Below are positions 1-64,000 of a stretch of 64,000 bases of DNA, in pieces (the stretch's first letter is position 1; every line of letters begins with the position of its first letter). Source of the DNA: Halorubrum sp. CBA1229 (GTDB lineage: Archaea > Halobacteriota > Halobacteria > Halobacteriales > Haloferacaceae). Made by a program: the position numbers and the translations under genes. The stretch covers positions 2,604,001-2,668,000 of the forward strand of contig NZ_CP054585.1 of assembly GCF_003721435.2 (NCBI RefSeq), in the 5' to 3' direction. Under the pieces are notes generated by a model. It was given only the letters and a program-made list of their open reading frames with translations, was not told the DNA's origin and searched no databases.

Positions 1-1
1 C

Positions 2-481
2 GACCGGCTCCACGACCGCGACGTGCCCGCGGTGCCGGTTCATCCGCTGTCGCTGTCGGCCCGTGCCGAGGGGGTCGACGGCGGCCTCGACCTCCCGCTC
101 TCTTCGACTGCGACGCTGCTCGGCGAGGGGTTCGTCCCCGTGCTCCACGGCGACGGTGTCGCGACCGCGGGCGAGGGAGTCACCGTCGTCTCCGGCGACG
201 AGCTGGTCGTCGAGCTCGCCGCCGGGCTCGGTGCGCGCCGGGTGGGGGTCTGCTCGACTGTCCCGGGCGTCCTCGACGCCGACGGCGACGTGATCCCCGC
301 CATCGACTCGTTCGACGCGGTCGCCGACGCCCTCGGCGCGAGCGACGCGACCGACGTCTCCGGGGGCATGGCGGCGAAGGTGCGGGAGCTCCTGGCGCTC
401 GACGCGCCGGCGTACGTGTTCGGCGCCGACGGGTTGGCGCCGTTCCTGCGGGGGGGCGACGCCGGCACCCGGGTCGACTGA
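2..481 (+). CDS. Isopentenyl phosphate kinase, C-terminal part (cut by window start)
   Basis: This is the C-terminal 159 residues of an amino-acid-kinase-fold protein; the open frame runs off the left edge. Visible segments are HGDG, the VVSGDELVVELA segment that lines the nucleotide site, and DVSGGMAAK near the C-terminus, which is typical of archaeal isopentenyl phosphate kinases. The family phosphorylates isopentenyl phosphate to isopentenyl diphosphate in the archaeal mevalonate pathway that supplies isoprenoid lipids. The stop is 45 bases before the next gene, which has its own promoter-like box. Other amino-acid kinases are possible because the N-terminus is missing, but HGDG and the spacing favour this call. 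Confidence 0.8.
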   Translation, partial: DRLHDRDVPAVPVHPLSLSARAEGVDGGLDLPLSSTATLLGEGFVPVLHGDGVATAGEGVTVVSGDELVVELAAGLGARRVGVCSTVPGVLDADGDVIPAIDSFDAVADALGASDATDVSGGMAAKVRELLALDAPAYVFGADGLAPFLRGGDAGTRVD

Positions 482-492
482 TCGGGGGACAG

Positions 493-504
493 AACCCTTA
501 TTCG
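493..504 (+). promoter_or_regulatory. TATA-like box of the mrp gene
   Basis: ACCCTTATTCG lies about 28 bases before the ATG at 527, the usual distance for a leaderless or nearly leaderless haloarchaeal transcript. Inferred from sequence and spacing only. Confidence 0.45.
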
Positions 505-526
505 CCCCACCGTCCTCCCTCTAGGT

Positions 527-1570
527 ATGAACGAAGCGGACGTGCGGGAGCAGCTCGCGGACGTCGAGGACCCCGACCTCGGGGACGACATCGTCTCGCT
601 CGGTCTCGTGAACGACGTCGCCGTCGACGGGGCGGACGGGACGGTCCACGTCTCGCTCGCGCTCGGCGCTCCCTTCTCACCCCACGAGTCGGCGATCGCC
701 GAGGACGTCCGGGCGGCGCTCGCCGACACGGGCTTGGAGGTGTCGCTCTCGGCGTCGATCCCGGACGAACTGGACGCCGACGAGCAGGTGTTACCCGGCG
801 TGAAGAACGTGATCGCGGTCGCCTCGGGGAAGGGCGGCGTCGGCAAGTCGACGATGGCCGTGAACATCGCCGCGGGGCTCTCGGAGCTCGGCGCGCGCGT
901 CGGGCTGTTCGACGCCGACGTCTACGGGCCGAACGTCCCGCGGATGGTCTCGGCCGAGGAGCGCCCGCAGACCGACGGCGAGGCGATCGTCCCCCCGGAG
1001 CGCTTCGGCGTGAAGCTGATGAGCATGGACTTCCTCACCGGCGAGGACGACCCGGTCATCTGGCGCGGGCCGATGGTCCACAAGATCATCACCCAGCTCG
1101 TCGAGGACGTGGAGTGGGGCGAGTTGGACTACGTCGTGATGGACCTGCCGCCGGGGACGGGCGACACCCAGCTCACGATCCTCCAGACGCTCCCGCTGAC
1201 GGGCGCCGTGATCGTCACGACGCCGCAGGAGGTCGCGCTCGACGACGCGGTGAAGGGGCTCCGGATGTTCGGCAAACACGACACGAACGTGCTCGGGATC
1301 GCCGAGAACATGGCCGGCTTCCGGTGCCCCGACTGCGGCGGCTTCCACGAGATCTTCGGCTCCGGCGGCGGGAAGGCGCTGGCGCAGGAGCACGAGCTCC
1401 CGTTCTTGGGGGGCGTCCCGCTCGACCCCGCGGTCCGCACCGGCGGCGACGAGGGCGAGCCGGTGGTTCTGGGGGAGGGCGAGACCGCCGACGCGTTCCG
1501 GGTGATCGTCGAGAACGTCGCTAACAACGCCGGCGTCGTTCGCCGCCGCGGGGTGAGCGAGGGGCGATGA
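527..1570 (+). CDS. Mrp/NBP35-family iron-sulfur carrier P-loop ATPase
   Basis: 347 residues. The first ~80 residues form a MIP18/DUF59 domain. The ATPase follows, with the deviant Walker A GKGGVGKST (around residues 103-111), the switch motif DADVYGPNVPR and a DLPPGTGD motif. A CPDCGG pair near residue 265 matches the Fe-S-bridging CxxC of Mrp/ApbC/Ind1 proteins. The family carries 4Fe-4S clusters to apoproteins in the cytoplasm. The start is supported by a TATA-like box 28 bases upstream. The stop overlaps the next gene as ATGA, so translation is probably coupled. Confidence 0.95.
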   Translation: MNEADVREQLADVEDPDLGDDIVSLGLVNDVAVDGADGTVHVSLALGAPFSPHESAIAEDVRAALADTGLEVSLSASIPDELDADEQVLPGVKNVIAVASGKGGVGKSTMAVNIAAGLSELGARVGLFDADVYGPNVPRMVSAEERPQTDGEAIVPPERFGVKLMSMDFLTGEDDPVIWRGPMVHKIITQLVEDVEWGELDYVVMDLPPGTGDTQLTILQTLPLTGAVIVTTPQEVALDDAVKGLRMFGKHDTNVLGIAENMAGFRCPDCGGFHEIFGSGGGKALAQEHELPFLGGVPLDPAVRTGGDEGEPVVLGEGETADAFRVIVENVANNAGVVRRRGVSEGR

Positions 1571-1887
1571 GCGGGGAGAGCGGAGACGACGAGGGCGGCG
1601 ACGAGCACGCCGACCCTCTCGACGCCGCCGGCGTCGACCCGGTCGTCCCCGAGTCGGCCGCGGACGCCGCGGCGGGCGAGTTCCCGGAGGACGACGAGGT
1701 CCGCGCGTTCCTCCGGGAGATCGCGGCCGACGTGCGGGGCGACAGCTCCGAGAGCAAGCAGCTCTCCGCCGTCTTATACCGCGTGTCGGACCTGTACGAC
1801 CCCGACGAGCAGACCTCTCCCGAGGAGATATACCTCAACGTCCGGCACATCATGCGGATCAAAGAGCAGGGCGGGATCGAGCGCTGA
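1567..1887 (+). CDS. Conserved haloarchaeal protein, function unknown
   Basis: 106 residues, very acidic. The N-terminal ~35 residues are low complexity (Asp/Glu/Gly/Ala). The C-terminal 70 residues look like a folded helical domain (FLREIAADV, LYRVSDLYDPDEQTSPEEI, IMRIKEQGG). It starts inside the stop codon of the Mrp gene (ATGA), so the two are almost certainly co-transcribed, hinting at a link to Fe-S assembly. I see no metal-binding or catalytic motif and give no function. Confidence 0.8.
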   Translation: MSGESGDDEGGDEHADPLDAAGVDPVVPESAADAAAGEFPEDDEVRAFLREIAADVRGDSSESKQLSAVLYRVSDLYDPDEQTSPEEIYLNVRHIMRIKEQGGIER

Positions 1888-1923
1888 CCGGACCGCGACG
1901 GCGGCGATCCGCGACGGCGGGAG

Positions 1924-3927
1924 TCAGTCCTCCGGGGCCGTCTCGGCGGGGTCGATCGGCCCGTCGTCGAGCGGGGTCGCGTCGTCGACGACCGCGGCGA
2001 GCCCGAGCCGCTCGACCGTCTCCGGCGTCGGAAGCCCGCGGTCGCCCCACCCGCGCATCGCGTAGTACCGGTCCAGCAGCCGACCGAACGCGTCGCCGTC
2101 GACTCCCGGCGTCCCGTCGGCCGTCGGCGACCGGAGCGGGTCGGGGAGACGGTCGTCCGCGCGATCGAACCCCTCGCGGGCGTTGAACAGCCGGGTGAGG
2201 GTCCAGATCCGCTCGCCGGTCTCCGCGAGCGTCTCGACCGGGTCGGCCGGCGTGTCGGTGTCGGTCGGCGTGTCGGTGTCGGTCGGTGTATCCGGTTCGG
2301 CCGGCGTATCGGGATCAGATCCGCGGACCGCGTCACCCCGAGTCGCGCCGTCGCGCCCGACGTCGGCGACGGCCGGATGGTCGATCGCCGAGAGCCACTC
2401 CGCGCCCAGGTCGGTCCAGACGGCCTCGCCGACGAAGTCGTCGACGACGAGGCTCCACAACACCGACCGCGCGTTCTGTTCTCCGACTACGTCACGAACT
2501 CGATCGGTCGGCGTCCGCCCGGGCCGAGCACTCGGCTCGGTGTCCTGCGGGCGCGCCCGACGGTGGCACGCCCCGCGGTCGCTCGTCGCGTACGCGAGCG
2601 CGACGCCGACCGCAGCGCGCGGGTCGAAGCCGGGGAGCGCCATGGACTTCACCGTGGGTACGAGCGCCTCGCCGCCGAACCGGGCCGCGGCGGCGTCGAT
2701 CCCGTCGGCGAGCGCGTCCGGCAGTCCGGGGGCCACGTCCAGGTCGGCCGGGGGCTCGCGTGTCGCAATCGCCTCCAGCAGCCGGCGGGCGCCGTCCGGG
2801 TCGCCGAACTCGATCGGACAGTCGATCACGTCCGCCTCGCCGGCGCGGATCGCCCACGCGACGGCGTTGCCCGCGCCGATCACGTCGAGGCCGAGTCGGT
2901 CGCAGACCCCGCAGAGTTCGACGACCCGATCGAAGTCGTCGATACCGAGCCCCGCGCCGAGCGTGATCGGCGCCGCGCCGCGCGGGACCACCTCGCCGTC
3001 GGGCGTGTCGATCCGGAAGCCGCCGGGGACGGCCGCGTCCGCGCCCTCGGCGTCGACGGCGCCGACACCGTCGTCTTGCGATCGGCGATCGCCGACCGCT
3101 TCGCGGCCCGTCGCGCGTTCCAGCGCGGCCTCGACGCCGATGTCGTCGGTGCCGTCGAACCCGGTCTCCGTCCACCCCTCGGCCGCGAGGACGCCGACCT
3201 CGTTCGCGTAGTCGACGGTCTCGATCGTCTCGCCGGCCGCCTGCCACTCGCCCGTCGCGTCCCGTCCGTACGCCGCCGCGTCGCGGTCCCGGAGCGCGGC
3301 GAGGTCGTCCGGGACCGCCGGCGGGGGGTCGCGGGCGACGACCGCCTTCAGCCGCTTCGCGCCCATCACGGCGCCGGCGCCGCCGCGGCCCGCGTGGTGG
3401 TCGCCGCCGTCGCTCGCGACCGTCGCGTACACCGCCTCGCGCTCGCCGGCCGGGCCGACGCAGGCGACCCCGGCGTCCGGGAACCGGGCCGCGGTCTCGG
3501 CGGCGTCGGCGCCCCACGCGTCGCTCGCCTCGATCCGGGCGCTTCCCCCCTCGATCTCGACGTGAACCGGCCGGTCGGCGGCGCCGGTCACGAGCAGCCC
3601 GAGGCAGTCGTCGAGCGACCCGGCGAGTCGGTCCGCGAACGCCCCGCCGGCGTAGGAGTCGAGGAAGGCGCCGGTGAGCGGGGACTTCGTCACCGCGGCG
3701 TAGCGCGTCTCCCCCGGGAGGAACCCCGCGAGCGGGCCGACGAAGAACGCGAGGAGGTTCCCCGGGCCCGTCGGGTCCGTCCCCGGCGACAGCTCCTCGT
3801 AGAGGTAGCGCGCCCCGAGGCCCTTTCCGCCGACGTAATCGCGTCGCCAGTCGCGCGGGACGCGCTCGCGGGCGGTCTCGCCCGCCGAGAGGTCGACGCG
3901 GAGGACGTGGGTGCGGCGCCGACTCAT
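1924..3927 (-). CDS. Aldehyde ferredoxin oxidoreductase family protein lacking the 4Fe-4S cysteines
   Basis: 667 residues. The N-terminal AOR domain is clear: YVGGKGLGARYLYEEL, then TKSPLTGAFLDSYAGGAFAD and GRGGAGAVMGAKRLKAVV. The first pterin-binding motif DxxGLD is present (CDRLGLDVIGAGN). The family carries a tungsto-bispterin and one 4Fe-4S cluster and oxidises aldehydes to acids with ferredoxin. Here the CxxCxxxC ligand motif expected around residues 270-300 is absent; that stretch is Asp/Gly-rich. The fourth ligand, expected in a GLC motif, is also missing (the aligned stretch reads SLVVDDFVG). Only scattered cysteines remain. A Thr-Asp-Pro-rich insert near residues 540-565 is encoded by an 18-base repeat. 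Transcribed divergently from the yqeC-like gene. Confidence 0.85.
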   Translation of the reverse strand: MSRRRTHVLRVDLSAGETARERVPRDWRRDYVGGKGLGARYLYEELSPGTDPTGPGNLLAFFVGPLAGFLPGETRYAAVTKSPLTGAFLDSYAGGAFADRLAGSLDDCLGLLVTGAADRPVHVEIEGGSARIEASDAWGADAAETAARFPDAGVACVGPAGEREAVYATVASDGGDHHAGRGGAGAVMGAKRLKAVVARDPPPAVPDDLAALRDRDAAAYGRDATGEWQAAGETIETVDYANEVGVLAAEGWTETGFDGTDDIGVEAALERATGREAVGDRRSQDDGVGAVDAEGADAAVPGGFRIDTPDGEVVPRGAAPITLGAGLGIDDFDRVVELCGVCDRLGLDVIGAGNAVAWAIRAGEADVIDCPIEFGDPDGARRLLEAIATREPPADLDVAPGLPDALADGIDAAAARFGGEALVPTVKSMALPGFDPRAAVGVALAYATSDRGACHRRARPQDTEPSARPGRTPTDRVRDVVGEQNARSVLWSLVVDDFVGEAVWTDLGAEWLSAIDHPAVADVGRDGATRGDAVRGSDPDTPAEPDTPTDTDTPTDTDTPADPVETLAETGERIWTLTRLFNAREGFDRADDRLPDPLRSPTADGTPGVDGDAFGRLLDRYYAMRGWGDRGLPTPETVERLGLAAVVDDATPLDDGPIDPAETAPED
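2242..2313 (-). repeat. Four imperfect 18-bp tandem repeats inside the AOR-family gene
   Basis: Four 18-base units (2242, 2260, 2278, 2296) encode a DTP/TDT-type Asp-Thr-Pro-Glu linker in the AOR-family protein. The units differ by a few bases. The length is a multiple of three, so copy number can change without a frameshift. Probably a flexible acidic surface loop. Confidence 0.8.
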
Positions 3928-4031
3928 TTAGACGCCCTGCGCGGCGGAGACGTATCAAATGTTCGCCACGGGTGTCGGTCGCTGGTCTCTCCGACCGTCA
4001 GAGTGAGGCGGTCCGCGGCCGAACGCCCGGT

Positions 4032-4763
4032 ATGGACCTGACGACTGCGCTCGACGCCCGCGACGCCACCGTCTGCGTCGTCGGCGCGGGCGGGAAGAAG
4101 TCGGTGCTGTTCGCGCTTGCCGACCGGCTCGACCGAGCGGTAGTGACCGCGACCGTCCGAATCCCGATCTTCGACGACCGGGTCGCAGCGGTGCGCGTGA
4201 CCGGCGATCCGGTCGCGGCGGTCGGCGAAGCGGCGGGCAACGACTGGCCGCTCGGGTTGGTCCCCGAACGCGACCGATCGGACCGCTACCTCGGGTACGA
4301 CGCCGAGACCGTCGCCGAGATCGCCGACGTCGCGCCGGGCGCGACCCTCGTGAAGGCGGACGGGGCGCGGCTCCGGGAGTTCAAGGCGCCCGGGGACCGC
4401 GAGCCGCAGATCCCGGCGACCGCGGACGTCGTCGTCCCGATAGCGAGCGCGCACGTCGTCGGCGAACCGCTCTCCGCGGACCTCGTTCACCGGCCCGAGC
4501 GCGTGGCCGCGATCACGGGCCGCGCGCTCGGCGACGAGATCCGACCCGCTGACGTCGCGGCCGTGCTCGCGAGCGACGCGGGCGGGCTGAAGGGCGTCCC
4601 CGACGGCGCGACCGCGGTCCCCGTCGTGAACAAGGTCGACGACGAGGCGGACGCGGCCGCGGCCCGCGCCGTCGCCGAGGGGGTGCTCGACCACGCCAAC
4701 GTGCCGCGCGTCCTCCTCACTCGCCTGATCGCGGACGACCCGATCGTCGAGGTCGTCTCGTAG
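4032..4763 (+). CDS. yqeC: YqeC-like putative accessory protein of molybdenum/selenium-dependent hydroxylases
   Basis: 243 residues. The N-terminus carries a P-loop-like CVVGAGGKKSVLFALA. VKADGARLREFKAP and VVPIASAHVVGEPL follow, both typical of YqeC proteins, then a VVNKVDD segment resembling a guanine-specificity NKxD motif. In bacteria YqeC occurs with molybdenum hydroxylases and selenium-dependent hydroxylase maturation; the biochemical role is unsettled. Here it diverges from the AOR-family gene 104 bases away, suggesting a molybdo/tungsto-enzyme setting. The ATG at 4032 was chosen over a longer upstream frame because homology begins there. Confidence 0.75.
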   Translation: MDLTTALDARDATVCVVGAGGKKSVLFALADRLDRAVVTATVRIPIFDDRVAAVRVTGDPVAAVGEAAGNDWPLGLVPERDRSDRYLGYDAETVAEIADVAPGATLVKADGARLREFKAPGDREPQIPATADVVVPIASAHVVGEPLSADLVHRPERVAAITGRALGDEIRPADVAAVLASDAGGLKGVPDGATAVPVVNKVDDEADAAAARAVAEGVLDHANVPRVLLTRLIADDPIVEVVS

Positions 4764-4769
4764 CGCCGG

Positions 4770-5429
4770 TTAGGTGGAGGCGTCCGGTCCCGCGCCGCGG
4801 TCCGCGTCCGACAGCTCCGCCCCCGATCGCCAGAGCGCACGGTACAGCGTCCAGGCGTCGACTCCGGTCCGCGCCGTCACCGCGCGACAGGCGTCGTCGA
4901 AGCGCCGATAGTCGGCGGCCGACGGCGGCTCCGGGTACGGGTCGTCGAGCTCGCCGGCCTCCTTCAGCGCGCGCCAGGTCCGGGGATCGATCGCGACGAA
5001 CCGCGACGGGGCGAGGAACTGGAGGTAGCCGGACGCGACCGCGACGTCGACTCCGTCGAGCGCGGTGAGCGCGTCGAGGGCGCCGGCGATGTCGTCGGCG
5101 TCCGGCGGGTCGTCGGCGTTCGGCGGGTCGTCGTTCGCGGTCGATCCCTTTCCCACCGCGTCGACGGCGGCCCGGATGGCGTCCATCACGTCGCCGAACT
5201 CGTTGTCCCGGAACGCCTCCTCCCGCTCGCGCCGCTCCCGGTCCGGGTACTCGCCGAAGTACCGCCGGAAGTACCACCTGACGATCCACTGTGCGTCCCG
5301 TCGCCCGTACTCGTCGCCGGCGAACGTCTTCGGGACCGTCTCCACGTGCTGCCGCTCCACGTCGTACAGCGGTTCCGACTCCGCGTACTCCCGGGCGCGG
5401 TCCCGGATCGTCGACTCGGTCAGGTTCAT
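4770..5429 (-). CDS. Conserved protein with a possible HhH-like C-terminal half, function unknown
   Basis: 219 residues. The N-terminal half is helical and charged ([19 protein letters not shown], then [20 protein letters not shown]). After an Asp/Pro-rich linker, the C-terminal half reads [20 protein letters not shown] followed by [15 protein letters not shown]. This resembles the helix-hairpin-helix DNA glycosylase-fold pattern in which a GV.VAS hairpin precedes P..F..ID. I see no catalytic Lys/Asp pair, so no activity is assigned. The ATG at 5429 was chosen because residues upstream of it have no protein-like character. Convergent with yqeC, 6 bases between stops. Confidence 0.65.
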
Positions 5430-5472
5430 GGCTCGCCGATACGAGCGTGGGGGGCATGAACGTTCGTCACGA

Positions 5473-5519
5473 CCCCGTCGATCGGTCGTTTTCATGATCC
5501 CGTCGATCGATCGTTTCAT
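5473..5519 (+). promoter_or_regulatory. Direct repeat over the CobW-type gene promoter, candidate operator
   Basis: Two near-identical 21-22-base copies, CCCGTCGATCGGTCGTTTTCAT and a one-base-shorter variant, start at 5473 and 5499 (spacing 26). Each contains a GATCG core. The second copy runs into TTTCATAC, a possible TATA box about 28 bases before the ATG at 5545. The arrangement suits a regulator binding beside the promoter; metal control is a guess from the downstream gene. Confidence 0.35.
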
Positions 5520-5544
5520 ACACTCGTGGGCGCTGGTAGCACGC

Positions 5545-6666
5545 ATGACAGACGACCGGATCCCGGTCACCGTTCTCAGCGGCTATCTCGGCGCCGGGAA
5601 GACGACGTTGGTGAACCACCTGCTCGCGAACCCCGGCGACAGGCGGATCGCCGTCATCTTAAACGACATGGGGGAGGTGAACGTCGACGCGGAGCTGGTC
5701 GCCCGCGAGAACGACGAGGAGGGGATCGTCGACCTCTCGAACGGCTGCATCTGCTGTCGGCTGCAGGACGACCTGCTCAGCGAGGCCGCGGCGCTCGCGG
5801 AGTCCCGCGAGTTCGACTACCTGCTCGTGGAGTCGTCGGGCATCTCCGAGCCGATCCCGGTCGCGCGGGCGTTCACCGAAGGGACCGCCGACTCCGATAT
5901 CGACCCGACCGAGCGCTTCCGGCTCGACACGATGGTGACGGTCCTCGACACCTACGGGTTCTGGAAGGAGTTCGACGCGGGCGAGAGCCTCCCGGGCGAC
6001 GGGGAGCCGGCGGCCGACCGCCCCCTTGCGGACGTGCTCGTCGAGGGGATCGAGTTCTGCGACGTGCTCGTGTTGAACAAGACGGACATGGTCCCCGACG
6101 ACGTGGTCGACGAGATCGAGTCGGTCGCGGATCAGCTCGGCCCGCGGGCGAAGCGGATCCGGACCAGCTACTCCGAGGTCGATCCCGGCGACGTCCTCGA
6201 CACCGGTCGGTTCGACTTCGAGACGGCCAAGCGGTCGCCGGGGTGGAAGCGCGCGATCGCCGAGAGCGAAGGCGAGGAAGAGTCGGCGGCCGATCAGCAC
6301 GACCACGGCCACGACCACGCCGAGGGGGCCGCCGCGGCCCACGGGGTCGACTCGTTCGTCTACCGCTCCGCCGACGCCCTCGACCCGGAGCCGTTCGCCG
6401 ACTGGCTCGACGACTGGGACGGCGCCATCGTGCGGGCGAAGGGGGTCGCGAACGTCGCGGGCACCGACGAGGTCATCGGCGTGAGCCAGGCCGGCCCCTC
6501 GGTCCAGGCGGGCCCCATCGGCGAGTGGGGGGAGGGCGACGACCGCCGCACGCGGCTCGTGTTCATCGGCAGCGAGATGGACGAGGCGAAGATCCGCGGA
6601 GAGCTCGACGATCTGGCGACGACCGACGCCGACAGGGAGGCGGCGGCCGACGTCTTCCCGCTCTGA
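5545..6666 (+). CDS. CobW/ZNG1-family GTPase metallochaperone (COG0523)
   Basis: 373 residues. The G domain shows Walker [10 protein letters not shown] (residues ~11-19), the family-defining NGCICC zinc site (around residue 69), a VESSGISEP segment and the guanine-specificity NKTD near residue 175. A His-rich stretch DQHDHGHDH around residue 252 separates the G domain from the CobW C-terminal domain. Members insert or deliver metals, often zinc under starvation, using GTP. The ATG at 5545 follows a TATA-like box; a longer upstream frame has no family similarity. The metal served cannot be read from sequence. Direct repeats over the promoter suggest regulation. Confidence 0.9.
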
Positions 6667-6667
6667 G

Positions 6668-6820
6668 TCAGATCCCCAGTTCGGCCTGCAGGTCGTCCCA
6701 GTCCTCGTGGAACCCGTGAGTCGACTCGGTCTCGGCGCCGACCGCCGACTGATAAACGTCGTCGTACTTCAACAGCTCGCCCCACCCGTCGTGGAACGCC
6801 CAGTTACAGTACTTGCACAT
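6668..6820 (-). CDS. Small conserved zinc-binding-like protein
   Basis: 50 residues starting MCKYCNWAFHDGWGELLKYD; it carries CxxC at the N-terminus and a helical acidic tail (STHGFHEDWDDLQAELGI). One CxxC pair plus histidines could bind zinc alone or as a dimer. An alternative ATG at 6847 would add nine residues. It abuts the stop of the CobW-type gene with one base between, convergent. Function unknown; the conserved-looking core suggests it is expressed. Confidence 0.55.
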   Translation of the reverse strand: MCKYCNWAFHDGWGELLKYDDVYQSAVGAETESTHGFHEDWDDLQAELGI

Positions 6821-7004
6821 ACGGGAGCCCACGCGAGGGAGCGACATACCGGTTTCGGCGGTACGGGTGGGGGCAAATTCCCGTGGTTCCGCCGTTGCGT
6901 CCGTCTCAGATCCGCGCCGGTAGCGTGATGCGAGCGGCGACAGAGTGAACCCCCTCCGTGACGTACGGTACCTATCGACGCGGCTCGCCCGCGACGAGAC
7001 ACCC

Positions 7005-7172
7005 ATGGTCACATACAGGCGCGGCGGATACGTTCAAGGCGGCGACGAAGCGGTCGAACGCGGCTGCGACCACTGCGAGTGGCACTGCGTCGCCGACGGG
7101 TATCCGGAGCTGATCGGCCGGTATCAGTCGCATCTCCGGTCGGAACACCCGAAGGCGTGGCTCCGGGCCTAA
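7005..7172 (+). CDS. Small C2H2-like zinc finger protein
   Basis: 55 residues. CDHCEWHC, then HLRSEHPKAW about 20 residues later, give CxxC...HxxxxH, a C2H2-type finger common among small haloarchaeal proteins. The short basic N-terminus (MVTYRRGGYVQGG) precedes the finger. The ATG at 7005 is the first Met in the conserved-looking part; a longer frame from 6945 is possible. Likely nucleic-acid or protein binding; role unknown. Confidence 0.65.
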   Translation: MVTYRRGGYVQGGDEAVERGCDHCEWHCVADGYPELIGRYQSHLRSEHPKAWLRA

Positions 7173-7228
7173 CGCTCGTCGCGGTCTGAAAAATAATCGG
7201 AACGGCGGCGAGGCGCGGCCTCGTCGGT

Positions 7229-8398
7229 TCAGGGCTCCAGCAGGACCTTCGTGACGCCCTCCTCGCGGGCGTCGAACGCCTCGTACATCTCCGGCGCCTC
7301 GTCGAGGTTGACGCGGTGCGAGACGACCCAGCTCGGGTCGGCGCGCCCCTCGATGATCATGTCGCGGAGGTACCGGTTGTACTCCTTCACGTTACACTGG
7401 CCCGTGCCGCACTTGAGGCCCTTCTCGAAGAATTTCCCGAAGTCGATGCCGAGCCGCCCCTGCGCGGCCATGTCGTCGGGCGCGCCCGGGTCCTCCGGCA
7501 CGTACAGGCCGGGGATGCCGAGCTCGCCGGTCGGTCGGACCACGCGGATGAGGTTGTTGATGACGACCGCCGGGTTCTCCTTGGCCGGCTGGTAGGAGTA
7601 GTCCTCGGTCTCGGTGTCGACGTCGTCGGGGTCGGTCGCCTGGTAGCCGACCGCGTCGACGCCTTTGTCGACCATCCCGCCGTGCTCCTCGATGATCTGG
7701 TCGACCGGGTCGCCCTCGGAGAAGTCGATGGCGTTGGCGTCGCAGTGCTCCTCTGCCAGTTCCAGTCGACTGGGCACCTGGTCGACGACGTAGATCTCGG
7801 CCGCGCCCTTGATTTTCGCGCTGTAGGCGGCCATCAGTCCGACCGGGCCCGCCCCGAAGATGGCGACCGACTCGCCGGGCTGCAGGTTGGCCAGCTCGGT
7901 GCCGTGCCACCCGGTCGGGAAGATGTCCGCGAGCAGCGAGAACGCGTCCTCGTGTTCACGCCCCTCGGGCAGCTTCAGGGCGTTGTGGTCGGCGTACGGC
8001 ACTCGCAGCTTCTCGGCCTGTCCGCCCGGATACGGGCCCATGGCGACATAGCCGTACGCGCCGCCCGCGAAGCCCGGATTGACGTTGGTACAGAAGCCGG
8101 TGTACCCCTCCTCGCAGTTCTGACAGAAGCCGCACGACACGTTGAACGGCATCACGACGCGGTCCCCCTCCTCCAGCGTCGAGACGGCCTCGCCGACCTC
8201 GCTCACGATCCCCATGTTCTCGTGACCGAAGACGATGCCCTCCTCGGCCGCGGTCCGCCCCTCGTACATGTGGAGGTCCGACCCACAGATACAGGATGTC
8301 GTGATGTCGACGACGACATCGTTCGGGTGTTCGATCTCCGGCTCTTCTACCTCTTCTACGGCCACATCGTACGGGCCTTGATAGACAACTGCTCTCAT
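7229..8398 (-). CDS. Zinc-dependent alcohol dehydrogenase, glutathione-independent formaldehyde dehydrogenase-like
   Basis: 389 residues, medium-chain dehydrogenase fold. The catalytic zinc site is visible as CICGSDLH (around residue 37) and GHENMG (around residue 60). The structural zinc site is CGFCQNCEEGYTGFC. The NAD-binding glycine motif GAGPVG is near residue 183. Length, the long loop before the C-terminus and HSDLHMYEG-type residues match the formaldehyde-dismutase/FdhA-like subgroup, but substrate cannot be fixed from sequence. The neighbour across the divergent promoter is a formate dehydrogenase-like subunit, supporting an aldehyde-to-formate role. Confidence 0.85.
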   Translation of the reverse strand: MRAVVYQGPYDVAVEEVEEPEIEHPNDVVVDITTSCICGSDLHMYEGRTAAEEGIVFGHENMGIVSEVGEAVSTLEEGDRVVMPFNVSCGFCQNCEEGYTGFCTNVNPGFAGGAYGYVAMGPYPGGQAEKLRVPYADHNALKLPEGREHEDAFSLLADIFPTGWHGTELANLQPGESVAIFGAGPVGLMAAYSAKIKGAAEIYVVDQVPSRLELAEEHCDANAIDFSEGDPVDQIIEEHGGMVDKGVDAVGYQATDPDDVDTETEDYSYQPAKENPAVVINNLIRVVRPTGELGIPGLYVPEDPGAPDDMAAQGRLGIDFGKFFEKGLKCGTGQCNVKEYNRYLRDMIIEGRADPSWVVSHRVNLDEAPEMYEAFDAREEGVTKVLLEP

Positions 8399-8605
8399 GG
8401 TTGCGTTTGAATCGTGTTAATAATCCATAGTAAATGTTTTTCCGTTATATTTTACCATTAATAAGCCAGTTCAGATCGCTGTTAACAGCCGCTGTGCGTC
8501 GGGCACCGACCCGTTCCCGTCACTCGCTCGTGATAACCACCGGTACACTCATGGACTCCGACGATAGATCGTGTGATATGAACACACACGTGGACGGTGA
8601 GACGG
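8399..8605. promoter_or_regulatory. Divergent promoter region between formaldehyde dehydrogenase-like and formate dehydrogenase-like genes
   Basis: The part next to the minus-strand gene (8399-8465) is clearly AT-richer than its surroundings. On the minus strand it holds TTTACTATGG and TTATTAAC boxes suited to transcription of the dehydrogenase. Just before the plus-strand ATG is an inverted repeat CGTGTG-N9-CACACG at 8570-8590, a possible operator. No structured RNA was recognised. Confidence 0.45.
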
Positions 8606-10744
8606 ATGTCTAGTGAGCCGGACGACGCGGTGAAGACGATCTGTCCGTACTGCGGCGTTGGCTGCGGGATCAAGGTCCGACAAGGCGACGATCCCGGCGA
8701 CGTGAACTTCATGCCGTGGGGCGAGGCGCCGGTCAACGAGGGGCGCGTCTGCATCAAGGGCGGCGCGGCGACGCAGGTCGTCGACCACGAGGACCGACTG
8801 ACCGAGCCGCTCATCAAGGAGGACGGCGAGTTCCGCGAGGCCACGTGGGAGGAGGCGTACGACCGGATCGTCTCGGAGATGGAGCGCATCCGAGACGACT
8901 ACGGCCCCGACGCGATGGGCTTCTTCGGCTCCTCGAAGACGATGAACGAGGAGAACTACCTCCTCCAGAAGCTCGCGCGCCGGTACGGCACCAACAACGT
9001 CGACAACTGCACGCGGATGTGCCACGCCTCGACGGTGTGGGCGCTCCGGACCAGCCTCGGCGCGGGCGCGATGACGAACAGCATGGAGGACTTAGAGGAG
9101 GCGGCCGACGTGTTCTGGATCCAGGGGGCGAACCCCGGCGAGCAACACCCGATCGCCAACAGCCAGTACTTCCGACAGGCCGTCTTGGAGGGCGCGACCG
9201 TCATCCAGGTCGACCCCCACGCCAACAAGACCACCCGCTCGTTCGACATCGACGAGACCGAGCGGCACATGCACCTCCAGCTCAACCCCGGCGCCGACAT
9301 CCCGCTCCTCAACGTCGTCCTGAAGACGATCCTCGAGCGCCACGAGGAAGAGCCCGACGCGGGCTGGATCGACGAGGCGTTCATCGACGAGCGCACGGAG
9401 GGGTTCGAACACCTGAAGGAGACCCTCGCGGACTTCGACAAGGAGGCGGCCGCCGAGGAGGCCGGCGTCCCCCTCGAAGACATCGAGCTCGCCGCGGAGA
9501 AGTACGCGATGGCGAACAACGCCGCCATCTTCACCGGGATGGGGATGAGCCAGCACACCTGCGGCGTCGACAACGTGCAAAACGAGATCAACCTCGCGCT
9601 GATAACGGGGAACCTCGGCCGGCCCGGCACCGGCGTCAACCCCCTCCGCGGGCAGAACAACGTTCAGGGGACCAGCGACGTGGGCGCGATGCCGAACGTG
9701 CTCCCCGGCTACCAGCTCGTCGACAACCCGGAGGTCCGCGAGTCGGTCGAGGAGGTCTGGGGCTTCGAGGTGCCCGCGGAACCCGGGCTCACCAACGTCG
9801 AGATCTCCCACGAGGCGGGCCACTCGGTGAAGGGGCTGTACGTGATGGGCGAGAACCCCGTGATGAGCGAGCCCGACGGCAACGAGGTCGAAGAGCGGCT
9901 GAAGTCGCTGGAGTTCATGGTCGCGCAGGACATCTTCATGACGGAGACCGCCGAGTTCGCCGACGTCGTCCTCCCGGCGACGACGTGGGCCGAGCGCGGC
10001 GGCACCGTCACCAACACCGACCGCCGCGTCCAGCGGATGCGCGGGGTCGAGAAGGTCCACGAGAACACCAAGCACGACCTCGACATCCTGATGGAGGTCG
10101 GGAGCCGCCTCTTCAGCGAAGAGGAGTTCCGATTCGACGACGTGGAGGCCGTCTTCGAGGAGCTCCGAGCGGTGTGCCCGATCTACCACGGGATGACCTA
10201 CGACGGGCTCGGCGAGGAGGGGCTCCACTGGCCCTGCTACGAGGAGGGCGACGAGGGCGACCAGTTCCTCTACGAGGACTCCTTCGACACGGAGAACGGT
10301 CTCGGGCAGATCGAGGGCGTCCGCCACCAACCGCCGAAGGAAGTCCCCGACGAGGAGTACCCGCTGATCCTCACCACGGCGCGCTTAGAGGAGCACTACA
10401 ACACGGGGACGATGAGCCGCCGCTCGCCGACGCTGTCGCGGCAGCACCCGGAGAACTTCGTCGACGTCCACCCGAACGACGCGGAGCGGTACGGGATCGA
10501 GGACGGGGACATGGTGACGCTCCGGTCGCGGCGCGGCGAGATCGAGGTGAAAGCGCAGGTAACTGAGGATATCAAGGAGGGCGTCGTCTGGACGACGCCG
10601 CACTTCGCGGCCGCCTCCGCGAACCGACTCACGAACGACGTCCTCGACGACCGCGCGAAGATACCCGAGTACAAGGCCGCGGCGGCCGAGATCGAGGTCG
10701 GGCTCGAGTCCGCGGGAGACGAATCGGCGTCGGCCGACGACTGA
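8606..10744 (+). CDS. Formate dehydrogenase-like molybdopterin oxidoreductase, catalytic subunit
   Basis: 712 residues. The N-terminal 4Fe-4S site is CPYCGVGC with the fourth ligand in GRVCIKGG. The molybdopterin domains follow (GFFGSSKTMNEENYL, MGENPVMSEPD, DVVLPATTWAERGGTVTN). The active-site segment is NCTRMCHAST, giving Cys followed by His, the cysteine version of the formate dehydrogenase site. The C-terminal molybdopterin-binding domain is present (TGTMSRRSPTLSR to VWTTPHFAAASANRLT). No beta or gamma subunit lies nearby, so the electron acceptor is unknown. The ATG at 8606 is preferred to the in-frame GTG three codons upstream. Oxidises formate to CO2 if the call is right; nitrate or other substrates are less likely given Cys-His. 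Confidence 0.88.
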   Translation: MSSEPDDAVKTICPYCGVGCGIKVRQGDDPGDVNFMPWGEAPVNEGRVCIKGGAATQVVDHEDRLTEPLIKEDGEFREATWEEAYDRIVSEMERIRDDYGPDAMGFFGSSKTMNEENYLLQKLARRYGTNNVDNCTRMCHASTVWALRTSLGAGAMTNSMEDLEEAADVFWIQGANPGEQHPIANSQYFRQAVLEGATVIQVDPHANKTTRSFDIDETERHMHLQLNPGADIPLLNVVLKTILERHEEEPDAGWIDEAFIDERTEGFEHLKETLADFDKEAAAEEAGVPLEDIELAAEKYAMANNAAIFTGMGMSQHTCGVDNVQNEINLALITGNLGRPGTGVNPLRGQNNVQGTSDVGAMPNVLPGYQLVDNPEVRESVEEVWGFEVPAEPGLTNVEISHEAGHSVKGLYVMGENPVMSEPDGNEVEERLKSLEFMVAQDIFMTETAEFADVVLPATTWAERGGTVTNTDRRVQRMRGVEKVHENTKHDLDILMEVGSRLFSEEEFRFDDVEAVFEELRAVCPIYHGMTYDGLGEEGLHWPCYEEGDEGDQFLYEDSFDTENGLGQIEGVRHQPPKEVPDEEYPLILTTARLEEHYNTGTMSRRSPTLSRQHPENFVDVHPNDAERYGIEDGDMVTLRSRRGEIEVKAQVTEDIKEGVVWTTPHFAAASANRLTNDVLDDRAKIPEYKAAAAEIEVGLESAGDESASADD

Positions 10745-10761
10745 GCGGCGTCGGTTCTCGC

Positions 10762-10776
10762 ACGCTTTTTTTTTCA
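10762..10776 (+). terminator. Oligo-T transcription terminator after the formate dehydrogenase-like gene
   Basis: A run of nine T residues (10766-10774) follows the stop at 10744 and sits between convergent genes. Archaeal polymerase terminates at such T tracts without a hairpin. Probably ends the plus-strand transcript. Confidence 0.6.
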
Positions 10777-11241
10777 CACGCTTTCTTCCAGTATCGTCTC
10801 GTCTTCGTGGCGGACGACGACGCGCTCCGGGACGGCCGCCTCGACGAACGCGACGGCGACCGAGTACGGGTGGTGCTCGGCGATGTCCGAACAGACGTCG
10901 CCGTCCCAGTCGGGATCGTCCTCGGAGACGATTCGGAGCCTGAGCGCCCCGTCGTCGAGCGCGGCCTCGAACAGCGTGACTCGATAACAGCGTCGAGACC
11001 CGTCGAGGAGGCGGCCGGCCACGACCAATCGCGGCGGATCTCGGTCGAGATGCCGGCGCACCTCGGCGATATCGTGTGGCTCGGTCTCGACACCATCGAT
11101 CTCGCCGTCGTACTCGCGGCGGAACGTCACCTCGGCGCCGTCGATCTGTACGGGGTCGTCACTCCACGGCGGCGTGGGACATCCTGCGACCGAGGCGGTA
11201 CCGACGGCGGTTGCGGACGCGAGGAGGGCTCTGCGGCGCAT
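10774..11241 (-). CDS. Tat-type lipoprotein, function unknown
   Basis: 155 residues. The start MRRRALLASATAVGTASVAGC shows a twin-arginine region, a short hydrophobic stretch and a lipobox (VAGC), typical of haloarchaeal lipoproteins exported folded and anchored outside. The mature part is acidic, with a predicted beta-rich region (VTFRREYDGEIDG) and two further cysteines (RRCYRV and GDVCSD) that could form a disulfide. No family recognised. The ATG at 11241 was chosen because it places the RR motif at the N-terminus. Confidence 0.7.
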   Translation of the reverse strand: MRRRALLASATAVGTASVAGCPTPPWSDDPVQIDGAEVTFRREYDGEIDGVETEPHDIAEVRRHLDRDPPRLVVAGRLLDGSRRCYRVTLFEAALDDGALRLRIVSEDDPDWDGDVCSDIAEHHPYSVAVAFVEAAVPERVVVRHEDETILEESV

Positions 11242-11362
11242 GCGTGGACGCGGCCCGGCCGTCGGGGAATACTTTGTGGGGGCTCGCGAGCGAGCGACCG
11301 CGGCGGTCGTCGGTCGTCCGACGGAGCGCAACGACTTTCCTGTGGCACGGTAAACGGTGGGT

Positions 11363-11680
11363 ATGGACTGGCCACACGACCCCGACGGCGAGCAGGGCAG
11401 CGAGGGCAGGCGGCAGTACGGCCACGCCGTGCTCGCGAAGAAGATCGACGAGGAGGAGGACTTCCCGCTGTCGGCCGCGGAGTACGTCGAGCAGTACGGC
11501 GACCACCCGGTCCGGATCGACTTCGAGACGGTCGTCTCGGTCGCGGAGATCTTCGAGGGCGTCGAGAAAGAGGAGTTCGCGGACTTCGTCGAGTTCCACC
11601 AAGAGCTCGGCCGCGCGATGCGCGAGAACGGCTACTGGTTCTACGAGGGCGCCGACCAGTTCGTCGACGGCAGCGCCTGA
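11363..11680 (+). CDS. DUF5785-like haloarchaeal protein
   Basis: 105 residues, acidic and soluble. It begins MDWPHDPDGEQGSEG and contains YGHAVLAKKIDEEEDFPL, YVEQYGDHPVRIDFETVV and MRENGYWFYEGADQF. This pattern matches the haloarchaea-specific DUF5785 family as I remember it. No catalytic residues are evident. The second in-frame Met (11363) is used because homology starts with MDWPHD. Monocistronic, followed by element A. Confidence 0.75.
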   Translation: MDWPHDPDGEQGSEGRRQYGHAVLAKKIDEEEDFPLSAAEYVEQYGDHPVRIDFETVVSVAEIFEGVEKEEFADFVEFHQELGRAMRENGYWFYEGADQFVDGSA

Positions 11681-11764
11681 ATACGTAGATATCGGTCCCG
11701 GCGTCGTTAGTTTATATATGACCGCCGAAATCACGGGACGCGTCTCTGGCTCCCTAGTCGTCTC

Positions 11765-12292
11765 TTTATAAGTAGGTGAGTCCGAATCAGTTGTGAACAC
11801 CTCCAAAGCCCCAGCCGCTCGGCGATACGTCGTTGCGGTCGAGGACGCCAAGAACTCCTCCAAAGCCCCAGCCGCTCGGCGATACGTCGTTGCGGTCGAG
11901 GACGCCAAGAACTCCTCCAAAGCCCCAGCCGCTCGGCGATACGTCGTTGCGGTCGAGGACGCCAAGAACTCCTCCAAAGCCCCAGCCGCTCGGCGATACG
12001 TCGTTGCGGTCGAGGACGCCAAGAACTCCTCCAAAGCCCCAGCCGCGAGGGCCGCGCACGCTCGCTGCGCTCCTCGGTCGCTCGCGTTGCTCGCTCCCTG
12101 TGGTGCTTGCGTCGCCTCCGCGGCCCTCGCGGCTGCCCCTTTGAGTCCCATCCCAACCCGTCCCGCGACCGCAGCCTCACACCTCCCCAGCCTCGTCGGA
12201 CCGGCGCAAGTGCGCCGGTCCGACTCCCTCGCGCTCGGTTCGCGGCCTGTCGGCCGCTCACCGGGGCGCGCCACCGCAGCTGTTTTATAAAT
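11765..12292. repeat. Element A: intergenic palindromic element with conserved boxes
   Basis: Non-coding element bounded by TTTATAAGTAG (11765) and TTTATAAAT (12284). It shares a set of boxes in the same order with element B at 30877-31292: CTCCAAAGCCCCAG, CACGCTCGCTG, CTGCCCCTTTGAGTCCCA, CCAGCCTCGTCG and CGCCACCGCAG. A 17-bp perfect stem joins 12040-12056 and 12119-12135. A second hairpin of 13 bp is at 12195-12224. The left part is expanded by a 57-bp minisatellite. Frames open through it only because 57 is a multiple of three. It could be a structured RNA, a non-autonomous mobile element or both; no encoded protein or target-site duplication was seen. Confidence 0.75.
11801..12045. repeat. 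57-bp tandem repeat (minisatellite) within element A
   Basis: CTCCAAAGCCCCAGCCG recurs at 11801, 11858, 11915, 11972 and 12029, exactly 57 bases apart. The 40-base spacers between the five copies appear identical. The fifth copy continues into the rest of element A. The unit starts with a conserved box of the element, so the array arose by tandem duplication of the element's left part. Identity of units suggests recent expansion or homogenisation. Confidence 0.95.
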
Positions 12293-12395
12293 AGTCTCGA
12301 CGCTGTCCGCAGTTCTTCGGACGACGACGAAGCCGTCGATCGACTCGCGGACTGACCCCGACTCTTTTAAGCCCGGCCGGGGCGACCGGCCGGAC

Positions 12396-13517
12396 ATGAG
12401 CGACGAACGGATCGTCATCCTCGCCCACGAGAAGTTCCCCGACCGCGCGAAGACCGCCCTCGGCGTGATGCGCTACGGCGACCAGGACGTGCGGGCCGTC
12501 CTCGACCGCGACCGCGCCGGCGACCGCGTCGGCGACCACGTCCCCGACGTCGCGGACGCGCCGATCGTCGAGTCGTTCGACGAGGCGTACGCGGCCGCCG
12601 ACGGCGACGTCGACGCCTTATATATCGGAATTGCCCCGATCGGCGGCGGCTTCGACGAGTCGTGGCGGGGGGACGTGGAGGCCGCGATCGAGGCCGGCTG
12701 CGACGTGGTCAGCGGACTCCACTACTTTTTAAACGAGAACGAGGAACTGGCCGCGCTCGCGGACGAGCACGGCGTCGACCTCGTCGACGTCCGCGAGCCC
12801 GACGACGACCTGACGGTGGCGACGGGGGCATCCGGCGACGTCGACGCCGACGTGGTGTGCACGGTCGGCACCGACTGCTCGGTCGGGAAGATGACCGCCT
12901 CGCTGGAGATCGTCGCCGCCGCCCGCGAGCGCGGGATCGACGCCGCCTTCGTTCCGACCGGTCAGACCGGAATCATGATCGCCGGGTGGGGGAACCCGAT
13001 CGACCGCGTCGTCTCCGACTTCACGGCGGGCGCGGTCGAGGACATGCTCGTCGAGGTCGGCGACGCCCACGACCTCCTCGTCGTCGAGGGCCAGGGGAGC
13101 ATCATTCATCCCGCCTACTCGGCGGTCACCTGCGGTATCCTCCACGGCTCGATGGCGGACGGGCTCGTCCTCTGTCACGCCGCGGGCCGCGAGGCGGTCC
13201 ACGGCTACGAGTCGTTCTCGCTCCCCTCGATCGAAGAGTACGTCGACCTCTACGAGGGGCTCGCGGCGCCCGTGCGCGAGGCGAGCGTCGTCGCCGGTGC
13301 GCTCAACACCAAAGACGTCGCCGACGACGGCGCTGCCGCGGACGCGGTCGCCGACTTCGGCGACGCGCTCGGGACGCCCGCCGCCGACCCGGTCCGCGAC
13401 GGTGCCGAGGCGATCGTCGATGGCATCGTCGACGCGGGGCTCAGCGGGGAGACCGCGGCCGCCGACGGGGGGGCCACCGACGAGGGGGCCGTCGACGGGA
13501 GGGCCGGCGGCGAATGA
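12396..13517 (+). CDS. dgcN: DUF1611 family protein, DgcN-type D-glutamate N-acetyltransferase candidate
   Basis: 373 residues. An N-terminal Rossmann-like region (IVILAHEKFPDRAKTALGVM, YIGIAPIGGGFDE) precedes a P-loop-like segment VCTVGTDCSVGKMTASLEI near residue 155 and FVPTGQTGIMI. LLVVEGQGSIIHPAY is the DUF1611 C-terminal signature. DUF1611 proteins next to an epimerase were described in marine bacteria as DgcN, which acetylates D-glutamate. The following epimerase overlaps the stop (ATGA), supporting that pathway. A TATA-like CTTTTAAG sits about 30 bases before the ATG. The C-terminal ~25 residues are low complexity. Assignment rests on family plus gene pairing. Confidence 0.75.
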   Translation: MSDERIVILAHEKFPDRAKTALGVMRYGDQDVRAVLDRDRAGDRVGDHVPDVADAPIVESFDEAYAAADGDVDALYIGIAPIGGGFDESWRGDVEAAIEAGCDVVSGLHYFLNENEELAALADEHGVDLVDVREPDDDLTVATGASGDVDADVVCTVGTDCSVGKMTASLEIVAAARERGIDAAFVPTGQTGIMIAGWGNPIDRVVSDFTAGAVEDMLVEVGDAHDLLVVEGQGSIIHPAYSAVTCGILHGSMADGLVLCHAAGREAVHGYESFSLPSIEEYVDLYEGLAAPVREASVVAGALNTKDVADDGAAADAVADFGDALGTPAADPVRDGAEAIVDGIVDAGLSGETAAADGGATDEGAVDGRAGGE

Positions 13518-14563
13518 GCCTCGAGACAGAGTTCGAGCGCGTCTCGCTCCCGCTCGAGAACCCGTTCACCATCTCGCGGGGCACCCAGACCGAGGCCGAG
13601 AACGTGATCGTCCGGATCGCCGACGAGGCCGGAATGACCGGCGTCGGCGGCGCCGCGCCGTCGGCTCACTACGGCGAGACGGCCGCCACGGTCGAGGCGG
13701 TGCTCCCGGAGCTCCTCTCGGTCGTCGAAGCGGTCGGCGACCCGCACGCGCTCCACGAGATCGAGTCCCGCATGGCGAGCGCGATCGGCGACAACCCGGC
13801 CGCTAGGGCCGCCGTCTCGACCGCCGTCCACGACCTCGCCGCGAAGCGGCTCGGCGTCCCGCTCCACCGGCTCTGGGGGCTCGACCCCTCGACCGCGCCG
13901 AAGACCTCCTACACGGTCGGGCTCGACGAGACGGAGCGCGTCCGCGAGAAGGCAGCAGCCGCGGTCGAGGCCGGCTACCCGATCCTCAAGATCAAGCTCG
14001 GCACCGACCGGGACCGCGAGCTGATCGACGCGGTCCGCGAGGCCGCGCCGGACGCCCGCCTCCGCGTCGACGCCAACGAGGCGTGGACCCCCCGCGAGGC
14101 GGTCGACAAGAGCGAGTGGCTCGCCGAACGCGGCGTGGAGTTCGTCGAGCAGCCGGTGCCCGCCGATGACCCGGAGGGGCTCCGGTTCGCCTACGAGCGG
14201 TCCGCGCTCCCCATCGCGGCGGACGAGTCGTGCGTCACGCTCTCGGACATTCCCGCGATCGCCGACCGCTGCGACATCGCGAACCTGAAGCTGATGAAGA
14301 CCGGCGGTCTGCTGGAGGCGCGACGGATGATCGCCGCCGCGCGCGCCCACGGGCTGGAGGTCATGTGCGGCTGCATGATCGAGTCGAACGCGTCGATCGC
14401 GGCTGCGGCGGGGCTCGCACCCCTGCTGGACTACGCCGACCTCGACGGCTCGCTGCTGCTCGCCGAGGACCCGTACGACGGGATCGACATGAAAGGCGGA
14501 GCGATCCGGCTCGAAAACCAGGAGCGGGCGGGGACCGGGGCCCGGCCGAGCTCGGAGCAGTAA
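13514..14563 (+). CDS. dgcA: Enolase-superfamily epimerase, DgcA-type N-acetyl-D-glutamate racemase or dipeptide epimerase
   Basis: 349 residues. The muconate-lactonizing-enzyme subgroup layout is clear: capping domain (PLENPFTISRG), catalytic KxK (ILKIKLG, near residue 160), metal ligands DANEAW, EQPV and ADESC, and the second catalytic Lys in NLKLMKTGG. That pattern is typical of L-Ala-D/L-Glu epimerases. Coupled by ATGA overlap to the DUF1611 gene, it fits DgcA, which interconverts N-acetyl-D- and N-acetyl-L-glutamate; a dipeptide epimerase acting on peptides remains possible. The last ~15 residues are low complexity. Confidence 0.8.
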   Translation: MSLETEFERVSLPLENPFTISRGTQTEAENVIVRIADEAGMTGVGGAAPSAHYGETAATVEAVLPELLSVVEAVGDPHALHEIESRMASAIGDNPAARAAVSTAVHDLAAKRLGVPLHRLWGLDPSTAPKTSYTVGLDETERVREKAAAAVEAGYPILKIKLGTDRDRELIDAVREAAPDARLRVDANEAWTPREAVDKSEWLAERGVEFVEQPVPADDPEGLRFAYERSALPIAADESCVTLSDIPAIADRCDIANLKLMKTGGLLEARRMIAAARAHGLEVMCGCMIESNASIAAAAGLAPLLDYADLDGSLLLAEDPYDGIDMKGGAIRLENQERAGTGARPSSEQ

Positions 14564-14613
14564 CGCGTCGGTTTCTGCGGCCCGGAGGCGTCAGTTTCTG
14601 CGACCCGTTCGCC

Positions 14614-15546
14614 TCAGTTTTTCGGCTCGTCTGCGTCGACTTCCGACTCCTCCAGCTCGACGTCGAGCTCCTCGTCGATGTCGGCGTCGCCGTCGTCGCC
14701 GGACTGCGTCCGGCTGCCAGAGGCGCGTTGCGCCTCGCTGTCGAGGTCCGCTTCGAGGTCGTCCGCGTTCATCTCGTTCTCGATGTCCGCCAGCTCCGCG
14801 TCGATGTCCTCGTCGGCGTCGACCTCGTCGCCGCCGTTCGCGGGCTCGCCCTTTCCGAGCTCGCCTTTGAGCGTCTCCAGCTCGGCGTCGACCTCGCTGT
14901 CCGTCGAGAGGCTCTCCAGCTCGCGGTCGATGCTGTCCTTGTCGGAGAGCGCGTCCTCGAACGCGCCGGACTCCTCCAGCTCGTCCATCGCCTCGGCGCG
15001 CGCCTCCATCTCCTCGGTGCGCTCCTCGGCGCGCTCGATCGAGCGGCTCACGTCCTCCATCTCGTCGCCGACGCCGGTCATCGCCTCGGAGACGCGCGAG
15101 GAGGCCTCCGCGGCCTCGTAGCGGGCCTTCATCGTCTCTTTCTTCGTGCGGAACTCCTCGATGCGATTCTGGAGCTTGTTCTTCTTCTCGACGAGCTGCT
15201 CTTGGGTGTCGTTCAGCTTCGCGATCTGGCCTTCCAGCTCCTCGATCTGCGTCATCTTCGACTTCTTTTTCTCGAGGGCCTTGCGCGCGAGGTCGTCGCG
15301 GTCCTGCTGGACCGCCTCGCGCGCCTGTCGGTTGTGCTTCTCGACGTTCTCCTCGAGCTTGCGCTTCTGGATCTCCAGGCGCTTCTTCTGGGTCGTCAGG
15401 TCGGCGATCCCCTGCTTGACGTCCTGGAGCTCGTCGCGCATCTGTTCGTACGAGTAGTCGAGCGACTCGGTCGGGTCCTCCGCTCGGTTCAGGAGGGCGT
15501 TCACCTTCGAGCGGATGACGTAGGAGGCGCGCGAGAGGATTCCCAT
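14614..15546 (-). CDS. PspA/IM30 (ESCRT-III-like) family protein
   Basis: 310 residues starting MGILSRASYVIRSKVNALL, the usual amphipathic N-terminal helix of PspA/Vipp1. A long coiled-coil region covers about residues 25-215. The acidic C-terminal ~90 residues are low complexity and probably disordered. The family binds and remodels membranes under stress. One copy of a 45-base double-hairpin repeat lies in frame in this tail (14698-14742, encoding SEAQRASGSRTQSG). A TATA-like GTTTTAAC lies about 30 bases upstream of the ATG on the minus strand. The neighbours give no clear operon. Confidence 0.85.
   Translation of the reverse strand: MGILSRASYVIRSKVNALLNRAEDPTESLDYSYEQMRDELQDVKQGIADLTTQKKRLEIQKRKLEENVEKHNRQAREAVQQDRDDLARKALEKKKSKMTQIEELEGQIAKLNDTQEQLVEKKNKLQNRIEEFRTKKETMKARYEAAEASSRVSEAMTGVGDEMEDVSRSIERAEERTEEMEARAEAMDELEESGAFEDALSDKDSIDRELESLSTDSEVDAELETLKGELGKGEPANGGDEVDADEDIDAELADIENEMNADDLEADLDSEAQRASGSRTQSGDDGDADIDEELDVELEESEVDADEPKN
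14698..14742 (-). repeat. 45-base double-hairpin coding repeat, single copy in pspA
   Basis: Two 17-base palindromes: 14698-14714 (arms GCCGGAC and GTCCGGC, 3-base loop) and 14720-14736 (arms GAGGCGC and GCGCCTC, 3-base loop), joined by TGCCA. The 45-base unit is in frame and matches three tandem units at 45578-45712. The second hairpin is identical there; the first has different arms that still pair. Confidence 0.9.
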
Positions 15547-15711
15547 GTCCCGGCTTACGCGTTCCACCCGTTAAAACCTCATGTAGTTCCCGGGCCCGCG
15601 CGTGGCCGGAACGGGGGCCGAAACGCCCGGAACGGGGCCGGAAGTCGGTCGCGGGGCCACCCGGGCCATCGGTCCTGAAGATTTATTCGGGGTGTTGTAC
15701 TATCCCCGCGT

Positions 15712-16683
15712 ATGGACATCGGCGTACTGACCGTTCCGTTGGGGGGAGAATCGATCGACGACGCGGCAGCGTACCTCGACTCCGTCGGGGTCGACGCGGT
15801 CGAGCTGGGCGTCGGCGGGTGGCCGGGCGAGGACCACGTCGACCGCGAGGCGCACCTCGCAGACGAAAGCGCGCGCGAGGAGCTGCTCGACCTGCTCGAC
15901 GGTCACGACCTCCGGATCTCGGCGTTGGCGACCCACAACAACCCGCTGCATCCCGACGAGGAGCGCGCCGCGGCGGCCGACCGCGAGCTCCGCGAGGCGA
16001 TCGAGCTCGCCGATCTGCTCGGCGTCGACACGGTGACCTGCTTCTCCGGGCTCCCCGCGGGCGCGCCCGGCGACTCGACGCCGAACTGGATCACGGCGCC
16101 GTGGCCGACGGAGCACGCCGACGCCCACGAGTACCAGTGGGACGAGGTCGCGATCCCGTACTGGCGTGACCTCGCGAAACACGCTGACCACCACGGCGTC
16201 GACGTGGCTATCGAGATGCATCCGAACATGCTCGTCTACGAACCGACCGGGATGCTGGCGCTGCGGGAGGCCACGAACGAGCGGATCGGCGCCAACTTCG
16301 ACCCGTCGCACCTCTACTGGCAGGGGATCGACGTGACGGAGGCGATCCGCTTTCTGGGCGACCACGACGCGATCCACCACGTCCACGCGAAGGACACGAA
16401 GGTGTACGACGCCAACGCCAGGGTGAAGGGCGTGCTCGACACGACGAGCTACACCGAGGAGCCCGACCGCTCGTGGCTGTTCCGGTCGATCGGCTACGGC
16501 CACGACGAGGCCCACTGGAAGGACGTCGTCTCGACGCTCCGGATGGTCGGCTACGAGGGCGCGCTCTCGATCGAACACGAGGACTCGCTCACCTCCTCGC
16601 GCGAGGGGTTGGAGAAGGCGGTCGACGTGCTCGACCGCGCGGTCTTCGAGACGCGAGCGGGCGACGCCTACTGGGCGGAGTAG
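15712..16683 (+). CDS. Sugar phosphate isomerase/epimerase (xylose isomerase-like TIM barrel)
   Basis: 323 residues. Barrel strands with putative metal ligands: GVDAVELGVGG, DLRISALATHNNPLHP, VAIEMHPNMLVYEP, IGANFDPSHLYWQG, HHVHAKDTKVYD and ALSIEHEDS. The Glu/Asp/His/Glu set (EMHP, DPSH, HAKD, EHED) matches AP-endonuclease-2-like isomerases. It lies 15 bases ahead of a Gfo/Idh/MocA oxidoreductase, a classical pairing in inositol or keto-sugar catabolism. The exact substrate is unknown. TATA-like ATTTATTCGG lies about 30 bases before the ATG. Confidence 0.88.
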   Translation: MDIGVLTVPLGGESIDDAAAYLDSVGVDAVELGVGGWPGEDHVDREAHLADESAREELLDLLDGHDLRISALATHNNPLHPDEERAAAADRELREAIELADLLGVDTVTCFSGLPAGAPGDSTPNWITAPWPTEHADAHEYQWDEVAIPYWRDLAKHADHHGVDVAIEMHPNMLVYEPTGMLALREATNERIGANFDPSHLYWQGIDVTEAIRFLGDHDAIHHVHAKDTKVYDANARVKGVLDTTSYTEEPDRSWLFRSIGYGHDEAHWKDVVSTLRMVGYEGALSIEHEDSLTSSREGLEKAVDVLDRAVFETRAGDAYWAE

Positions 16684-16698
16684 ACGGAGGGCGATATC

Positions 16699-17868
16699 AT
16701 GACACAGCCACTCAAGATCGGCGTGCTGGGGTATCGGTTCATGGGGAAGGCGCACGCGAACGCGCTGGCGCGGCTGCCGATGTTCTTCCCCGACGCGCCC
16801 GACGTCGAGCGCCACACGCTCGTCGGCCGCGACGAGGAGGCGCTCGCGGAGGCCGCCGACCGGTTCGGCTTCTCGCACACGGCGACCGACTGGGCCGCCG
16901 CGATCGACGAGGTGGACGTATTCTACAACCTCGGCCCGAACCACGTCCACGCGGAGCCGTCGATCGCGGCCCTCGAGGCGGGCGTGCCCGTCCTCTGCGA
17001 GAAGCCGCTCGCGCCGACCCTCGACGAAGCGGCGGCCATGCGCGACGCCGCCGCCGAGGCGGACGTCCAAGCCGGAACCGCGTTCAACTACCGGTTCGTC
17101 CCGGCGATCCGCTACGCGAAGGGGCTGATCGAGGACGGCGAGCTCGGCGAGATCCGTCAGGTCCGCGGGCGCTATCTCCAGGACTGGCTCGTCGATCCCG
17201 AGGCGCCGTGGGCGTGGCGCATGGACGCCGACATGGCGGGCTCCGGCGCGCTCGGCGATCTCGGCGCGCACACGATCGACCTCGCGGACTTCCTCGTCGG
17301 CGACGAGGTCGGCGAGATCGACCGCCTCTCCGGTCACCTCCGGACGTTCGTCGACGAGCGCCCCGTGTACGCCGACGGCGACTCGGGGGAGGACGGTGAC
17401 GGCGGCGACGACGCTGACGACCCCGCCGTCGAGGAGTACCGTGACGTGACGGTCGACGACGCCTACTCCGCGCAGGTCGCCTACGAGTCGGGCGCGACGG
17501 GAACCTTCGAGGCGACTCGGTTCGCGACCGGCCACAAGAACGATCACACGATCGAGGTCCACGGCTCGAAGGGGAGCCTGAAGTTCTCCTTAGAGCGGCT
17601 CAACGAACTGGAGGTGCTCCGGGAGGGCGACCGCGGCTACCAGACGGTCCTCGTCACCGACGAGACCGACCCGTACGTCGACCACTGGTGGCCCCCCGGT
17701 CACGTCATCGGCTGGGAGCACACCTTCGTCCACGAGAACTACGAGTTCCTCTCCGCGGTCGCCGAGGGCGGCGAGTTCTCGCCGTCGTTCGCCGAGGGGT
17801 ACGCGGTCCAGGAGGTCCTCGACGCGATCGAGCGCTCCGACGAGCGCGGCGAGTGGATCACGCTCTGA
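16699..17868 (+). CDS. Gfo/Idh/MocA family NAD(P)-dependent oxidoreductase
   Basis: 389 residues. The N-terminal Rossmann domain begins IGVLGYRFMGKAHANAL; the family EKP motif is present in CEKPLAPTLDEA (around residue 97). The C-terminal domain includes MAGSGALGDLGAHTIDLADFLVG with the usual D..H catalytic pattern. An Asp/Gly-rich insert of ~25 residues sits near residue 230. Probably sugar or inositol oxidation with the upstream isomerase. The last 116 bases before the end recur 677 bases downstream, after an AT-rich insertion: this stop (GEWITL) may be an element-borne replacement of the original end (GEWVTVE at 18549). Confidence 0.88.
   Translation: MTQPLKIGVLGYRFMGKAHANALARLPMFFPDAPDVERHTLVGRDEEALAEAADRFGFSHTATDWAAAIDEVDVFYNLGPNHVHAEPSIAALEAGVPVLCEKPLAPTLDEAAAMRDAAAEADVQAGTAFNYRFVPAIRYAKGLIEDGELGEIRQVRGRYLQDWLVDPEAPWAWRMDADMAGSGALGDLGAHTIDLADFLVGDEVGEIDRLSGHLRTFVDERPVYADGDSGEDGDGGDDADDPAVEEYRDVTVDDAYSAQVAYESGATGTFEATRFATGHKNDHTIEVHGSKGSLKFSLERLNELEVLREGDRGYQTVLVTDETDPYVDHWWPPGHVIGWEHTFVHENYEFLSAVAEGGEFSPSFAEGYAVQEVLDAIERSDERGEWITL
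17746..17861 (+). repeat. Direct repeat, copy 1: 3' end of the Gfo/Idh/MocA gene
   Basis: 116 bases that recur at 18423-18538 with two mismatches and no indels. The copies are offset by 677 bases and flank an AT-rich insertion. See the finding on the regenerated gene end. Confidence 0.95.
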
Positions 17869-17947
17869 CCGCGACGGAGCGCTACCCCGTATCTGCTGAT
17901 AAAAATAGTCAACTGCCAGAATAGTTTCATCATAATCTATACGCTGT

Positions 17948-18226
17948 CTAAAGTTTCCAAACGACGATCCCACCAATTACCATCGGGAGAAGGTGAGCGA
18001 TGTTAATTATTGTTCTTGGCTGTTGGCCAACGGCAATCGCCTCATTCGGTATGAGCGACTGATACGCCGGCCACACCGGGATTGAAATGAATGGGGCAAA
18101 AAAATGCCATACAGAGACAATCACGACGAGCATCGCCAAATACCGAATAGCATTCTTACTCTTTATCCGGAGCCAATATAACCAACTACGCCCCTTATTG
18201 GTCGACAAAGTGTCGTTTTGACTCAT
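17948..18226 (-). CDS. Small AT-rich membrane protein in the insertion
   Basis: 92 residues with two hydrophobic helices (about residues 29-48, YLAMLVVIVSVWHFFAPFI, and 75-90, INIAHLLPMVIGGIVVW) and a charged N-terminus. Base and codon use are much AT-richer than the flanking genes, and it lacks the acidic bias of neighbouring proteins. It is the only gene-like frame between the two copies of the duplicated gene end, so it is probably cargo of the insertion. No family recognised; a holin- or superinfection-type role cannot be shown. Confidence 0.55.
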   Translation of the reverse strand: MSQNDTLSTNKGRSWLYWLRIKSKNAIRYLAMLVVIVSVWHFFAPFISIPVWPAYQSLIPNEAIAVGQQPRTIINIAHLLPMVIGGIVVWKL

Positions 18227-18422
18227 AGCTATATGAGTAACCGACGAACACTAAAATTGAATGGTGATATAAAACCTACAATTTTGTGAGTAATTCCGGG
18301 TTTGGTTCCCTCTCCTCTTCGATTCATTCTCACGTTTGACTACCTTCATACGTCCGCTTGATGTTGGTATTTTGATAGTACCGGGTATACTCTTCTACAT
18401 GACCTTTGATGATAGGTGAAAC

Positions 18423-18548
18423 TTCCTCTCCGCGGTCGCCGAGGGCGGCGAGTTCTCGCCGTCGTTCGCCGAGGGGTACGCGGTCCAAGAGGTCCTCGAC
18501 GCGATCGAGCGCTCCGACGAGCGCGGCGAGTGGGTCACAGTCGAGTGA
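18423..18548 (+). pseudogene. Displaced 3' end of the Gfo/Idh/MocA gene (direct repeat, copy 2)
   Basis: 18423-18538 repeats 17746-17861 with 114 of 116 bases identical. It reads in frame as FLSAVAEGGEFSPS through to GEWVTVE and a stop at 18546-18548. There is no start codon in a coding context. Downstream sequence returns at once to high GC, whereas upstream is AT-rich, so this copy is probably the ancestral end of the gene, separated by the insertion. Confidence 0.8.
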
Positions 18549-18594
18549 GCGCTCGCGAGCGGGCGTTCACTCCGACCGCTCGCCCGGCCCGGCG

Positions 18595-19068
18595 TCAGAC
18601 GCCGACGCCGACGCCGCCGCCCGGCGTGCTGCCGCCGTTGTCCTCGCTCCATTCCTGGATCGCGGAGTCCTCGCCGTTATAGGTGCCGAGGGTCTCGCGG
18701 GTGTCGAACGCGACCGGCTCCCAGACCACGTCGAACTGCTCGTTCCCGGTCGCGTTCGGCACGACCACGCGATCGCCGGGTTCGACCACCCCGTCACCGG
18801 GCCACGCGCCGAACTCGACCTCGCCGTCGGGGTCCTCGCCGCGGACGTACAGCTCCTCGGCCGGGACGGGCTCGGGGCCGGCGGCGACGACGACGAGGTC
18901 ACCGTCCTCGTGTTCGACCTGGAACTCCGCGTCCGGCGGCGCGACCCCGTCGATCAGGCCGAACATCGCGGCTCCCACGACCGCCAGCAGCAGGACGACG
19001 ACGCCCACGAGCAGCCCCGTGCCGGCTATCGGGGTGAACCCCCGTTCGTCGTTCCTGAACCCTCGCAT
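18595..19068 (-). CDS. Type IV pilin-like/DUF1628-type secreted protein
   Basis: 157 residues. The N-terminus MRGFRNDERGFTPIAGTG followed by a ~20-residue hydrophobic helix (LLVGVVVLLLAVVGAAMFGL) matches archaeal class III signal peptides cut by PibD after the RG, with the helix retained for assembly. The soluble domain is acidic and beta-rich (EFQVEHEDGDLVVVAAG, VEFGAWPGDGVVEPGD) as in haloarchaeal pilin-like proteins. The C-terminus is Gly/Val-rich. Function beyond surface display or adhesion is unknown. Confidence 0.7.
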   Translation of the reverse strand: MRGFRNDERGFTPIAGTGLLVGVVVLLLAVVGAAMFGLIDGVAPPDAEFQVEHEDGDLVVVAAGPEPVPAEELYVRGEDPDGEVEFGAWPGDGVVEPGDRVVVPNATGNEQFDVVWEPVAFDTRETLGTYNGEDSAIQEWSEDNGGSTPGGGVGVGV

Positions 19069-19239
19069 TCGACTACCGCTCCGCGCGGCCCGGTATAAGA
19101 GTTTACGCGCCGCTTATCAGACGAGAGAACGGGTGACCCACGAGAGTGCGGGGAAGTCCGCCGTCGCCCGTGTCGGGTCGCCGCGCGGTCCGCCGCGCCG
19201 AACCGGAACCCCGTTATTCCACCCGTCCGAAAGGCGCAC

Positions 19240-19854
19240 GTGACATCGTGGATCGAGGACCCGGCGGGCGGGCGAGCGCGGGGGCCGCGCGGGCTCGCTC
19301 GCGCCTGGGTCGAGGCGCTCGTCCGGCCGCGTCGCCTCTTCGCCAACGGCGTGGCGCCCGGCGATCAGGCGCCCGCGCTGACGTTCGCCGTCGCCGTCGC
19401 CGCCGCGTTCGCGCTCGGCTGGATGGCCGCCGACCCGTCCGCCGTTCCGGGGATCGTCGCGTCCGTGCCCGTCTCCGCGCTGATCGCCTTCCTCGTCGTG
19501 GTCGCGCTCGCGGCCCCGGTCGGACTGCACCTGACCGCGGCCGTCGCGACCGTGAGCGTGATCCTCGCCAGCGTCGAGTTAGACGACGGGCTCTCGCTGC
19601 GGGACCGCGGCGGGGTCAGTGAGACCGTGCAGGTCGTCGCGTACGCGAGCTCGCCGATGGCGCTCGCCGGGCCGCCGGTCCCGGCGCTGCGGATCGCCTG
19701 CGGCGCGTACGCCGCGGCGCTGCTCCTGATCGGGTTCCGGGTCGTTCACGGGACCTCGTGGCCGCGCACGCTCGTCGCCGGGGTCCCGCCGGCCCTGCTC
19801 GGCTACGGCGTCGGCTACCGCGTGATCGCGTCGGTTCGGACGGTCCTCGCGTAG
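19240..19854 (+). CDS. Yip1-family multispanning membrane protein
   Basis: 204 residues with a GTG start (VTSWIEDP). A short amphipathic region with RPRRLFANGVAPGD precedes four to five transmembrane helices; the pattern of a P.rlF followed by helices is typical of archaeal Yip1-domain proteins. Role unknown; members are usually linked to membrane processes. Start chosen because GTG is the first start codon in the frame and is followed directly by the conserved-looking segment. Confidence 0.7.
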   Translation: MTSWIEDPAGGRARGPRGLARAWVEALVRPRRLFANGVAPGDQAPALTFAVAVAAAFALGWMAADPSAVPGIVASVPVSALIAFLVVVALAAPVGLHLTAAVATVSVILASVELDDGLSLRDRGGVSETVQVVAYASSPMALAGPPVPALRIACGAYAAALLLIGFRVVHGTSWPRTLVAGVPPALLGYGVGYRVIASVRTVLA

Positions 19855-20004
19855 CGGCGGGAGTGCGGTCACCTCGAACGGCGGGGCGCCCGGAGCGGTC
19901 TCGCTCGTTCGTGCCCGGAACTCGCCGCCGCGGTCGTTTCCGTCGAGTAGCTCCCGCGAGGCTTTCGACAACCGTTTTAGGCCCGAGGCTCTCGGTGTAC
20001 TCAA

Positions 20005-22311
20005 ATGGGATCCTGTATCATCTGTGGCGTCGACGTCGACGGCGGCGGTCGCATCTGCGACCCGCACCAGGAGGACGTCGTGTTCGACTTCCGCGGAAAC
20101 TCCCCCGACCAGCTCGTACCGGACCGGTTCTACCGCGGCGTCGTCGACGGCTACGCCGAGTTCGGCGTGTTCGTCGACCTCGCGCCGGGCGTGACCGGAC
20201 TCCTCCACCGCTCCGAGCTCGACCGGCGTCTCGACAGCCTCGACTGGGAGCCCGGTGACGAGGTGTTCGTCCAAGTGAAGGGCGTCCGCGACAACGGGAA
20301 CATCGACCTCGCGTGGTCGATCCGACAGGCCGACCGCGAGTTCCGCGGCGTGCTCGTCCAGGACGGCGACACCGAGTACCTCCCGGAGGAGGACGGCGAT
20401 GAGGACGCGGCCGAAGCGGACGAGGCCGCCGCGGCCGACGACGCTGCCGAGGTTGAGGGCGCTGCCGAGGTTGAGGGCGCTGCCGAGATTGAGGACGCTG
20501 CCGAGATTGAGGACGCTGCCGAGATTGAGGACGCTGCCGAGATTGAGGACGCCGCCGAGATTGAGGACGCCACCGAGACCGACGACGAAGCGACTGAATC
20601 CGAGACCGACGACGAGTCCGTCGACGCCGTGAGCGAGGACGCCGACAAAACGGCGGAGACGAGCGAGACGGTCGACGCGACCGAGGCAGCAGGCACCGAC
20701 ACCGCCGACAAAAGCGAGGCCGAGGCCGAGACCGAGAGCGGGGCGGAGGCCGAAAGGGAGAGCGAGGCCGAAAACGAGACCGACACCGAGAGCGAGGACG
20801 ACCTCGACGACGACCGCGAGCGCGTCGAGATCGGGACCCTCTCCGAGGCCGTCGGCGACGCGGTGCGGATCGACGGCGAAGTTGTCGGCGTCCGGCAGAC
20901 CGGCGGCCCCACCGTCTTCGAGGTCCGGGACGAGACCGGCGTCGTCGACGTGGCGGCGTTCGTCGAGCCCGGCGTCCGGGCGTACCCGGATGTCGAGGTC
21001 GGCGACGCGGTGCGGATCGACGGCGAGGTCGAGAGCCACCGGGGCGACGTGCAGGTCGAGTCCGAGGCGCTCGTCCTCCTCGAGGGCGAGGGGGCCGAGA
21101 CGGTCCGCCGCCGGCTCGCGGAGGCGCTCACCGACGAGGCGCGTCCCGACGGGCTCCAGCCGCTCGCGGGCGACGAGACGGTCGCGCAGCTCGCCGACGG
21201 ACTGCTCGACGCCGCGGAGGCGCTCCGCCGCGCGGTCCTCGAGTCACGCCCGATAGTCGTGCGCCACCCCGCCACCGCCGACGGCTACGTCGCCGGCGCG
21301 GCGGTCGAGCGCGCCGTGCTCCCGCTGATCCGCGACGAGCACGCCAAGAGCGACGCCGAGTACCACTACTTCACCCGACGACCGCTCGACGACCCGGTGT
21401 ACGGGATGGACGCGGCGACGAACGACGCGACCCGCATGCTGCAGGACCGCGACCGCCATGACGAGAAGCTCCCGCTCTTCTTACTCGTCGGCACCGGCTC
21501 GACCGTCGAGTCCGCGGACGGCATCGACCTGCTCTCCGTCTACGGCGTCGACGCCGTCGTCGTCGACGCCGAGGTCGCCGACCCCGAGACCCGCGAGGCC
21601 GTCGACACGCTCGTCTCGCCGGAGATCGAGTCGGTCGAGGGCGACCTCTCGACGGGCGCGCTGGTCGCCTCGCTGGCCTCCGCGGTCAACGACGAGGTCC
21701 GCGACGACCTGCGGCACCTCCCGGCCGTGAGCTACTGGGCGGACACCCCGGACCGCTACGTCGACCTCGCTCGCGACGCGGGCTACGACGTCGAGCGCGT
21801 CGCGGAGCTCCGCGAGGCCGTCGCGCTGGAGGCGTACTACCAGTCGTACCAGGACAAGCGCGAGCTGGTCGCCGACCTCCTCTTCGAGGACGGCGGCAAC
21901 CTCGCGGCGCACGTCTCCGAGCAGTTCCGTGAGAAGCTGGAGACGGAGGTCGAGACCGCGACCGCGAACGTCGTCACCGAGGCGGTCGACGGCGTCGAGT
22001 TCGACGTGCTCGACACCGACGGCTACACGCACCGATACGACTTCCCGCCGACGCCGCTCCTCCTCGACGACCTCCACCGCCGCCGCGTGAACGGCGAGGC
22101 GCACGCGACCGTCGGCATCGGCACCGACGAGCTGTACCTCCGGACGAGCGAGGACGTCTCCGTCCGCGACGTGGCCGAGCGCGCGGCAGAGCTCGCGCCC
22201 GCCGCCGACGTCACCACGGCCGGGCTCCGCGAGGGGAAAATCGAGTTCCTCTCGGGCGAGCGCGACGCCGTCGAGGACGCCGTCGTCGCCGCCGTCGCCG
22301 AAGCGTTCTGA
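20005..22311 (+). CDS. RecJ/Cdc45-like DHH-family protein with Zn finger, S1 and OB domains, catalytic residues degraded
   Basis: 768 residues. Domain order: Cys/His knuckle (CIICGVDVDGGGRICDPH, residues 2-19); S1 RNA/DNA-binding domain (~35-120, FYRGVVDGYAEFGVFVDLAPG); Asp/Glu-rich linker with EIEDAA repeats (~130-275); OB fold (~275-365); and a RecJ-like DHH phosphoesterase region (~410-768). Motif I reads RHPATADGYVAG instead of DxDG, LLVGTGS replaces the LLxDxGS motif, and VVVDAEVAD replaces DHH, so nuclease activity is probably lost. That recalls Cdc45 and inactive archaeal RecJ paralogs that act as replication or repair scaffolds. Monocistronic, with a TTTTAGG box about 30 bases upstream. 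Confidence 0.8.
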   Translation: MGSCIICGVDVDGGGRICDPHQEDVVFDFRGNSPDQLVPDRFYRGVVDGYAEFGVFVDLAPGVTGLLHRSELDRRLDSLDWEPGDEVFVQVKGVRDNGNIDLAWSIRQADREFRGVLVQDGDTEYLPEEDGDEDAAEADEAAAADDAAEVEGAAEVEGAAEIEDAAEIEDAAEIEDAAEIEDAAEIEDATETDDEATESETDDESVDAVSEDADKTAETSETVDATEAAGTDTADKSEAEAETESGAEAERESEAENETDTESEDDLDDDRERVEIGTLSEAVGDAVRIDGEVVGVRQTGGPTVFEVRDETGVVDVAAFVEPGVRAYPDVEVGDAVRIDGEVESHRGDVQVESEALVLLEGEGAETVRRRLAEALTDEARPDGLQPLAGDETVAQLADGLLDAAEALRRAVLESRPIVVRHPATADGYVAGAAVERAVLPLIRDEHAKSDAEYHYFTRRPLDDPVYGMDAATNDATRMLQDRDRHDEKLPLFLLVGTGSTVESADGIDLLSVYGVDAVVVDAEVADPETREAVDTLVSPEIESVEGDLSTGALVASLASAVNDEVRDDLRHLPAVSYWADTPDRYVDLARDAGYDVERVAELREAVALEAYYQSYQDKRELVADLLFEDGGNLAAHVSEQFREKLETEVETATANVVTEAVDGVEFDVLDTDGYTHRYDFPPTPLLLDDLHRRRVNGEAHATVGIGTDELYLRTSEDVSVRDVAERAAELAPAADVTTAGLREGKIEFLSGERDAVEDAVVAAVAEAF
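20443..20568 (+). repeat. Seven 18-bp tandem repeats encoding EVEGAA/EIEDAA
   Basis: Seven units of 18 bases (two encoding AAEVEG, five encoding AAEIED) in the acidic linker of the RecJ-like gene. The five EIED units are nearly identical, indicating recent slippage or unequal recombination. Copy number can vary without frameshift. Confidence 0.95.
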
Positions 22312-22393
22312 TCGGAGGCGAATCGGTTCGAGGCCCGCCGCCGCGGTTTCTTTTAAAAGAACAGCGCCATCTCGACGTCGGTCCCGAGGACGG

Positions 22394-23050
22394 TCACCGC
22401 CGCGTGAACGGCCCGGGCGGGAGGATGAGGTCGTCGAGCTCGGCGAGGTGTTTCACGTTGAACACGACCTTCAGCTCGTCGCTCAGCGGGTAGCCGTTAC
22501 ACGAGAGCCGGAACCCGCGCGCCGCCAGCTCATCGGGCATGATGTGGTTGGCGGGCTGCGAGAGGTCGCCCTCGACGAGGTACACCGCGCAGTTCGCGCA
22601 GGCCCCGCCGCGACAGGAGAACGGCCACCCGAACCCGCGGTTCTCGGCCGCCTCCAGCAGGCTCTCGTCCGGCTGGACGAGCAGGCGGCCGTGCTCGGCC
22701 TCGCCGAGGTCCGCGTGCGAGGCCTTTTTAAATAGATCGTCGTCGTCGAGCGACCAGCCGTAGTCGGCGAGGGCGTCGTAATCGAGGAACTCGACGCGCA
22801 CGGGATCGACCTCGGCGGCCTCGTCCCCGTCGTCGGCCAGGTCGACCTCGGTGACGTCGGCGGCGGCGGCCCCGTTTCCGTTTCGGCTTTGCTCGTCGAT
22901 CTCGCGGTAGGCGCGCCTGACCAGTTGGAACTCCTCGACGGTCCCGCCCTGGTCGGGGTGAGCCTCCTTCACCCGTTCGCGGTAGGCGCGCTCTATCGCG
23001 GCCTCGTCCGCGTCCTCGTCGACTCGTAACACCTCGAACGGCGAGACCAT
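22394..23050 (-). CDS. J-domain fused to a plant-type 2Fe-2S ferredoxin
   Basis: 218 residues. Residues ~3-65 form a J domain with the HPD tripeptide (EAHPDQGG). After an acidic linker, residues ~125-215 form a 2Fe-2S ferredoxin with CRGGACANC and a later LSCNGYP giving the fourth cysteine. J domains stimulate Hsp70; the ferredoxin suggests a role in redox sensing or Fe-S delivery to a DnaK client. The ATG at 23050 is preferred; residues upstream have no J-domain similarity. Divergent from FEN-1. Confidence 0.88.
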   Translation of the reverse strand: MVSPFEVLRVDEDADEAAIERAYRERVKEAHPDQGGTVEEFQLVRRAYREIDEQSRNGNGAAAADVTEVDLADDGDEAAEVDPVRVEFLDYDALADYGWSLDDDDLFKKASHADLGEAEHGRLLVQPDESLLEAAENRGFGWPFSCRGGACANCAVYLVEGDLSQPANHIMPDELAARGFRLSCNGYPLSDELKVVFNVKHLAELDDLILPPGPFTRR

Positions 23051-23172
23051 TCGGTACCGAATCGTAGTCGACTGACGCACATAAACGCCCCACAAGCCGG
23101 CAGCGCGCGGTGGCGGATCGATGCGGCGCGCGAGTCGATGGTTTAAGAGCCGCCGCGCCGAGGGATCGAGTG

Positions 23173-24150
23173 ATGGGAAACGCCGATCTACGCGACCTCG
23201 CGGCGATCCGGGACGTCGCCTTCGAGGACATCGGGGGAGGCGTCGTCGCCGTCGACGCGCACAACTGGCTGTACCGGTATCTCACGACGACTGTCAAGTG
23301 GACGGCAGACGAGAAGTACACCACCGCCGACGGCGTCGAGGTCGCGAACCTGATCGGCGTCGTGCAGGGGCTCCCGAAGTTCTTCGAACACGACCTGATC
23401 CCGGTGATGGTGTTCGACGGGGCCGTCACCGACCTGAAGGCCGACGAGGTCGCGGACCGGCGCGAGAAGCGCGAGCGGGCCGAGGAGCGTCGGGCGGCGG
23501 CCCAGGAGCGCGGCGACGCGGTCGAGGCTGCCCGGCTCGAGGCCCGCACCCAGCGGCTCACGGAGACGATCCAGGAGACGACTCGCGAGCTGCTCTCCCT
23601 GCTCGACGTGCCGATCGTCGAGGCCCCCGCGGAGGGGGAGGCGCAGTGCGCGCATATGGCGGCGACGGGGACGGTCGACCACGCCGGCAGCGAGGATTAC
23701 GACACGCTGCTGTTCGGCGCCCCCACGACGCTCCGGCAGCTCACGAGCAAGGGCGACCCGGAGCTGATGGAGCTCGCGGCGACCCTCGACGAGCTCGGGC
23801 TGGACCGGCAGGGGCTCGTCGACGTCGCCATGCTGTGCGGCACCGACTTCAACGAGGGCGTCCACGGCGTCGGGCCGAAGACCGCGGTGACGGCCGTGAA
23901 GGAACACGGCGACCTGTGGGGGGCCCTCGACGCGCGCGGCGCCGAGATCCCGAACGCCGCGGAGATCCGCGAGCTGTTCATGAACCCGCCGGCGACCGAC
24001 GTCGACGTCGACGCGGACGTGAACCCCGACGTCGACGCCGCTCGCGCGTACGTCGTCGACGAGTGGGGCGTCGCGGCCGAGGAGGTCGAGCGGGGCTTCG
24101 AGCGCATCACGGAGTCGCAGGTCCAGACCGGGCTCGACCGGTGGTCGTGA
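23173..24150 (+). CDS. fen: Flap endonuclease 1 (FEN-1)
   Basis: 325 residues. N-terminal [19 protein letters not shown], and [19 protein letters not shown] match the XPG-N region. The I region has [12 protein letters not shown] and [10 protein letters not shown] with metal-binding acids, then [17 protein letters not shown] (helix-hairpin-helix with Asp). The C-terminus [11 protein letters not shown] is a degenerate PCNA-interacting peptide (QxxLxxW with Ser instead of the final Phe). It cuts 5' flaps in Okazaki fragment maturation and repair. TATA-like GTTTAAGAG is about 30 bases upstream. The ATG at 23173 gives the conserved N-terminus required for the active site. Confidence 0.95.
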
Positions 24151-24420
24151 ACGGGGTTGCGGCGAGCACGGTCCCCCGCCTCCCGTCGGGGTCGCAGTCA
24201 AGACGGACGGCGAGAGAACGACGCAGTGGCCGCGAACATACCTTTTATTTCCCCGTCGTGGGAAGGATGACCTACACGTGTCGTGGACCACCTCTCGACC
24301 GACGATTCCGCCGGTCGGCGCCTCGCGGGGGGCGGCCCGTCGGACCCGCGCGGCGCGGCGGAGCGCGTCGATCCGCTCGCGCCCGCAGAATCGGGTGTCC
24401 CACGACGACCACTTTCACCA

Positions 24421-24804
24421 ATGAGCTTCGAAGTTCCCGACGAGTTACGATACCTGGAATCGCACGAGTGGACCACGAGCGACGCCGACACCGTCCGCGT
24501 CGGCGTCTCCGACTTCGCGCAGGACGAGCTCGGCGACGTGGTCTTCGTCGAGCTCCCCGAGGTCGGCGACGAGGTGACCGCCGGCGAGCCGTTCGGCGTC
24601 GTCGAGTCGATCAAGGCCGTCTCGGACCTGTACGCGCCCGTCTCGGGCGAGGTTGTCGCCATTAACGAGGAGCTGTTCGACCGGCCGGAGCTCGTCAACG
24701 AGGACCCGTACGGCGACGGCTGGATGCTCGAGGTCGACGCGACCGAGGGCGGCGAGGCGGAGGGGCTCCTCGACGCCGACGAGTACGACGCGCAGATCGC
24801 GTAA
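24421..24804 (+). CDS. gcvH: Glycine cleavage system H protein
   Basis: 127 residues. The lipoyl domain carries the lipoylated lysine in [20 protein letters not shown] (around residue 63), with YLESHEWT at the N-terminus and [11 protein letters not shown] near the end. It shuttles the methylamine group between the P, T and L proteins. First gene of gcvH-gcvPA-gcvPB. A longer upstream frame from 24283 lacks family similarity. A TATA-like CCTTTTATTT at 24240 lies ~180 bases upstream, so the leader may be unusually long. Confidence 0.97.
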
Positions 24805-24826
24805 CGACCGCGGACCGCGGACCGAA

Positions 24827-24849
24827 CCGAGTCCCGGAGCGGGACTCGG
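24827..24849 (+). repeat. Perfect hairpin between gcvH and gcvPA
   Basis: Ten-base arms CCGAGTCCCG and CGGGACTCGG with a 3-base loop. No T run follows, so it is unlikely to be a terminator. Its three-base loop resembles the palindromes in elements A/B and the coding repeats. It may affect stability or coupling of the gcv transcript. Confidence 0.75.
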
Positions 24850-24957
24850 CAGCCGACACACCACCATGACCACGCCACCCTTCGACGGACGACCCGGAAC
24901 CGGACGACAGAGCGACGGCGGACGCGCGGGGGCGAGCCGACGCGCGGGGACGAACCG

Positions 24958-26286
24958 ATGAGCGGGACGGACGGCACCCCGTACGCGCCGCACACGGACG
25001 ACGAGACCGCGGCGATGCTTTCGGCGATCGGCGTCGACGACGAGGAGGCGCTGTTCGACATCCCCAACGACGTCGCCTTCGACGGCGAGTTCGGGATCGA
25101 ACCCCGCACGGAGCGGGAGATCCGCGCGGAGTGTTCGCGGATCTTCGCCCGGAACGACGACCTGACCGAGTTCCTCGGGCGGGGGCACTACGGCCACTAC
25201 GTGCCGAGCGTGGTCGACCACCTCTCGGACCGCGCGGAGTTCCTCACGAGCTACACCCAGTACCAGCCGGAGATATCGCAGGGGTTCCTCCAGGCGCTGT
25301 TCGAGTACCAGTCGATGCTCGTCGAGCTCACGGGGCTCCCGGTCGCGAACTGCTCGATGTACGACGCCGCGACCGCGCTCGGCGAGGCGGCGACGCTGGC
25401 GGACCGCGTCCGGTCGACCTCGGGGGACACCGTCCTCGTCCCCGATCAGCTCCGCGAGGGCAAGCGGGCCGTGCTGGAGAACTACTGCGCCGGCGCCGAC
25501 CTGACCGTCGAGGCTTATCCGATGGTCGACGGCAACGCCGACGTCGACGCCCTCGCCGAGCGCGTCGGCGACGATGTTGTCATGGTGTACGCCGAGAACC
25601 CGACGGTCCGCGGCTGTATCGAGGAGCGGCTGGGAGCGGTCGGCGACATCGCGGCCGACGCCGACGCGCTGTTCGTCCTCGGCTCGGACGTCGTCTCGCT
25701 CGCGGTCCTCGAGGAGCCGGCGAGCGTCGGCGCCGACGTCGTCGTCGGCGAGGCCGGCGCGCTCGGGCTCCCGACCGCCTACGGGATGGGGCTCGGGATC
25801 TTCGCCTGCAGCGACGAGTTCCTCCGGCAGGTGCCGGGGCGGCTCGTCGGCGCGAGCGAGGACGCCGACGGCGACCGCGCGTTCACGCTCACGCTCCAGA
25901 CGCGCGAACAGCACATCCGGAAGGAGCGGGCGACCTCCAACATCTGCACGAACCAGGCGTGGGTGGCGCTCCGCGCGGCGATCCACGCGGCGACGCTCGG
26001 CCCGGACGGCCTCGTCGACCTCGCGAACGACTGCGTCCGCGAGGCCGCGGGGCTCGCCGCCCGGATCGACGAGGTCGACGGCGCCGTCGCCCCGGTCCAC
26101 GACCGCCACCACGTCCGGGAGTTCGCCGTGCGCGTCGACCAGCCGGCCGCGGCGATCGCCGAGGATTTGGAGGCCGAGGGGTTCGCCGTTCACGTCGTCG
26201 GCGAGCACCTCCTGCAGGTGTGCGTGACGGACCTGAACGCGAGCCGGGGGGACGACCTCGTCGCGGCGTTCGAGGAGGTGATCTGA
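24958..26286 (+). CDS. gcvPA: Glycine dehydrogenase (decarboxylating) subunit 1
   Basis: 442 residues, the N-terminal half of the split P protein. [18 protein letters not shown] at the start, then [18 protein letters not shown] and [20 protein letters not shown] are family hallmarks. Acts with subunit 2 as a PLP-dependent decarboxylase of glycine. Its stop is directly followed by the GTG start of gcvPB, so they are translationally coupled. Upstream, a possible 31-codon frame overlaps its ATG. Confidence 0.96.
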
Positions 26287-27717
26287 GTGATCCACGACCA
26301 GGCCACCTACGAGCGCGAGGGCGAGGACGTCCGGGAACCGCTCCTCTCCGAGAAGGGCGAGGCGACGGTCGACGTGACCGACGAGTCGCCGCTCCCGGAC
26401 GACCTGACGCGAGACGAGCTCACGCTCCCCGCGCCCTCCGAGCCGGAGATCGCCCGCCACTACACCCGGCTCTCGCAGATGAACTGGGCGATCGATTCCG
26501 GGCCGTACCCGCTCGGGAGCTGCACGATGAAGTACAACCCCAAGTTCACCGAGGACGTCGCCGCCGACCCGAACGCGGCGGTCCACCCGGCCCGCTCCGA
26601 GCGGTCCGTGCAGGGGAACTTAGAGCTCCAGTACCGGCTGCAGGAGTTCCTCGCCGAGATCGGCGGCATGGACGCCGTGACGCTCCAGCCGCCCGCGGGC
26701 GCGGCCGGCGAGCTCACCGGGATCCTCGTCGCGAAGGCGTACCACGAGCACCACGGCAACGACCGGTCGGAGGTCGTGATCCCGGCCTCCGCGCACGGGA
26801 CGAACTTCGCGACCGCCGCGACCGCCGGCTACGACGTGGTCGAGCTCCCCTCCGGGGACGACGGGCGCGTCGACGTCGAGGCGCTGGAGGCGGCCGTCGG
26901 CGACGACACGGCAGCCCTCATGCTGACCAACCCGAACACGGTCGGGCTCTTCGAGCGCGACATCACGGAGATCGCCGAGATCGTCCACGATGCGGGTGGG
27001 CTGCTCTACTACGACGGCGCGAACCTCAACGCCCTGCTCGGTCGCGGCCGCCCCGGCGACATGGGGTTCGACGTGATGCATTACAACGTCCACAAGACGT
27101 TCGCGACCCCCCACGGCGGCGGCGGTCCCGGCGCCGGCCCGGTCGGCGTCGTCGACGAGCTGGCCGACTTCCTCCCCGCTCCGCAGGTCCGCGAAACCGA
27201 GAGCGTCAGCGGGTACGAGCGCTTCGAGCCGGACCACACCATCGGGAAGGTCCACGGGTTCGCCGGCAACTGGCTCGTCCTTATTAAGACGTACGCGTAC
27301 GTCGCTCGCCTCGGCGACGAGGGGCTCGCGGACGCGGCCGCGAAGGCCGTCCTGAACGCGAACTACCTCGCCGAGCGGATCGACCTCGACGTGCCGCACG
27401 GCCCCTTCCACCACGAGTTCGCGGCGACCGCGGGCGAGCGCGACGCCGCCGACGTCGCCAAGCGGATGCTCGACTTCGGCGTCCACCCGCCGACGACGAA
27501 GTGGCCCGAGATGGTGCCCGAGGCGATGCTGACGGAGCCGACCGAGATCGAGGGGCAGTCCTCGCTCGACGACCTCGCCGAGGCGTTCAACCTCGCGTAC
27601 GCCGACACCGACGAGGCGCTCGACGCCGCCCCGAACCGGACCGCCGCGGGCCGCATCGATCAGGTCTCCGCCGCGCGGAACCCGCGGCTCTCGTGGCAGG
27701 CGCTCGACGAGGAGTAG
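26287..27717 (+). CDS. gcvPB: Glycine dehydrogenase (decarboxylating) subunit 2
   Basis: 476 residues with a GTG start immediately after the gcvPA stop. The PLP lysine is in YNVHKTFATPHGGGGPGAGP; SQMNWAIDSGPYPLGSCTMK and PPAGAAGELTGIL match subunit 2. With gcvPA and gcvH it releases CO2 from glycine and loads the aminomethyl group on lipoyl-GcvH. gcvT and the L protein are not in this window. Confidence 0.96.
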   Translation: MIHDQATYEREGEDVREPLLSEKGEATVDVTDESPLPDDLTRDELTLPAPSEPEIARHYTRLSQMNWAIDSGPYPLGSCTMKYNPKFTEDVAADPNAAVHPARSERSVQGNLELQYRLQEFLAEIGGMDAVTLQPPAGAAGELTGILVAKAYHEHHGNDRSEVVIPASAHGTNFATAATAGYDVVELPSGDDGRVDVEALEAAVGDDTAALMLTNPNTVGLFERDITEIAEIVHDAGGLLYYDGANLNALLGRGRPGDMGFDVMHYNVHKTFATPHGGGGPGAGPVGVVDELADFLPAPQVRETESVSGYERFEPDHTIGKVHGFAGNWLVLIKTYAYVARLGDEGLADAAAKAVLNANYLAERIDLDVPHGPFHHEFAATAGERDAADVAKRMLDFGVHPPTTKWPEMVPEAMLTEPTEIEGQSSLDDLAEAFNLAYADTDEALDAAPNRTAAGRIDQVSAARNPRLSWQALDEE

Positions 27718-27751
27718 GACGGGAGCCGAAAGGAACGTCTCGCGTCGACTG

Positions 27752-28504
27752 TTATTCCGTCGCCGTCACGCCGGTCGCGTCGGAACCGCGGCGCGCGTCG
27801 CCGTCGCCGCCGTCGTCGACCTCCTCGACCGACGAGCCGGCGACCGCGGGCGCCGCTTCGGTCCCGGAGTCGGCCGCGTCGAACGACGTCCCGTTCTCGA
27901 CGAAGCGGCGCAACACCTGCCCCTCGGCGCGGTGGAGCGTCTCGCTGCAGGTCGATTTGGCTATCTCGCGGTCGTCGGCGAGCTCCGTGAGCGTGCACTC
28001 ACGGGGCGTGTCGTAGTACCCGGCTTCGACCGCGGCGCGGACGAGCTCGTGCTGGGACTCGGTGAGGATCGGGTCCGGATCGTCGCCGCCGGCCGACTCG
28101 ACCGTGGCGCCCGCGGCCGCGAGCCGCCGCCCGAGCGCGGAGAGCCGCTCGCGGTCGTCGACCACGACGAGCGTCGCCAGTCCGTCCGAGACCTCGACGG
28201 GGAACTCGAACGGAACGCCCGCTCGCCGTGCGGCCGCGACGTAGGACGGCGCCGGGGCGGTGACGCGGACGACCGTCTCGGTTCGCCCGCGCTCGACGGT
28301 CTCGATCCGGTCCACGTCGTCGTGGTCGCGGAGGGCGTCGACGGCGGCCGCGCGGTCGACTCCCGCCGCCGTCAACGCGGTGACGTCGCTCTCGTCGGCG
28401 GCGACGGTGCCGGTGACCGTGAGCGTCGCGTCCGGAGCCGACCGCGAGACCTCGCCGAGCCAGGAGTCGTCGGGGAGGCCGAGGCGCAACCGCGTTCGAC
28501 TCAT
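27752..28504 (-). CDS. Bat/GvpE-type HTH transcriptional regulator
   Basis: 250 residues. The N-terminal two-thirds is a Bat-associated ligand- or signal-binding domain (ADESDVTALTAAGVDRAAAV, VRVTAPAPSYVAAARRAGVPF). The C-terminal third carries the Bat-type helix-turn-helix: LTESQHELVRAAVEAGYYDTP and the LADDREIAKSTCSETLHRAE recognition part. An acidic tail of ~35 residues follows. No GAF or PAS domain is present. Target genes are unknown. Convergent with gcvPB; 34 bases separate the stops. Confidence 0.85.
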   Translation of the reverse strand: MSRTRLRLGLPDDSWLGEVSRSAPDATLTVTGTVAADESDVTALTAAGVDRAAAVDALRDHDDVDRIETVERGRTETVVRVTAPAPSYVAAARRAGVPFEFPVEVSDGLATLVVVDDRERLSALGRRLAAAGATVESAGGDDPDPILTESQHELVRAAVEAGYYDTPRECTLTELADDREIAKSTCSETLHRAEGQVLRRFVENGTSFDAADSGTEAAPAVAGSSVEEVDDGGDGDARRGSDATGVTATE

Positions 28505-28662
28505 CGGTTCCACCCCGTGGCCGTCGTCCTGGCGTCCTCTCGGGACATTCGTACGGATGCTACGGGGCCTCGACCCCTCCGGCTATCCCTTCATACGTTT
28601 CGGTGTTAAATAGCGCTCGGCGACTCGCGGTTCCGTGGCTCTCTCGCGGCTCCTCCCTCCCG

Positions 28663-28710
28663 CGGCTCCATTCTCCCGCGGCTCCATTCTCCCGCGGCTC
28701 CTCTCCCCCG
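28663..28710. repeat. 16-bp tandem repeat, three copies
   Basis: CGGCTCCATTCTCCCG repeats at 28663, 28679 and (partly) 28695 in the intergenic region between the regulator and a cupin. Short and imperfect; probably slippage. The rest of this 296-base gap holds only a TTAAATA box near 28605. Confidence 0.8.
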
Positions 28711-28800
28711 GGCGCCTCGTCAGGACCGACGGACCACCGAAGTCGGACGCTCGCGTGCGCGCCCACCGGAGACGACATCGCCCGACCGCTCGGGCGGCGC

Positions 28801-29277
28801 CTACATCTCCCAGTAGTCGACGTCGCCGTCGATCTCGTAGTATCCCTCCAGCGAACGCTCCTCGCGGCCGCCCGGTGGCGACCCGGCGTAGACGCCGAAC
28901 GTCCCCGCGTCGGGATACACCGTGACGTCGGGCTCCCTCATCGTCGACAGCGCGAGGTACCGCACCGGCTCGTCGCCTTCGTTGACGACGCGGTGCGCGC
29001 CGGACTCGTCGGCCGCGAACGCGACGTAGTCGCCGGCCTCGATCGCGTGCGTCTCCCCGTCGTGTCGCAGGGTCGCCTCGCCGGCGAGGACGTAGAGCGC
29101 CTCCTCGTTGGCGGTGTGGTAGTGGTACGGCCACGACTTCGCGCCGGCGGGGAGCTCGTAGAGGCTACACCCGATCCCCTCGCCGCCGGCCGCCTCGCCG
29201 AGTTGCTTCCGGCGGAACCGGATCTCGCCGCGCTCCGTCTCTTTCCAGTCGAGGTCTCCTTCGTTGACACGGGGCAT
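28801..29277 (-). CDS. Cupin domain protein
   Basis: 158 residues. Double-stranded beta-helix pattern: YHYHTANEEALYVLAGEATLRHDG gives the HxHx(4)E motif region, with a second motif DESGAHRVVNEGDEP and a conserved C-terminal EGYYEID.DVDYWE. Probably binds a metal; members act as isomerases, dioxygenases or regulators. Function cannot be narrowed. The ATG at 29277 is chosen because similarity starts at MPRVNEGDLDW; the upstream frame overlaps the promoter of the divergent gnd gene. Confidence 0.82.
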   Translation of the reverse strand: MPRVNEGDLDWKETERGEIRFRRKQLGEAAGGEGIGCSLYELPAGAKSWPYHYHTANEEALYVLAGEATLRHDGETHAIEAGDYVAFAADESGAHRVVNEGDEPVRYLALSTMREPDVTVYPDAGTFGVYAGSPPGGREERSLEGYYEIDGDVDYWEM

Positions 29278-29397
29278 GGGTCGTGGTCGCGGAGCGTCGC
29301 AAAAACGGTTCCGGGGGTCGGTCGGCGAGCGTCGCCCGGGTCGCGCGTCGGCCACCGAACCGGAACCACTACGGCGGGCGGTCGCCACCCCTCGCGC

Positions 29398-30324
29398 ATG
29401 GAACTCGGCGTCATCGGACTCGGGCGGATGGGGCAGATCGTGGTGAACCGGTCGCTGGAGGCCGGCCACGACGTGGTCGCGTTCGACCTCTCGGCGGAGG
29501 CGACCGCGACCGCGGCGGAGGCGGGCGCGGAACCCGCTGACTCGGTCGAAGACCTCTGTGGGCGGTTGGAGGGCTCGGACGACGGCGAGCGGGACGGGAA
29601 GCGCATCTGGCTCATGGTGCCCGCGGGCGAGGCGGTCGACGCCACGCTCGCAGACTTAGAGCCGCACCTCGACGGGGACGACGTGATCGTCGACGGGGGA
29701 AACTCCCACTTCGAGGCGTCCACCCGCCGCGCCGAGGAGACGGACGCCGCCTACCTCGACTGCGGCACGTCCGGGGGACCGGCGAGCGCCGAGGCGGGGT
29801 TCTCGCTGATGGTCGGCGGCCCGGCGTGGGCCTACGAGGCGATGGTCCCCGTCTTCGACGCGGTCGCGACCGGTCCGGACGGCCACGACCGGATGGGCGA
29901 GTCGGGGTCGGGTCACTACGTGAAGATGGTCCACAACGGCGTGGAGTACGCGCTGATGCAGGCGTACGGCGAGGGGTTCGAGCTCCTCGCGGAGGGCCGG
30001 TACGACCTCGACATGGAGTCGGTCGCGCGCACGTGGAACAACGGCGCGGTCATTCGGTCGTGGCTCCTCGAGCTGTGCGAGGAGGCGTTCCGCGAGGAGG
30101 GGTCGGACCTCGGTGACGTCGCGGACCACGTCGCGGGCGGGTCCACGGGCACGTGGACCGTCGAGGAGGCGCTCGAACAGGCGGTGCCGGTGCCGCTCAT
30201 CTATCAGGCGCTCGCGGAGCGGTTCGACTCGCGGAACGAGGGGCGCTTCTCGCGGCGGCTCGCGAACCGGCTGCGGTACGGGTTCGGCCGCCACGAAGTC
30301 GCGCGGCGGTCGGACGGGGAGTAG
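29398..30324 (+). CDS. gnd: 6-Phosphogluconate dehydrogenase (decarboxylating), short type
   Basis: 308 residues. Rossmann fold GVIGLGRMGQIVVNRSLEAGHD at the start; VDGGNSHFEASTRR, the CGTSGGPASAEAGFSLMVGG substrate-binding segment and YVKMVHNGVEYALMQAYGEG (catalytic Lys/Asn/Glu) are clear. The shorter length compared with bacterial Gnd (about 470) matches the NAD-type archaeal and bacterial GndA/YqeC-like enzyme. Makes ribulose 5-phosphate in the haloarchaeal oxidative pentose pathway. Confidence 0.93.
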   Translation: MELGVIGLGRMGQIVVNRSLEAGHDVVAFDLSAEATATAAEAGAEPADSVEDLCGRLEGSDDGERDGKRIWLMVPAGEAVDATLADLEPHLDGDDVIVDGGNSHFEASTRRAEETDAAYLDCGTSGGPASAEAGFSLMVGGPAWAYEAMVPVFDAVATGPDGHDRMGESGSGHYVKMVHNGVEYALMQAYGEGFELLAEGRYDLDMESVARTWNNGAVIRSWLLELCEEAFREEGSDLGDVADHVAGGSTGTWTVEEALEQAVPVPLIYQALAERFDSRNEGRFSRRLANRLRYGFGRHEVARRSDGE

Positions 30325-30435
30325 GAGAGTCGCGGGGGTACGAGGTCGCGGGGGCGCTGGACCGCGGGGTACGGGATTGCGGGCACCAGGAGCCCGCGGG
30401 ATCGCCGCTTATCGCGTTCGATCGCGCGCCGGGTA

Positions 30436-30448
30436 ACGCTTATATACC
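30436..30448 (+). promoter_or_regulatory. TATA box before the DUF5802-like gene
   Basis: GCTTATATACC lies 22-30 bases before ATG codons at 30467 and 30476, implying a leaderless or near-leaderless message. Confidence 0.5.
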
Positions 30449-30475
30449 ACCGTGTCAGAGGATACCATGCATAGC

Positions 30476-30820
30476 ATGTTCGAGCGATTCTCGAGCGGAT
30501 ACTACCTGGGGGAACTGTACGTGGAGCCCCACGACGGCGACCGCGCCGTCATCCAGCGGGCCGACCACGAGCACGTCAACGAGCAGCTGTACGCGGACGG
30601 CGAGGGAGTCGAGCGGCTCGACGCACCCCTCGTAATGAAACTCGGCGCCGGCCACATCCCGGTCGGCGGCGACGACGACGTGCCGAGCGGAACGCTCGCG
30701 GTCCCCCACGAGATCGCCGACGAGACGCTCCCGGACCGCAAGAACGTCCTGCTGGCGGACGCGGATCGGGCGGAGACGCTGTTGCGGTGGGAGGGTTGGG
30801 AGCCACACGTGAACGCGTGA
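30476..30820 (+). CDS. DUF5802-like haloarchaeal protein
   Basis: 114 residues from MFERFSSGYYLG; an ATG three codons upstream (30467) would give 117, and GTG at 30452 would give 122. The pattern YYLGELYVEPHDGDRAVIQR, DAPLVMKLGAGHIPV and LPDRKNVLLADA fits a small haloarchaeal family remembered as DUF5802. Soluble, acidic, no catalytic motif recognised. TATA spacing suits a leaderless start at 30467 or 30476. Followed by element B. Confidence 0.7.
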   Translation: MFERFSSGYYLGELYVEPHDGDRAVIQRADHEHVNEQLYADGEGVERLDAPLVMKLGAGHIPVGGDDDVPSGTLAVPHEIADETLPDRKNVLLADADRAETLLRWEGWEPHVNA

Positions 30821-30876
30821 CACGAGAACGGTTCTGTTGATTCCGTTTTCTGTGGCGTCTGCGGTTTGGTCGGCAG

Positions 30877-31292
30877 TTTATAAGTAGATTATAAGCGAGC
30901 GACGGCAAACCACTCCAAAGCCCCAGTCGGGAGGCGGGCGCACGCTCGCTGTCGTTCGAGACGCCAAAGGCGTCTCGTGATGACGAAACGGCGAAGCCGT
31001 TTCGAACCACGCGCTTCGGTCGCTCACTCCGTTCGCTCTCTGCAGTGCTTACGTCGTCATCAGAACGCTCCGCGTTCTGATTGGCTCACGAGAGCAAAGC
31101 TCTCGTGAACGCCTGCGCCCGCCTCCCGGCTGCCCCTTTGAGTCCCACCCGCACAGCGACCGCACCTCACGCCTCTCCAGCCTCGTCGCCGGCGGCTCCG
31201 CCGCCGGCTGTCAGAGAGACCTCCGGTCTCTCTCTACTCGCGGTCGTCGATGACGACCGCTCGGAGGCACGCCACCGCAGTTATTTATAAAT
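30877..31292. repeat. Element B: second copy of the intergenic palindromic element
   Basis: Same boxes in the same order as element A: TTTATAAGTAG (30877), CTCCAAAGCCCCAG (30913), CACGCTCGCTG, CTGCCCCTTTGAGTCCCA, CCAGCCTCGTCG, CGCCACCGCAG and TTTATAAAT (31284). The outer stem joins CAGTCGGGAGGCGGGCGCA (30924-30942) and 31114-31132, pairing over 19 positions with a single G-T wobble, though its sequence differs from that of A. Inside are four short palindromes with 3-base loops (30957-30977, 30984-31004, 31059-31081, 31086-31108). Right of the stem are three more (31188-31208, 31213-31233, 31240-31260). No protein-coding frame. It fills most of the gap before the Vms1-like gene. Confidence 0.75.
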
Positions 31293-31353
31293 CATTCCGC
31301 GACTACCCCGCCGCAGACGCACCTTTTAGGTCGCCGGGGGTCGCGGATTCGGT

Positions 31354-32262
31354 ATGATCGACAGGCTGCTCGGGCGCGCCGAGCTGAAAGAGCGGATCGA
31401 GGAGTTAGAGGAGGAGAAGCGCCACCTCGAACGCCGCGCCGAGGCCGAGGAGGAGCGCCGCTCTGACGCCGTCGCCGACCGCCAGCGCGCCGAGGAGCGC
31501 GTCAACGAGCTCGAACACCGGATCGAGTCGTTAGAGGAGCGGCTGAGCCGGACCGAGGGCGAAGAGGCGTCGATCGAGTTCCGGCGCGTGAGCGACGCCC
31601 GCGGCCCGCGACTGGACGATATCCTCGACCGCTTCCGGGGCGTGGAGAGCGACGACCCGGAGGGGCTGCTCACCGCTTTCGTCCCGGGCGACGACGCGGT
31701 CCCGACGAGCGTGTCGGAGTGGTTCGGCGACCGCACCCGACTCGTTCGGCGGGCCGCGCCCGCGGTCGTCCTCGCCGACGACTCGGGCGCCGTGAGCGCG
31801 GCGATCGCGCCCCCGATAGCGCCCGAACCGTTCGATCGGTGGGACGACGGCTTCCGACTGGAAGACGCGTGGTTCCGGCCGACCGGGCGGTTCGCCTTCG
31901 CGGTGGTCCGCTCGGACACGTTCGCGCTCGGCACCTACGAGGGCGCCGAGCGCGTCGCCTTCGAGGGGTTCACCTCCGACGTGAAGGAGGCCCACTCGAA
32001 GGGCGGCTTCTCGCAGGGGCGCTTCGAGCGCCGCCGCGAGGGGCAGATCGACGACCACCTGAAGAAGGCGAACCGCCAGCTGGCGGCCGTCGCCGACGCG
32101 GACGACGTCGACCGCGTGATCGTCGTCGGCGAGCGGAGCGTCCTCGGCGAGGTCCGCGAGCACGCCGACGTCACCGACGTGTCGGACGCGACCGGCGAGC
32201 CGAAGGCGGCGCTCGACGACGCCTTCAGCGACTTCTGGACCGCCCGGATCCACGCGATATGA
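31354..32262 (+). CDS. Vms1/Ankzf1-type peptidyl-tRNA hydrolase (VLRF1 domain)
   Basis: 302 residues. A coiled coil (residues ~5-75, rich in E/R/L) is followed by an eRF1-like VLRF1 domain with WFRPTGRFAFAVVRSDTFALG and the signature FEGFTSDVKEAHSKGGFSQGRFERRREGQ split over ~30 residues; the Gln in GGFSQ corresponds to the catalytic glutamine of Vms1. The family releases nascent chains from stalled 60S/50S particles in ribosome quality control. The N-terminal coiled coil could bind partners. A TATA-like CTTTTAGG lies about 28 bases before the ATG. Confidence 0.82.
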   Translation: MIDRLLGRAELKERIEELEEEKRHLERRAEAEEERRSDAVADRQRAEERVNELEHRIESLEERLSRTEGEEASIEFRRVSDARGPRLDDILDRFRGVESDDPEGLLTAFVPGDDAVPTSVSEWFGDRTRLVRRAAPAVVLADDSGAVSAAIAPPIAPEPFDRWDDGFRLEDAWFRPTGRFAFAVVRSDTFALGTYEGAERVAFEGFTSDVKEAHSKGGFSQGRFERRREGQIDDHLKKANRQLAAVADADDVDRVIVVGERSVLGEVREHADVTDVSDATGEPKAALDDAFSDFWTARIHAI

Positions 32263-32486
32263 GCCGCGTCGTCGGCGCGGGCGCGACTCCGATCGACCCC
32301 GGTGGTATGGAGTTTATAACTAAATAGCTCGGTGACGGATGCTCGCACGGAGGGACGTCACACGCTCCCTCTCCCCCCACGTCGATCGTTTTTTCGATGT
32401 CCGCGCCCGGAACGAGAGCGACGCGTGTCCGCGGCGACCGCGTCGCGAGGAACAGGCCTATGTCGCCGTCGCCCGGTGGTGGATCC

Positions 32487-34691
32487 ATGACACGGTCGGG
32501 TTCGGATCCAGCGGTTCGATCCGTCGCCGCGTTGCTCGTCGCGCTCCTGCTCGTCGCCGCGCTGGGGGTCGCCGCACCGGGGGCCGCCGGGAGCGCGGCG
32601 GTCGACGACCGCTCCGCCCCGAGCGACGCCGTCGCGCTCGGCGGGACCGAGTTCCACGGGTCCGTCGGCCCCGACTCGCCCGAGGACGCCGCGGGCGACG
32701 ACGCGGGTCAGGTCGACGACTCCGACAGGATCCGCCTGCGGAACGAGCTGTCGATGACCGCCGAGCCCGGAACGGTCGCGGTCAGGACGCGGGCGGCGAT
32801 CCCCGACCGCGTCACCGAGCTCCGGGTGACTTTGCTCAGCGCGAACGACGACGCGGTCGAGGCCGACGGGTTCGAGCGGGCCGACGACGCCGGTCCCGAC
32901 GAGTCGGCGTGGGTGTGGGACGGCGAGACGGCGACCCCCTCGCTCACCTACGCGATGGACGCCAACGACACCGTCGAGGCGGCGGGACCGCTCGGCGCCC
33001 GCGGCTCCTACCGGTTCGTCGACGCCGGCGAGTGGGCGTTGGTCCGGACGCCGCGGACGAGCGCGAGCTGGTCGTACACCGGCCAGTACGACGGCCAGGT
33101 CCGGCTGACCCGAGAGAACGCCGTCGACGGCGAGGGGGTCGCCTCGCAGGCGATGGCGTTCCTCGGCCCGTACGAGGAGCACGTCCGCGAGGCCGGCGGC
33201 CAGCGCTACCGCCTGATCGTCCCCGCGGCGGCCGATCTCGAAGCGACTCCCGACGAGGTGTTCGGCGTCTTCGAGTCGGCGTCGACGGCGCTGCAGGTGG
33301 GCGCGCGCGACGAGGCGGTGTTCGCCGTCGCCGCTCCCACCGGCGGCGTCGAGTGGGGGGTCCGCGGACTTCAGGTCGCCGACGCCGACCTCTGGGTCCG
33401 GGACGTCGAGCCGGCCGGCACGGCGGCCGACGTGTGGACGCACGAGTACGTCCACACCCGGCAGGCCTACCGCGCCGACGCGAGCGGCCGGTGGATCACC
33501 GAGGCGAGCGCGACCTACTACGCCGCGCTGTTCGCCTTGGACCGCGGCGACGCCGATTTCGACGAATTCGAGCGGACCCTGGCGCGCGGCGAGCGGGATC
33601 CCGACGCCTCGGCGGTGCTCGCCGACCCCGGCACGTGGGAGCGCAACCCCGACTACACGAAGGGGGCGCTCGTCGCCGGCGAGATCGACCGCCGGCTCCG
33701 CGTCGCGACCGACGGGAGCGCCTCGCTCGCGACGGTCGTCCGCGATCTGAACGCCGCGGACGGACCGATCACCAACGGGGACGTGCTCGACGCCGTCGAG
33801 GCGGCCGCGGCCGAGGGGGCCGACGCCGAGACCGCGGCCGCGATCCGCGCCGAGGCCGAGCGCCTGACGACCACCCGGGAGACGGCGGAGACGTGGGACC
33901 GCGAGGCGCACGCGGAGGCGTTCGGCGAGACGCCCGCGCAGGTCGGGTACGCGCTCGCGGACGACGGGGTCCGGGCGACCGGCGAGTACCGCGACCGCCC
34001 GGTCGCGAGCGACCCGGTCGAGCTGGTGGCCGGCGAGACGCTCGCGCTCGCCGTCGACGTGACCAACACGGGCGGCGTCGCCGGCGAGTACGACCTCGCG
34101 TTGACCGTCGACGGCGAGGTCGTCGACTCGCGGAACGGCTCGGTCGAGGCGGGCGAAGCGACCACCGAGCGGTTCGAACGGGCGTTCTCTGACCCCGGCG
34201 AATACGCGGTCCGGGTCGCCGGCGAGCGGCTGACGGTCGCCGTCTCCGAGCCCGCGCCGCCGTCGGTCAGAGCGGTCTCCGCGGACGCGGACCGCGTGGC
34301 CGCCGGCGAGTCGGTGCGCGTCACCGCGACGGTCGCCAACGACGCCGGCCTCCCGGCCGGGGCGGATGTCGAGTTCCGGGTCGACGGCGAGACGGTCGCC
34401 ACGGCGCCCGTCCGGCTCGACGCCGGCGCGGAGGGGACGGTCGCGAGGAACGTCACGCTCGGGGAGTCGGGAGAGTCGGGAGGTATCGCCGGCGGCGACG
34501 GCGAGGCGACCGTGAGCGTCGTCGGCCCGGAAGACGAGGCCTCGACGACCGTCACCGTCGACGGGGAGGGTCCGCTCGGCGGGGAGGGTGGGGCCACCGA
34601 CGACGGCGCGCCCGGGTTCGGCCCCGTCGTCGCTCTCGTCGCGCTGCTGTCGGCCGCGGGGCTGTTCGGACGGCGGGGCCCCGGCTCCTGA
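32487..34691 (+). CDS. Secreted gluzincin metalloprotease-like protein with PGF-CTERM anchor
   Basis: 734 residues. Signal peptide at residues ~10-35 (VRSVAALLVALLLVAALGVAAPG). HEYVH (residues ~319-323), with WITEAS about 20 residues later, gives HExxH-(N18)-E, the M1/M61 gluzincin zinc site. Two Ig/CARDB-like beta domains follow (~500-690). The C-terminus PGFGPVVALVALLSAAGLFGRR is a PGF-CTERM signal (PGF, hydrophobic helix, Arg cluster), processed by archaeosortase A and lipid-anchored at the surface. The start at 32487 gives a standard signal peptide; an upstream in-frame ATG at 32397 would add 30 basic residues. Peptidase activity is inferred. Confidence 0.8.
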   Translation: MTRSGSDPAVRSVAALLVALLLVAALGVAAPGAAGSAAVDDRSAPSDAVALGGTEFHGSVGPDSPEDAAGDDAGQVDDSDRIRLRNELSMTAEPGTVAVRTRAAIPDRVTELRVTLLSANDDAVEADGFERADDAGPDESAWVWDGETATPSLTYAMDANDTVEAAGPLGARGSYRFVDAGEWALVRTPRTSASWSYTGQYDGQVRLTRENAVDGEGVASQAMAFLGPYEEHVREAGGQRYRLIVPAAADLEATPDEVFGVFESASTALQVGARDEAVFAVAAPTGGVEWGVRGLQVADADLWVRDVEPAGTAADVWTHEYVHTRQAYRADASGRWITEASATYYAALFALDRGDADFDEFERTLARGERDPDASAVLADPGTWERNPDYTKGALVAGEIDRRLRVATDGSASLATVVRDLNAADGPITNGDVLDAVEAAAAEGADAETAAAIRAEAERLTTTRETAETWDREAHAEAFGETPAQVGYALADDGVRATGEYRDRPVASDPVELVAGETLALAVDVTNTGGVAGEYDLALTVDGEVVDSRNGSVEAGEATTERFERAFSDPGEYAVRVAGERLTVAVSEPAPPSVRAVSADADRVAAGESVRVTATVANDAGLPAGADVEFRVDGETVATAPVRLDAGAEGTVARNVTLGESGESGGIAGGDGEATVSVVGPEDEASTTVTVDGEGPLGGEGGATDDGAPGFGPVVALVALLSAAGLFGRRGPGS

Positions 34692-35123
34692 TCAGAACGG
34701 GGCGTCGGGACCCTCGTCCGCCGCGCCGTCGCTGGCGTCGGGGCGCTCGTCGGCCCTCTCCGTCGTCACCAGCTCGTCGACGTCGCGCTGCCACGCCTCG
34801 ACGCCCCCGCGGAGGCTCTCGACACGCGCGTCCTCGATCCCGGCGTAGCTCCCGATCAGCTGTGCGGCCTGCCGGCTGGCGATCCCGTGCGGGCAGACGG
34901 TGACGATCCGCGAGGCGCCGGCGAGCTCCTCGACGCGGGTCGTCAGCTCGGGGAACGGGACGCACTCGCTGCCGGGGAGGTGGCCGCGGTCGAACGCCCG
35001 CTGGTCGCGGATATCGACGATTCGGAGGTCTTCGCCCCCCTCGTTCCCGTCCGCCGCTTCGTCGCGGTCGGCGGTCTCGTCGAGGAGCGCCGCCAGCTCC
35101 TCGGGGTCGATCTCGCCGTCCAT
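34692..35123 (-). CDS. Rhodanese-like domain protein
   Basis: 143 residues. DIRDQRAFDRGHLPGSECVPF is the rhodanese CH2A-like motif and IVTVCPHGIASRQAAQLIGSYAG the active-site loop with catalytic cysteine (around residue 77, CPHGIAS). Sulfurtransferase or sulfur carrier in the cytoplasm. Its ATG overlaps the upstream cupin stop (TGATG), so the pair is co-translated. N- and C-terminal acidic extensions are low complexity. Confidence 0.88.
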   Translation of the reverse strand: MDGEIDPEELAALLDETADRDEAADGNEGGEDLRIVDIRDQRAFDRGHLPGSECVPFPELTTRVEELAGASRIVTVCPHGIASRQAAQLIGSYAGIEDARVESLRGGVEAWQRDVDELVTTERADERPDASDGAADEGPDAPF

Positions 35124-35449
35124 CAGGGGAGCGGGCAGAGGCTCGCCGTGAGCACGGCTCGCTCGTCCGTGTCGTTCCGGGCGCCGTGGACCGCGCCGCG
35201 CTCGTTCGGGACCACCGCGGGCGCCGCGAGCGTTTCCTCGGTCCCCTCCCTGACGACCGTCGGTTCTCCCTCGATAACGTGGAAGACGTTGGTCGCGTCG
35301 GCGTGTTCGTGCGGGTCGACGGCGGCGTCCGGGCCGAGGACGAACGCCTTCACGAGCACGTCGTCGGTGACGACGAGTTCGGCGGTCTCCACCTCGCCCG
35401 CCGCGGGATCGAGCTCGGAGACGGCGTCGGCGTATCTGTCGAGCGTCAT
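35123..35449 (-). CDS. Small single-domain cupin
   Basis: 108 residues. Cupin motif 1: DPHEHADATNVFHVIEGEPTV; motif 2: VPNERGAVHGARNDTDE. One domain, metal ligands HEH present. Overlaps the rhodanese gene by one base (TGATG), suggesting a joint role, perhaps thiol or sulfur chemistry. The ATG at 35449 fits the length of the family; an upstream frame adds basic residues unlike a haloarchaeal protein. Confidence 0.82.
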   Translation of the reverse strand: MTLDRYADAVSELDPAAGEVETAELVVTDDVLVKAFVLGPDAAVDPHEHADATNVFHVIEGEPTVVREGTEETLAAPAVVPNERGAVHGARNDTDERAVLTASLCPLP

Positions 35450-35561
35450 GCCCGACTGTCGTCGCCGTCGATACATAAGGCCCGTGGCGGGTGGACCGGG
35501 GCGAGAGGCCCGTGGCGGGTGGACCGGGGCGAGAGGGCCGCGGCGGGCGGTGGTAGCGGGG

Positions 35562-36518
35562 CTACTCCCGCGCGCCGGGCGGGAGCGGGTCGGCGTGGTC
35601 GGCGATCGCCTCCGCGACGCGGTGCGGCTCCTCGTGGACGACCCAGTGGGTCGCGGTGTCGAGCGTCAGCAGCCGGCCCTCGGCGCAGCGGTCGACGCTC
35701 CGCCCCGCCATCCGCTTCGTGAGGAAGCGGTCCCTCGCGCCCCAGATCACGAGGGTTGGCACCTCGACGCGGGTCTGCTCGGGGGTCGGGCGATCGCGGA
35801 CGATCGCGCGGTACCAGTTCACCATCGCCTCGAAGGCGCCCTCGCGGTTCCACGCACGCCGGTAGCGCCGGATGTCCTCGTCGCTGAACGTGCCGGGGGT
35901 ACTGGAGTCGCGGAGCCCGCGAACGGCCAGCCGCCAGTTCCCCGCGCTGGCGACGGCCTCGGGGAGCCTCGGGAGCTGGAACGCGAGCATGTACCAGCTC
36001 TTGAGCCGCTGGTCCCACGAGCTCCGGAGTGTCTCCTCGAAGACGGTCGGGTGCGGGACGTTGACCGCGACGAACTCCGAGACGCGGTCAGCGTGGTGGA
36101 GCGCGAGCCACCACCCCACCGCCGCCCCCCAGTCGTGTCCGGCGACGGCGGCGGTCTCCCGCCCGTACGCGTCGACGATGCCGACGACGTCGCGGGCGAG
36201 CTCGCCGATCCGGTAGTCGCTCACGCCCGGTGGCTTCGCCGAGAGGTTGTACCCGCGCTGGTCGGGGACCACGACGCGGTACCCGGCGTTGGCGAGCGTC
36301 GCGATCGTCTCGTGCCAGCCGTACCAGAACTCGGGGAACCCGTGGAGCAGGACGAGCAGCTTCCCGTCTTCCGGCCCCGCCTCGACGAGGTGGAGTCGGA
36401 CGCCGTTCGTCTCCACCGCCCGCGATTCCGCCGGCACCGACTCGGGGATCTCGTCGTCCGGGACGTCGGCGTCTATCGCGTCGACGCCGCGAACCGCCTC
36501 TGTCGTCGCATCGCTCAT
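35562..36518 (-). CDS. Alpha/beta hydrolase, epoxide hydrolase-like
   Basis: 318 residues. HGFPEFWYGWHETI gives the HGFP oxyanion motif; the nucleophile elbow is GHDWGA (Asp around residue 123, as in epoxide hydrolases and haloalkane dehalogenases); ATHWVVHEEP supplies the catalytic His. Cap-domain tyrosines occur (SWYMLAF, RYRRAW). Substrate unknown. The ATG at 36518 precedes MSDATTEAV; longer frames upstream lack similarity. Confidence 0.88.
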   Translation of the reverse strand: MSDATTEAVRGVDAIDADVPDDEIPESVPAESRAVETNGVRLHLVEAGPEDGKLLVLLHGFPEFWYGWHETIATLANAGYRVVVPDQRGYNLSAKPPGVSDYRIGELARDVVGIVDAYGRETAAVAGHDWGAAVGWWLALHHADRVSEFVAVNVPHPTVFEETLRSSWDQRLKSWYMLAFQLPRLPEAVASAGNWRLAVRGLRDSSTPGTFSDEDIRRYRRAWNREGAFEAMVNWYRAIVRDRPTPEQTRVEVPTLVIWGARDRFLTKRMAGRSVDRCAEGRLLTLDTATHWVVHEEPHRVAEAIADHADPLPPGARE

Positions 36519-36771
36519 GAATGTGGCTTGGCGCGCCGCCGGCAAATAGCTACGCTCGCCGCCGTCACCGGAATCGAAATCCTCAAGCCGCTGGCAGGCG
36601 GCTTCTGGGGTATACTCGTGTTTCTGACGCGCGTCTCGACGAGGCGCGGGCTCCTCGCGGGCCCGTCCCCTCGACGGACGGCCGTGCCCAGTTCGACCCG
36701 CCGAGGGCACACGGCGCGACCGGTCGGGCCGCTCCGCGGTGCCGCGGCGTCGGAGACACCCACCGCATAAC

Positions 36772-38274
36772 ATGGCTCCGGACACGTCACACCCGGACGA
36801 GCCGGTATCGCGCTCGTCCACGCCGGCGGAATCGCGATCGACCGACGCCGACCCCGAGGTCTCCAACGTCGTTCTCGTCACGATCGACTCGCTCCGAGCG
36901 GACGCGATCGCGCCGTACGACGACGAGCGGATCTCGCCGGTGCTCGCCGAGCTGGCCGACGACGGAACCGTCTTCGACCGATCGTTCGCGACCGGGAACT
37001 GGACCCCCTTCTCGTTCCCCTCGATCCTCGCGTCCGAGCCCGTCTTCGCTCGGAACGGCGACATCGGCGTGACCGGCGCACGGACGCTCGCCTCGGTGCT
37101 CTCGGAGGCGGGGATCGCGACCGGCGGCTTCAACGCCGCGAACGGCTTTCTCACCTCTCACTGGGGGTACCCCGAGGGGTTCGACGAGTTCGAGCCGTTC
37201 GTCACCAGCGTCGGGTCGAGCCGGTACAGCCGCTACCTCGCCGCCCACCCGACGGTCGAGGCGTGGATCCAGCTGCTCGCCTCCCCGTTTCGCCGTCTCA
37301 ACTCCACGTTCAGGGGACGCAGCGACGAGCGGCCGTTCCTCGACGCCTCGCGGATGTTCGACGTCGAGGACGCCGCGACGGAGTTCATCGACGAGACGGA
37401 CGGGCCGTTCTTCCTGTGGACCCACTACATGGACACCCACACGCCGTACGTCCCGGCGCCGCGGTACATCCGCGAGGTGTCCGACGGGCTGGTCGGGACC
37501 CACCGGATGCTCCACGCGCACACCCGAACGAGCCTCGGGCTGGAGGTCGACGAGCGGACCCTCCGCGAGCTCCGGACGCTGTATCAGGCGACAGTCAAGC
37601 AGGTCGACGACAGCGTCGGGCGCGTGCTCGAGGCCCTCGAAGCGGCCGGCGTCGCCGACGAGACCGCGATCATCGTCGCGGGCGACCACGGCGAGGAGTT
37701 CCAGGAGCACGGCCACCTCGCGCACTACCCGAAGCTGTACGACGAGCTGATTCACGTGCCGTTCATCGTGAACGTCCCCGGCGAAGACGGGGGTCGCGTC
37801 TCCGAACACGTCGGGCTCGACGCGATCCCGCCGACCGTGGCCGACCTCCTCGGTGTGGAGTCGCCGCCGGAGTGGCGCGGGGGGTCGGTGGCGCCCGCGG
37901 TCAGAGGCGAGGCCGAGCCCGATCAGGACCCCGTCGTCTCCGTGACGGTCCGCGGCGAGGAGGTGACGGAGCAGCCCATCCCGCGCTCGATGGACGACGG
38001 CGAGCTCCTGGTGAGCGTCCGCGACGCGGAGTGGACCTACATCGAGAACGCAGACACCGGGGAGACGGAGCTGTACCACCGACCCTCGGACCCGACTCAG
38101 CAGGAGGACCTGTCCGCCGACCCGACCGATGAAGAGCTGGCCGTCGTCGAGCGGTTCGCCCCCGTCGCCGCCGACCACGTGGCCGAGCTTCGCGACCGCG
38201 ACGGGGACGCCGCCGGGGACGACGAGGTCGACGAGGACCTCGAGGCCCGGCTCGAGGCGCTCGGCTATCGCTGA
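36772..38274 (+). CDS. Sulfatase-superfamily hydrolase
   Basis: 500 residues. Alkaline phosphatase fold: VVLVTIDSLRADAI (metal Asp), WTHYMDTHTPYVP and IIVAGDHGEEFQEHGHL (metal DHG). The segment where sulfatases carry C/S-x-P-x-R reads FSFPSIL, so formylglycine activation is unlikely; it may be a phosphatase or phosphoglycerol transferase-like enzyme. No signal peptide. Its stop overlaps the ATG of the GtrA protein, suggesting action on cell-surface glycans. Confidence 0.85.
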   Translation: MAPDTSHPDEPVSRSSTPAESRSTDADPEVSNVVLVTIDSLRADAIAPYDDERISPVLAELADDGTVFDRSFATGNWTPFSFPSILASEPVFARNGDIGVTGARTLASVLSEAGIATGGFNAANGFLTSHWGYPEGFDEFEPFVTSVGSSRYSRYLAAHPTVEAWIQLLASPFRRLNSTFRGRSDERPFLDASRMFDVEDAATEFIDETDGPFFLWTHYMDTHTPYVPAPRYIREVSDGLVGTHRMLHAHTRTSLGLEVDERTLRELRTLYQATVKQVDDSVGRVLEALEAAGVADETAIIVAGDHGEEFQEHGHLAHYPKLYDELIHVPFIVNVPGEDGGRVSEHVGLDAIPPTVADLLGVESPPEWRGGSVAPAVRGEAEPDQDPVVSVTVRGEEVTEQPIPRSMDDGELLVSVRDAEWTYIENADTGETELYHRPSDPTQQEDLSADPTDEELAVVERFAPVAADHVAELRDRDGDAAGDDEVDEDLEARLEALGYR

Positions 38275-38696
38275 TGTTACGGGGGATCCTCCGCAACCTC
38301 GTCAGCGGACCGATCGCCGTCCAGATGCGCCGGTTCGTGATCGTCGGCGCGTTCACCGCCGGCATACAGATGGGACTGCTCTGGCTGTTCGTCGACGCCG
38401 CCGGGATCAACTACCTGATCGGCGCAACGGTCGCCATCGAGATCACGATCATTCTCTCGTACGTGTTCAACAACGCGTGGACGTTTGAGGCGAGACAGAA
38501 CACGGGCACGACCGAGTATCTCTCGGGACTGCTGAAGACGAACCTCGTCCGGGGGACGGCGATCCCGATCCAGCTCGGCGTCCTCTACGCGCTTGTGGAG
38601 TGGGGCGGGGTGATGTACCTCGTCTCCAACGGGTTCGCCATCTTCCTCAGCGGCATCTATCGGTTCGCGCTCGACTCGCTCTGGACATGGGGGTGA
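38274..38696 (+). CDS. GtrA-family membrane protein
   Basis: 140 residues with four hydrophobic helices. RRFVIVGAFTAGIQMGLLWLF, ATVAIEITIILSYVFNNAWTF and GIYRFALDSLWTWG are classical GtrA features (the FxxNxxWTF and C-terminal W). The family flips or transfers lipid-linked sugars for surface polysaccharides. TGATG overlap with the sulfatase-like gene implies coupled translation. Confidence 0.93.
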   Translation: MLRGILRNLVSGPIAVQMRRFVIVGAFTAGIQMGLLWLFVDAAGINYLIGATVAIEITIILSYVFNNAWTFEARQNTGTTEYLSGLLKTNLVRGTAIPIQLGVLYALVEWGGVMYLVSNGFAIFLSGIYRFALDSLWTWG

Positions 38697-38747
38697 ATCG
38701 GGGAGCACCTCGTCCGGCGCCGGGCCGGGGGCGCGGTCGCCGCTTGT

Positions 38748-39449
38748 TTAAAAGGGGAGTCGGGGCTCGACGCGGGCGATGATGTCGCGGATCGTCTCCT
38801 GTTTGTAATACCCGACCACCGACGCGAGGACGACGACGAGGATGAGCGCGAGCCCGGAGAGGAAGCGTCCGCTCGCGAGCTCGCCGCCGGCGTACACCGT
38901 GAGCACGTACGCGGGGAGCCGGCCGACGGCGATGACGCCCATGAACGCGGGGAGCGTCCACTTCGTGAGCCCGCTTAAAAAGCAGATGGCGTCGTCCGGG
39001 AGCCCGGGGATGATCACGAACGCGAACAGGCCCGGGAGCCCGACCGTGTCGACGAACCCGTCGAACCGCACAATAATGTCCTCGTGGATCACGTCCTCGA
39101 CGAACGACCGGCCGTAGTGCTTCGACAGCGAGAAGGCGATCGCGCTCCCGATGAGCACGCCCGTGACGCTGTAGACGGTGCCGGCGAGCGGGCCGAAGAG
39201 GTACCCCGCGACGAGGGCGACGACTTGGCCCGGAATCGGCGCGACGATCACCTGGAGGGCCTGGATGGCGATGAACACGAGCGGCGCGAGCACGCCGAAC
39301 TGCCGGAGCCACAGGCGGAGCGCCTCGGCGTCGGTGAGGAACCAGGCGTACTCGCGGACGAAGAGGTAGAGGAGGACGAAGCCGACCGCGACGCCGACGA
39401 ACGCGAGGATCCCCCGTCGTCTGTCCGACGCCGAGGCGAAGAGTCTCAT
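38748..39449 (-). CDS. TVP38/TMEM64 (VTT domain) membrane protein
   Basis: 233 residues with about six hydrophobic segments. The VTT signature appears as PIPGQVVALVAGYLFGPLAGT and GLPGLFAFVIIPGLPDDAICFLSG. DedA/TMEM41B relatives act as lipid scramblases or in membrane homeostasis; substrate here is unknown. The ATG at 39449 gives the usual length; the longer frame upstream has no membrane or family signal. Confidence 0.88.
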   Translation of the reverse strand: MRLFASASDRRRGILAFVGVAVGFVLLYLFVREYAWFLTDAEALRLWLRQFGVLAPLVFIAIQALQVIVAPIPGQVVALVAGYLFGPLAGTVYSVTGVLIGSAIAFSLSKHYGRSFVEDVIHEDIIVRFDGFVDTVGLPGLFAFVIIPGLPDDAICFLSGLTKWTLPAFMGVIAVGRLPAYVLTVYAGGELASGRFLSGLALILVVVLASVVGYYKQETIRDIIARVEPRLPF

Positions 39450-39585
39450 TCGTGTTACAACCGGCCAGCGGTCGACTTGAACCTTGTCAAAACCGAAACC
39501 TCTCAAGGGACGTGGTCGGGAGGCCGCGGCGTCCGTGACGTCCGCGCCGACCCGACGGTAACGGGCCGTCGGCTCCATATCGCGA

Positions 39586-39632
39586 TCCCACGTCGAGGAG
39601 AGATGGAAAGTCCCACGTCGAGGAGAGACGGA
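39586..39632. repeat. Short direct repeat, two copies of 22 bases
   Basis: Near-identical copies of TCCCACGTCGAGGAGAGA plus GGA start at 39586 and 39611 in the 279-base gap between the VTT protein and the DUF2589 cluster. No clear function. Confidence 0.7.
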
Positions 39633-39728
39633 ACCTAGTCCGCGTTCCGCCGCGAGACCGGGTCGTTCCGCCGACTTCCGCTCACCTGACTCGGAATCGG
39701 GGACCGGACCGCGACGCATCGGCCCCGG

Positions 39729-40052
39729 TCACTCCACGTCGAACGGCGCGTCGTCGATCGAGTTCTCCAGTTTCGTCCCGTGGCTCTGAACGATGGCGCT
39801 CCCGAGGTATCCCAGCCCGGTCGCGTCGGCGTCGAGCCACGCGACGGTCCCGTCGGCCTCCAGGAACCCGAGCCGACCGCGGTCCTCGTCGATGACGAGC
39901 ACGCCGGCGAAGAACCCGTTCTCGCCCTCAGCGAGCGCCAGCTCGTACCCTCGGTCCTCGAGCTGCTCTCGGTACCGCTCCATCCGCCGTTCCAGCTCCT
40001 GTCGGTCCTCCGCGTCGAGTGGCTCGAAGTACCCGTTGAAGTCGTCACTCAT
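39729..40052 (-). CDS. DUF2589-cluster protein 4, function unknown
   Basis: 107 residues, acidic and soluble. A helical N-terminus (AEDRQELERRMERYREQLEDRG) precedes a beta-rich part (GFFAGVLVIDEDRGRLGFLEADGTVAWLD). No family recognised. It overlaps the preceding gene by eight bases and is the last gene of a four-gene minus-strand operon. Its order at the end suggests an accessory or regulatory role; this is inference only. Confidence 0.75.
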   Translation of the reverse strand: MSDDFNGYFEPLDAEDRQELERRMERYREQLEDRGYELALAEGENGFFAGVLVIDEDRGRLGFLEADGTVAWLDADATGLGYLGSAIVQSHGTKLENSIDDAPFDVE

Positions 40053-40896
40053 CGTCGGTCACCTCGTCGTCCGAGACGAACTCGCGGATCCGGTTTCTCG
40101 GATCGATGACGGGGGTGTCCAAGTCGGGCAGACCGCCGAGGGGACCGTCGCCGCCCTCGCTGCTGTCGTCGCTGCCCTCGCCGCCATCGTCGCCACCTTT
40201 GCTGCCATCATCGTCGCCCGCGGGCCCCTCGTCATCGCCGCCCGATCCATCGCTCTCGGAGCCGGCCGATCCGCCGTCGTCTCCGTCGTCCCCGCCACTG
40301 CCATCGTCTCCGCCACCGCCGTCGTCTCCGCCACCGCCGTCGTCTCGCGTTCCCTCGTCTTCCCGCTCCCCCTCGTTCTTGTCCTCACTCTCGCTCTCAT
40401 CTCTCTGTTCCCCGCTCTCGCTTTCCCCGTCCGTCGGCTCGTCGACGTTCTCGCCGATGTCTTCGCCCGCCTGCTCCAGCAGGCGTGTCCGGAGGACCTC
40501 CTCGTTGACGTCCCACGGCGGGTCCCAGACGAAGCCGATGTCAGGGCGCGCGAACGGATATTCGCCCTCGCCGCCCTCCACCGGGAGGTCGCCGAGGTCA
40601 GGCTGGTCGCCGGGCTCGATGAAGTCGTACACCTCGAGGTCGAACGAGATGGCGGTCTCGTCCTCGGGGCGGTCGGTGACGTACATCCTAGTGACGCCGT
40701 TTTCTTCCCGAGCCTCGAGCCCGACGTCGAGGTCGATCGAGATGTTCGTCGCGTGATATACCGGGATCCGGGAGTCCCGTTGGGAGGGGGACGCCTGCAG
40801 CAACGTGTACGCCGCCTGTCCGTGGCTCTGCGCGGCCACCTCCGCCTGCAGGACCGCGTCGTACAGCGAGGTGAGGAACTTCTCCAGTTCGGTCAT
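40045..40896 (-). CDS. DUF2589-cluster protein 3, long acidic Gly/Asp/Ser tail
   Basis: 283 residues. The first ~110 residues look folded: LEKFLTSLYDAVLQAEVAAQSHGQAAYTLL (helical), then beta strands VYHATNISIDLDVGLEA and AISFDLEVYDFIE. The rest is low complexity, with a run of Gly/Asp/Ser repeats about 90 residues long, ending in LPDLDTPVIDPRNRIREF. The N-terminal pattern recalls a partner that I associate with DUF2589 genes in bacteria, but I cannot name a family. Its ATG overlaps the stop of the preceding gene (ATGA). Confidence 0.75.
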   Translation of the reverse strand: MTELEKFLTSLYDAVLQAEVAAQSHGQAAYTLLQASPSQRDSRIPVYHATNISIDLDVGLEAREENGVTRMYVTDRPEDETAISFDLEVYDFIEPGDQPDLGDLPVEGGEGEYPFARPDIGFVWDPPWDVNEEVLRTRLLEQAGEDIGENVDEPTDGESESGEQRDESESEDKNEGEREDEGTRDDGGGGDDGGGGDDGSGGDDGDDGGSAGSESDGSGGDDEGPAGDDDGSKGGDDGGEGSDDSSEGGDGPLGGLPDLDTPVIDPRNRIREFVSDDEVTDDE

Positions 40897-41477
40897 TCCG
40901 TCTCGTCCTCCGCGTCCGGGATGACGCCCTCGTCGGTCGTCGCGACGGCGCTGTTCGCGGCCCGTTCGAGCGTCTCCATTCCCGTCGTCTGCGTGTCGAC
41001 CTCGGCGCGCATTCGGATATCGAGGTCGTACTTGGACTTGGTCCGCTCCGAGAACGTCGTCGATTCGGACGACGGCGCAACTTGCAGCTGCGTCGGCGAC
41101 GGGAGGAACGGGGCGGTGCCACCGGAGCCATCGCCGCCGTTCCCGTCCTCGTCGCTCTCTTCGGTACGTTCGCCGGTGATCCGCGCCGAGAACGTCTGTT
41201 CGATCTCGTGGACGACGAGCTCCGGGAACGAGAGGAACAAGACGATCGGGATCTCCAGCTCCTTCCGGATCCGGCTCTCCTCGCCGGTCTCGCTGTCGAT
41301 TCCCGTCGTGGCGTAGCTGAACGTGACCGTCCTGAGCGACCCGTCCTCGAACCCGATCTCCCGGAGGAGCCGGAGCGACTCCGTCTGCGCCTGGACGTTC
41401 GCCTCGATGGCCGCCACGAGCGGGGCGGAGAACAGCGAGGCGAGCGGGAGGTCGGAGAGGGTCTCTGTAGCTTGCAC
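40893..41477 (-). CDS. DUF2589 domain protein B
   Basis: 194 residues, paralogous to the next gene upstream. SDLPLASLFSAPLVAAIEANVQAQTESLRLLREIGF aligns with the DUF2589 N-terminal helix (split here over 36 residues); LRTVTFSYATTGID, IPIVLFLSFPELVVHEIEQTFSARI then follow the same beta order as the paralog. It differs by a shorter, Gly-rich loop and a different C-terminus. DUF2589 is uncharacterised. 15 bases separate it from gene A. Confidence 0.75.
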   Translation of the reverse strand: MQATETLSDLPLASLFSAPLVAAIEANVQAQTESLRLLREIGFEDGSLRTVTFSYATTGIDSETGEESRIRKELEIPIVLFLSFPELVVHEIEQTFSARITGERTEESDEDGNGGDGSGGTAPFLPSPTQLQVAPSSESTTFSERTKSKYDLDIRMRAEVDTQTTGMETLERAANSAVATTDEGVIPDAEDETE

Positions 41478-41492
41478 GGGTCAGTCCTCCTC

Positions 41493-42125
41493 TCAGCTTC
41501 CGGCGCCGTTGCCGCCGTTGCCGCCGTTGCCGCCGTTGGTGGCGCTCCCCTCCGGCACCTCAACGATCGTCTGCTCGAGGACGCCGAGGAGCTTCTTCAC
41601 CCCCTCAGGCGCCTCGACGGACCCCGCCTGGACGTGGACCTGCTGATCGTACGTCCGCTCGACCTCCTGTGAGCGGCTGCTCTTGCGCTGGTAACTGGAG
41701 TTCACCGACCACTCCGTCCGGCCGGTGAACCAGCCCTGTTTCCCCTTGTTCTCGACTTCCAGGTTGAACTCGTCCGAGACCTCGTACGTCTGCAGCGAAT
41801 TCAGCTTGACGTTGAAGTCCACGGTGACCTGCTCGACCTCGAAGTACGGGACGTTGGTCAACAGCAGGAACGGGATCGTGATCGTGTGGCTCTTGAGCGT
41901 GCTGTCGCCGCTCTCTTCGTCGATAACCTCTTTCTCGTAGCTGAACTCGACCATCCGGGGCGACTTCTCGCCGTTCTCGCCCTCGGTGAAACCCACGTCC
42001 TTGATGAACTGGGCCGCGGCTTCGGACGCGTCGGTGTTGGCTTTCACCGCCGCGATCAGTGGGCCCCCGATGATCGACTGGTACGGGATGTTCCCCAACT
42101 CGGCCGGGAAGTTCGGATTCGGCAT
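41493..42125 (-). CDS. DUF2589 domain protein A
   Basis: 210 residues. IPYQSIIGGPLIAAVKANTDASEAAAQFIKDVGF (read in two parts) matches the DUF2589 signature with SxIGGPLxA; VEFSYEKEVID and IPFLLLTNVPYFEVEQVTVDFNVKLNS are the characteristic beta strands. The C-terminus is Gly/Asn-rich (NGGNGGNGGNGAGS). First gene of the four-gene operon. No signal peptide or membrane helix, so cytoplasmic or in a particle. Function of the family is unknown to me. Confidence 0.8.
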   Translation of the reverse strand: MPNPNFPAELGNIPYQSIIGGPLIAAVKANTDASEAAAQFIKDVGFTEGENGEKSPRMVEFSYEKEVIDEESGDSTLKSHTITIPFLLLTNVPYFEVEQVTVDFNVKLNSLQTYEVSDEFNLEVENKGKQGWFTGRTEWSVNSSYQRKSSRSQEVERTYDQQVHVQAGSVEAPEGVKKLLGVLEQTIVEVPEGSATNGGNGGNGGNGAGS

Positions 42126-42443
42126 GGTTCAAGTTGGAAAATTAATCCTTTTATGTTTAAATGTATGGAGGTGAGTGAAAGTGTAACAAACCCCCCACGT
42201 ATTTCGCCGCTTCAGAGGGTACTCACCTTCGGAATCGGATGACGGCGTGGAGCGCATGGCGGTCCCACACGGCGATCACAGCCGCTCGTGAAAACGTGGG
42301 TTCGCTCGCTCGGCAAGAAGGATCGGCGACGGAATCGCTGGTCCTGTCGCTCGGGGTTTGAAATGCGGGAGACTTGAACAGTACAAGAACGAAATTAGAT
42401 TCCCCAAATCAATATTTGGTTATCGTTTTACTCTCCCCGGCAC
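42126..42443. other. Intergenic boundary between the DUF2589 cluster and the AT-rich island
   Basis: 318 bases without a credible gene. The left end holds the DUF2589 promoter. From about 42370 rightward the sequence turns AT-rich and stays so to about 45,330. No intact tRNA end, integrase or inverted repeat was recognised at this edge. Confidence 0.5.
42150..42163 (-). promoter_or_regulatory. Promoter-like box of the DUF2589 operon
   Basis: On the minus strand, CATTTAAACATAA lies about 25-38 bases before the ATG at 42125, consistent with a near-leaderless transcript for the whole cluster. Confidence 0.45.
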
Positions 42444-42929
42444 TCAATAGCGCTTGCGTGTCATCCAGAAATTAGACGGCGTGACCTCCACTACCATTAG
42501 GCAAAAAGTAATGAGAATGAGCGCCCCGATACGTGTTCCCCGATATGGTAAGAGAACTCCTCCCGAGAACGCGCCAAGAAAGGCGAGTGCACCCAGCCAG
42601 CCACTCCCTTCCACCATCTTGCCGACTCCAAATAGCAGCTCCAGCACTGTGCCTATCTGAACGGTCGGAGACAAGACACCCACATACTCTGAGCGAAGGA
42701 GAGTAGATAGCGGGACCAGCTCGGCGGCTAGCGTACTCATCGGTGCAAGACCAATCCCCACTACGATTCCATTTGCTACTACTACTGATGTCAGCACCCG
42801 TTTTTGTACATCTGGGGTAGTGACAGTCACCGCGCTTCCGAAAACTGAGGTCAAAAGAAGCGCCGCAAAACCCCCGATTACCACGTCTTGAATCGCTTGA
42901 ACAGATTCTACCCCTGCAACATGTGACAT
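42444..42929 (-). CDS. Four-helix membrane protein in the AT-rich island
   Basis: 161 residues with about four hydrophobic segments (VVIGGFAALLLTSVFGSAV, VVVANGIVVGIGLAPM, LGALAFLGAFSGGVLLP, IGALILITFCLMVVEV). Base composition is distinctly lower in GC than the flanking chromosome. No family recognised; not acidic. Possibly horizontally acquired together with the amidase next to it. Confidence 0.6.
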   Translation of the reverse strand: MSHVAGVESVQAIQDVVIGGFAALLLTSVFGSAVTVTTPDVQKRVLTSVVVANGIVVGIGLAPMSTLAAELVPLSTLLRSEYVGVLSPTVQIGTVLELLFGVGKMVEGSGWLGALAFLGAFSGGVLLPYRGTRIGALILITFCLMVVEVTPSNFWMTRKRY

Positions 42930-43177
42930 AATTATCGTTCAAATTATTTTTTCTCACCGGTTCTTTCTACTGATGATGGCTTGCTGATTAGATCATCTGT
43001 ATTGAGCGATTTGCGGGTCGCCTGTACTGACCTATCGGAATTGGTCTGTGTGAATAATGTGTTATAGCAATATAATCAATACAAATATAAGATATTAGTG
43101 TAATTTGTGTTGTTACCCACGATGTTGTATGATATTAGAACTAAATTTTTAATTCTCTCTTCTGACTTTGCGAGTGA

Positions 43178-44965
43178 ATGTCATACAATATGGCATCTGA
43201 GAAAGCGCAAAACGTGTTGAACCGCCGGAATGTCCTCAAACTAGCCGGAGTAGCCAGCCTCGCCGGTTTCACCAGCCAAAGCGTAGCGGGAAACAAGCCA
43301 GACAATCCCGGAACAGGACCACAGAATTCATTCGAGCCACTTGAAGCGACGGTTGCCGATATTCGTCAATCTATCACCAACCGTCAAGCCACAGCAGAAT
43401 CAATCACGAAACAGTATTTAGAACGTATCGACGCGTACGACGACGCGCTGAACGCCATCATCACGGTCAACGACCAAGCGATCGAGCGGGCTCAAACACT
43501 AGACGACAAGTTCGAGGAATCAGGACTCGTCGGGCCGCTCCACGGTGTTCCGTTAGTACTGAAAGATAATAATGACACGGCGGAGCTCCCGACGACTGGT
43601 GGGTCACTTTCGCTAGAAGACTCGGTTCCGCCCGATGACGCGTTCATCGTGAGCGAACTTCGCTCGGCAGGAGCGATCGTTGTAGCGAAAGCCAACCTTC
43701 ACGAATACGCTCTCGGCTACGAGACGGTTAGTTCACTTGGAGGACAAACGCGGAATCCGTACGCCCTTGGTCGTGTCCCCGGAGGTTCCAGCGGCGGTAC
43801 CGGTGCCGCGATCGGGGCCAACTTCGGTGTTCTCGGCACAGGTACCGACACCTGCGGGTCAGTACGTGTCCCGGCGGCATTCAATAACGCCGTTGGAATC
43901 CGACCGACAATCGGTCTCGTGAGCCGAGATGGGATCATCCCGCTCATCTTATCACAAGATACTGCCGGTCCGATAACGCGAACAGTCGAAGATGCCGCGA
44001 TCATGCTTGAAGTCATGGCAGGATACGACCCGTCTGACCCGGTGACAGCACGCGGAGCAGACGAAATCCCGTCAGCAAGTGAGCCGCCGTACGGACCCGG
44101 AAAAGGAGCCGGGCCATCCAGCAACCGAGGTGAAGGACCGTTCCCCACAGGCGGCTATGCACAGTTTTTGAACGAAGACGGGCTCGAAAACGCACGTATC
44201 GGCGTCCTTCGACAGTTGTTCGGCGCTGATGAGGACGCCGAAGAAGGCGCTTCAGCAGATGCGGCACAGGTCACAGCCGTTGTTGACGACGCTCTCAACG
44301 ACATGGCTGCCAGCGGCGCCACTATCGTGGACCCTGTCGAAATCTCCGATCTTGAGGCACTTGTTGAGGACGCCAGCACACCATTCTTGAAAGAATTCAA
44401 ACGAGATCTCAACAATTACTTCGACAGTCTCGGTGTTGACGCTGCAGTAGACTCTGTAACCGAACTCGCGGAGTCCGACGAGTACGCTTGTGCAATCGCC
44501 GACACCATCCGCGGCGCAGCAGACGCTGAGGTAGAGGATTTAGAAAACGATCCGGACTACGAGAGCGCATTCAAAGGGAAATACGACTTAGTGAATGCTA
44601 TCGAACAGGTGCTCGCTGATGAAGATCTTGATGCGATCCTATACCCAACCGTGTCCCGAACGATCGTCGAGGTTGGTGGTGATCAAGAAGGACCGAACTG
44701 CGATCTCAGTGCGGTGTCCGGGTTGCCGGCAATCACGGTTCCTGGGGGATTCACCGACAAGGACGAGCTCCCCGTGGGTATTGAAATGCTTGGACGAGAA
44801 TTTGCTGAGCCGACGCTGATTGAACTCGGATACGCATACGAGCAAGCAACGCAGAACCGGCGGCAGCCTGACCAATTCGGGGCACTCCCTACCGAATCAA
44901 TCTCAGTTCCAAACCCCGATTTCACCGTTGATAAAGCAACTGACGGCTGTAGTTCAGAAGAATAA
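43178..44965 (+). CDS. Tat-exported amidase (amidase signature family)
   Basis: 595 residues. The N-terminus has a twin-arginine signal (NRRNVLKLAGVASLAGFTSQSVAG). The Ser-cisSer-Lys triad regions are visible: VLKDNNDT (Lys), GGSSGGTGAAIG (cis-Ser) and GTDTCGSVRVPA (Ser). Cleaves amides outside the cell; substrate unknown. A roughly 60-residue insert rich in Gly/Pro/Ser occurs near residue 300. GC content is lower than most genes here. ATG at 43178 or 43190; the TATA-like AAATTTTTAA lies ~33 bases upstream. Confidence 0.9.
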   Translation: MSYNMASEKAQNVLNRRNVLKLAGVASLAGFTSQSVAGNKPDNPGTGPQNSFEPLEATVADIRQSITNRQATAESITKQYLERIDAYDDALNAIITVNDQAIERAQTLDDKFEESGLVGPLHGVPLVLKDNNDTAELPTTGGSLSLEDSVPPDDAFIVSELRSAGAIVVAKANLHEYALGYETVSSLGGQTRNPYALGRVPGGSSGGTGAAIGANFGVLGTGTDTCGSVRVPAAFNNAVGIRPTIGLVSRDGIIPLILSQDTAGPITRTVEDAAIMLEVMAGYDPSDPVTARGADEIPSASEPPYGPGKGAGPSSNRGEGPFPTGGYAQFLNEDGLENARIGVLRQLFGADEDAEEGASADAAQVTAVVDDALNDMAASGATIVDPVEISDLEALVEDASTPFLKEFKRDLNNYFDSLGVDAAVDSVTELAESDEYACAIADTIRGAADAEVEDLENDPDYESAFKGKYDLVNAIEQVLADEDLDAILYPTVSRTIVEVGGDQEGPNCDLSAVSGLPAITVPGGFTDKDELPVGIEMLGREFAEPTLIELGYAYEQATQNRRQPDQFGALPTESISVPNPDFTVDKATDGCSSEE

Positions 44966-45330
44966 CACGCAACGCCAACATAGGATATTGGGACAGTTCA
45001 CTCACTTCGTGCTCATCAGTAAGCGTGTGCTGTCCGTATAATTCGCACGCGATACCTGTTCGACTCCAGACGAAATCCTATGATGACGGGAACTCACGGA
45101 TGCGACGCGATTCGAATCAACCACGGCAGTGCGTGGCTGTGACGTCGGAGACGACGCTGTGTTGCGGTTCCGTCGGCTCCAGAATGGATGCGGGAGAAGT
45201 GGGCCGGCACGAATATTGAATCACGGTCGCAAATCGAAGATTTGCTCCCTGATTCAAATTCGCGCCCTAGCAGTTTCACGCCCACTACGGACTCCTCGCT
45301 AGCCCTCGTCGTTGCGAAGTGGGGTGAAAA
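44966..45330. other. Non-coding region between the amidase and tRNA-Pro
   Basis: 365 bases, no supported gene. It contains a degenerate copy of the tRNA-Pro 3' end in a long imperfect inverted repeat (45201-45267). Short open frames here lack protein-like composition. Confidence 0.5.
45201..45267. repeat. Degenerate tRNA-Pro 3'-end copy within an imperfect inverted repeat, possible relic attachment site
   Basis: GGGCCGGCACGAATATTGAATC at 45201 matches GGGCCGGCACGAATTTGAATC at 45332 (the tRNA-Pro 3' part) with one inserted A. An inverted half (GATTCAAATTCGCGCCC, 45251-45267) follows, around a perfect GCAAATC-GAA-GATTTGC hairpin. Duplicated tRNA ends commonly mark integration by tyrosine recombinases, but no integrase is present. 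Confidence 0.55.
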
Positions 45331-45403
45331 TGGGCCGGCACGAATTTGAATCGTGGTTACGGCCACCCGAAGGCCGAAGGATACCAAGCTACCCCACCGG
45401 CCC
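45331..45403 (-). tRNA. tRNA-Pro (anticodon CGG)
   Basis: Minus strand. Acceptor arms GGGCCGG and CCGGCCC pair fully with discriminator A. D arm includes GGGTAGCTTGGTATCC; the anticodon stem-loop is CGGCC-TTCGGGT-GGCCG (anticodon CGG); the T arm is CACGA-TTCAAAT-TCGTG. No intron. Length 73 without CCA. A TATA-like TTAAAAGA lies ~25-33 bases upstream on the minus strand. The 3' end faces the AT-rich island. Confidence 0.95.
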
Positions 45404-45499
45404 GCACTCGACAGAAGGCCGTTCGTTCTTTTAACCTTTCCGAAAGCCGGGGACACCGACCGTCTCGTCGACCGTCCGATCCTCCACCGAACGGCCGGC

Positions 45500-46012
45500 T
45501 CACGCCTCGAAGTACCGGTCGCGGTGCTTCCGGCAGCCGGGGTTGAACGCGGCGCCGCAGCGCGGACAGGCGTCGTCGTCGGGCTTCGCCCGACTGCCAG
45601 AGGCGCGTTTCGTCTCGCTGTCACCGGACGAAGCCCGGTTGCCCGAGGGACCCTGTCCCTCGCTGTCGTCGGGCTTCGCCCGACTGCCAGAGGCGCGTTG
45701 CGCCTCTCCGTCGCCGTCGAGGTACTCGCGGGCGGAAATCGTCGTTCCGCAAACCCCGCACAGCACCGCGGGCTCGTCGAAGCGGCCGCGGGGCCACGGT
45801 TCGGCCTCGTGGTCGGTCGCGGCCTCGTGGCAGGCGTCGCAGGGGTAGTACGCCTCGCAGCAGCCGAACCGGAGCGCGATCACGTCGACGGAGTCGTCCC
45901 AGTGCGCGCAGCGCGTCTCGGGGTCGACGGCGACCCCCCGCAGCGGGACCGCGAACCGGTCGTCTGTCGCGGGCGGGGTCGTGGTCCGGCGCTCAGTAGG
46001 ACTCGTAGCCAT
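45500..46012 (-). CDS. CHY-type zinc finger protein with expanded double-hairpin repeats
   Basis: 170 residues. The CHY domain has CAHWDD, FGCCEAYYPCDACHEAATDH and VLCGVCGTTISAREYL; a C-terminal zinc knuckle CPRCGAAFNPGCRKHRDRYFE follows. Between them, about 45 residues (SEAQRASGSRAKPDD-type units) are encoded by three tandem 45-base double-hairpin repeats (45578-45712). CHY fingers bind three zinc ions and act in redox or proteostasis roles elsewhere; role here unknown. Start at 46012 overlaps the TrmY gene by 20 bases, so they are coupled. Confidence 0.82.
   Translation of the reverse strand: MATSPTERRTTTPPATDDRFAVPLRGVAVDPETRCAHWDDSVDVIALRFGCCEAYYPCDACHEAATDHEAEPWPRGRFDEPAVLCGVCGTTISAREYLDGDGEAQRASGSRAKPDDSEGQGPSGNRASSGDSETKRASGSRAKPDDDACPRCGAAFNPGCRKHRDRYFEA
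45578..45712 (-). repeat. Three tandem 45-base double-hairpin coding repeats
   Basis: Units at 45578, 45623 and 45668. Each has two 17-base palindromes with 3-base loops. First-hairpin arms are GTCGGGC/GCCCGAC in units 1 and 3 and ACCGGAC/GCCCGGT in unit 2. Second-hairpin arms are GAGGCGC/GCGCCTC in unit 3, a decayed version in unit 1 and GAGGGAC/GTCCCTC in unit 2. They encode 15-residue units resembling SEGQGPSGNRASSGD and SETKRASGSRAKPDD. A related single unit sits in pspA. Confidence 0.92.
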
Positions 46013-46613
46013 CGGTGTCGAGCCAGTTGTGGACGACGGAGACGGTGTGATCGGCGTGGAGCAGTTCGGGACCGACGCGCACGCGGCGCTCCGCGCGCTC
46101 CGCGAGCAGTTCCGCTTCCTCGTCGGTGAAATCGCGATGGTCCGAGAGCACGAACACGGGATCCGTCGGGGGCGCGGCCTCGACGAGGGGGTCGCCGCCC
46201 TCGTGGAGCTGGACGAGCGTCGGGTCGCCCGTCGAGCCCGCGGCGCCGCCGTCGAGCAGCCGATCGAGGGTCGCTTCGAGCCCCATCCGCCGGAGCTCGA
46301 CGCCCGGCGAGACGTCGGCGGGCATGTGGCCGATGGCGTCCGCCTTCGCGGCGAGCGCGTCGCGCATCCGGGCGGCGACGTTGCGCTCGTCCGGGTGGAG
46401 GTGCCGGAGGCTGTCCGCGTCGAAGGTGACCGTGAGCTCGTCGGCGACGACGAGGTGAACGCGCACGGACTCCCGGATCCCGTGCGAGAGGAAGACGCCG
46501 GTCGCGACGCACCGACAGAGCAGGTCGAGCCGCCCCGCACCGGGGAGGTCTGACAGCGAGACGGCGTCCGGATCGGTCGGCGTCTCGTGACCGATGACGA
46601 CGAACTGGCGCAT
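45993..46613 (-). CDS. trmY: tRNA (pseudouridine(54)-N1)-methyltransferase
   Basis: 206 residues, SPOUT fold. MRQFVVIGHETPTDPDAVSL at the N-terminus, HGIRESVRVHLVV, LRHLHPDERNVAARMRDAL and the C-terminal knot PVFVLSDHRDFTDEEAELL match TrmY. Forms m1-pseudouridine at position 54 of archaeal tRNAs using S-adenosylmethionine. The stop overlaps the CHY gene by 20 bases. Confidence 0.96.
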   Translation of the reverse strand: MRQFVVIGHETPTDPDAVSLSDLPGAGRLDLLCRCVATGVFLSHGIRESVRVHLVVADELTVTFDADSLRHLHPDERNVAARMRDALAAKADAIGHMPADVSPGVELRRMGLEATLDRLLDGGAAGSTGDPTLVQLHEGGDPLVEAAPPTDPVFVLSDHRDFTDEEAELLAERAERRVRVGPELLHADHTVSVVHNWLDTDGYESY

Positions 46614-46664
46614 GCGTCCGGGTCGACCCGGACCCTGATAAGGACCGCGACCGGAGGTGACGGT

Positions 46665-46808
46665 ATGAGCGTCGCCGGACTCTGTCAGGTGTGCGAGGCG
46701 GCACCGGCCCGCCACGGCTGCCCGCGGTGCGGGCGCGCCGTCTGCGACGACCACTGGGTCGACGCCGCGGGCGCCTGCACGGTCTGCGTGCAGGGGCGCC
46801 AGCAGTGA
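46665..46808 (+). CDS. Small zinc-finger protein (B-box/HIT-like)
   Basis: 47 residues: CQVCEAAPARHGCPRCGRAVCDDHW and CTVC give a CxxC-CxxC-CxxH-CxxC pattern as in small B-box or HIT-type zinc fingers. A strong Shine-Dalgarno GGAGGTGA sits five bases before the ATG at 46665, unusual here where leaderless genes dominate, and it fixes the start. Divergent from TrmY by 51 bases. Function unknown. Confidence 0.75.
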   Translation: MSVAGLCQVCEAAPARHGCPRCGRAVCDDHWVDAAGACTVCVQGRQQ

Positions 46809-46846
46809 GGGTACGGGGACGCCGACAGCGACCCGACGCGGTCTCT

Positions 46847-47677
46847 CTACCGGTGTCGGTTCAGCCGCTTTTTGAGTCGCTTCGCGGCGTCGCCGGCGGC
46901 GCCGAAGTACGTCGCCTCGTCGCCGGGGCGGGTCGACTCCTCGCCGGCGAAGATGATCCCGCGAGAGGAGTTGACGAGCCCGACGTCGACCGCGGCGTCC
47001 GGGCGGGTCGCGAGCCCGTGCTCGACCGCGGCCTCCGCGTCGCCGCCCTGCGCGCCGACGCCGGGGACGAGGAAGGGGATCTCGGGGACGATCTCGCGGA
47101 CCTCCGCCAGCTCCTCGGGCGCGGTCGCGCCGACCACGAGCCCGACGTTGCCGTTGCCGTTCCACACGTCCGCGAGCGCCGCGACGCGCTCGTAGAGAGG
47201 CTCGCCGGAGGCGAGTTCGAGGTCTTGGAGGTCGCTCCCGCCGGGGTTCGAGGTGCGACAGAGGACGAACACCCCCTTCTCCGCGCGGTCGAAGAACGGC
47301 TGGAGAGAGTCGCGGCCGAGGTACGGGTTCACGGTGATCGCGTCGGCGTCGTCGAGCGCCGCGGCGTACTGGCGGGTGGTGTTGCCGATGTCGGCGCGCT
47401 TGGCGTCCAGCAGGACCGGCACGTCCTTGCCGTGAGCGTAGGCGATCGTCTCCCGGAGCGCGCGCCAGCCGTCGGCGTCCTCGTAGAACGCGGCGTTCGG
47501 CTTGTAGCAGGCGGCGTGTTCGTGGGTCGCGTCGATGACTCGGCGGTTGAACGCCCAGCGCGGCAGGTCGGCGTCGGCGACGAAGTCGGGGAGCCGGCTC
47601 GGGTCCGGGTCGAGGCCGACCGAGACGACGCTGTCCGTCGACTCGATCCGGGCCGCGAGCGTCTCGAAGAAGCTCAT
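46847..47677 (-). CDS. pyrF: Orotidine 5'-phosphate decarboxylase
   Basis: 276 residues, long-type OMP decarboxylase. [22 protein letters not shown] and [19 protein letters not shown] (the DxKxxD catalytic array) are clear; GVGAQGGD and the C-terminal [10 protein letters not shown] phosphate-binding segment follow. Last step of UMP synthesis. The ATG at 47677 was chosen over an in-frame ATG three codons upstream. Confidence 0.96.
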
Positions 47678-47743
47678 GGCACCCACTGCGGCCGGGGGCG
47701 CGCTAAACGTTGCGTTCCGCCCGAGCGTCTCGCTCGGGGTGCG

Positions 47744-48472
47744 TCACTCGCCCGGAGCGACCGGGCGGCTGTGCCCGGCGCACGCCGTGATCGTCCCCCG
47801 CAGGTACCGCGCTTCCGTCAGCGTCTCCGAGTTGTCCGCGAGCGCCCGCCTGGCGGCCGTCGTCCGCGCGTCGAGCCGCGCGAGCGGGTCGTCTCCGTCC
47901 ACGTCGAACAGCCGCCCGTTCAGGCGGGCGAACGCTGAGAGCGCGGCGTTCGCGGGGCGACTCCCCCGCGGCGCGAACGCGGCGACGACGACGCTGTCGG
48001 CCAAGTCGCACCAGTCGCTCACGACCGCGTACGGGTCCGGGAACAGCGACGTGACGAACGTCGCGAGCACCGCGTCGGCCGACCGGATCGGCGGGTCGGT
48101 CGCGTCCCCCCGCACGAACTCGACGTTCTCCCACCCCCGGCGCCCCGCCAGCCCTCGCGCCCGGTCGAGCATCGCGCCGGTGATGTCGACGCCGACGACC
48201 CGTCCCGTCGGCCCCACGGCCGCCCGAAGTGCCGGGACGTTGACGCCGGGCCCGCAGCCGAACTCGACGACGGTGTCGCCGGGGTCGAGGTCGAGCGCCC
48301 GCACGCAGCCGGCCCGCACGCCCCCGACCGAGGCGGTCGCCCGCGCGAACCAGTCGTAGACCCGCGCCCACGCGGCGTACCCTCGCTGGATCCGGTAGGT
48401 GGGGGGCTCGTCTCCGGGCGGCTCCTCTCCCGGCTCCGGCGGCGACCGCGGCCGCCGACGGTCTCGGGTCAC
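47744..48472 (-). CDS. Class I SAM-dependent methyltransferase
   Basis: 242 residues from a GTG start. [20 protein letters not shown] is SAM motif [15 protein letters not shown] motif [13 protein letters not shown] the acidic motif III. The N-terminal [18 protein letters not shown] segment is typical of UbiE/COQ5-like methyltransferases. Substrate unknown. The GTG overlaps the stop of the upstream gene as GTGA, so they form a translationally coupled pair. Confidence 0.85.
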
Positions 48473-49251
48473 GGCGGGGCTCGCACGGCCGCGGGAGCGG
48501 TCTTCGGCCACCACAGCTCCGGGCCGTCGCGCGCGACGGTGGAGTAACACCGATCGCTCCCGTCGCAGTCCCGCGGGCGCTGGTAGTCGATCCCCCGCTC
48601 CGCGAGGTAGGTCACGTAGCCGTCGTCGACGCGGTCGAGCTTCTCGTGACACACCCACTTCTCCCCGTAGACCCCGGCGCCGACGTTCCGGTACGGACAG
48701 GTGAATTCCGTCCGCTCCGCGCCGGCCTCGCTGTCCGTCTCGTCGATGTCGACGCCGACCGACCGGTACGCGAGCCGGAGCCGCCGGACGACGCGCTCGG
48801 GGGACGACGCGCCGAGGAAGAGGCCGTGCGCGAGGACGTAGCCGAAGCCGTGAAGCAGCCGCTCGAGGCGCGTCAGGTCGTCGGGGTCGTCGTCCAGCAG
48901 CGACCGCAGCGTCGCGTACCACCCCGCGATCTCCGTCACCGCCGCGGCCGCCTCGTCGGCCGCCACGAGCGCCCGCCGCTTCTCCGGGAGCGGCGCGGCG
49001 CCGTCCGAGAGCCGGAACGACGGCACCGCCTCGACGTGTTCGAGCACGTCCTCGCGGAGGACGTCGCCCGCAGCGTACGAGTCCGTCAGCTCCGTGAGCT
49101 CGGGGTACCACTCGCGCGTCAGCCTGCCGTACGTCCCGTCGAGGAGGTCGTCGATCCGGTCGGCCGCGCCGGGATCGATCGGTTCGGAGTCGGCCGCCGC
49201 GGGGAACGCGTCGACGACCCGCCGGAGTTCGGCGGGGTCCGGTCCTGCCAT
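48469..49251 (-). CDS. Cysteine-motif protein coupled to a methyltransferase, function unknown
   Basis: 260 residues, acidic and helical. The C-terminal third holds FTCPYRNVGAGVYGEKWVCH and, about 25 residues on, RDCDGSDRCYST: four cysteines plus a histidine that could bind zinc or an Fe-S cluster. No family recognised. GTGA overlap with the downstream methyltransferase suggests they act on the same substrate. Start at MAGPDPAEL (49251); a longer upstream frame is basic and not credible. Confidence 0.7.
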   Translation of the reverse strand: MAGPDPAELRRVVDAFPAAADSEPIDPGAADRIDDLLDGTYGRLTREWYPELTELTDSYAAGDVLREDVLEHVEAVPSFRLSDGAAPLPEKRRALVAADEAAAAVTEIAGWYATLRSLLDDDPDDLTRLERLLHGFGYVLAHGLFLGASSPERVVRRLRLAYRSVGVDIDETDSEAGAERTEFTCPYRNVGAGVYGEKWVCHEKLDRVDDGYVTYLAERGIDYQRPRDCDGSDRCYSTVARDGPELWWPKTAPAAVRAPP

Positions 49252-49341
49252 GGTGTCACGTGGCGGGCGACGGCCTTGAATACGCATGTTGCCGAGGACG
49301 CGCTCGGCGACTCCGGCGACGGTGCCGGCCCCGAGGCCCGC

Positions 49342-50697
49342 TTACCGACCGAACGGGTTCTCGATCCCCTGGGCCAACGGCATGTCGAAGTAGTCCAGCT
49401 CGTCGACCTCGCTGATCGAGCCGTCGGCGATCCGCTCGAACGTCGCCATGAACCCCGCGACGGTGATTTTGACCGTCGTGCCGATGGCCTTGTGGCCGCG
49501 CTGGTCGCTCTGGTGAGACACCTCGTACAACATCCCGGCGGCGTCGGTCTGTGGACACAGCGCGTCGAGATACGATCCCCACAGCGGGCCGTAGCCGTAC
49601 CGGGTGAGCGTGTTGAACTTCCCCTTCCCGAACTGCTGGGCCTGCTCGTTGACGAGCTGGTTGAGCCGCAGCGACCGGGTCTGGGCGTCCTCCGACATGT
49701 ACGGGTTCCCGCTGCCGACGTAGCTCGCGTAGTCGACGCCGTCGAGACCGATGTACCGGGGACCGAACGGCGCCATCACGCTCATGATCGACTGCCACTG
49801 CGGGCCGTTGCCTTGGTCCGGGGACTCCGGATCCACGGTCGGACCCTGGTGGTGGTGCGTGATCGCCCAGTCCGGGTCGGCGTCGAGGAACGACTCGGTC
49901 ACCGCCCGGTTCTCGGGGTTGAGGTTGAGTCCGACCGAGCGTAGCACCTTGTACGGATTGTCGCCGTCGACCGTGGGGTCGCGGAGGTCGAACGGGACCT
50001 CTTCGACGGGGATATCGAGGTAGCCGAACTGTGGATCGTCCTTGAGGACGGTCCACCAGTCCTCGTCCTCGTCGAACGGCTCGAAGTTGGGGAAGACGCT
50101 GAACCCGCGGTTCATGTCGTACCCCGGCACGTCGCCGGAGTAGTACGAGTTCGCGTTGATGTACCGAGAGTCGCCCTCCTCCCACGTGCTCGTGTTGTAC
50201 CGGCGCTGCCGGAGTTCGCCCTCGGTACCGAGCCCATCGTCGCCGACGAAGTTCGCGCCGTCGGGGTTAACCCGGGGAACGATGGTGATCGTGAGGTTGT
50301 CGAGAATCTTCTCGACCCGCCGGGATCCGCCGCTCGCCAGTCGATTGAGGATTTTCACGACGGCTTCGGCCCCCGAGGGCTCGTCACCATGGATCTGGTT
50401 GATGAGGTGGAGACTCTCGTCGCCGTCGCCGATAGTGACCTCCCAGACCGGGTCTCCGCGGCCGGCCGATTCGCCGATCTGTTCCAGTTCGACGCGGTCG
50501 CTCCGCCGGTCGACCTGTTTCAGGCGTTCGCCGAGCTGCTCGTTGTCGAGGTACGCCTCGTAGTTGACTGCGCGCTCGTTCGGTGCCCACGGGCCGCCGG
50601 GCCGGTAGTCGCTGCCCGACTGCGCGCTTACCGTCGACCCGAATCCGGCGAGGGCGACCGCTGCGACACCGCTCTGAAGGAACCTCCGTCTGTGCAT
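49342..50697 (-). CDS. Tat-exported M14 zinc carboxypeptidase
   Basis: 451 residues. Twin-arginine signal MHRRRFLQSGVAAVALAGF and cleavage near SAQSG. Zinc ligands in INQIHGDEPSGAEAV (HxxE) and ITHHHQGP (His); the catalytic Glu in AGMLYEVSHQ. M14 family releases C-terminal residues or cleaves cell-wall-type peptides; outside the cell it would digest peptides. AT-rich sequence at 50700-50780 upstream contains its promoter. Confidence 0.9.
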   Translation of the reverse strand: MHRRRFLQSGVAAVALAGFGSTVSAQSGSDYRPGGPWAPNERAVNYEAYLDNEQLGERLKQVDRRSDRVELEQIGESAGRGDPVWEVTIGDGDESLHLINQIHGDEPSGAEAVVKILNRLASGGSRRVEKILDNLTITIVPRVNPDGANFVGDDGLGTEGELRQRRYNTSTWEEGDSRYINANSYYSGDVPGYDMNRGFSVFPNFEPFDEDEDWWTVLKDDPQFGYLDIPVEEVPFDLRDPTVDGDNPYKVLRSVGLNLNPENRAVTESFLDADPDWAITHHHQGPTVDPESPDQGNGPQWQSIMSVMAPFGPRYIGLDGVDYASYVGSGNPYMSEDAQTRSLRLNQLVNEQAQQFGKGKFNTLTRYGYGPLWGSYLDALCPQTDAAGMLYEVSHQSDQRGHKAIGTTVKITVAGFMATFERIADGSISEVDELDYFDMPLAQGIENPFGR

Positions 50698-50783
50698 ACT
50701 GGTAGCACCCGACTCGAAATGGTTTAATTTATCGTATATATAGTTTGCTGTATTTATACTGTTTAAGAATTATTTAATAGTCA

Positions 50784-52424
50784 TCACAACCCGATCCGAT
50801 CTTTCAGCCGCCGGACGCTCCGACTTGCCTTCCGGCCGAGCGACGTCGCCGCGAACGCGCCGCGGACGAACCAGTCGGTCGGGATCCGATCGGGAAAGCC
50901 GAGCGGGCCGACGCGGGAGACGCCGACCGTCCGCGATTCGGTGTACCGCCGGATCCCCTCCGGGCCGTGGCGGCGTCCGAGCCCCGAGTCGCCGAACCCG
51001 CCCATGGGGGCGTCGACCGCGCCCCACGTCGCGATGAAGCCGTCGTTGACGTTGACGGTGCCGCAGTCGATCTCGCGGGCGACCGCCGCGCCGCGCTCAC
51101 GGTCCGCGGTCCACACGCTCGCGTTGAGGCCGTACGGCGAGTCGTTCGCGGCCTCCACGGCGGCGGCCGCGTCCGGGACGGGCGTCACGACGACGACCGG
51201 CCCGAACGTCTCCTCGCAGGCGACCGTCGCGTCGGGCTCGACGCCCGTCAGGACGGTCGGCTCGTAGCAGTAGGGGGCAACGTCCGGCCTGTGGCGACCC
51301 CCCGTCTCCACGGTCGCGCCGTCCTCCCGGGCCTCGTCGACGTGGCTCCGGACGCGGGCGAGCTGGTCGGCGTCGATCAGCGAGCCGAGGTCGGCGTCGT
51401 AGTCGTAGCCAGTCCCCAGCGTGAGGTCCTCCGTCTCCCGGACGAACGCGGCGAGGAACGGCTCGTAGGCCGACTCCTCGACGTACATCCGCTCGGCGGA
51501 GAGACAGAGCTGCCCGGCGTTCGAGAAGCAGGCGTCGACCGCGCCGCGGGCCGCCTCGTCGACGTCGGCGTCGCTGAGCACGACGAGAGGGTTGTTGCCG
51601 CCGAGCTCCAGCGAGCAGTCGATCAGGTTCCGGCCCGCGCGCTCGGCGACGGTCCGGCCCGTCTCGGTGCTCCCGGTGAACGCCACGTAGTCGACCGCGT
51701 CGATCAGCGCGGGCCCGACCGTCGCCCCCTCGCCGGTGACCATCTGGAAGAGGTCGTCCGGGAGGCCGGCGACCTCCAAGAGCTCCGAGAGCAGCAGTGC
51801 CCCGTACGGCGTCTTCTCGTCCGGCTTGCAGACGACGGCGTTGCCCGCGGCGAGCGCCGGGAGCGCGTCGGCCATCGACAGCGTCAGCGGGTAGTTCCAC
51901 GGCGAGATGACGCCGACGACGCCGACCGGGTCGTAGGTGACCGTCGCGGTCGCGAGCCCGGGGAAGGCCCCCTGTCGGCGGTCCTCGGCGAGGGCGTCGG
52001 GCGCCTCGTCCGCGAGGTACGTGCAGCCGGTCGGCACGTCGAACAGCTCCTCGACCGCGGTTCGCCGGGATTTCCCCGTCTCCAGTTGGAGGACGTCGAG
52101 CAGCTCCTCGCGGTGGTCCGTGACGAGGTCGCCGAACCGATCGATGACGGCCGCGCGCTCGGTCGCGGGGGTCTCGGCCCACTCGGCCTGCGCCGCCCGG
52201 GCGCGCTCGACCGCGGCGTCGACGTCGTCGCCGTCGCAGGCCGGCACCGAGCCGATCCGCTCGGTCGTCGCCGGCGCGAACACGTCGAGGGCGTCGCTCT
52301 CGCCCGGCGCGTCCCTCGACGTAGTGGAACTCGCGCGGCGCACGCGCTCGGTGAGGTCGTCGAGTCGTCGCGTCGAGAGGTGCGGGGCGTCCGCGAGCGC
52401 GGTGGGAGGATTCGTCGAGGACAT
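50784..52424 (-). CDS. NAD(P)-dependent aldehyde dehydrogenase (succinate semialdehyde dehydrogenase-like)
   Basis: 546 residues. WNYPLTLSMADALPALAAGN and the Rossmann part TGSTETGRTVAERAG; catalytic Glu in LELGGNNPLVVL (~residue 280) and catalytic Cys in FSNAGQLCLSAER. The motif set and a PMGGFGDSGLGRRHG C-terminus are typical of semialdehyde dehydrogenases. Substrate cannot be fixed. ATG at 52424 chosen (MSSTNPPTA); another five codons upstream exists. Confidence 0.93.
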   Translation of the reverse strand: MSSTNPPTALADAPHLSTRRLDDLTERVRRASSTTSRDAPGESDALDVFAPATTERIGSVPACDGDDVDAAVERARAAQAEWAETPATERAAVIDRFGDLVTDHREELLDVLQLETGKSRRTAVEELFDVPTGCTYLADEAPDALAEDRRQGAFPGLATATVTYDPVGVVGVISPWNYPLTLSMADALPALAAGNAVVCKPDEKTPYGALLLSELLEVAGLPDDLFQMVTGEGATVGPALIDAVDYVAFTGSTETGRTVAERAGRNLIDCSLELGGNNPLVVLSDADVDEAARGAVDACFSNAGQLCLSAERMYVEESAYEPFLAAFVRETEDLTLGTGYDYDADLGSLIDADQLARVRSHVDEAREDGATVETGGRHRPDVAPYCYEPTVLTGVEPDATVACEETFGPVVVVTPVPDAAAAVEAANDSPYGLNASVWTADRERGAAVAREIDCGTVNVNDGFIATWGAVDAPMGGFGDSGLGRRHGPEGIRRYTESRTVGVSRVGPLGFPDRIPTDWFVRGAFAATSLGRKASRSVRRLKDRIGL

Positions 52425-52542
52425 CGGATACGAAAACACACGGTCGGGCGGGGGAAAGCCGTGCCGGTGGCCCGGACGGAAGGCGAACCGGTGAGGATTA
52501 TAAAAGGGGTAAGTACGAGTGCGAAGGCGACCGCTCCCCCGG

Positions 52543-53562
52543 TCACTTCCTCGAATCGACGGATTCTCCGATGCGGTCGGCCGGCGCGTCGTGCTCGGAG
52601 AGCATGTCGATCACTTCGAGCAGCAGCGACACGACGAGCGGGCCGACGATGAGCCCGACGGCACCGAGCGTGAGGATACCGCCGACGAATCCGACGAAGT
52701 ACAGCCCGGGAGAGATCCGACCGGTCCAGTCGGCGAGCTGCGTCCGGATCACCGCGTCGGGGACGAACGAGACGACGACGAGGCCGAGCGCCAACACGGC
52801 GACCGCCCGCCCGGTCTCCCCGACGAGGACGTCTCCAGCGGCCAGCGCGACGACGAGCACGCTCGGGCCGATGACCGGAACGAACTGGAGGACGGCCGCG
52901 ATGACGGCCAGCAGGACCGGAGAGCCGTACCCGAGGCCCCAGAACACCGCGACCGCGAGCACGAACGTCGCCGACGCCGTCGCCGCCTGCAGGACGTAGA
53001 TCGAGTACAGCGTCTCCCGCGTCCGCTCGTGGAGCCGCGTCGGGATATCGTGGTACTCGGTCGGGACCACGCCGAAGACGGCGGTTCCGACCGCCCCGGG
53101 TCGGTAGAGGATCCCGTACACGAGGAAGGTGAACACGACGAGCTCCAAGACGAGCCGGGGCGCCGCGGCCGCGACCGCGAGCGCGGCCCCTCGGACCCAC
53201 GCCTCGGCGGCCGCCACGTACGGCACCATCTCGATGACCAGCTCGAACCCGCCAACGGTGATCGGGACGGCGTCGGGGATCTGGCCGATGATCTCGATCA
53301 GCTCCGCCCGCCGCCGATACAGCACGTAGAGCAGCGGGACCACGAGGAGCACGGCGGCAACGAAGGCGACGGCGGTGGTCGCGACGCACGCGATCCGCCG
53401 GGACAGCCCGCGTTCGACGAATCGCTGCCGGATCGGATACAGGACGTACGCGACCGTGACCGCGAAGACGACGGTTCGGAGCACCTCCGCCAGCACGATC
53501 GCCGCGAGCGCGGCCACCGCGACGAGCAGCGTGCCTAGCAGTCGCCTCCGGTTGAGTAACAT
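52543..53562 (-). CDS. AI-2E family transporter-like membrane protein
   Basis: 339 residues with seven to eight hydrophobic helices. The AI-2E/PerM pattern is visible: VAYVLYPIRQRFVERGLSRR near the start, VLQFVPVIGPSVLVV and GLIVGPLVVSLLLEVIDM near the end. The family includes Na+/H+ antiporter-like and autoinducer-exporting proteins; the haloarchaeal role is unknown. The ATG at 53562 gives a normal length. Confidence 0.9.
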   Translation of the reverse strand: MLLNRRRLLGTLLVAVAALAAIVLAEVLRTVVFAVTVAYVLYPIRQRFVERGLSRRIACVATTAVAFVAAVLLVVPLLYVLYRRRAELIEIIGQIPDAVPITVGGFELVIEMVPYVAAAEAWVRGAALAVAAAAPRLVLELVVFTFLVYGILYRPGAVGTAVFGVVPTEYHDIPTRLHERTRETLYSIYVLQAATASATFVLAVAVFWGLGYGSPVLLAVIAAVLQFVPVIGPSVLVVALAAGDVLVGETGRAVAVLALGLVVVSFVPDAVIRTQLADWTGRISPGLYFVGFVGGILTLGAVGLIVGPLVVSLLLEVIDMLSEHDAPADRIGESVDSRK

Positions 53563-53710
53563 GGTATCCGGTCGCAAGCAGGGCCAAAAGCCGTTGCGGT
53601 GACGAACCGCGGGACCCGGCCGCCGGCGCCGTCCCCCTCGGGAGCGCGTCTCGCTCGCGATCGCCGCGTGGGACCGTAGCACCTAACCTCGCGCCACTCC
53701 CACGTCCGGT

Positions 53711-54853
53711 ATGCGCATCGACCCGTTCGGCCTCGAACGCTGGTTCGCGGAGTACGAGCACGAGGCCGACATCATGTTGGCCGAGAGCGGGATCCGCTCG
53801 CTGGACGCGAGCCGGTTCGACTTGGATCCGGGCCGGCTCGACTACGTCATCCCGACGAACGGCGACCCCGAGTTCCGTGCGTCGGTCGGCGACCGCTACG
53901 GCCGGAGCGCCGACGAGGTGCTGTTCACCTGCGGGACGCAGGAGGCGAACTTCCTCGCGTTCCTCTCGCTGCTGGGCGACGCCGAGAGCCCCGACCCCGA
54001 CTCGACGGTCGGCTCCGGCAGCCACGCGGTCGTCGTCACGCCGACGTACCAGGCGCTCCACGCCGTGCCGGACGCGTTCGGCGACGTGACCCGCGTCGAA
54101 CTGGAACCGCCCGAGTGGGAGCTCGACGCTGAAGCGATCGCCGACGCGGCCCGCGACGACACCGCCGTGATCGTCGTCAACAACCCGAACAACCCCACGG
54201 GTCAGTATCACGACGAGACGGCGATGCGGGCGGCCTACGACATCGCCGTCGATCGCGACGCGTACCTCCTCTGTGACGAGGTGTACCGGCTGCTCGCCGA
54301 CGATCCGCAGCCGCCGGTCGCGAGCTTCGGCCGCCACGGGATCTCGACGACGAGCCTCACGAAGGCGTACGGGCTCGCCGGGCTCCGGTTCGGCTGGATC
54401 GCCGGCCCCGAGGCGGTCGTCGAGCGCGCGTGGCGGTGGAAGGATTACACCACTATCTCCCCGTCGCTGTTCGGCCAGCACGTCGCGAAGCAGGCGCTCG
54501 GCCGACGCGAGCCGCGGATCCTCGAGGAGAACCGCGAGTTGGCGGCGACGAACCGCGCGATCGTCGCGGACTGGATCGAGCGCCACGACCTCGACTGGCA
54601 CGACCCGGTCGGCGTCAACGGGTTCGTGACGGTGCCCGACGGCTTCGACGACGCCGAGGCGTTCTGCCGCACCGTCGTCGAGACGGAGAGCGTCGTACTC
54701 GCGCCCGGCGGGCTGTTCGGCTTTCCGAACCGCTTCCGGATCGGGTTCGGGCTGCCGACCGACGAGCTGGAGGAGGGCCTGCGGCGGGTGAGCCGCGCCA
54801 TGGAGGCGGCGAGCGCCGACCGCCGGGAGGCCGACGCGGAGAGGGGTGCCTGA
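53711..54853 (+). CDS. PLP-dependent class I/II aminotransferase
   Basis: 380 residues. VVNNPNNPTGQYHD, LLCDEVYRLLAD and the PLP lysine in TTSLTKAYGLAGLRFGWIAG (around residue 217) are diagnostic; RIGFG near the end holds the carboxylate-binding Arg. Substrate unknown. Two bases separate its stop from the next ATG at 54855, so the two are probably one operon. Confidence 0.92.
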   Translation: MRIDPFGLERWFAEYEHEADIMLAESGIRSLDASRFDLDPGRLDYVIPTNGDPEFRASVGDRYGRSADEVLFTCGTQEANFLAFLSLLGDAESPDPDSTVGSGSHAVVVTPTYQALHAVPDAFGDVTRVELEPPEWELDAEAIADAARDDTAVIVVNNPNNPTGQYHDETAMRAAYDIAVDRDAYLLCDEVYRLLADDPQPPVASFGRHGISTTSLTKAYGLAGLRFGWIAGPEAVVERAWRWKDYTTISPSLFGQHVAKQALGRREPRILEENRELAATNRAIVADWIERHDLDWHDPVGVNGFVTVPDGFDDAEAFCRTVVETESVVLAPGGLFGFPNRFRIGFGLPTDELEEGLRRVSRAMEAASADRREADAERGA

Positions 54854-54854
54854 G

Positions 54855-55139
54855 ATGGGCTTTTTCGGCGAGCTCAAGGAGGACGTCGTCGGCTTCGTCC
54901 GCGACCCGACCGACGAGCAGAAGGCGCTGCTCGTCGCCTTCGTCGCGATGATGATCGCCGACCGCGCCCTCTGGTGGGTCGACTTCCCGTTCGTCGTACG
55001 GACGACCGCGGCGGTCGGGGTCGGCTTCATCGGCCTCTTCATCGCCAGCTACCTGATCACCGGGCAGTTCGTCCCGCCGGACGGCGACGCGGACGACGAG
55101 GGGGAGCCCGAGGAGTACGTCGACGAGCTCGACCCCTGA
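54855..55139 (+). CDS. Small two-helix membrane protein
   Basis: 94 residues starting [18 protein letters not shown]. Two hydrophobic helices (about residues 25-40 and 45-65: [20 protein letters not shown]) and an acidic tail. Family unknown. The start at 54855 follows the aminotransferase stop within two bases. Its job is not evident. Confidence 0.75.
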
Positions 55140-55223
55140 ATCGGGGGCCCCAGGTCGGCGTCGACGACAGCCCGTTCCGCGGCGCGGCCGAACGCCCGAA
55201 CGCCGGCGTCGACGCCGTTCCAA

Positions 55224-55234
55224 ACCGTTTATAC
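55224..55234 (+). promoter_or_regulatory. TATA box of the IF-5A gene
   Basis: ACCGTTTATAC precedes the ATG at 55258 by about 25-33 bases, with a purine-rich upstream BRE-like CAAACC. Leaderless transcription is likely. Confidence 0.6.
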
Positions 55235-55257
55235 CCGCCCCGGAAAAAGTAGCGCGT

Positions 55258-55635
55258 ATGCCGCGAGAGCAGAAGCAGGTTCGCGAACTCCAGGAGGGCA
55301 GCTACGTGATGATGGACGGTTCCCCCTGCAAGATCAACCACTACAGCACTGCAAAGCCCGGAAAACACGGGAGCGCCAAGGCGCGCGTCGAGGGCAAGGG
55401 CGTCTTCGACGACAAGAAGCGCTCGCTCTCCCAGCCGGTCGACGCGAAGGTCTGGGTCCCGATCATCCAGCGGAAGCAGGGCCAGGTCGTCAACGTCAAC
55501 GACGACGAGGTCCAGGTGATGGACTTAGACACCTACGACACGTTCACGATGCGCATCCCCGAGGGCGAGGACTTCACCTCGGACGACAACATCGAGTACC
55601 TCGATTACGAGGGCCAACGGAAGATCATCGGGTAA
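55258..55635 (+). CDS. eif5A: Translation factor IF-5A (hypusine-containing)
   Basis: 125 residues. The hypusination loop [19 protein letters not shown] carries the modified lysine in PGKHGSAK. C-terminal OB domain follows ([21 protein letters not shown]). Promotes elongation through poorly reactive sequences. The agmatinase gene starts six bases after its stop, fitting the haloarchaeal agmatine-based hypusination route. Confidence 0.97.
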
Positions 55636-55641
55636 TCGGCG

Positions 55642-56478
55642 ATGTTTCCCGGGGCGACGACCGACCGCGAAGCTGCTTCTTACGTGGTCGTCGGCGCTCC
55701 GCTCGACGCCACGACCACGTTTCAGCCGGGCACCCGGTTCGGACCGGACCGGATCCGGCGCTTCTCCGAGACCTACGACGACTACGACCGCCGCACCGAC
55801 AGTCGCTTCTCCGCGCTGGGCGTTCACGACGCGGGCGACGTCTCCCCCTGGGACGACGTCGAGGCGTACCTCGATCACCTCGCCGCCGAACTGCGGAGCG
55901 TCGGCTACGACGACGCCGTCCCCCTGCTTGTCGGCGGCGAACACACGGTCACGTACGCGGGCGTCGAGGCGGTCGACCCCGACGCGCTCGTCGTCTGCGA
56001 CGCCCACCTCGACCTCAGGGACGCGTACGACGGGAATCCGTGGAACCACGCCTGCGTCACGCGCCGGTGCCTCGACGACCTCGGCGTCGACCGGGCCGTG
56101 ATCGTCGGCGCGCGAACCGGCTCCGAGGCGGAGTGGGACCGCGCGTCCGACGCCGACGTCGAGGTCGTCGCGCCCGAACACGCCCGCGAGTGGATCGACG
56201 GACTCGCGAGCGACGAGGGTGACGACCCCTTCGCGGGCGAGTCCGTCTACTGCTCGATCGATATCGACGGGCTCGACCCCGGCTTCGCGCCGGGGACCGG
56301 GACGATGGAGCCGTTCGGGCTCGATCCCCGCGAGGCCCGTGACTTGGTGCGGGCTGTCGCGCCCCGGGCCGAGGGCTTCGACGTCGTCGAGGTGAACGAC
56401 CGCGACGACGGGCAGGCCGCGGCGGCCGCCGGGAAACTGCTGCGGGAGTTCGTGCGGGCGCACGAGGACGGGCGGTAG
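55642..56478 (+). CDS. speB: Agmatinase-family ureohydrolase
   Basis: 278 residues. Metal ligands are visible in GGEHTV, VCDAHLDLRDAY and SIDIDGLDPGFAPGTG. GARTGSEAEW lies between them. Classic agmatinases hydrolyse agmatine to putrescine plus urea; in halophilic archaea an agmatinase-like protein was shown to be needed for (deoxy)hypusination of IF-5A, and here it directly follows eif5A. Either role fits the sequence. Confidence 0.92.
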   Translation: MFPGATTDREAASYVVVGAPLDATTTFQPGTRFGPDRIRRFSETYDDYDRRTDSRFSALGVHDAGDVSPWDDVEAYLDHLAAELRSVGYDDAVPLLVGGEHTVTYAGVEAVDPDALVVCDAHLDLRDAYDGNPWNHACVTRRCLDDLGVDRAVIVGARTGSEAEWDRASDADVEVVAPEHAREWIDGLASDEGDDPFAGESVYCSIDIDGLDPGFAPGTGTMEPFGLDPREARDLVRAVAPRAEGFDVVEVNDRDDGQAAAAAGKLLREFVRAHEDGR

Positions 56479-56527
56479 CCCCGCAGCCGGGAGCGACGCG
56501 CCGTGTTCGCCCGCCCGCCGCGAGCGC

Positions 56528-58765
56528 TTACCGGTCGACCGAACGGGTCAACGCGAAGACGAAAAGCGCCACGAGGAACGCCCCGAGGAACCCCTGCGCC
56601 GAGCTGAGCAGACGGACGGAGAACGACTCGGCGGGCGCCGGCCCGATCACGAAGGTGATGAAGCTCTGGAAGCTGAACAGCAGCAGTTCGCCCGCGGAGT
56701 CGGCCGGGACGCCAAGCGCGGCGTACCCGCCGGCGAAGGCGAGGACGACGACGACCGACGACAGCATGGTCCAGCTCGGCCGCTCGCCGTATCCCGCCGT
56801 CGCGTCGAGGACGGCGTTCGCGAGCCAGTCGTACGCGGCGACCGCGCGGTCGGCCCCGCGCTCCGACCTGACATCCGCGGCGTGACCGGCGCGGCGGTGG
56901 CGCATCTCGCGCCTGAAGAACTCCGCCGCCGCGGTCGCGTCCCCGACGCCGTTGGCTCCGGTCTTCGCCTGCTGATACGTGGTCTCCAGGCGTCGGGGGC
57001 CGGGATCCGGCTCCGGGAGGTCGGCGTCCGTCTCCGTGTCGTGGAGCCGCCAGCTGATCGCTTCGAGCGCCCCGTGGTGGGGACCGAACCGGAAGCCGTC
57101 GAACGAGGTCCCGAGGAACCTGACCGCGGCGAGGGGCGCGATCGGTCCGTCGCCGGCCTCGATCCGAACCCTTCCGATCCGGGCGTCCGCGAAGTCGTAC
57201 GTGACCGTCCCGTCGCCGGGGTGGGCGATCCGGCCCTCGCTCACGGACGCCCCGTGTGCCGTCACGGTCGGCCGGTCTCCGTCGTCAGCCGGAGAGACGT
57301 CGCTCCGGAGCCGACCGATCTCGCACCCGTCGAGGCGGACGTCGCCGCCGGCGCGGACAGCCTCGAATCCGGCGAGGTGGTCGAACCGGGCCGCCCTCGC
57401 GTCGAGGCCGTCGTCGAGGCGCGCGCCGGTCGCATCGACCGTGTCGCCGAACGTGGTCCGGCCGGCCGTCTCCGGGTCGTGGAATGAGATCCGCTCCTCG
57501 GACTCGACCCACCGGAGGTCGACGCCGGACCGGCACTCCGCGTCGGCGAGCGACAGTCCCGACCCGAACCGGGTGGCCCCGTCGCGCGTCCCGCCGTTAC
57601 AGTCGATTTCGCCGGCGACGACCGCCCCGTCGAACGCGACCGCGCCGCCGAACTCGCAGTCCGCCATCGAGAGCTGGCCGCCGATCCGCGCCGAGGCCGC
57701 GGAGACGGCCGCGCTCGTCTCCGTCCGGTCGAGGGTCGCTCCGCGGTCCAGTTCGGCGCCGTCGAGCCGCCCCGTACCCGACACCGTCGCGTCCGCGAGG
57801 TACAGTCGGCCGTCGAACACGACCTCTCGGAGGTCGAACCCGGCCTCGAACGTCGCCTGCTCGAAGTCGACCGCGCCGTCGAACCGCGTCTCGGTGCTGT
57901 GCTGTTCCGGGTGGAACTGGACCGGCCCCTCGAACGTCGCGTACCGGAAGTCGGTCGCGCCGTCGACCGCGACCCCCTTGAACACCGTCGGGCCGCCGAC
58001 GCGCATCCCGTGGTCGGCGCTCGCGTCGTTCCCGTTGAACCCGTCGCCGAAGGCGCTGTCAGTGAACGCGAGTGCGCCGCCGACCGACGTGCCCATCGCG
58101 CGGACCTCACCGTCGAAGGTCGCGTCGGCCGCAAGGACGGAGCCCTCGACCGCCGCGCTGTTCACTTCCGTCCGCTCGTCGACGCGGACGAGGTTCGCGT
58201 TCACTGTGCCGCCGACCTCGGCGTCGCTGAGGGCCAGCCGACCGAGTTCCGCGCGGGTGACGCTGAACGAGCCGTCGACCGTCGCGAACGCGAAGTCCGC
58301 GGCGCCGTCGACCGTCGCCTTCCTGAGGTCGACGCTCGCCGCACTGAGGCCCTGACAGCGGAGATCGCCGAAACAGGTCAGTCCCTTCGCGTCGAAGTCG
58401 CCGGCGACCGTCGCGCCGTCGAGGCGGAGGTCGCTGCCGACGGTCGCGCCGTCGACCGCGATCTCGCCGACCGTCGCGTCCGCGAGGTCGACGGCGTGGG
58501 AGCGGTCGCCCGCGAGCAGCGTCCCCGGCGGGAGCGCGAGTCGCTCGATCGTGGCGCCGTAGAAGCGGCGGCGACGCGGGTCCGACTCGCCGGCCGCGAC
58601 CGCCGCCTCGAACGCCGCGGCGACGCGGTCCGCGCCTCCGTCGCCCGCTGGTCGGTGGAACACGCACCGCTCGTCGCCGTCGGCCGGGTGAGGACACTCC
58701 CAGCCGGCCGGTGCCGCGTCGGCGTCCTCGTGAACGTACCCGCACCGGTCCTCGGTCTCGGTCAT
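56528..58765 (-). CDS. Pentapeptide-repeat-like protein with C-terminal membrane domain
   Basis: 745 residues. N-terminal Cys/His-rich knuckle (CGYVHEDADAAPAGWECPHP and CVFH) followed by a ~450-residue beta-helix-like domain of repeats of the form LDGATVxGD, FDGAVDFEQATF. The C-terminal ~90 residues hold two or three helices (TMLSSVVVVLAFAGGYAAL, LLLFSFQSFITFVIGP, GFLGAFLVALFVFALT), which resemble a minimal ion-channel pore in layout. It could be a channel gated by the repeat domain; this is inference. Monocistronic. Confidence 0.8.
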   Translation of the reverse strand: MTETEDRCGYVHEDADAAPAGWECPHPADGDERCVFHRPAGDGGADRVAAAFEAAVAAGESDPRRRRFYGATIERLALPPGTLLAGDRSHAVDLADATVGEIAVDGATVGSDLRLDGATVAGDFDAKGLTCFGDLRCQGLSAASVDLRKATVDGAADFAFATVDGSFSVTRAELGRLALSDAEVGGTVNANLVRVDERTEVNSAAVEGSVLAADATFDGEVRAMGTSVGGALAFTDSAFGDGFNGNDASADHGMRVGGPTVFKGVAVDGATDFRYATFEGPVQFHPEQHSTETRFDGAVDFEQATFEAGFDLREVVFDGRLYLADATVSGTGRLDGAELDRGATLDRTETSAAVSAASARIGGQLSMADCEFGGAVAFDGAVVAGEIDCNGGTRDGATRFGSGLSLADAECRSGVDLRWVESEERISFHDPETAGRTTFGDTVDATGARLDDGLDARAARFDHLAGFEAVRAGGDVRLDGCEIGRLRSDVSPADDGDRPTVTAHGASVSEGRIAHPGDGTVTYDFADARIGRVRIEAGDGPIAPLAAVRFLGTSFDGFRFGPHHGALEAISWRLHDTETDADLPEPDPGPRRLETTYQQAKTGANGVGDATAAAEFFRREMRHRRAGHAADVRSERGADRAVAAYDWLANAVLDATAGYGERPSWTMLSSVVVVLAFAGGYAALGVPADSAGELLLFSFQSFITFVIGPAPAESFSVRLLSSAQGFLGAFLVALFVFALTRSVDR

Positions 58766-58828
58766 GGCGGTGGCAACGACGAACGGTCAAATAAAAAATT
58801 CGTAACCGGGGACCGTCTCACCGACCGC

Positions 58829-59080
58829 CTACGACAGCTCGGAGAGCCGCCGCCGGGCCGCGGTGACGGCCTCCATCGCGTCGATCCACTCGCGCGGGTC
58901 CGTACACCAGATGCGGTCGCCCTCCACGCTGACGCAGAACACGGAGTCGGTGGAGGGCGAGAGGGTTACCCCGTCGACGTCGGACCGGTCGCCGAGGTAC
59001 GAGTCGATCAGGCGTCGGGCCGTCTCCGCCTCCGGCTGGAGGCGACTGCCGGCCGCGTATTCGATGGCTATCTCTGCCAT
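58829..59080 (-). CDS. SelW/Rdx-like small protein lacking CxxC
   Basis: 83 residues. The thioredoxin-like beta-alpha-beta pattern resembles SelW/Rdx proteins: IAIEYAAGSRLQPEAETARRL, then VTLSPSTDSVFCVSVEGDRIW. The redox CxxC/CxxU usually following the first strand is replaced by AAGS. If the assignment is right, the protein cannot use the canonical thiol pair. Two other cysteines (VFCV, IWCT) remain. Confidence 0.5.
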   Translation of the reverse strand: MAEIAIEYAAGSRLQPEAETARRLIDSYLGDRSDVDGVTLSPSTDSVFCVSVEGDRIWCTDPREWIDAMEAVTAARRRLSELS

Positions 59081-59189
59081 GGTCGGTCGTAGGAACTACA
59101 TGATTAATAACTACTGTTTTCTGGCAGTGCTTGCGGAGTTTTCCGACGGGGGGTCCGTCGCCGTCTCTCCCCGAGACGGCGTGGCCGGC

Positions 59190-60779
59190 TCACCGGTCGT
59201 CGTACACGACCTCGCCGTCGACGACCGTCATCGCGACGTCGACGTCGCGGATCTCGTCGGCCCGCTCCCACGGTGACGCGTCGAGGGCGACGAGGTCCGC
59301 GCGCTTTCCGACGGCGACCGTGCCCAGCCGGTGCTCGTCGAAGCCCGCGTACGCCGCGCCGCGGGTGTACGCTCGCAGCGCCTCGGTCACCGTCAGCCGC
59401 TGCGCCTCCGCGGGGGCGTTGACCGCGTGGTGGACGCCGAGCAGGGGGTCCATCGGCATCCCGTCGGAGCCGAACGCCAGGCGAACGCCCGCGTCGAGCA
59501 TATCGCGGTAGCGGTTCGTCGCGGCGGTGCGGTCCGGCCCGAGCCGGGACTCGTAGAGCCCGTTCTCGCCGGCCCACTTGAGGAAGTTCGGCTGGACGCT
59601 GGCGACGACGCCCGACTCGGCGAGCCGGTCGATCGCGGCGTCGTCGGCGAGCTCGACGTGCTCGATCCGATGACGGGCCTCGCCGGGATCCGTATGGGAG
59701 GCGTCTTCGTAGGCGTCGAGCACGGCGTCGACCGCTTCGTCGCCGATGGCGTGTGCGGTGAACTGGTAGCCGGCCTCGGTCGCCGCGGCGACCGTTTCCG
59801 CCAGTTCGTCGGGGTCGACGACCCACTGACCGGTCTCGTCGGGGGCGTCCGCGTACGGCTCGGAGAGCTTCGCCGTCCGTCCCCCGAAGCTCCCGTCCGT
59901 GTACGACTTGATCGCGCCGGTCTCGACGGTGTCGCTCCCGTCGTTCGTCCCGAGGCCGACCTCGCGGAGCGCGTCCAGGTGGTCGCTCCAGTAGTTGATC
60001 CGGACGCGCGCGGTCAGCTCGCCGGCCGCGTCCAGCTCGCGGTACGCCCGCGGCGCGTGAGAGTTCCGCACCATGTCGTGGAACCCGGTGATCCCCTTCG
60101 CGGCGCAGTCGGCCAGCGCGGCCTCGACGATCTCCTTCGTCTCGGCCGGTCCGGATTCGAACGCCTCGTAGATCGGGTCGATCGCGCTCTCGAGGAGGAC
60201 GCCGGTCGGTTCGCTGTCCCCGTCGGTCGGCACCGTCTCGTCGGGCGCCGCGGCGAGCGCGTCCGCGAACCGATCGAGGGCGACCCCGTTGACCGCGGCG
60301 ACGTGCATGTCCTCACGGAAGGCGGCCACGGGTCGCTCGGTCGAGACGCGGTCGAGGTCCCCCCGCGTCAGGTAGCGGTCCTCGTCCCACGTCGACTCGT
60401 CGTAGCCGTAGCCGAGGACGGGGTCGGCGGCCGGACCGGAGTCGGTACCCGCCTCGTCGGCCTCCTCCACCTCCGCCGCTCGTTCTTTGAGCAGGTCGAC
60501 CGCCTCGGCCGGGGAGTCGGCGGTCGAGAGGTCGGCGTGGACGAGGTATCGCCCGACCGTCGTCAGGTGGGTGTGGGCGTCGACGAAGCCCGGGAGGAGG
60601 ACGCGCCCGCCGAGGTCGACGACGTCGGTGTCGACCCCTTCCAGGAACTCGACGTCGCGGGTGGGCCCGAGCCGGACGATCGCCCCGTCCCGGACCGCAA
60701 TCGCCTCGCGCGTCTCGTCGGGCGCCGCGAGGGTGTGGACCTCCCCGTTCACGAACAGTCGATCCGCGGCCGCTGTCAT
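59190..60779 (-). CDS. Amidohydrolase of the YtcJ type
   Basis: 529 residues. DLGGRVLLPGFVDAHTHLTTVG carries the first metal motif HxH; the FTAHAIGDEAVDAVLDAYE and HRIEHVELADD parts hold further metal histidines; SDGMPMDPLLGVHHAVN contains the catalytic Asp. Typical of the metal-dependent amidohydrolases called YtcJ or N-substituted formamide deformylase. Substrate unknown. Divergent from the UspA gene. Confidence 0.9.
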   Translation of the reverse strand: MTAAADRLFVNGEVHTLAAPDETREAIAVRDGAIVRLGPTRDVEFLEGVDTDVVDLGGRVLLPGFVDAHTHLTTVGRYLVHADLSTADSPAEAVDLLKERAAEVEEADEAGTDSGPAADPVLGYGYDESTWDEDRYLTRGDLDRVSTERPVAAFREDMHVAAVNGVALDRFADALAAAPDETVPTDGDSEPTGVLLESAIDPIYEAFESGPAETKEIVEAALADCAAKGITGFHDMVRNSHAPRAYRELDAAGELTARVRINYWSDHLDALREVGLGTNDGSDTVETGAIKSYTDGSFGGRTAKLSEPYADAPDETGQWVVDPDELAETVAAATEAGYQFTAHAIGDEAVDAVLDAYEDASHTDPGEARHRIEHVELADDAAIDRLAESGVVASVQPNFLKWAGENGLYESRLGPDRTAATNRYRDMLDAGVRLAFGSDGMPMDPLLGVHHAVNAPAEAQRLTVTEALRAYTRGAAYAGFDEHRLGTVAVGKRADLVALDASPWERADEIRDVDVAMTVVDGEVVYDDR

Positions 60780-60860
60780 GGAGGGTCCGGCGCGTTACAG
60801 CGTGTTAACCGTTCGGGAAACGGCGACCGATTTATTCGCCGAGCGCGCGAATCGCCGCGT

Positions 60861-61310
60861 ATGTACGACCGGATACTGCTCCCCACGGACGGCAGCGAAG
60901 GCGTGGACCGCGCGATCGACCACGCCGTCGACGCCGCGGACCGATACGACGCGACCCTCCACGTGCTGTACGTCGTCGACAGCGACGTGATCAACGCGTA
61001 CTCCGGCGACGAGTTCGTCGACGGCGCGGAGGGCGCCGAGGAGACGTTAGAGGAGCGCGGCCGCGAGGCGCTCGAGGCGGTGGCGTCCCATGCCACCGAC
61101 GCGGGCGTCGACGTCGTCACCGACCTGGTGTACGGCGTCCCCCACGAGCAGATCCTCCGCTACGTCGACGAGGAGGACATCGACCTGACGGTGATGGGAT
61201 CGAAGACGCGGTCCGGCGACTACCGGCGGATGCTGGGCTCCGTCACGGAACGCGTCTCGCGTCGGTCGACCGCGCCGGTCAGCATCGTGAAGACGACGGT
61301 TTCGGAGTAA
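60861..61310 (+). CDS. Universal stress protein (UspA family)
   Basis: 149 residues. ILLPTDGSEGVDRAIDHAVDAA at the start, VMGSKTRSGDYRRMLGSVTERV with the ATP-binding GxxG...GS pattern near the end, and STAPVSIVK. Binds ATP; general stress function. TATA-like GATTTATTCG lies about 29 bases before the ATG, consistent with a leaderless message. Confidence 0.93.
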   Translation: MYDRILLPTDGSEGVDRAIDHAVDAADRYDATLHVLYVVDSDVINAYSGDEFVDGAEGAEETLEERGREALEAVASHATDAGVDVVTDLVYGVPHEQILRYVDEEDIDLTVMGSKTRSGDYRRMLGSVTERVSRRSTAPVSIVKTTVSE

Positions 61311-61340
61311 GCGCGGGCGTCGACCGCGGGGGTGGCCGCA

Positions 61341-61712
61341 TTAGACCGCGGCCAGCGAGCGGACGAGGGGAACCCCCACGACGTCGGTGACGCCGACGGA
61401 GGAGAGCACCGCGAGCACGAGCACGGCCGAGGCCCACGCGACGAAGCCGATGATCCCCGCGTGGACCCACGAGACGCCGTAGCGCCGCCGGATCAGCCAC
61501 ACCCACGCGATCAGCGGCATGAACTCGCCGATCAGCGGGATCCACGAGAGGAAGAAGGCGGCGAGCCCCCAGACGATCGCGCCGAACAGCGCCGTGAAGA
61601 CGGCGTGGCCGTAGTCGCGCGTGCCGGTGACGACCGCGGCGCCGACGAAGATCGCCAGGCCGCCGACGAGGAGTCCGACGACGAAGGTGACGGCGGAGCC
61701 GATGAGCGTCAT
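61341..61712 (-). CDS. Four-helix integral membrane protein
   Basis: 123 residues with four hydrophobic helices and few charges (GSAVTFVVGLLVGGLAIFVG, AVFTALFGAIVWGLAAFFLS, plus two more). Family not recognised. It faces the convergent UspA gene and is 61 bases downstream of the esterase on the same strand, so they may share a transcript. Confidence 0.8.
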   Translation of the reverse strand: MTLIGSAVTFVVGLLVGGLAIFVGAAVVTGTRDYGHAVFTALFGAIVWGLAAFFLSWIPLIGEFMPLIAWVWLIRRRYGVSWVHAGIIGFVAWASAVLVLAVLSSVGVTDVVGVPLVRSLAAV

Positions 61713-61772
61713 GGCTCACCTCTCTCGGCGAGCCACTTGGGGGCGTCGCCCCGATCCGCGAGACCGGCCCCG

Positions 61773-62726
61773 CTACAATCGCTCGCGAACGTCGCCCGCG
61801 ACCGCCGACAGCGCCGCCTCCGCGACGTCGACGCGGTCGGCGAGGCTACAGAACCCGTGAGCCATCGCCGGGTAGTGGCGGTGCTCGACCGGCGTCCCCT
61901 CCGCCTCGAACCGCTCCGCGAGCGCGACGCCGTCGTCCCGGAGTGGGTCGAAGCCGCCGGTGACCACCGTGGCGGGCGGGAGGTCGCCGAGGTCGTCCGC
62001 GCGGAGCGGCACCGCGAACGGGTTGCGCGCGTCCACCGGGCTCCGGAGGTACTGCTCGAAGAACCACCGCATGTCGGCGCGGGTGAGCAGCGGGCCGTCG
62101 GCGTTCTCGCGGTACGAGTCGGTCTCGAAGTCGTCGCCCGCGATCGGGTAGAGGAGGAACTGGCCGGCGACGTCGGCGGGGTCGCCCCCCACGTCTCGGC
62201 CGTACAGACACGCCGCGAGCGCGAGCGTCGCCCCGGCGCTGGTGCCGGAGACGCCCAGCCGGTCCGGGTCGCCGCCGAAGGCGGTCGCGTTGTCAGCGGT
62301 CCACTCGACGGCCGCGGCCGCCTCGTCGACCGCGACGGGGAACGGGTGTTCGGGCGCGAGCCGGTAGTCGACGGAGACGACCACGGCGTCGGCGCGGGTC
62401 GCCAGTTCGCGACAGGGGCCGTCGATCGAGTCGAGGGTGCCGAGCGTCCAGCCGCCGCCGTGGAAGTGGACGAGGGTGCGGGTGGGCGGAGTCGACCGAT
62501 TGAGGGCTTCCTCCGGGCGGTACACCCGCATCGGCACCTCGCCGTGGGGACCGTCGAACGCGAGGTCCCGGACGTCGGCGACCGCGGGTTCCGGGTCGCC
62601 GGAGAACACCTCGTCCTCGACGCGTCTCGCGGCGTCGACCGAGAGCGCGTGCCACTCGGGGAGTCCGAGCGCCTCGATCTCGTCGACGACGGGGGCGAGT
62701 TCGGGGTCGAGTTCGTCCGCGCGCAT
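61773..62726 (-). CDS. Alpha/beta hydrolase of the HSL (esterase/lipase) group
   Basis: 317 residues. LVHFHGGGWTLGTLDSID has the HGGGW oxyanion motif; GVSGTSAGATLALAACL the nucleophile elbow (GTSAG, Ser around residue 160); GGFDPLRDDG the catalytic Asp and AMAHGFCSL the catalytic His. Hydrolyses short esters; physiological substrate unknown. Confidence 0.93.
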   Translation of the reverse strand: MRADELDPELAPVVDEIEALGLPEWHALSVDAARRVEDEVFSGDPEPAVADVRDLAFDGPHGEVPMRVYRPEEALNRSTPPTRTLVHFHGGGWTLGTLDSIDGPCRELATRADAVVVSVDYRLAPEHPFPVAVDEAAAAVEWTADNATAFGGDPDRLGVSGTSAGATLALAACLYGRDVGGDPADVAGQFLLYPIAGDDFETDSYRENADGPLLTRADMRWFFEQYLRSPVDARNPFAVPLRADDLGDLPPATVVTGGFDPLRDDGVALAERFEAEGTPVEHRHYPAMAHGFCSLADRVDVAEAALSAVAGDVRERL

Positions 62727-62775
62727 GTCGGCGAGAGGCGGAGCCCATTTATAAATCGGGCGGCAACGTCCGGCG

Positions 62776-64000
62776 ATGAACGTCCGGCTGACTTACGAGG
62801 ACGGGACCATCCGGGTCGACGCCGGCGGCGGGGACGGCTCGACCGAGGAGGGTAGCCCCCTCGCGTCGCTCCCGCCGCTCCCGGGCGTCGAGACCGACCC
62901 GCGCTCGGGGACCGGACGGGCGCCCGCCTACCGCTACGCCGCGATCCGACGGGCGCTGGAGGTCGCCGGCGCGAGCGTCGAGGACCACGTGTTGGACGCG
63001 AGCGACCGCGCCGCGAGCGAGGCGGGGCTCCCGGACGCGCTCGCGACCGACTACGACCTCCGGGAGTACCAGCGCGAGGCGCTCGACGCGTGGCGCGACG
63101 CCGGCGACCGCGGCGTGCTCGAGCTCCCCACCGGGGCCGGCAAGACCGTGATCGCGATCCGCGCGATGGTCGAGCTCGGCGTCCCGACGCTCGTCGTCGT
63201 CCCCACGGTCGACTTACTCGACCAGTGGCAGCGGGAGTTAGAGCGGGAGTTCGACGTCCCGATCGGCCGGTTCGGCGGCGGCGAGCAGCGCCGGGAGGCG
63301 ATCACGGTGTCGACGTACGACTCGGCGTACCTCAAGGCCGACGGCGTCGGCGACGCCTTCGAGTTCGTCGTCTTCGACGAGGTCCACCACCTCGGCGGCG
63401 AGGGGTACCGGGACGTCGCGCGGCTGCTCGCGGCGCCCGCGCGGCTCGGCCTGACGGCGACGTTCGAGCGCCCCGACGGCGCCCACGAGACGGTCGCGGA
63501 GCTCATCGGCGACCGCGCCTACGCGCTCGACGTCGACGACCTCGCCGGCGACCACCTCGCGCCGTACGACATCCGCCGGATCGAAGTCGAGCTGACGCCC
63601 GAGGAGCGGGAGCGGTACGACGAGAAACAGGGCACCTTCGTCGAGTACGTCCGGGAGGCCGGGATCACGTTCTCCAGCGGGAGCGACTATCAAGAACTCG
63701 TGAAGCGCTCCGGCAACGACCCGGCCGCCCGCGAGGCCCTCTTAGCGAAGCAGGAGGCCCGCGAGATCATGATGAACGCGGATCGGAAGGTCGACCGCCT
63801 CGAGTCCATCCTCGACCGCCACCGAGACGACCGGGTGATCGTGTTTACCGCCCACACCGACCTCGTCTACCGGCTCTCGGAGCGGTTCCTCCTGCCGGCG
63901 ATCACCGCCGAGACGGGTGCGAAGGAACGCCGCGAGATCTTAGAGCGCTTCCGGGAGGGAACCTACGGCCGGGTGGTCGCCGCGAACGTCCTCGACGAGG
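62776..64000 (+). CDS. XPB/Rad25-like superfamily 2 helicase, N-terminal part (cut by window end)
   Basis: 408 residues seen; the frame stays open to the right edge. An N-terminal ~95-residue accessory domain precedes LREYQREALDAWRDAGDRG, Walker A LPTGAGKTV, VVPTVDLLDQWQREL, DEAH-type FDEVHHLGGEGY and LGLTATFERPDGAHE. Later VIVFTAHTDLVYRL belongs to the second RecA fold. This layout fits haloarchaeal XPB-like helicases that pair with a Bax1/DUF790-type nuclease; the partner would be downstream. Confidence 0.92.
   Translation, partial: MNVRLTYEDGTIRVDAGGGDGSTEEGSPLASLPPLPGVETDPRSGTGRAPAYRYAAIRRALEVAGASVEDHVLDASDRAASEAGLPDALATDYDLREYQREALDAWRDAGDRGVLELPTGAGKTVIAIRAMVELGVPTLVVVPTVDLLDQWQRELEREFDVPIGRFGGGEQRREAITVSTYDSAYLKADGVGDAFEFVVFDEVHHLGGEGYRDVARLLAAPARLGLTATFERPDGAHETVAELIGDRAYALDVDDLAGDHLAPYDIRRIEVELTPEERERYDEKQGTFVEYVREAGITFSSGSDYQELVKRSGNDPAAREALLAKQEAREIMMNADRKVDRLESILDRHRDDRVIVFTAHTDLVYRLSERFLLPAITAETGAKERREILERFREGTYGRVVAANVLDE

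Follow-up and report, generated by a model that had tools for sequence, protein, structure and literature searches.

Insertion sequences of the IS200/IS605 group carry strand-specific hairpins beside conserved single-stranded boxes and are abundant in haloarchaea. REP, BIME and REPIN sequences are dispersed intergenic palindromes, arranged as mosaics of hairpins and associated with RAYT transposases (PMC3116915, PMC3733652). In Haloquadratum walsbyi, the MITE, PATE and SMR families are transposase-free repeats, and canonical transposons and SMRs are commonly >95% identical within a type (PMC3119063). The recurrent G-quadruplex repeats of the Methanomicrobiaceae are intergenic, G-rich on one strand and enriched between tail-to-tail genes (PMC8044849). 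Hairpins may also be remodelled by template switching, which makes compensatory changes and can yield pairing without selection on RNA; its strongest support is the inversion of a full loop, which is rare and short (PMC8794818).

Two intergenic elements, A (11765-12294) and B (30877-31292), are compared with these systems here. Both lie in the window, the whole stretch of 64,000 nucleotides from Halorubrum sp. CBA1229 that was analysed; the genome comprises 3.58 Mb in two replicons, a main one of 3.22 Mb and a second of 0.36 Mb (10% of the genome). With slightly better than even confidence, A and B are taken to belong to a class-wide haloarchaeal set of dispersed, non-autonomous, strand-folding DNA repeats, similar to REPIN and BIME sequences but without a RAYT, for which the working name S1 element is used.

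Architecture of the elements

Both elements were found in the sequence where the first-pass annotation had placed them, and folding gave exactly the stems that it had proposed, with 17 perfect pairs in A (CAGCCGCGAGGGCCGCG with CGCGGCCCTCGCGGCTG) and 19 pairs, including one T-G, in B (CAGTCGGGAGGCGGGCGCA with TGCGCCCGCCTCCCGGCTG). The proposed pairing of AAAG with CTTT around a CCC/CCC internal loop, outside the long stems of both elements, was recovered as well, and fold z-scores ranged from -6.2 to -9.7 against dinucleotide shuffles. The parts of each element are listed in Table 1.

Halorubrum copies share an ordered layout. One to five 57-bp units lead into the core hairpin S1 and its right box, from which a C-rich linker (..CCTCAC[GA]CCTCCCCAGCCTCG) runs to a free hairpin, S2; after these come CTCCCTCGC, the S3 hairpin and GCCACCGC, and the right TATA-like sequence usually lies 5-9 nt past GCCACCGC. 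The S1 core, whose foot is formed by AAAG/CTTT and CCC/CCC, measures ~121 nt, and the composites 260-500 bp. Each 57-bp unit contains a left box, in most cases together with a TATA-like sequence; the spacing is exactly 57 in 66 of 83 cases, and A has five copies of the unit. The units are near-identical beside S1 and decay leftwards, at 11801-12028 as in the left flanks of most copies. At one locus from another genus (L426), exactly 57 bp was found once, without TATA. A protein-coding repeat was considered and rejected, as the TATA-type units contain an in-frame TAA (TTA TAA) and the length of S1 does not keep to multiples of three from copy to copy.

Some Halorubrum copies, B among them, have nested double-hairpin inserts. 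In B these modules (30952-31011, 31057-31111 and 31186-31233) sit inside the S1 and S2 loops and combine fixed linkers (TGATGACGA, TTGGCTCACGAG and CTGTCAGAG) with swappable arms; the second is also present on plasmids of many haloarchaeal genera.

Table 1. Parts of elements A and B, in window coordinates
Element	Feature	Position	Strand	Basis
A	Left TATA-like sequence TTTATAAGTAG	11765..11775	.	Sequence
A	Four identical 57-bp tandem units CTCCAAAGCCCCAGCCGCTCGGCGATACGTCGTTGCGGTCGAGGACGCCAAGAACTC before the S1 left box	11801..12028	+	Sequence, box search, spacing
A	S1 left box CTCCAAAGCCCCAG, fifth copy	12029..12042	+	Sequence, box search
A	S1 hairpin (CCGCGAGGGCCGCG..CGCGGCCCTCGCGG), conserved apical region ACGCTCGCTGCGCTCCTC..TGTGGTGCTTGCGTCGCC	12043..12132	+	Sequence, alignment, fold
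A	Right box CTGCCCCTTTGAGTCCC	12133..12149	+	Sequence, box search
A	C-rich linker ending in CCTCCCCAGCCTCG	12150..12195	+	Sequence, S3-region table
A	S2 hairpin TCGGACCGGCGC..GCGCCGGTCCGA	12196..12223	+	Sequence, S2 variability, fold
A	CTCCCTCGC, S3 hairpin, right end GCGCGCCACCGC	12224..12278	+	Sequence, fold, pair table
A	Right TATA-like sequence TTTATAAATAG	12284..12294	.	Sequence; right-end enrichment
B	Left TATA-like sequence TTTATAAGTAG	30877..30887	.	Palindromic core; motif also in 57-bp units and most copies' left flanks
B	Left box CTCCAAAGCCCCAG	30913..30926	+	AAAG pairs with right-box CTTT; covariation AAAG/CTTT to GAAG/CTTC
B	S1 outer stem, 5' arm TCGGGAGGCGGGCGCA	30927..30942	+	Sequence, fold, covariation
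B	Nested double-hairpin insert 1 (CGAGACGCC..GGCGTCTCG, CGAAACGGC..GCCGTTTCG)	30952..31011	+	Within S1 loop; seen in further copies
B	Nested double-hairpin insert 2 (CAGAACGC..GCGTTCTG, ACGAGAGC..GCTCTCGT)	31057..31111	+	Common to many other haloarchaea; plasmid matches in Natrinema, Haloterrigena, Haloferax
B	S1 outer stem, 3' arm TGCGCCCGCCTCCCGG	31114..31129	+	Sequence, fold
B	Right box CTGCCCCTTTGAGTCCC	31130..31146	+	96 genome copies
B	C-rich linker ending in CCTCTCCAGCCTCG	31147..31185	+	Kept across copies
B	S2 as double hairpin (TCGCCGGCGGC..GCCGCCGGC; AGAGAGACC..GGTCTCTCT) replacing the usual single hairpin	31186..31233	+	Sequence, fold, S2 variability
B	S3 hairpin and right end (CTCGCGGTCGTC..GACGACCGCTCGGAGGCACGCCACCGC)	31237..31279	+	Sequence, fold, S3 pair table
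B	Right TATA-like sequence TTTATAAAT	31284..31292	.	Sequence; enrichment at right ends

Copies in the genome and their setting

At <=2 mismatches the genome contains 96 matches to the right box CTGCCCCTTTGAGTCCC, against one for a reversed-pattern control, and at <=1 mismatch it contains 154 matches to the left box, against 3 in the control; left boxes outnumber elements because they are repeated in tandem every 57 bp. All 96 right boxes are located on the main replicon, with none on the second (C2), where ~10 would be expected. Element strand on the main replicon is uneven (37 plus, 59 minus, the minus being commoner in the first half), which might reflect replication direction.

By gene calls that are composition-based and rough, 51 sites lie between tandem genes, 26 between tail-to-tail genes and nine between head-to-head genes, and neither strand is preferred at the tandem sites. 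The tail-to-tail excess fits promoter avoidance by a dispersed repeat. It would also be consistent with host elements that act on the chromosome from between genes, such as bidirectional terminators, insulators or nucleoid-protein sites, as would the lack of strand preference at tandem sites, the large size of the hairpins and the 57-bp unit spacing, which is close to the archaeal nucleosome footprint of ~60 bp. Such a role is nevertheless very improbable: promoter avoidance alone accounts for the orientation bias, S1 is not followed by a T-tract, and the content of the sites is not conserved between species.

Covariation of the stems

In the first-pass annotation, the stems of A and B, different in sequence but still paired, were regarded as direct covariation, and a collection of copies by covariance model was proposed. 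This collection yielded many copies with strong covariation, and, in keeping with what had been anticipated, their stems are paired. In an alignment of 58 Halorubrum S1 domains (A1), 97.3% of pair cells are paired, compared with 83.3% in shuffles and 28-40% in slid controls; changes on both sides occur in 20 of 27 pairs, and double-change cells number 206, where shuffles give 53.8. A second alignment (A2) comprises 122 hits from a further ten genera, with 96.6% paired; its fitting to the model biases the pair counts towards structure, and safer measures are the comparison with shuffles (double-change cells, 707 against 182; covariation score, 0.579 against 0.150) and the covariation of the boxes. 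Even these "fixed" boxes covary, as 17 of 270 copies have GAAG/CTTC and one has GAAG/CTTT, and GGAAG occurs with CTTCC in 25 cases in A2. Significant covariation, the property by which structured RNAs are recognised, supports the fold.

The conserved core of S1 consists of the AAAG/CTTT step (or the compensated GAAG/CTTC), a symmetric CCC/CCC loop (GGG/GGG on the opposite strand), a long stem that is perfectly paired but sequence-free and a boxed apical region; boxes, internal loop and apical motifs alike are constant class-wide. Covariation is stronger than could be known from the window. A comparison of A with B alone, however, is insufficient to show compensatory evolution, because stem-loops are replaced as whole blocks and template switching makes pairing without selection on RNA. 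It may even be that the pairing is maintained mainly by template switching and quasipalindrome correction during replication and by conversion between copies, with little or no selection on the fold, and that the elements are drifting repeat debris. The arms do change as blocks, and the seven inversions of ~50-nt loops described below are as predicted for such a process (PMC8794818). The constancy of boxes, loop and apical motifs across the whole class makes this improbable, as do the extension of covariation to short helices broken by conserved loops and the frequency of one-sided intermediates, since single-pair differences comprise 82 one-sided and 118 two-sided cases.

Turnover of stems and sites

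At orthologous sites, the stems have turned over completely between species with pairing retained, since the arms of orthologues are no more similar than those of paralogues. Arm identity is 0.685 at site A and 0.665 at site B, compared with 0.673 for random paralogues within this genome, and the arms are identical in 1 of 28, 1 of 45 and 2.9% of cases, respectively. S2 likewise differs between orthologous sites.

The element is present at sites A and B in about half of the sampled species. Empty sites in relatives, proposed earlier as a way to define the borders, were indeed found: the intergenic region is only 42-151 bp long in roughly ten species at site A and seven at site B. These species are diverged, and neither an empty-site boundary nor an exact target duplication could be defined. 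Among 73 elements of other species, 16 have both flanks in common with a site in this genome, in the same orientation, and 47 match on neither flank; one further observation from this set is an orthologous-site element in the opposite orientation (L223). No transposition events were observed in the genomes compared. We infer that copies come and go and that, within a copy, whole stem-loops are swapped as units. At sites A and B of one genome (G187; L363 and L387), there are partial copies that resemble deletions between short repeats within the hairpins, with the outer boxes left as scars.

Distribution across the Halobacteria

Copies of the right box are found in 42 of 45 Halorubrum genomes, with 6-185 in each and none in the other three, and the exact Halorubrum box is also present in named Halorubrum records. 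A covariance model of the core hairpin (R1) has matches in 150 of 194 Halobacteria genomes (55 of 65 genera), while the other 44 have no match at the threshold used; ten matched genomes from other genera have 5-92 hits each at E<=1e-5. In a sample of 247 genomes from across the phylum, all 31 that match belong to the window's own order, and the ~200 from other classes of the phylum have no S1 match.

The form found in other genera is GAAAGCCCC-stem-GCCCCTTTC-AGTCCCACC. Neighbouring S1 units are mostly inverted pairs there (25 of 30 paired loci, with the G-ends inward), separated by a gap near 30 bp in about half. Inverted ends also exist in other genera, such as AACAGCAAGAAAGCCCC/GGGGCTTTCTTGCTGTT in L144, and Halorubrum copies are without clear inverted ends. 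One genome of the family that belongs to another genus (G196, locus L149) has 72 right-box copies at <=1 mismatch, and all ten right boxes among the matches listed are CTGCCCCTTTCAGTCCC, the class-wide box rather than the Halorubrum box.

In the window and 20 related loci, tRNAs alone reach the gathering threshold of any of 4227 Rfam families, and a permissive search added a few weak sub-threshold hits. Viral contigs and phages gave no element matches; plasmids have no full copy, and the short parts that match, chiefly the inner hairpin insert, are from other haloarchaea. The family was not found described in open-access full text, searched by name and by sequence string; subscription papers lie mostly beyond that search, and an earlier description is possible.

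Inverted loops and strand signals

In six of ~250 Halorubrum copies, the ~50-nt apical loop is inverted between intact arms, with the boxes unreversed. One is in this genome, at 2880997(-), and the others are L166, L248, L276, L343 and L346; a seventh, L423, from another family, is one of ~115 copies from other genera. Inverted loops are the signature that DNA template switching predicts, and recombination between inverted repeats would give them too.

On the G-rich (minus) strand, the outer 12 S1 pairs include 71 G-U against 31 A-C (46 against 17 in Halorubrum, 25 against 14 in other genera), and S3 has 98 against 43, as summed from the pair table; in deeper S1 pairs the G-U excess vanishes or reverses. 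This asymmetry leans towards the G-rich strand as the one that folds, whether as RNA or as single-stranded DNA, and strand-biased deamination could mimic it. The TATA-like ends that had been noted at both borders proved to be a real part of the Halorubrum version, as such a sequence lies within 40 nt at 54 of the 68 right ends, compared with 4 of 1536 windows taken as background. Transcription of Halorubrum copies from these borders is possible; in the other-genus copies examined, such borders are not evident.

These signals raise the alternative of a multicopy family of structured noncoding RNA genes, each transcribed in Halorubrum from a TATA box at one end, probably to give the G-rich strand, and having a cellular function, such as protein binding or regulation of neighbours, for which the fold would be selected. 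Such a family would explain the very strong covariation, the wobble asymmetry in outer S1 and S3 and the near-fixed distance of the right TATA-like sequence, and also the better absolute folding of the G-rich strand and its non-canonical positions, which are G-G and G-A, as is typical of RNA loops. It is nonetheless doubtful. With 0-185 copies in one genus and none in 44 of 194 genomes of the class at the threshold used, the elements are dispensable; the TATA-like borders are not evident in the copies examined from other genera, inverted S1 pairs would place both strands in any transcript, inverted loops persist, and Rfam provides no match. A variant that we regard as rather unlikely is a hitherto unrecognised family of structured RNAs spanning the haloarchaeal class, with as many as ~185 gene copies per genome, in which the G-rich strand would be transcribed and fold around an invariant GGG/GGG loop and the hairpins would be renewed as whole units by template switching. 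Were this RNA family real, selection and a mutational mechanism may jointly keep the fold while erasing the sequence.

A proposed dispersed repeat at the DNA level

The first-pass annotation had left a choice between a functional structured RNA and a mobile element needing a cruciform. The range of 0-185 copies, the turnover of sites, the pairing of S1 units in inverted orientation in other genera and the inverted loops point towards a dispersed repeat at the level of DNA; counting against this, the wobble asymmetry and TATA-like borders are also expected of a transcribed RNA. As such a repeat, the S1 element would spread or be kept up as a folded single strand, either on the lagging-strand template or by conversion between copies. 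By analogy with REPIN and BIME sequences, a putative enzyme may recognise the folded strand by its shape and fixed boxes. The stems would be renewed as whole units, through template switching in the hairpin and conversion between copies, and such renewal would let pairing survive while the stem sequence does not. The Halorubrum version may be transcribed as well.

If this reading is true, folded repeats of an undescribed family are spread through a whole archaeal class with model-friendly organisms: 55 of 65 sampled genera have them, and copy numbers sometimes come close to 200. The family would then be a natural laboratory for how perfect hairpins stay paired during sequence turnover, by compensatory selection or by template switching, a question for which the ~50-nt loop inversions are a rare diagnostic footprint, and a test case for REPIN-like spread without a RAYT. 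It would also be a warning to annotators that haloarchaeal intergenic "GC-rich junk", with its spurious open reading frames, is one structured family.

Comparison with known systems

The level of covariation and the conserved loop boxes resemble those of structured RNAs in Rfam, in which, however, no family apart from tRNAs is matched at gathering score in the window or the 20 related loci. Hairpins that adjoin conserved boxes are shared with the ends of IS200/IS605 elements and with the TnpB omega-RNA; unlike IS200/IS605, the S1 family does not follow the presence of Y1_Tnp and forms inverted pairs.

With the Haloquadratum MITE, PATE and SMR families, S1 elements have in common the lack of a transposase, inverted ends or near-terminal palindromes, the lack of a recognised target duplication and nesting in palindromes (PMC3119063). 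Relatedness of the ends to IS605 transposons is a feature of PATE. MITEs have terminal inverted repeats that match a resident transposon and usually a target-site duplication; neither a transposon nor a duplication was identified for S1. Unlike SMRs, S1 copies share short boxes only and differ fully in their stems.

Similarities to the G-quadruplex repeats of the Methanomicrobiaceae include intergenic location, G-rich and C-rich strands, tail-to-tail enrichment and indifference to strand (PMC8044849). The S1 G-tracts, however, are far apart in a 3x3 internal loop, and the two repeats differ in archaeal class and in sequence. G-quadruplex formation was rejected as the main explanation, as the class-wide form does not have four close G-tracts on one strand.

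A Y1_Tnp/RAYT protein (PF01797) was considered as the mobiliser and rejected: PF01797 has no match in two of the copy-rich genomes tested (G136, with 92, and G026, with 65), it is matched once or twice in those Halorubrum species that are without a right box, and there is no correlation with copy number. In form, S1 elements are similar to REP, BIME and REPIN sequences in being non-coding intergenic palindromes with tens to hundreds of copies and alternating hairpins joined by conserved linkers, and the inverted pairs with inward G-ends recall the inverted hairpin doublets that REP and REPIN sequences form between genes. REP and REPIN palindromes are 20-40 nt long, with a GTAG or CGTC foot, whereas the S1 core, at 121 nt, is much longer and has AAAG/CTTT and CCC/CCC in that place; its stems are sequence-free and covary, and the family is archaeal and class-wide.
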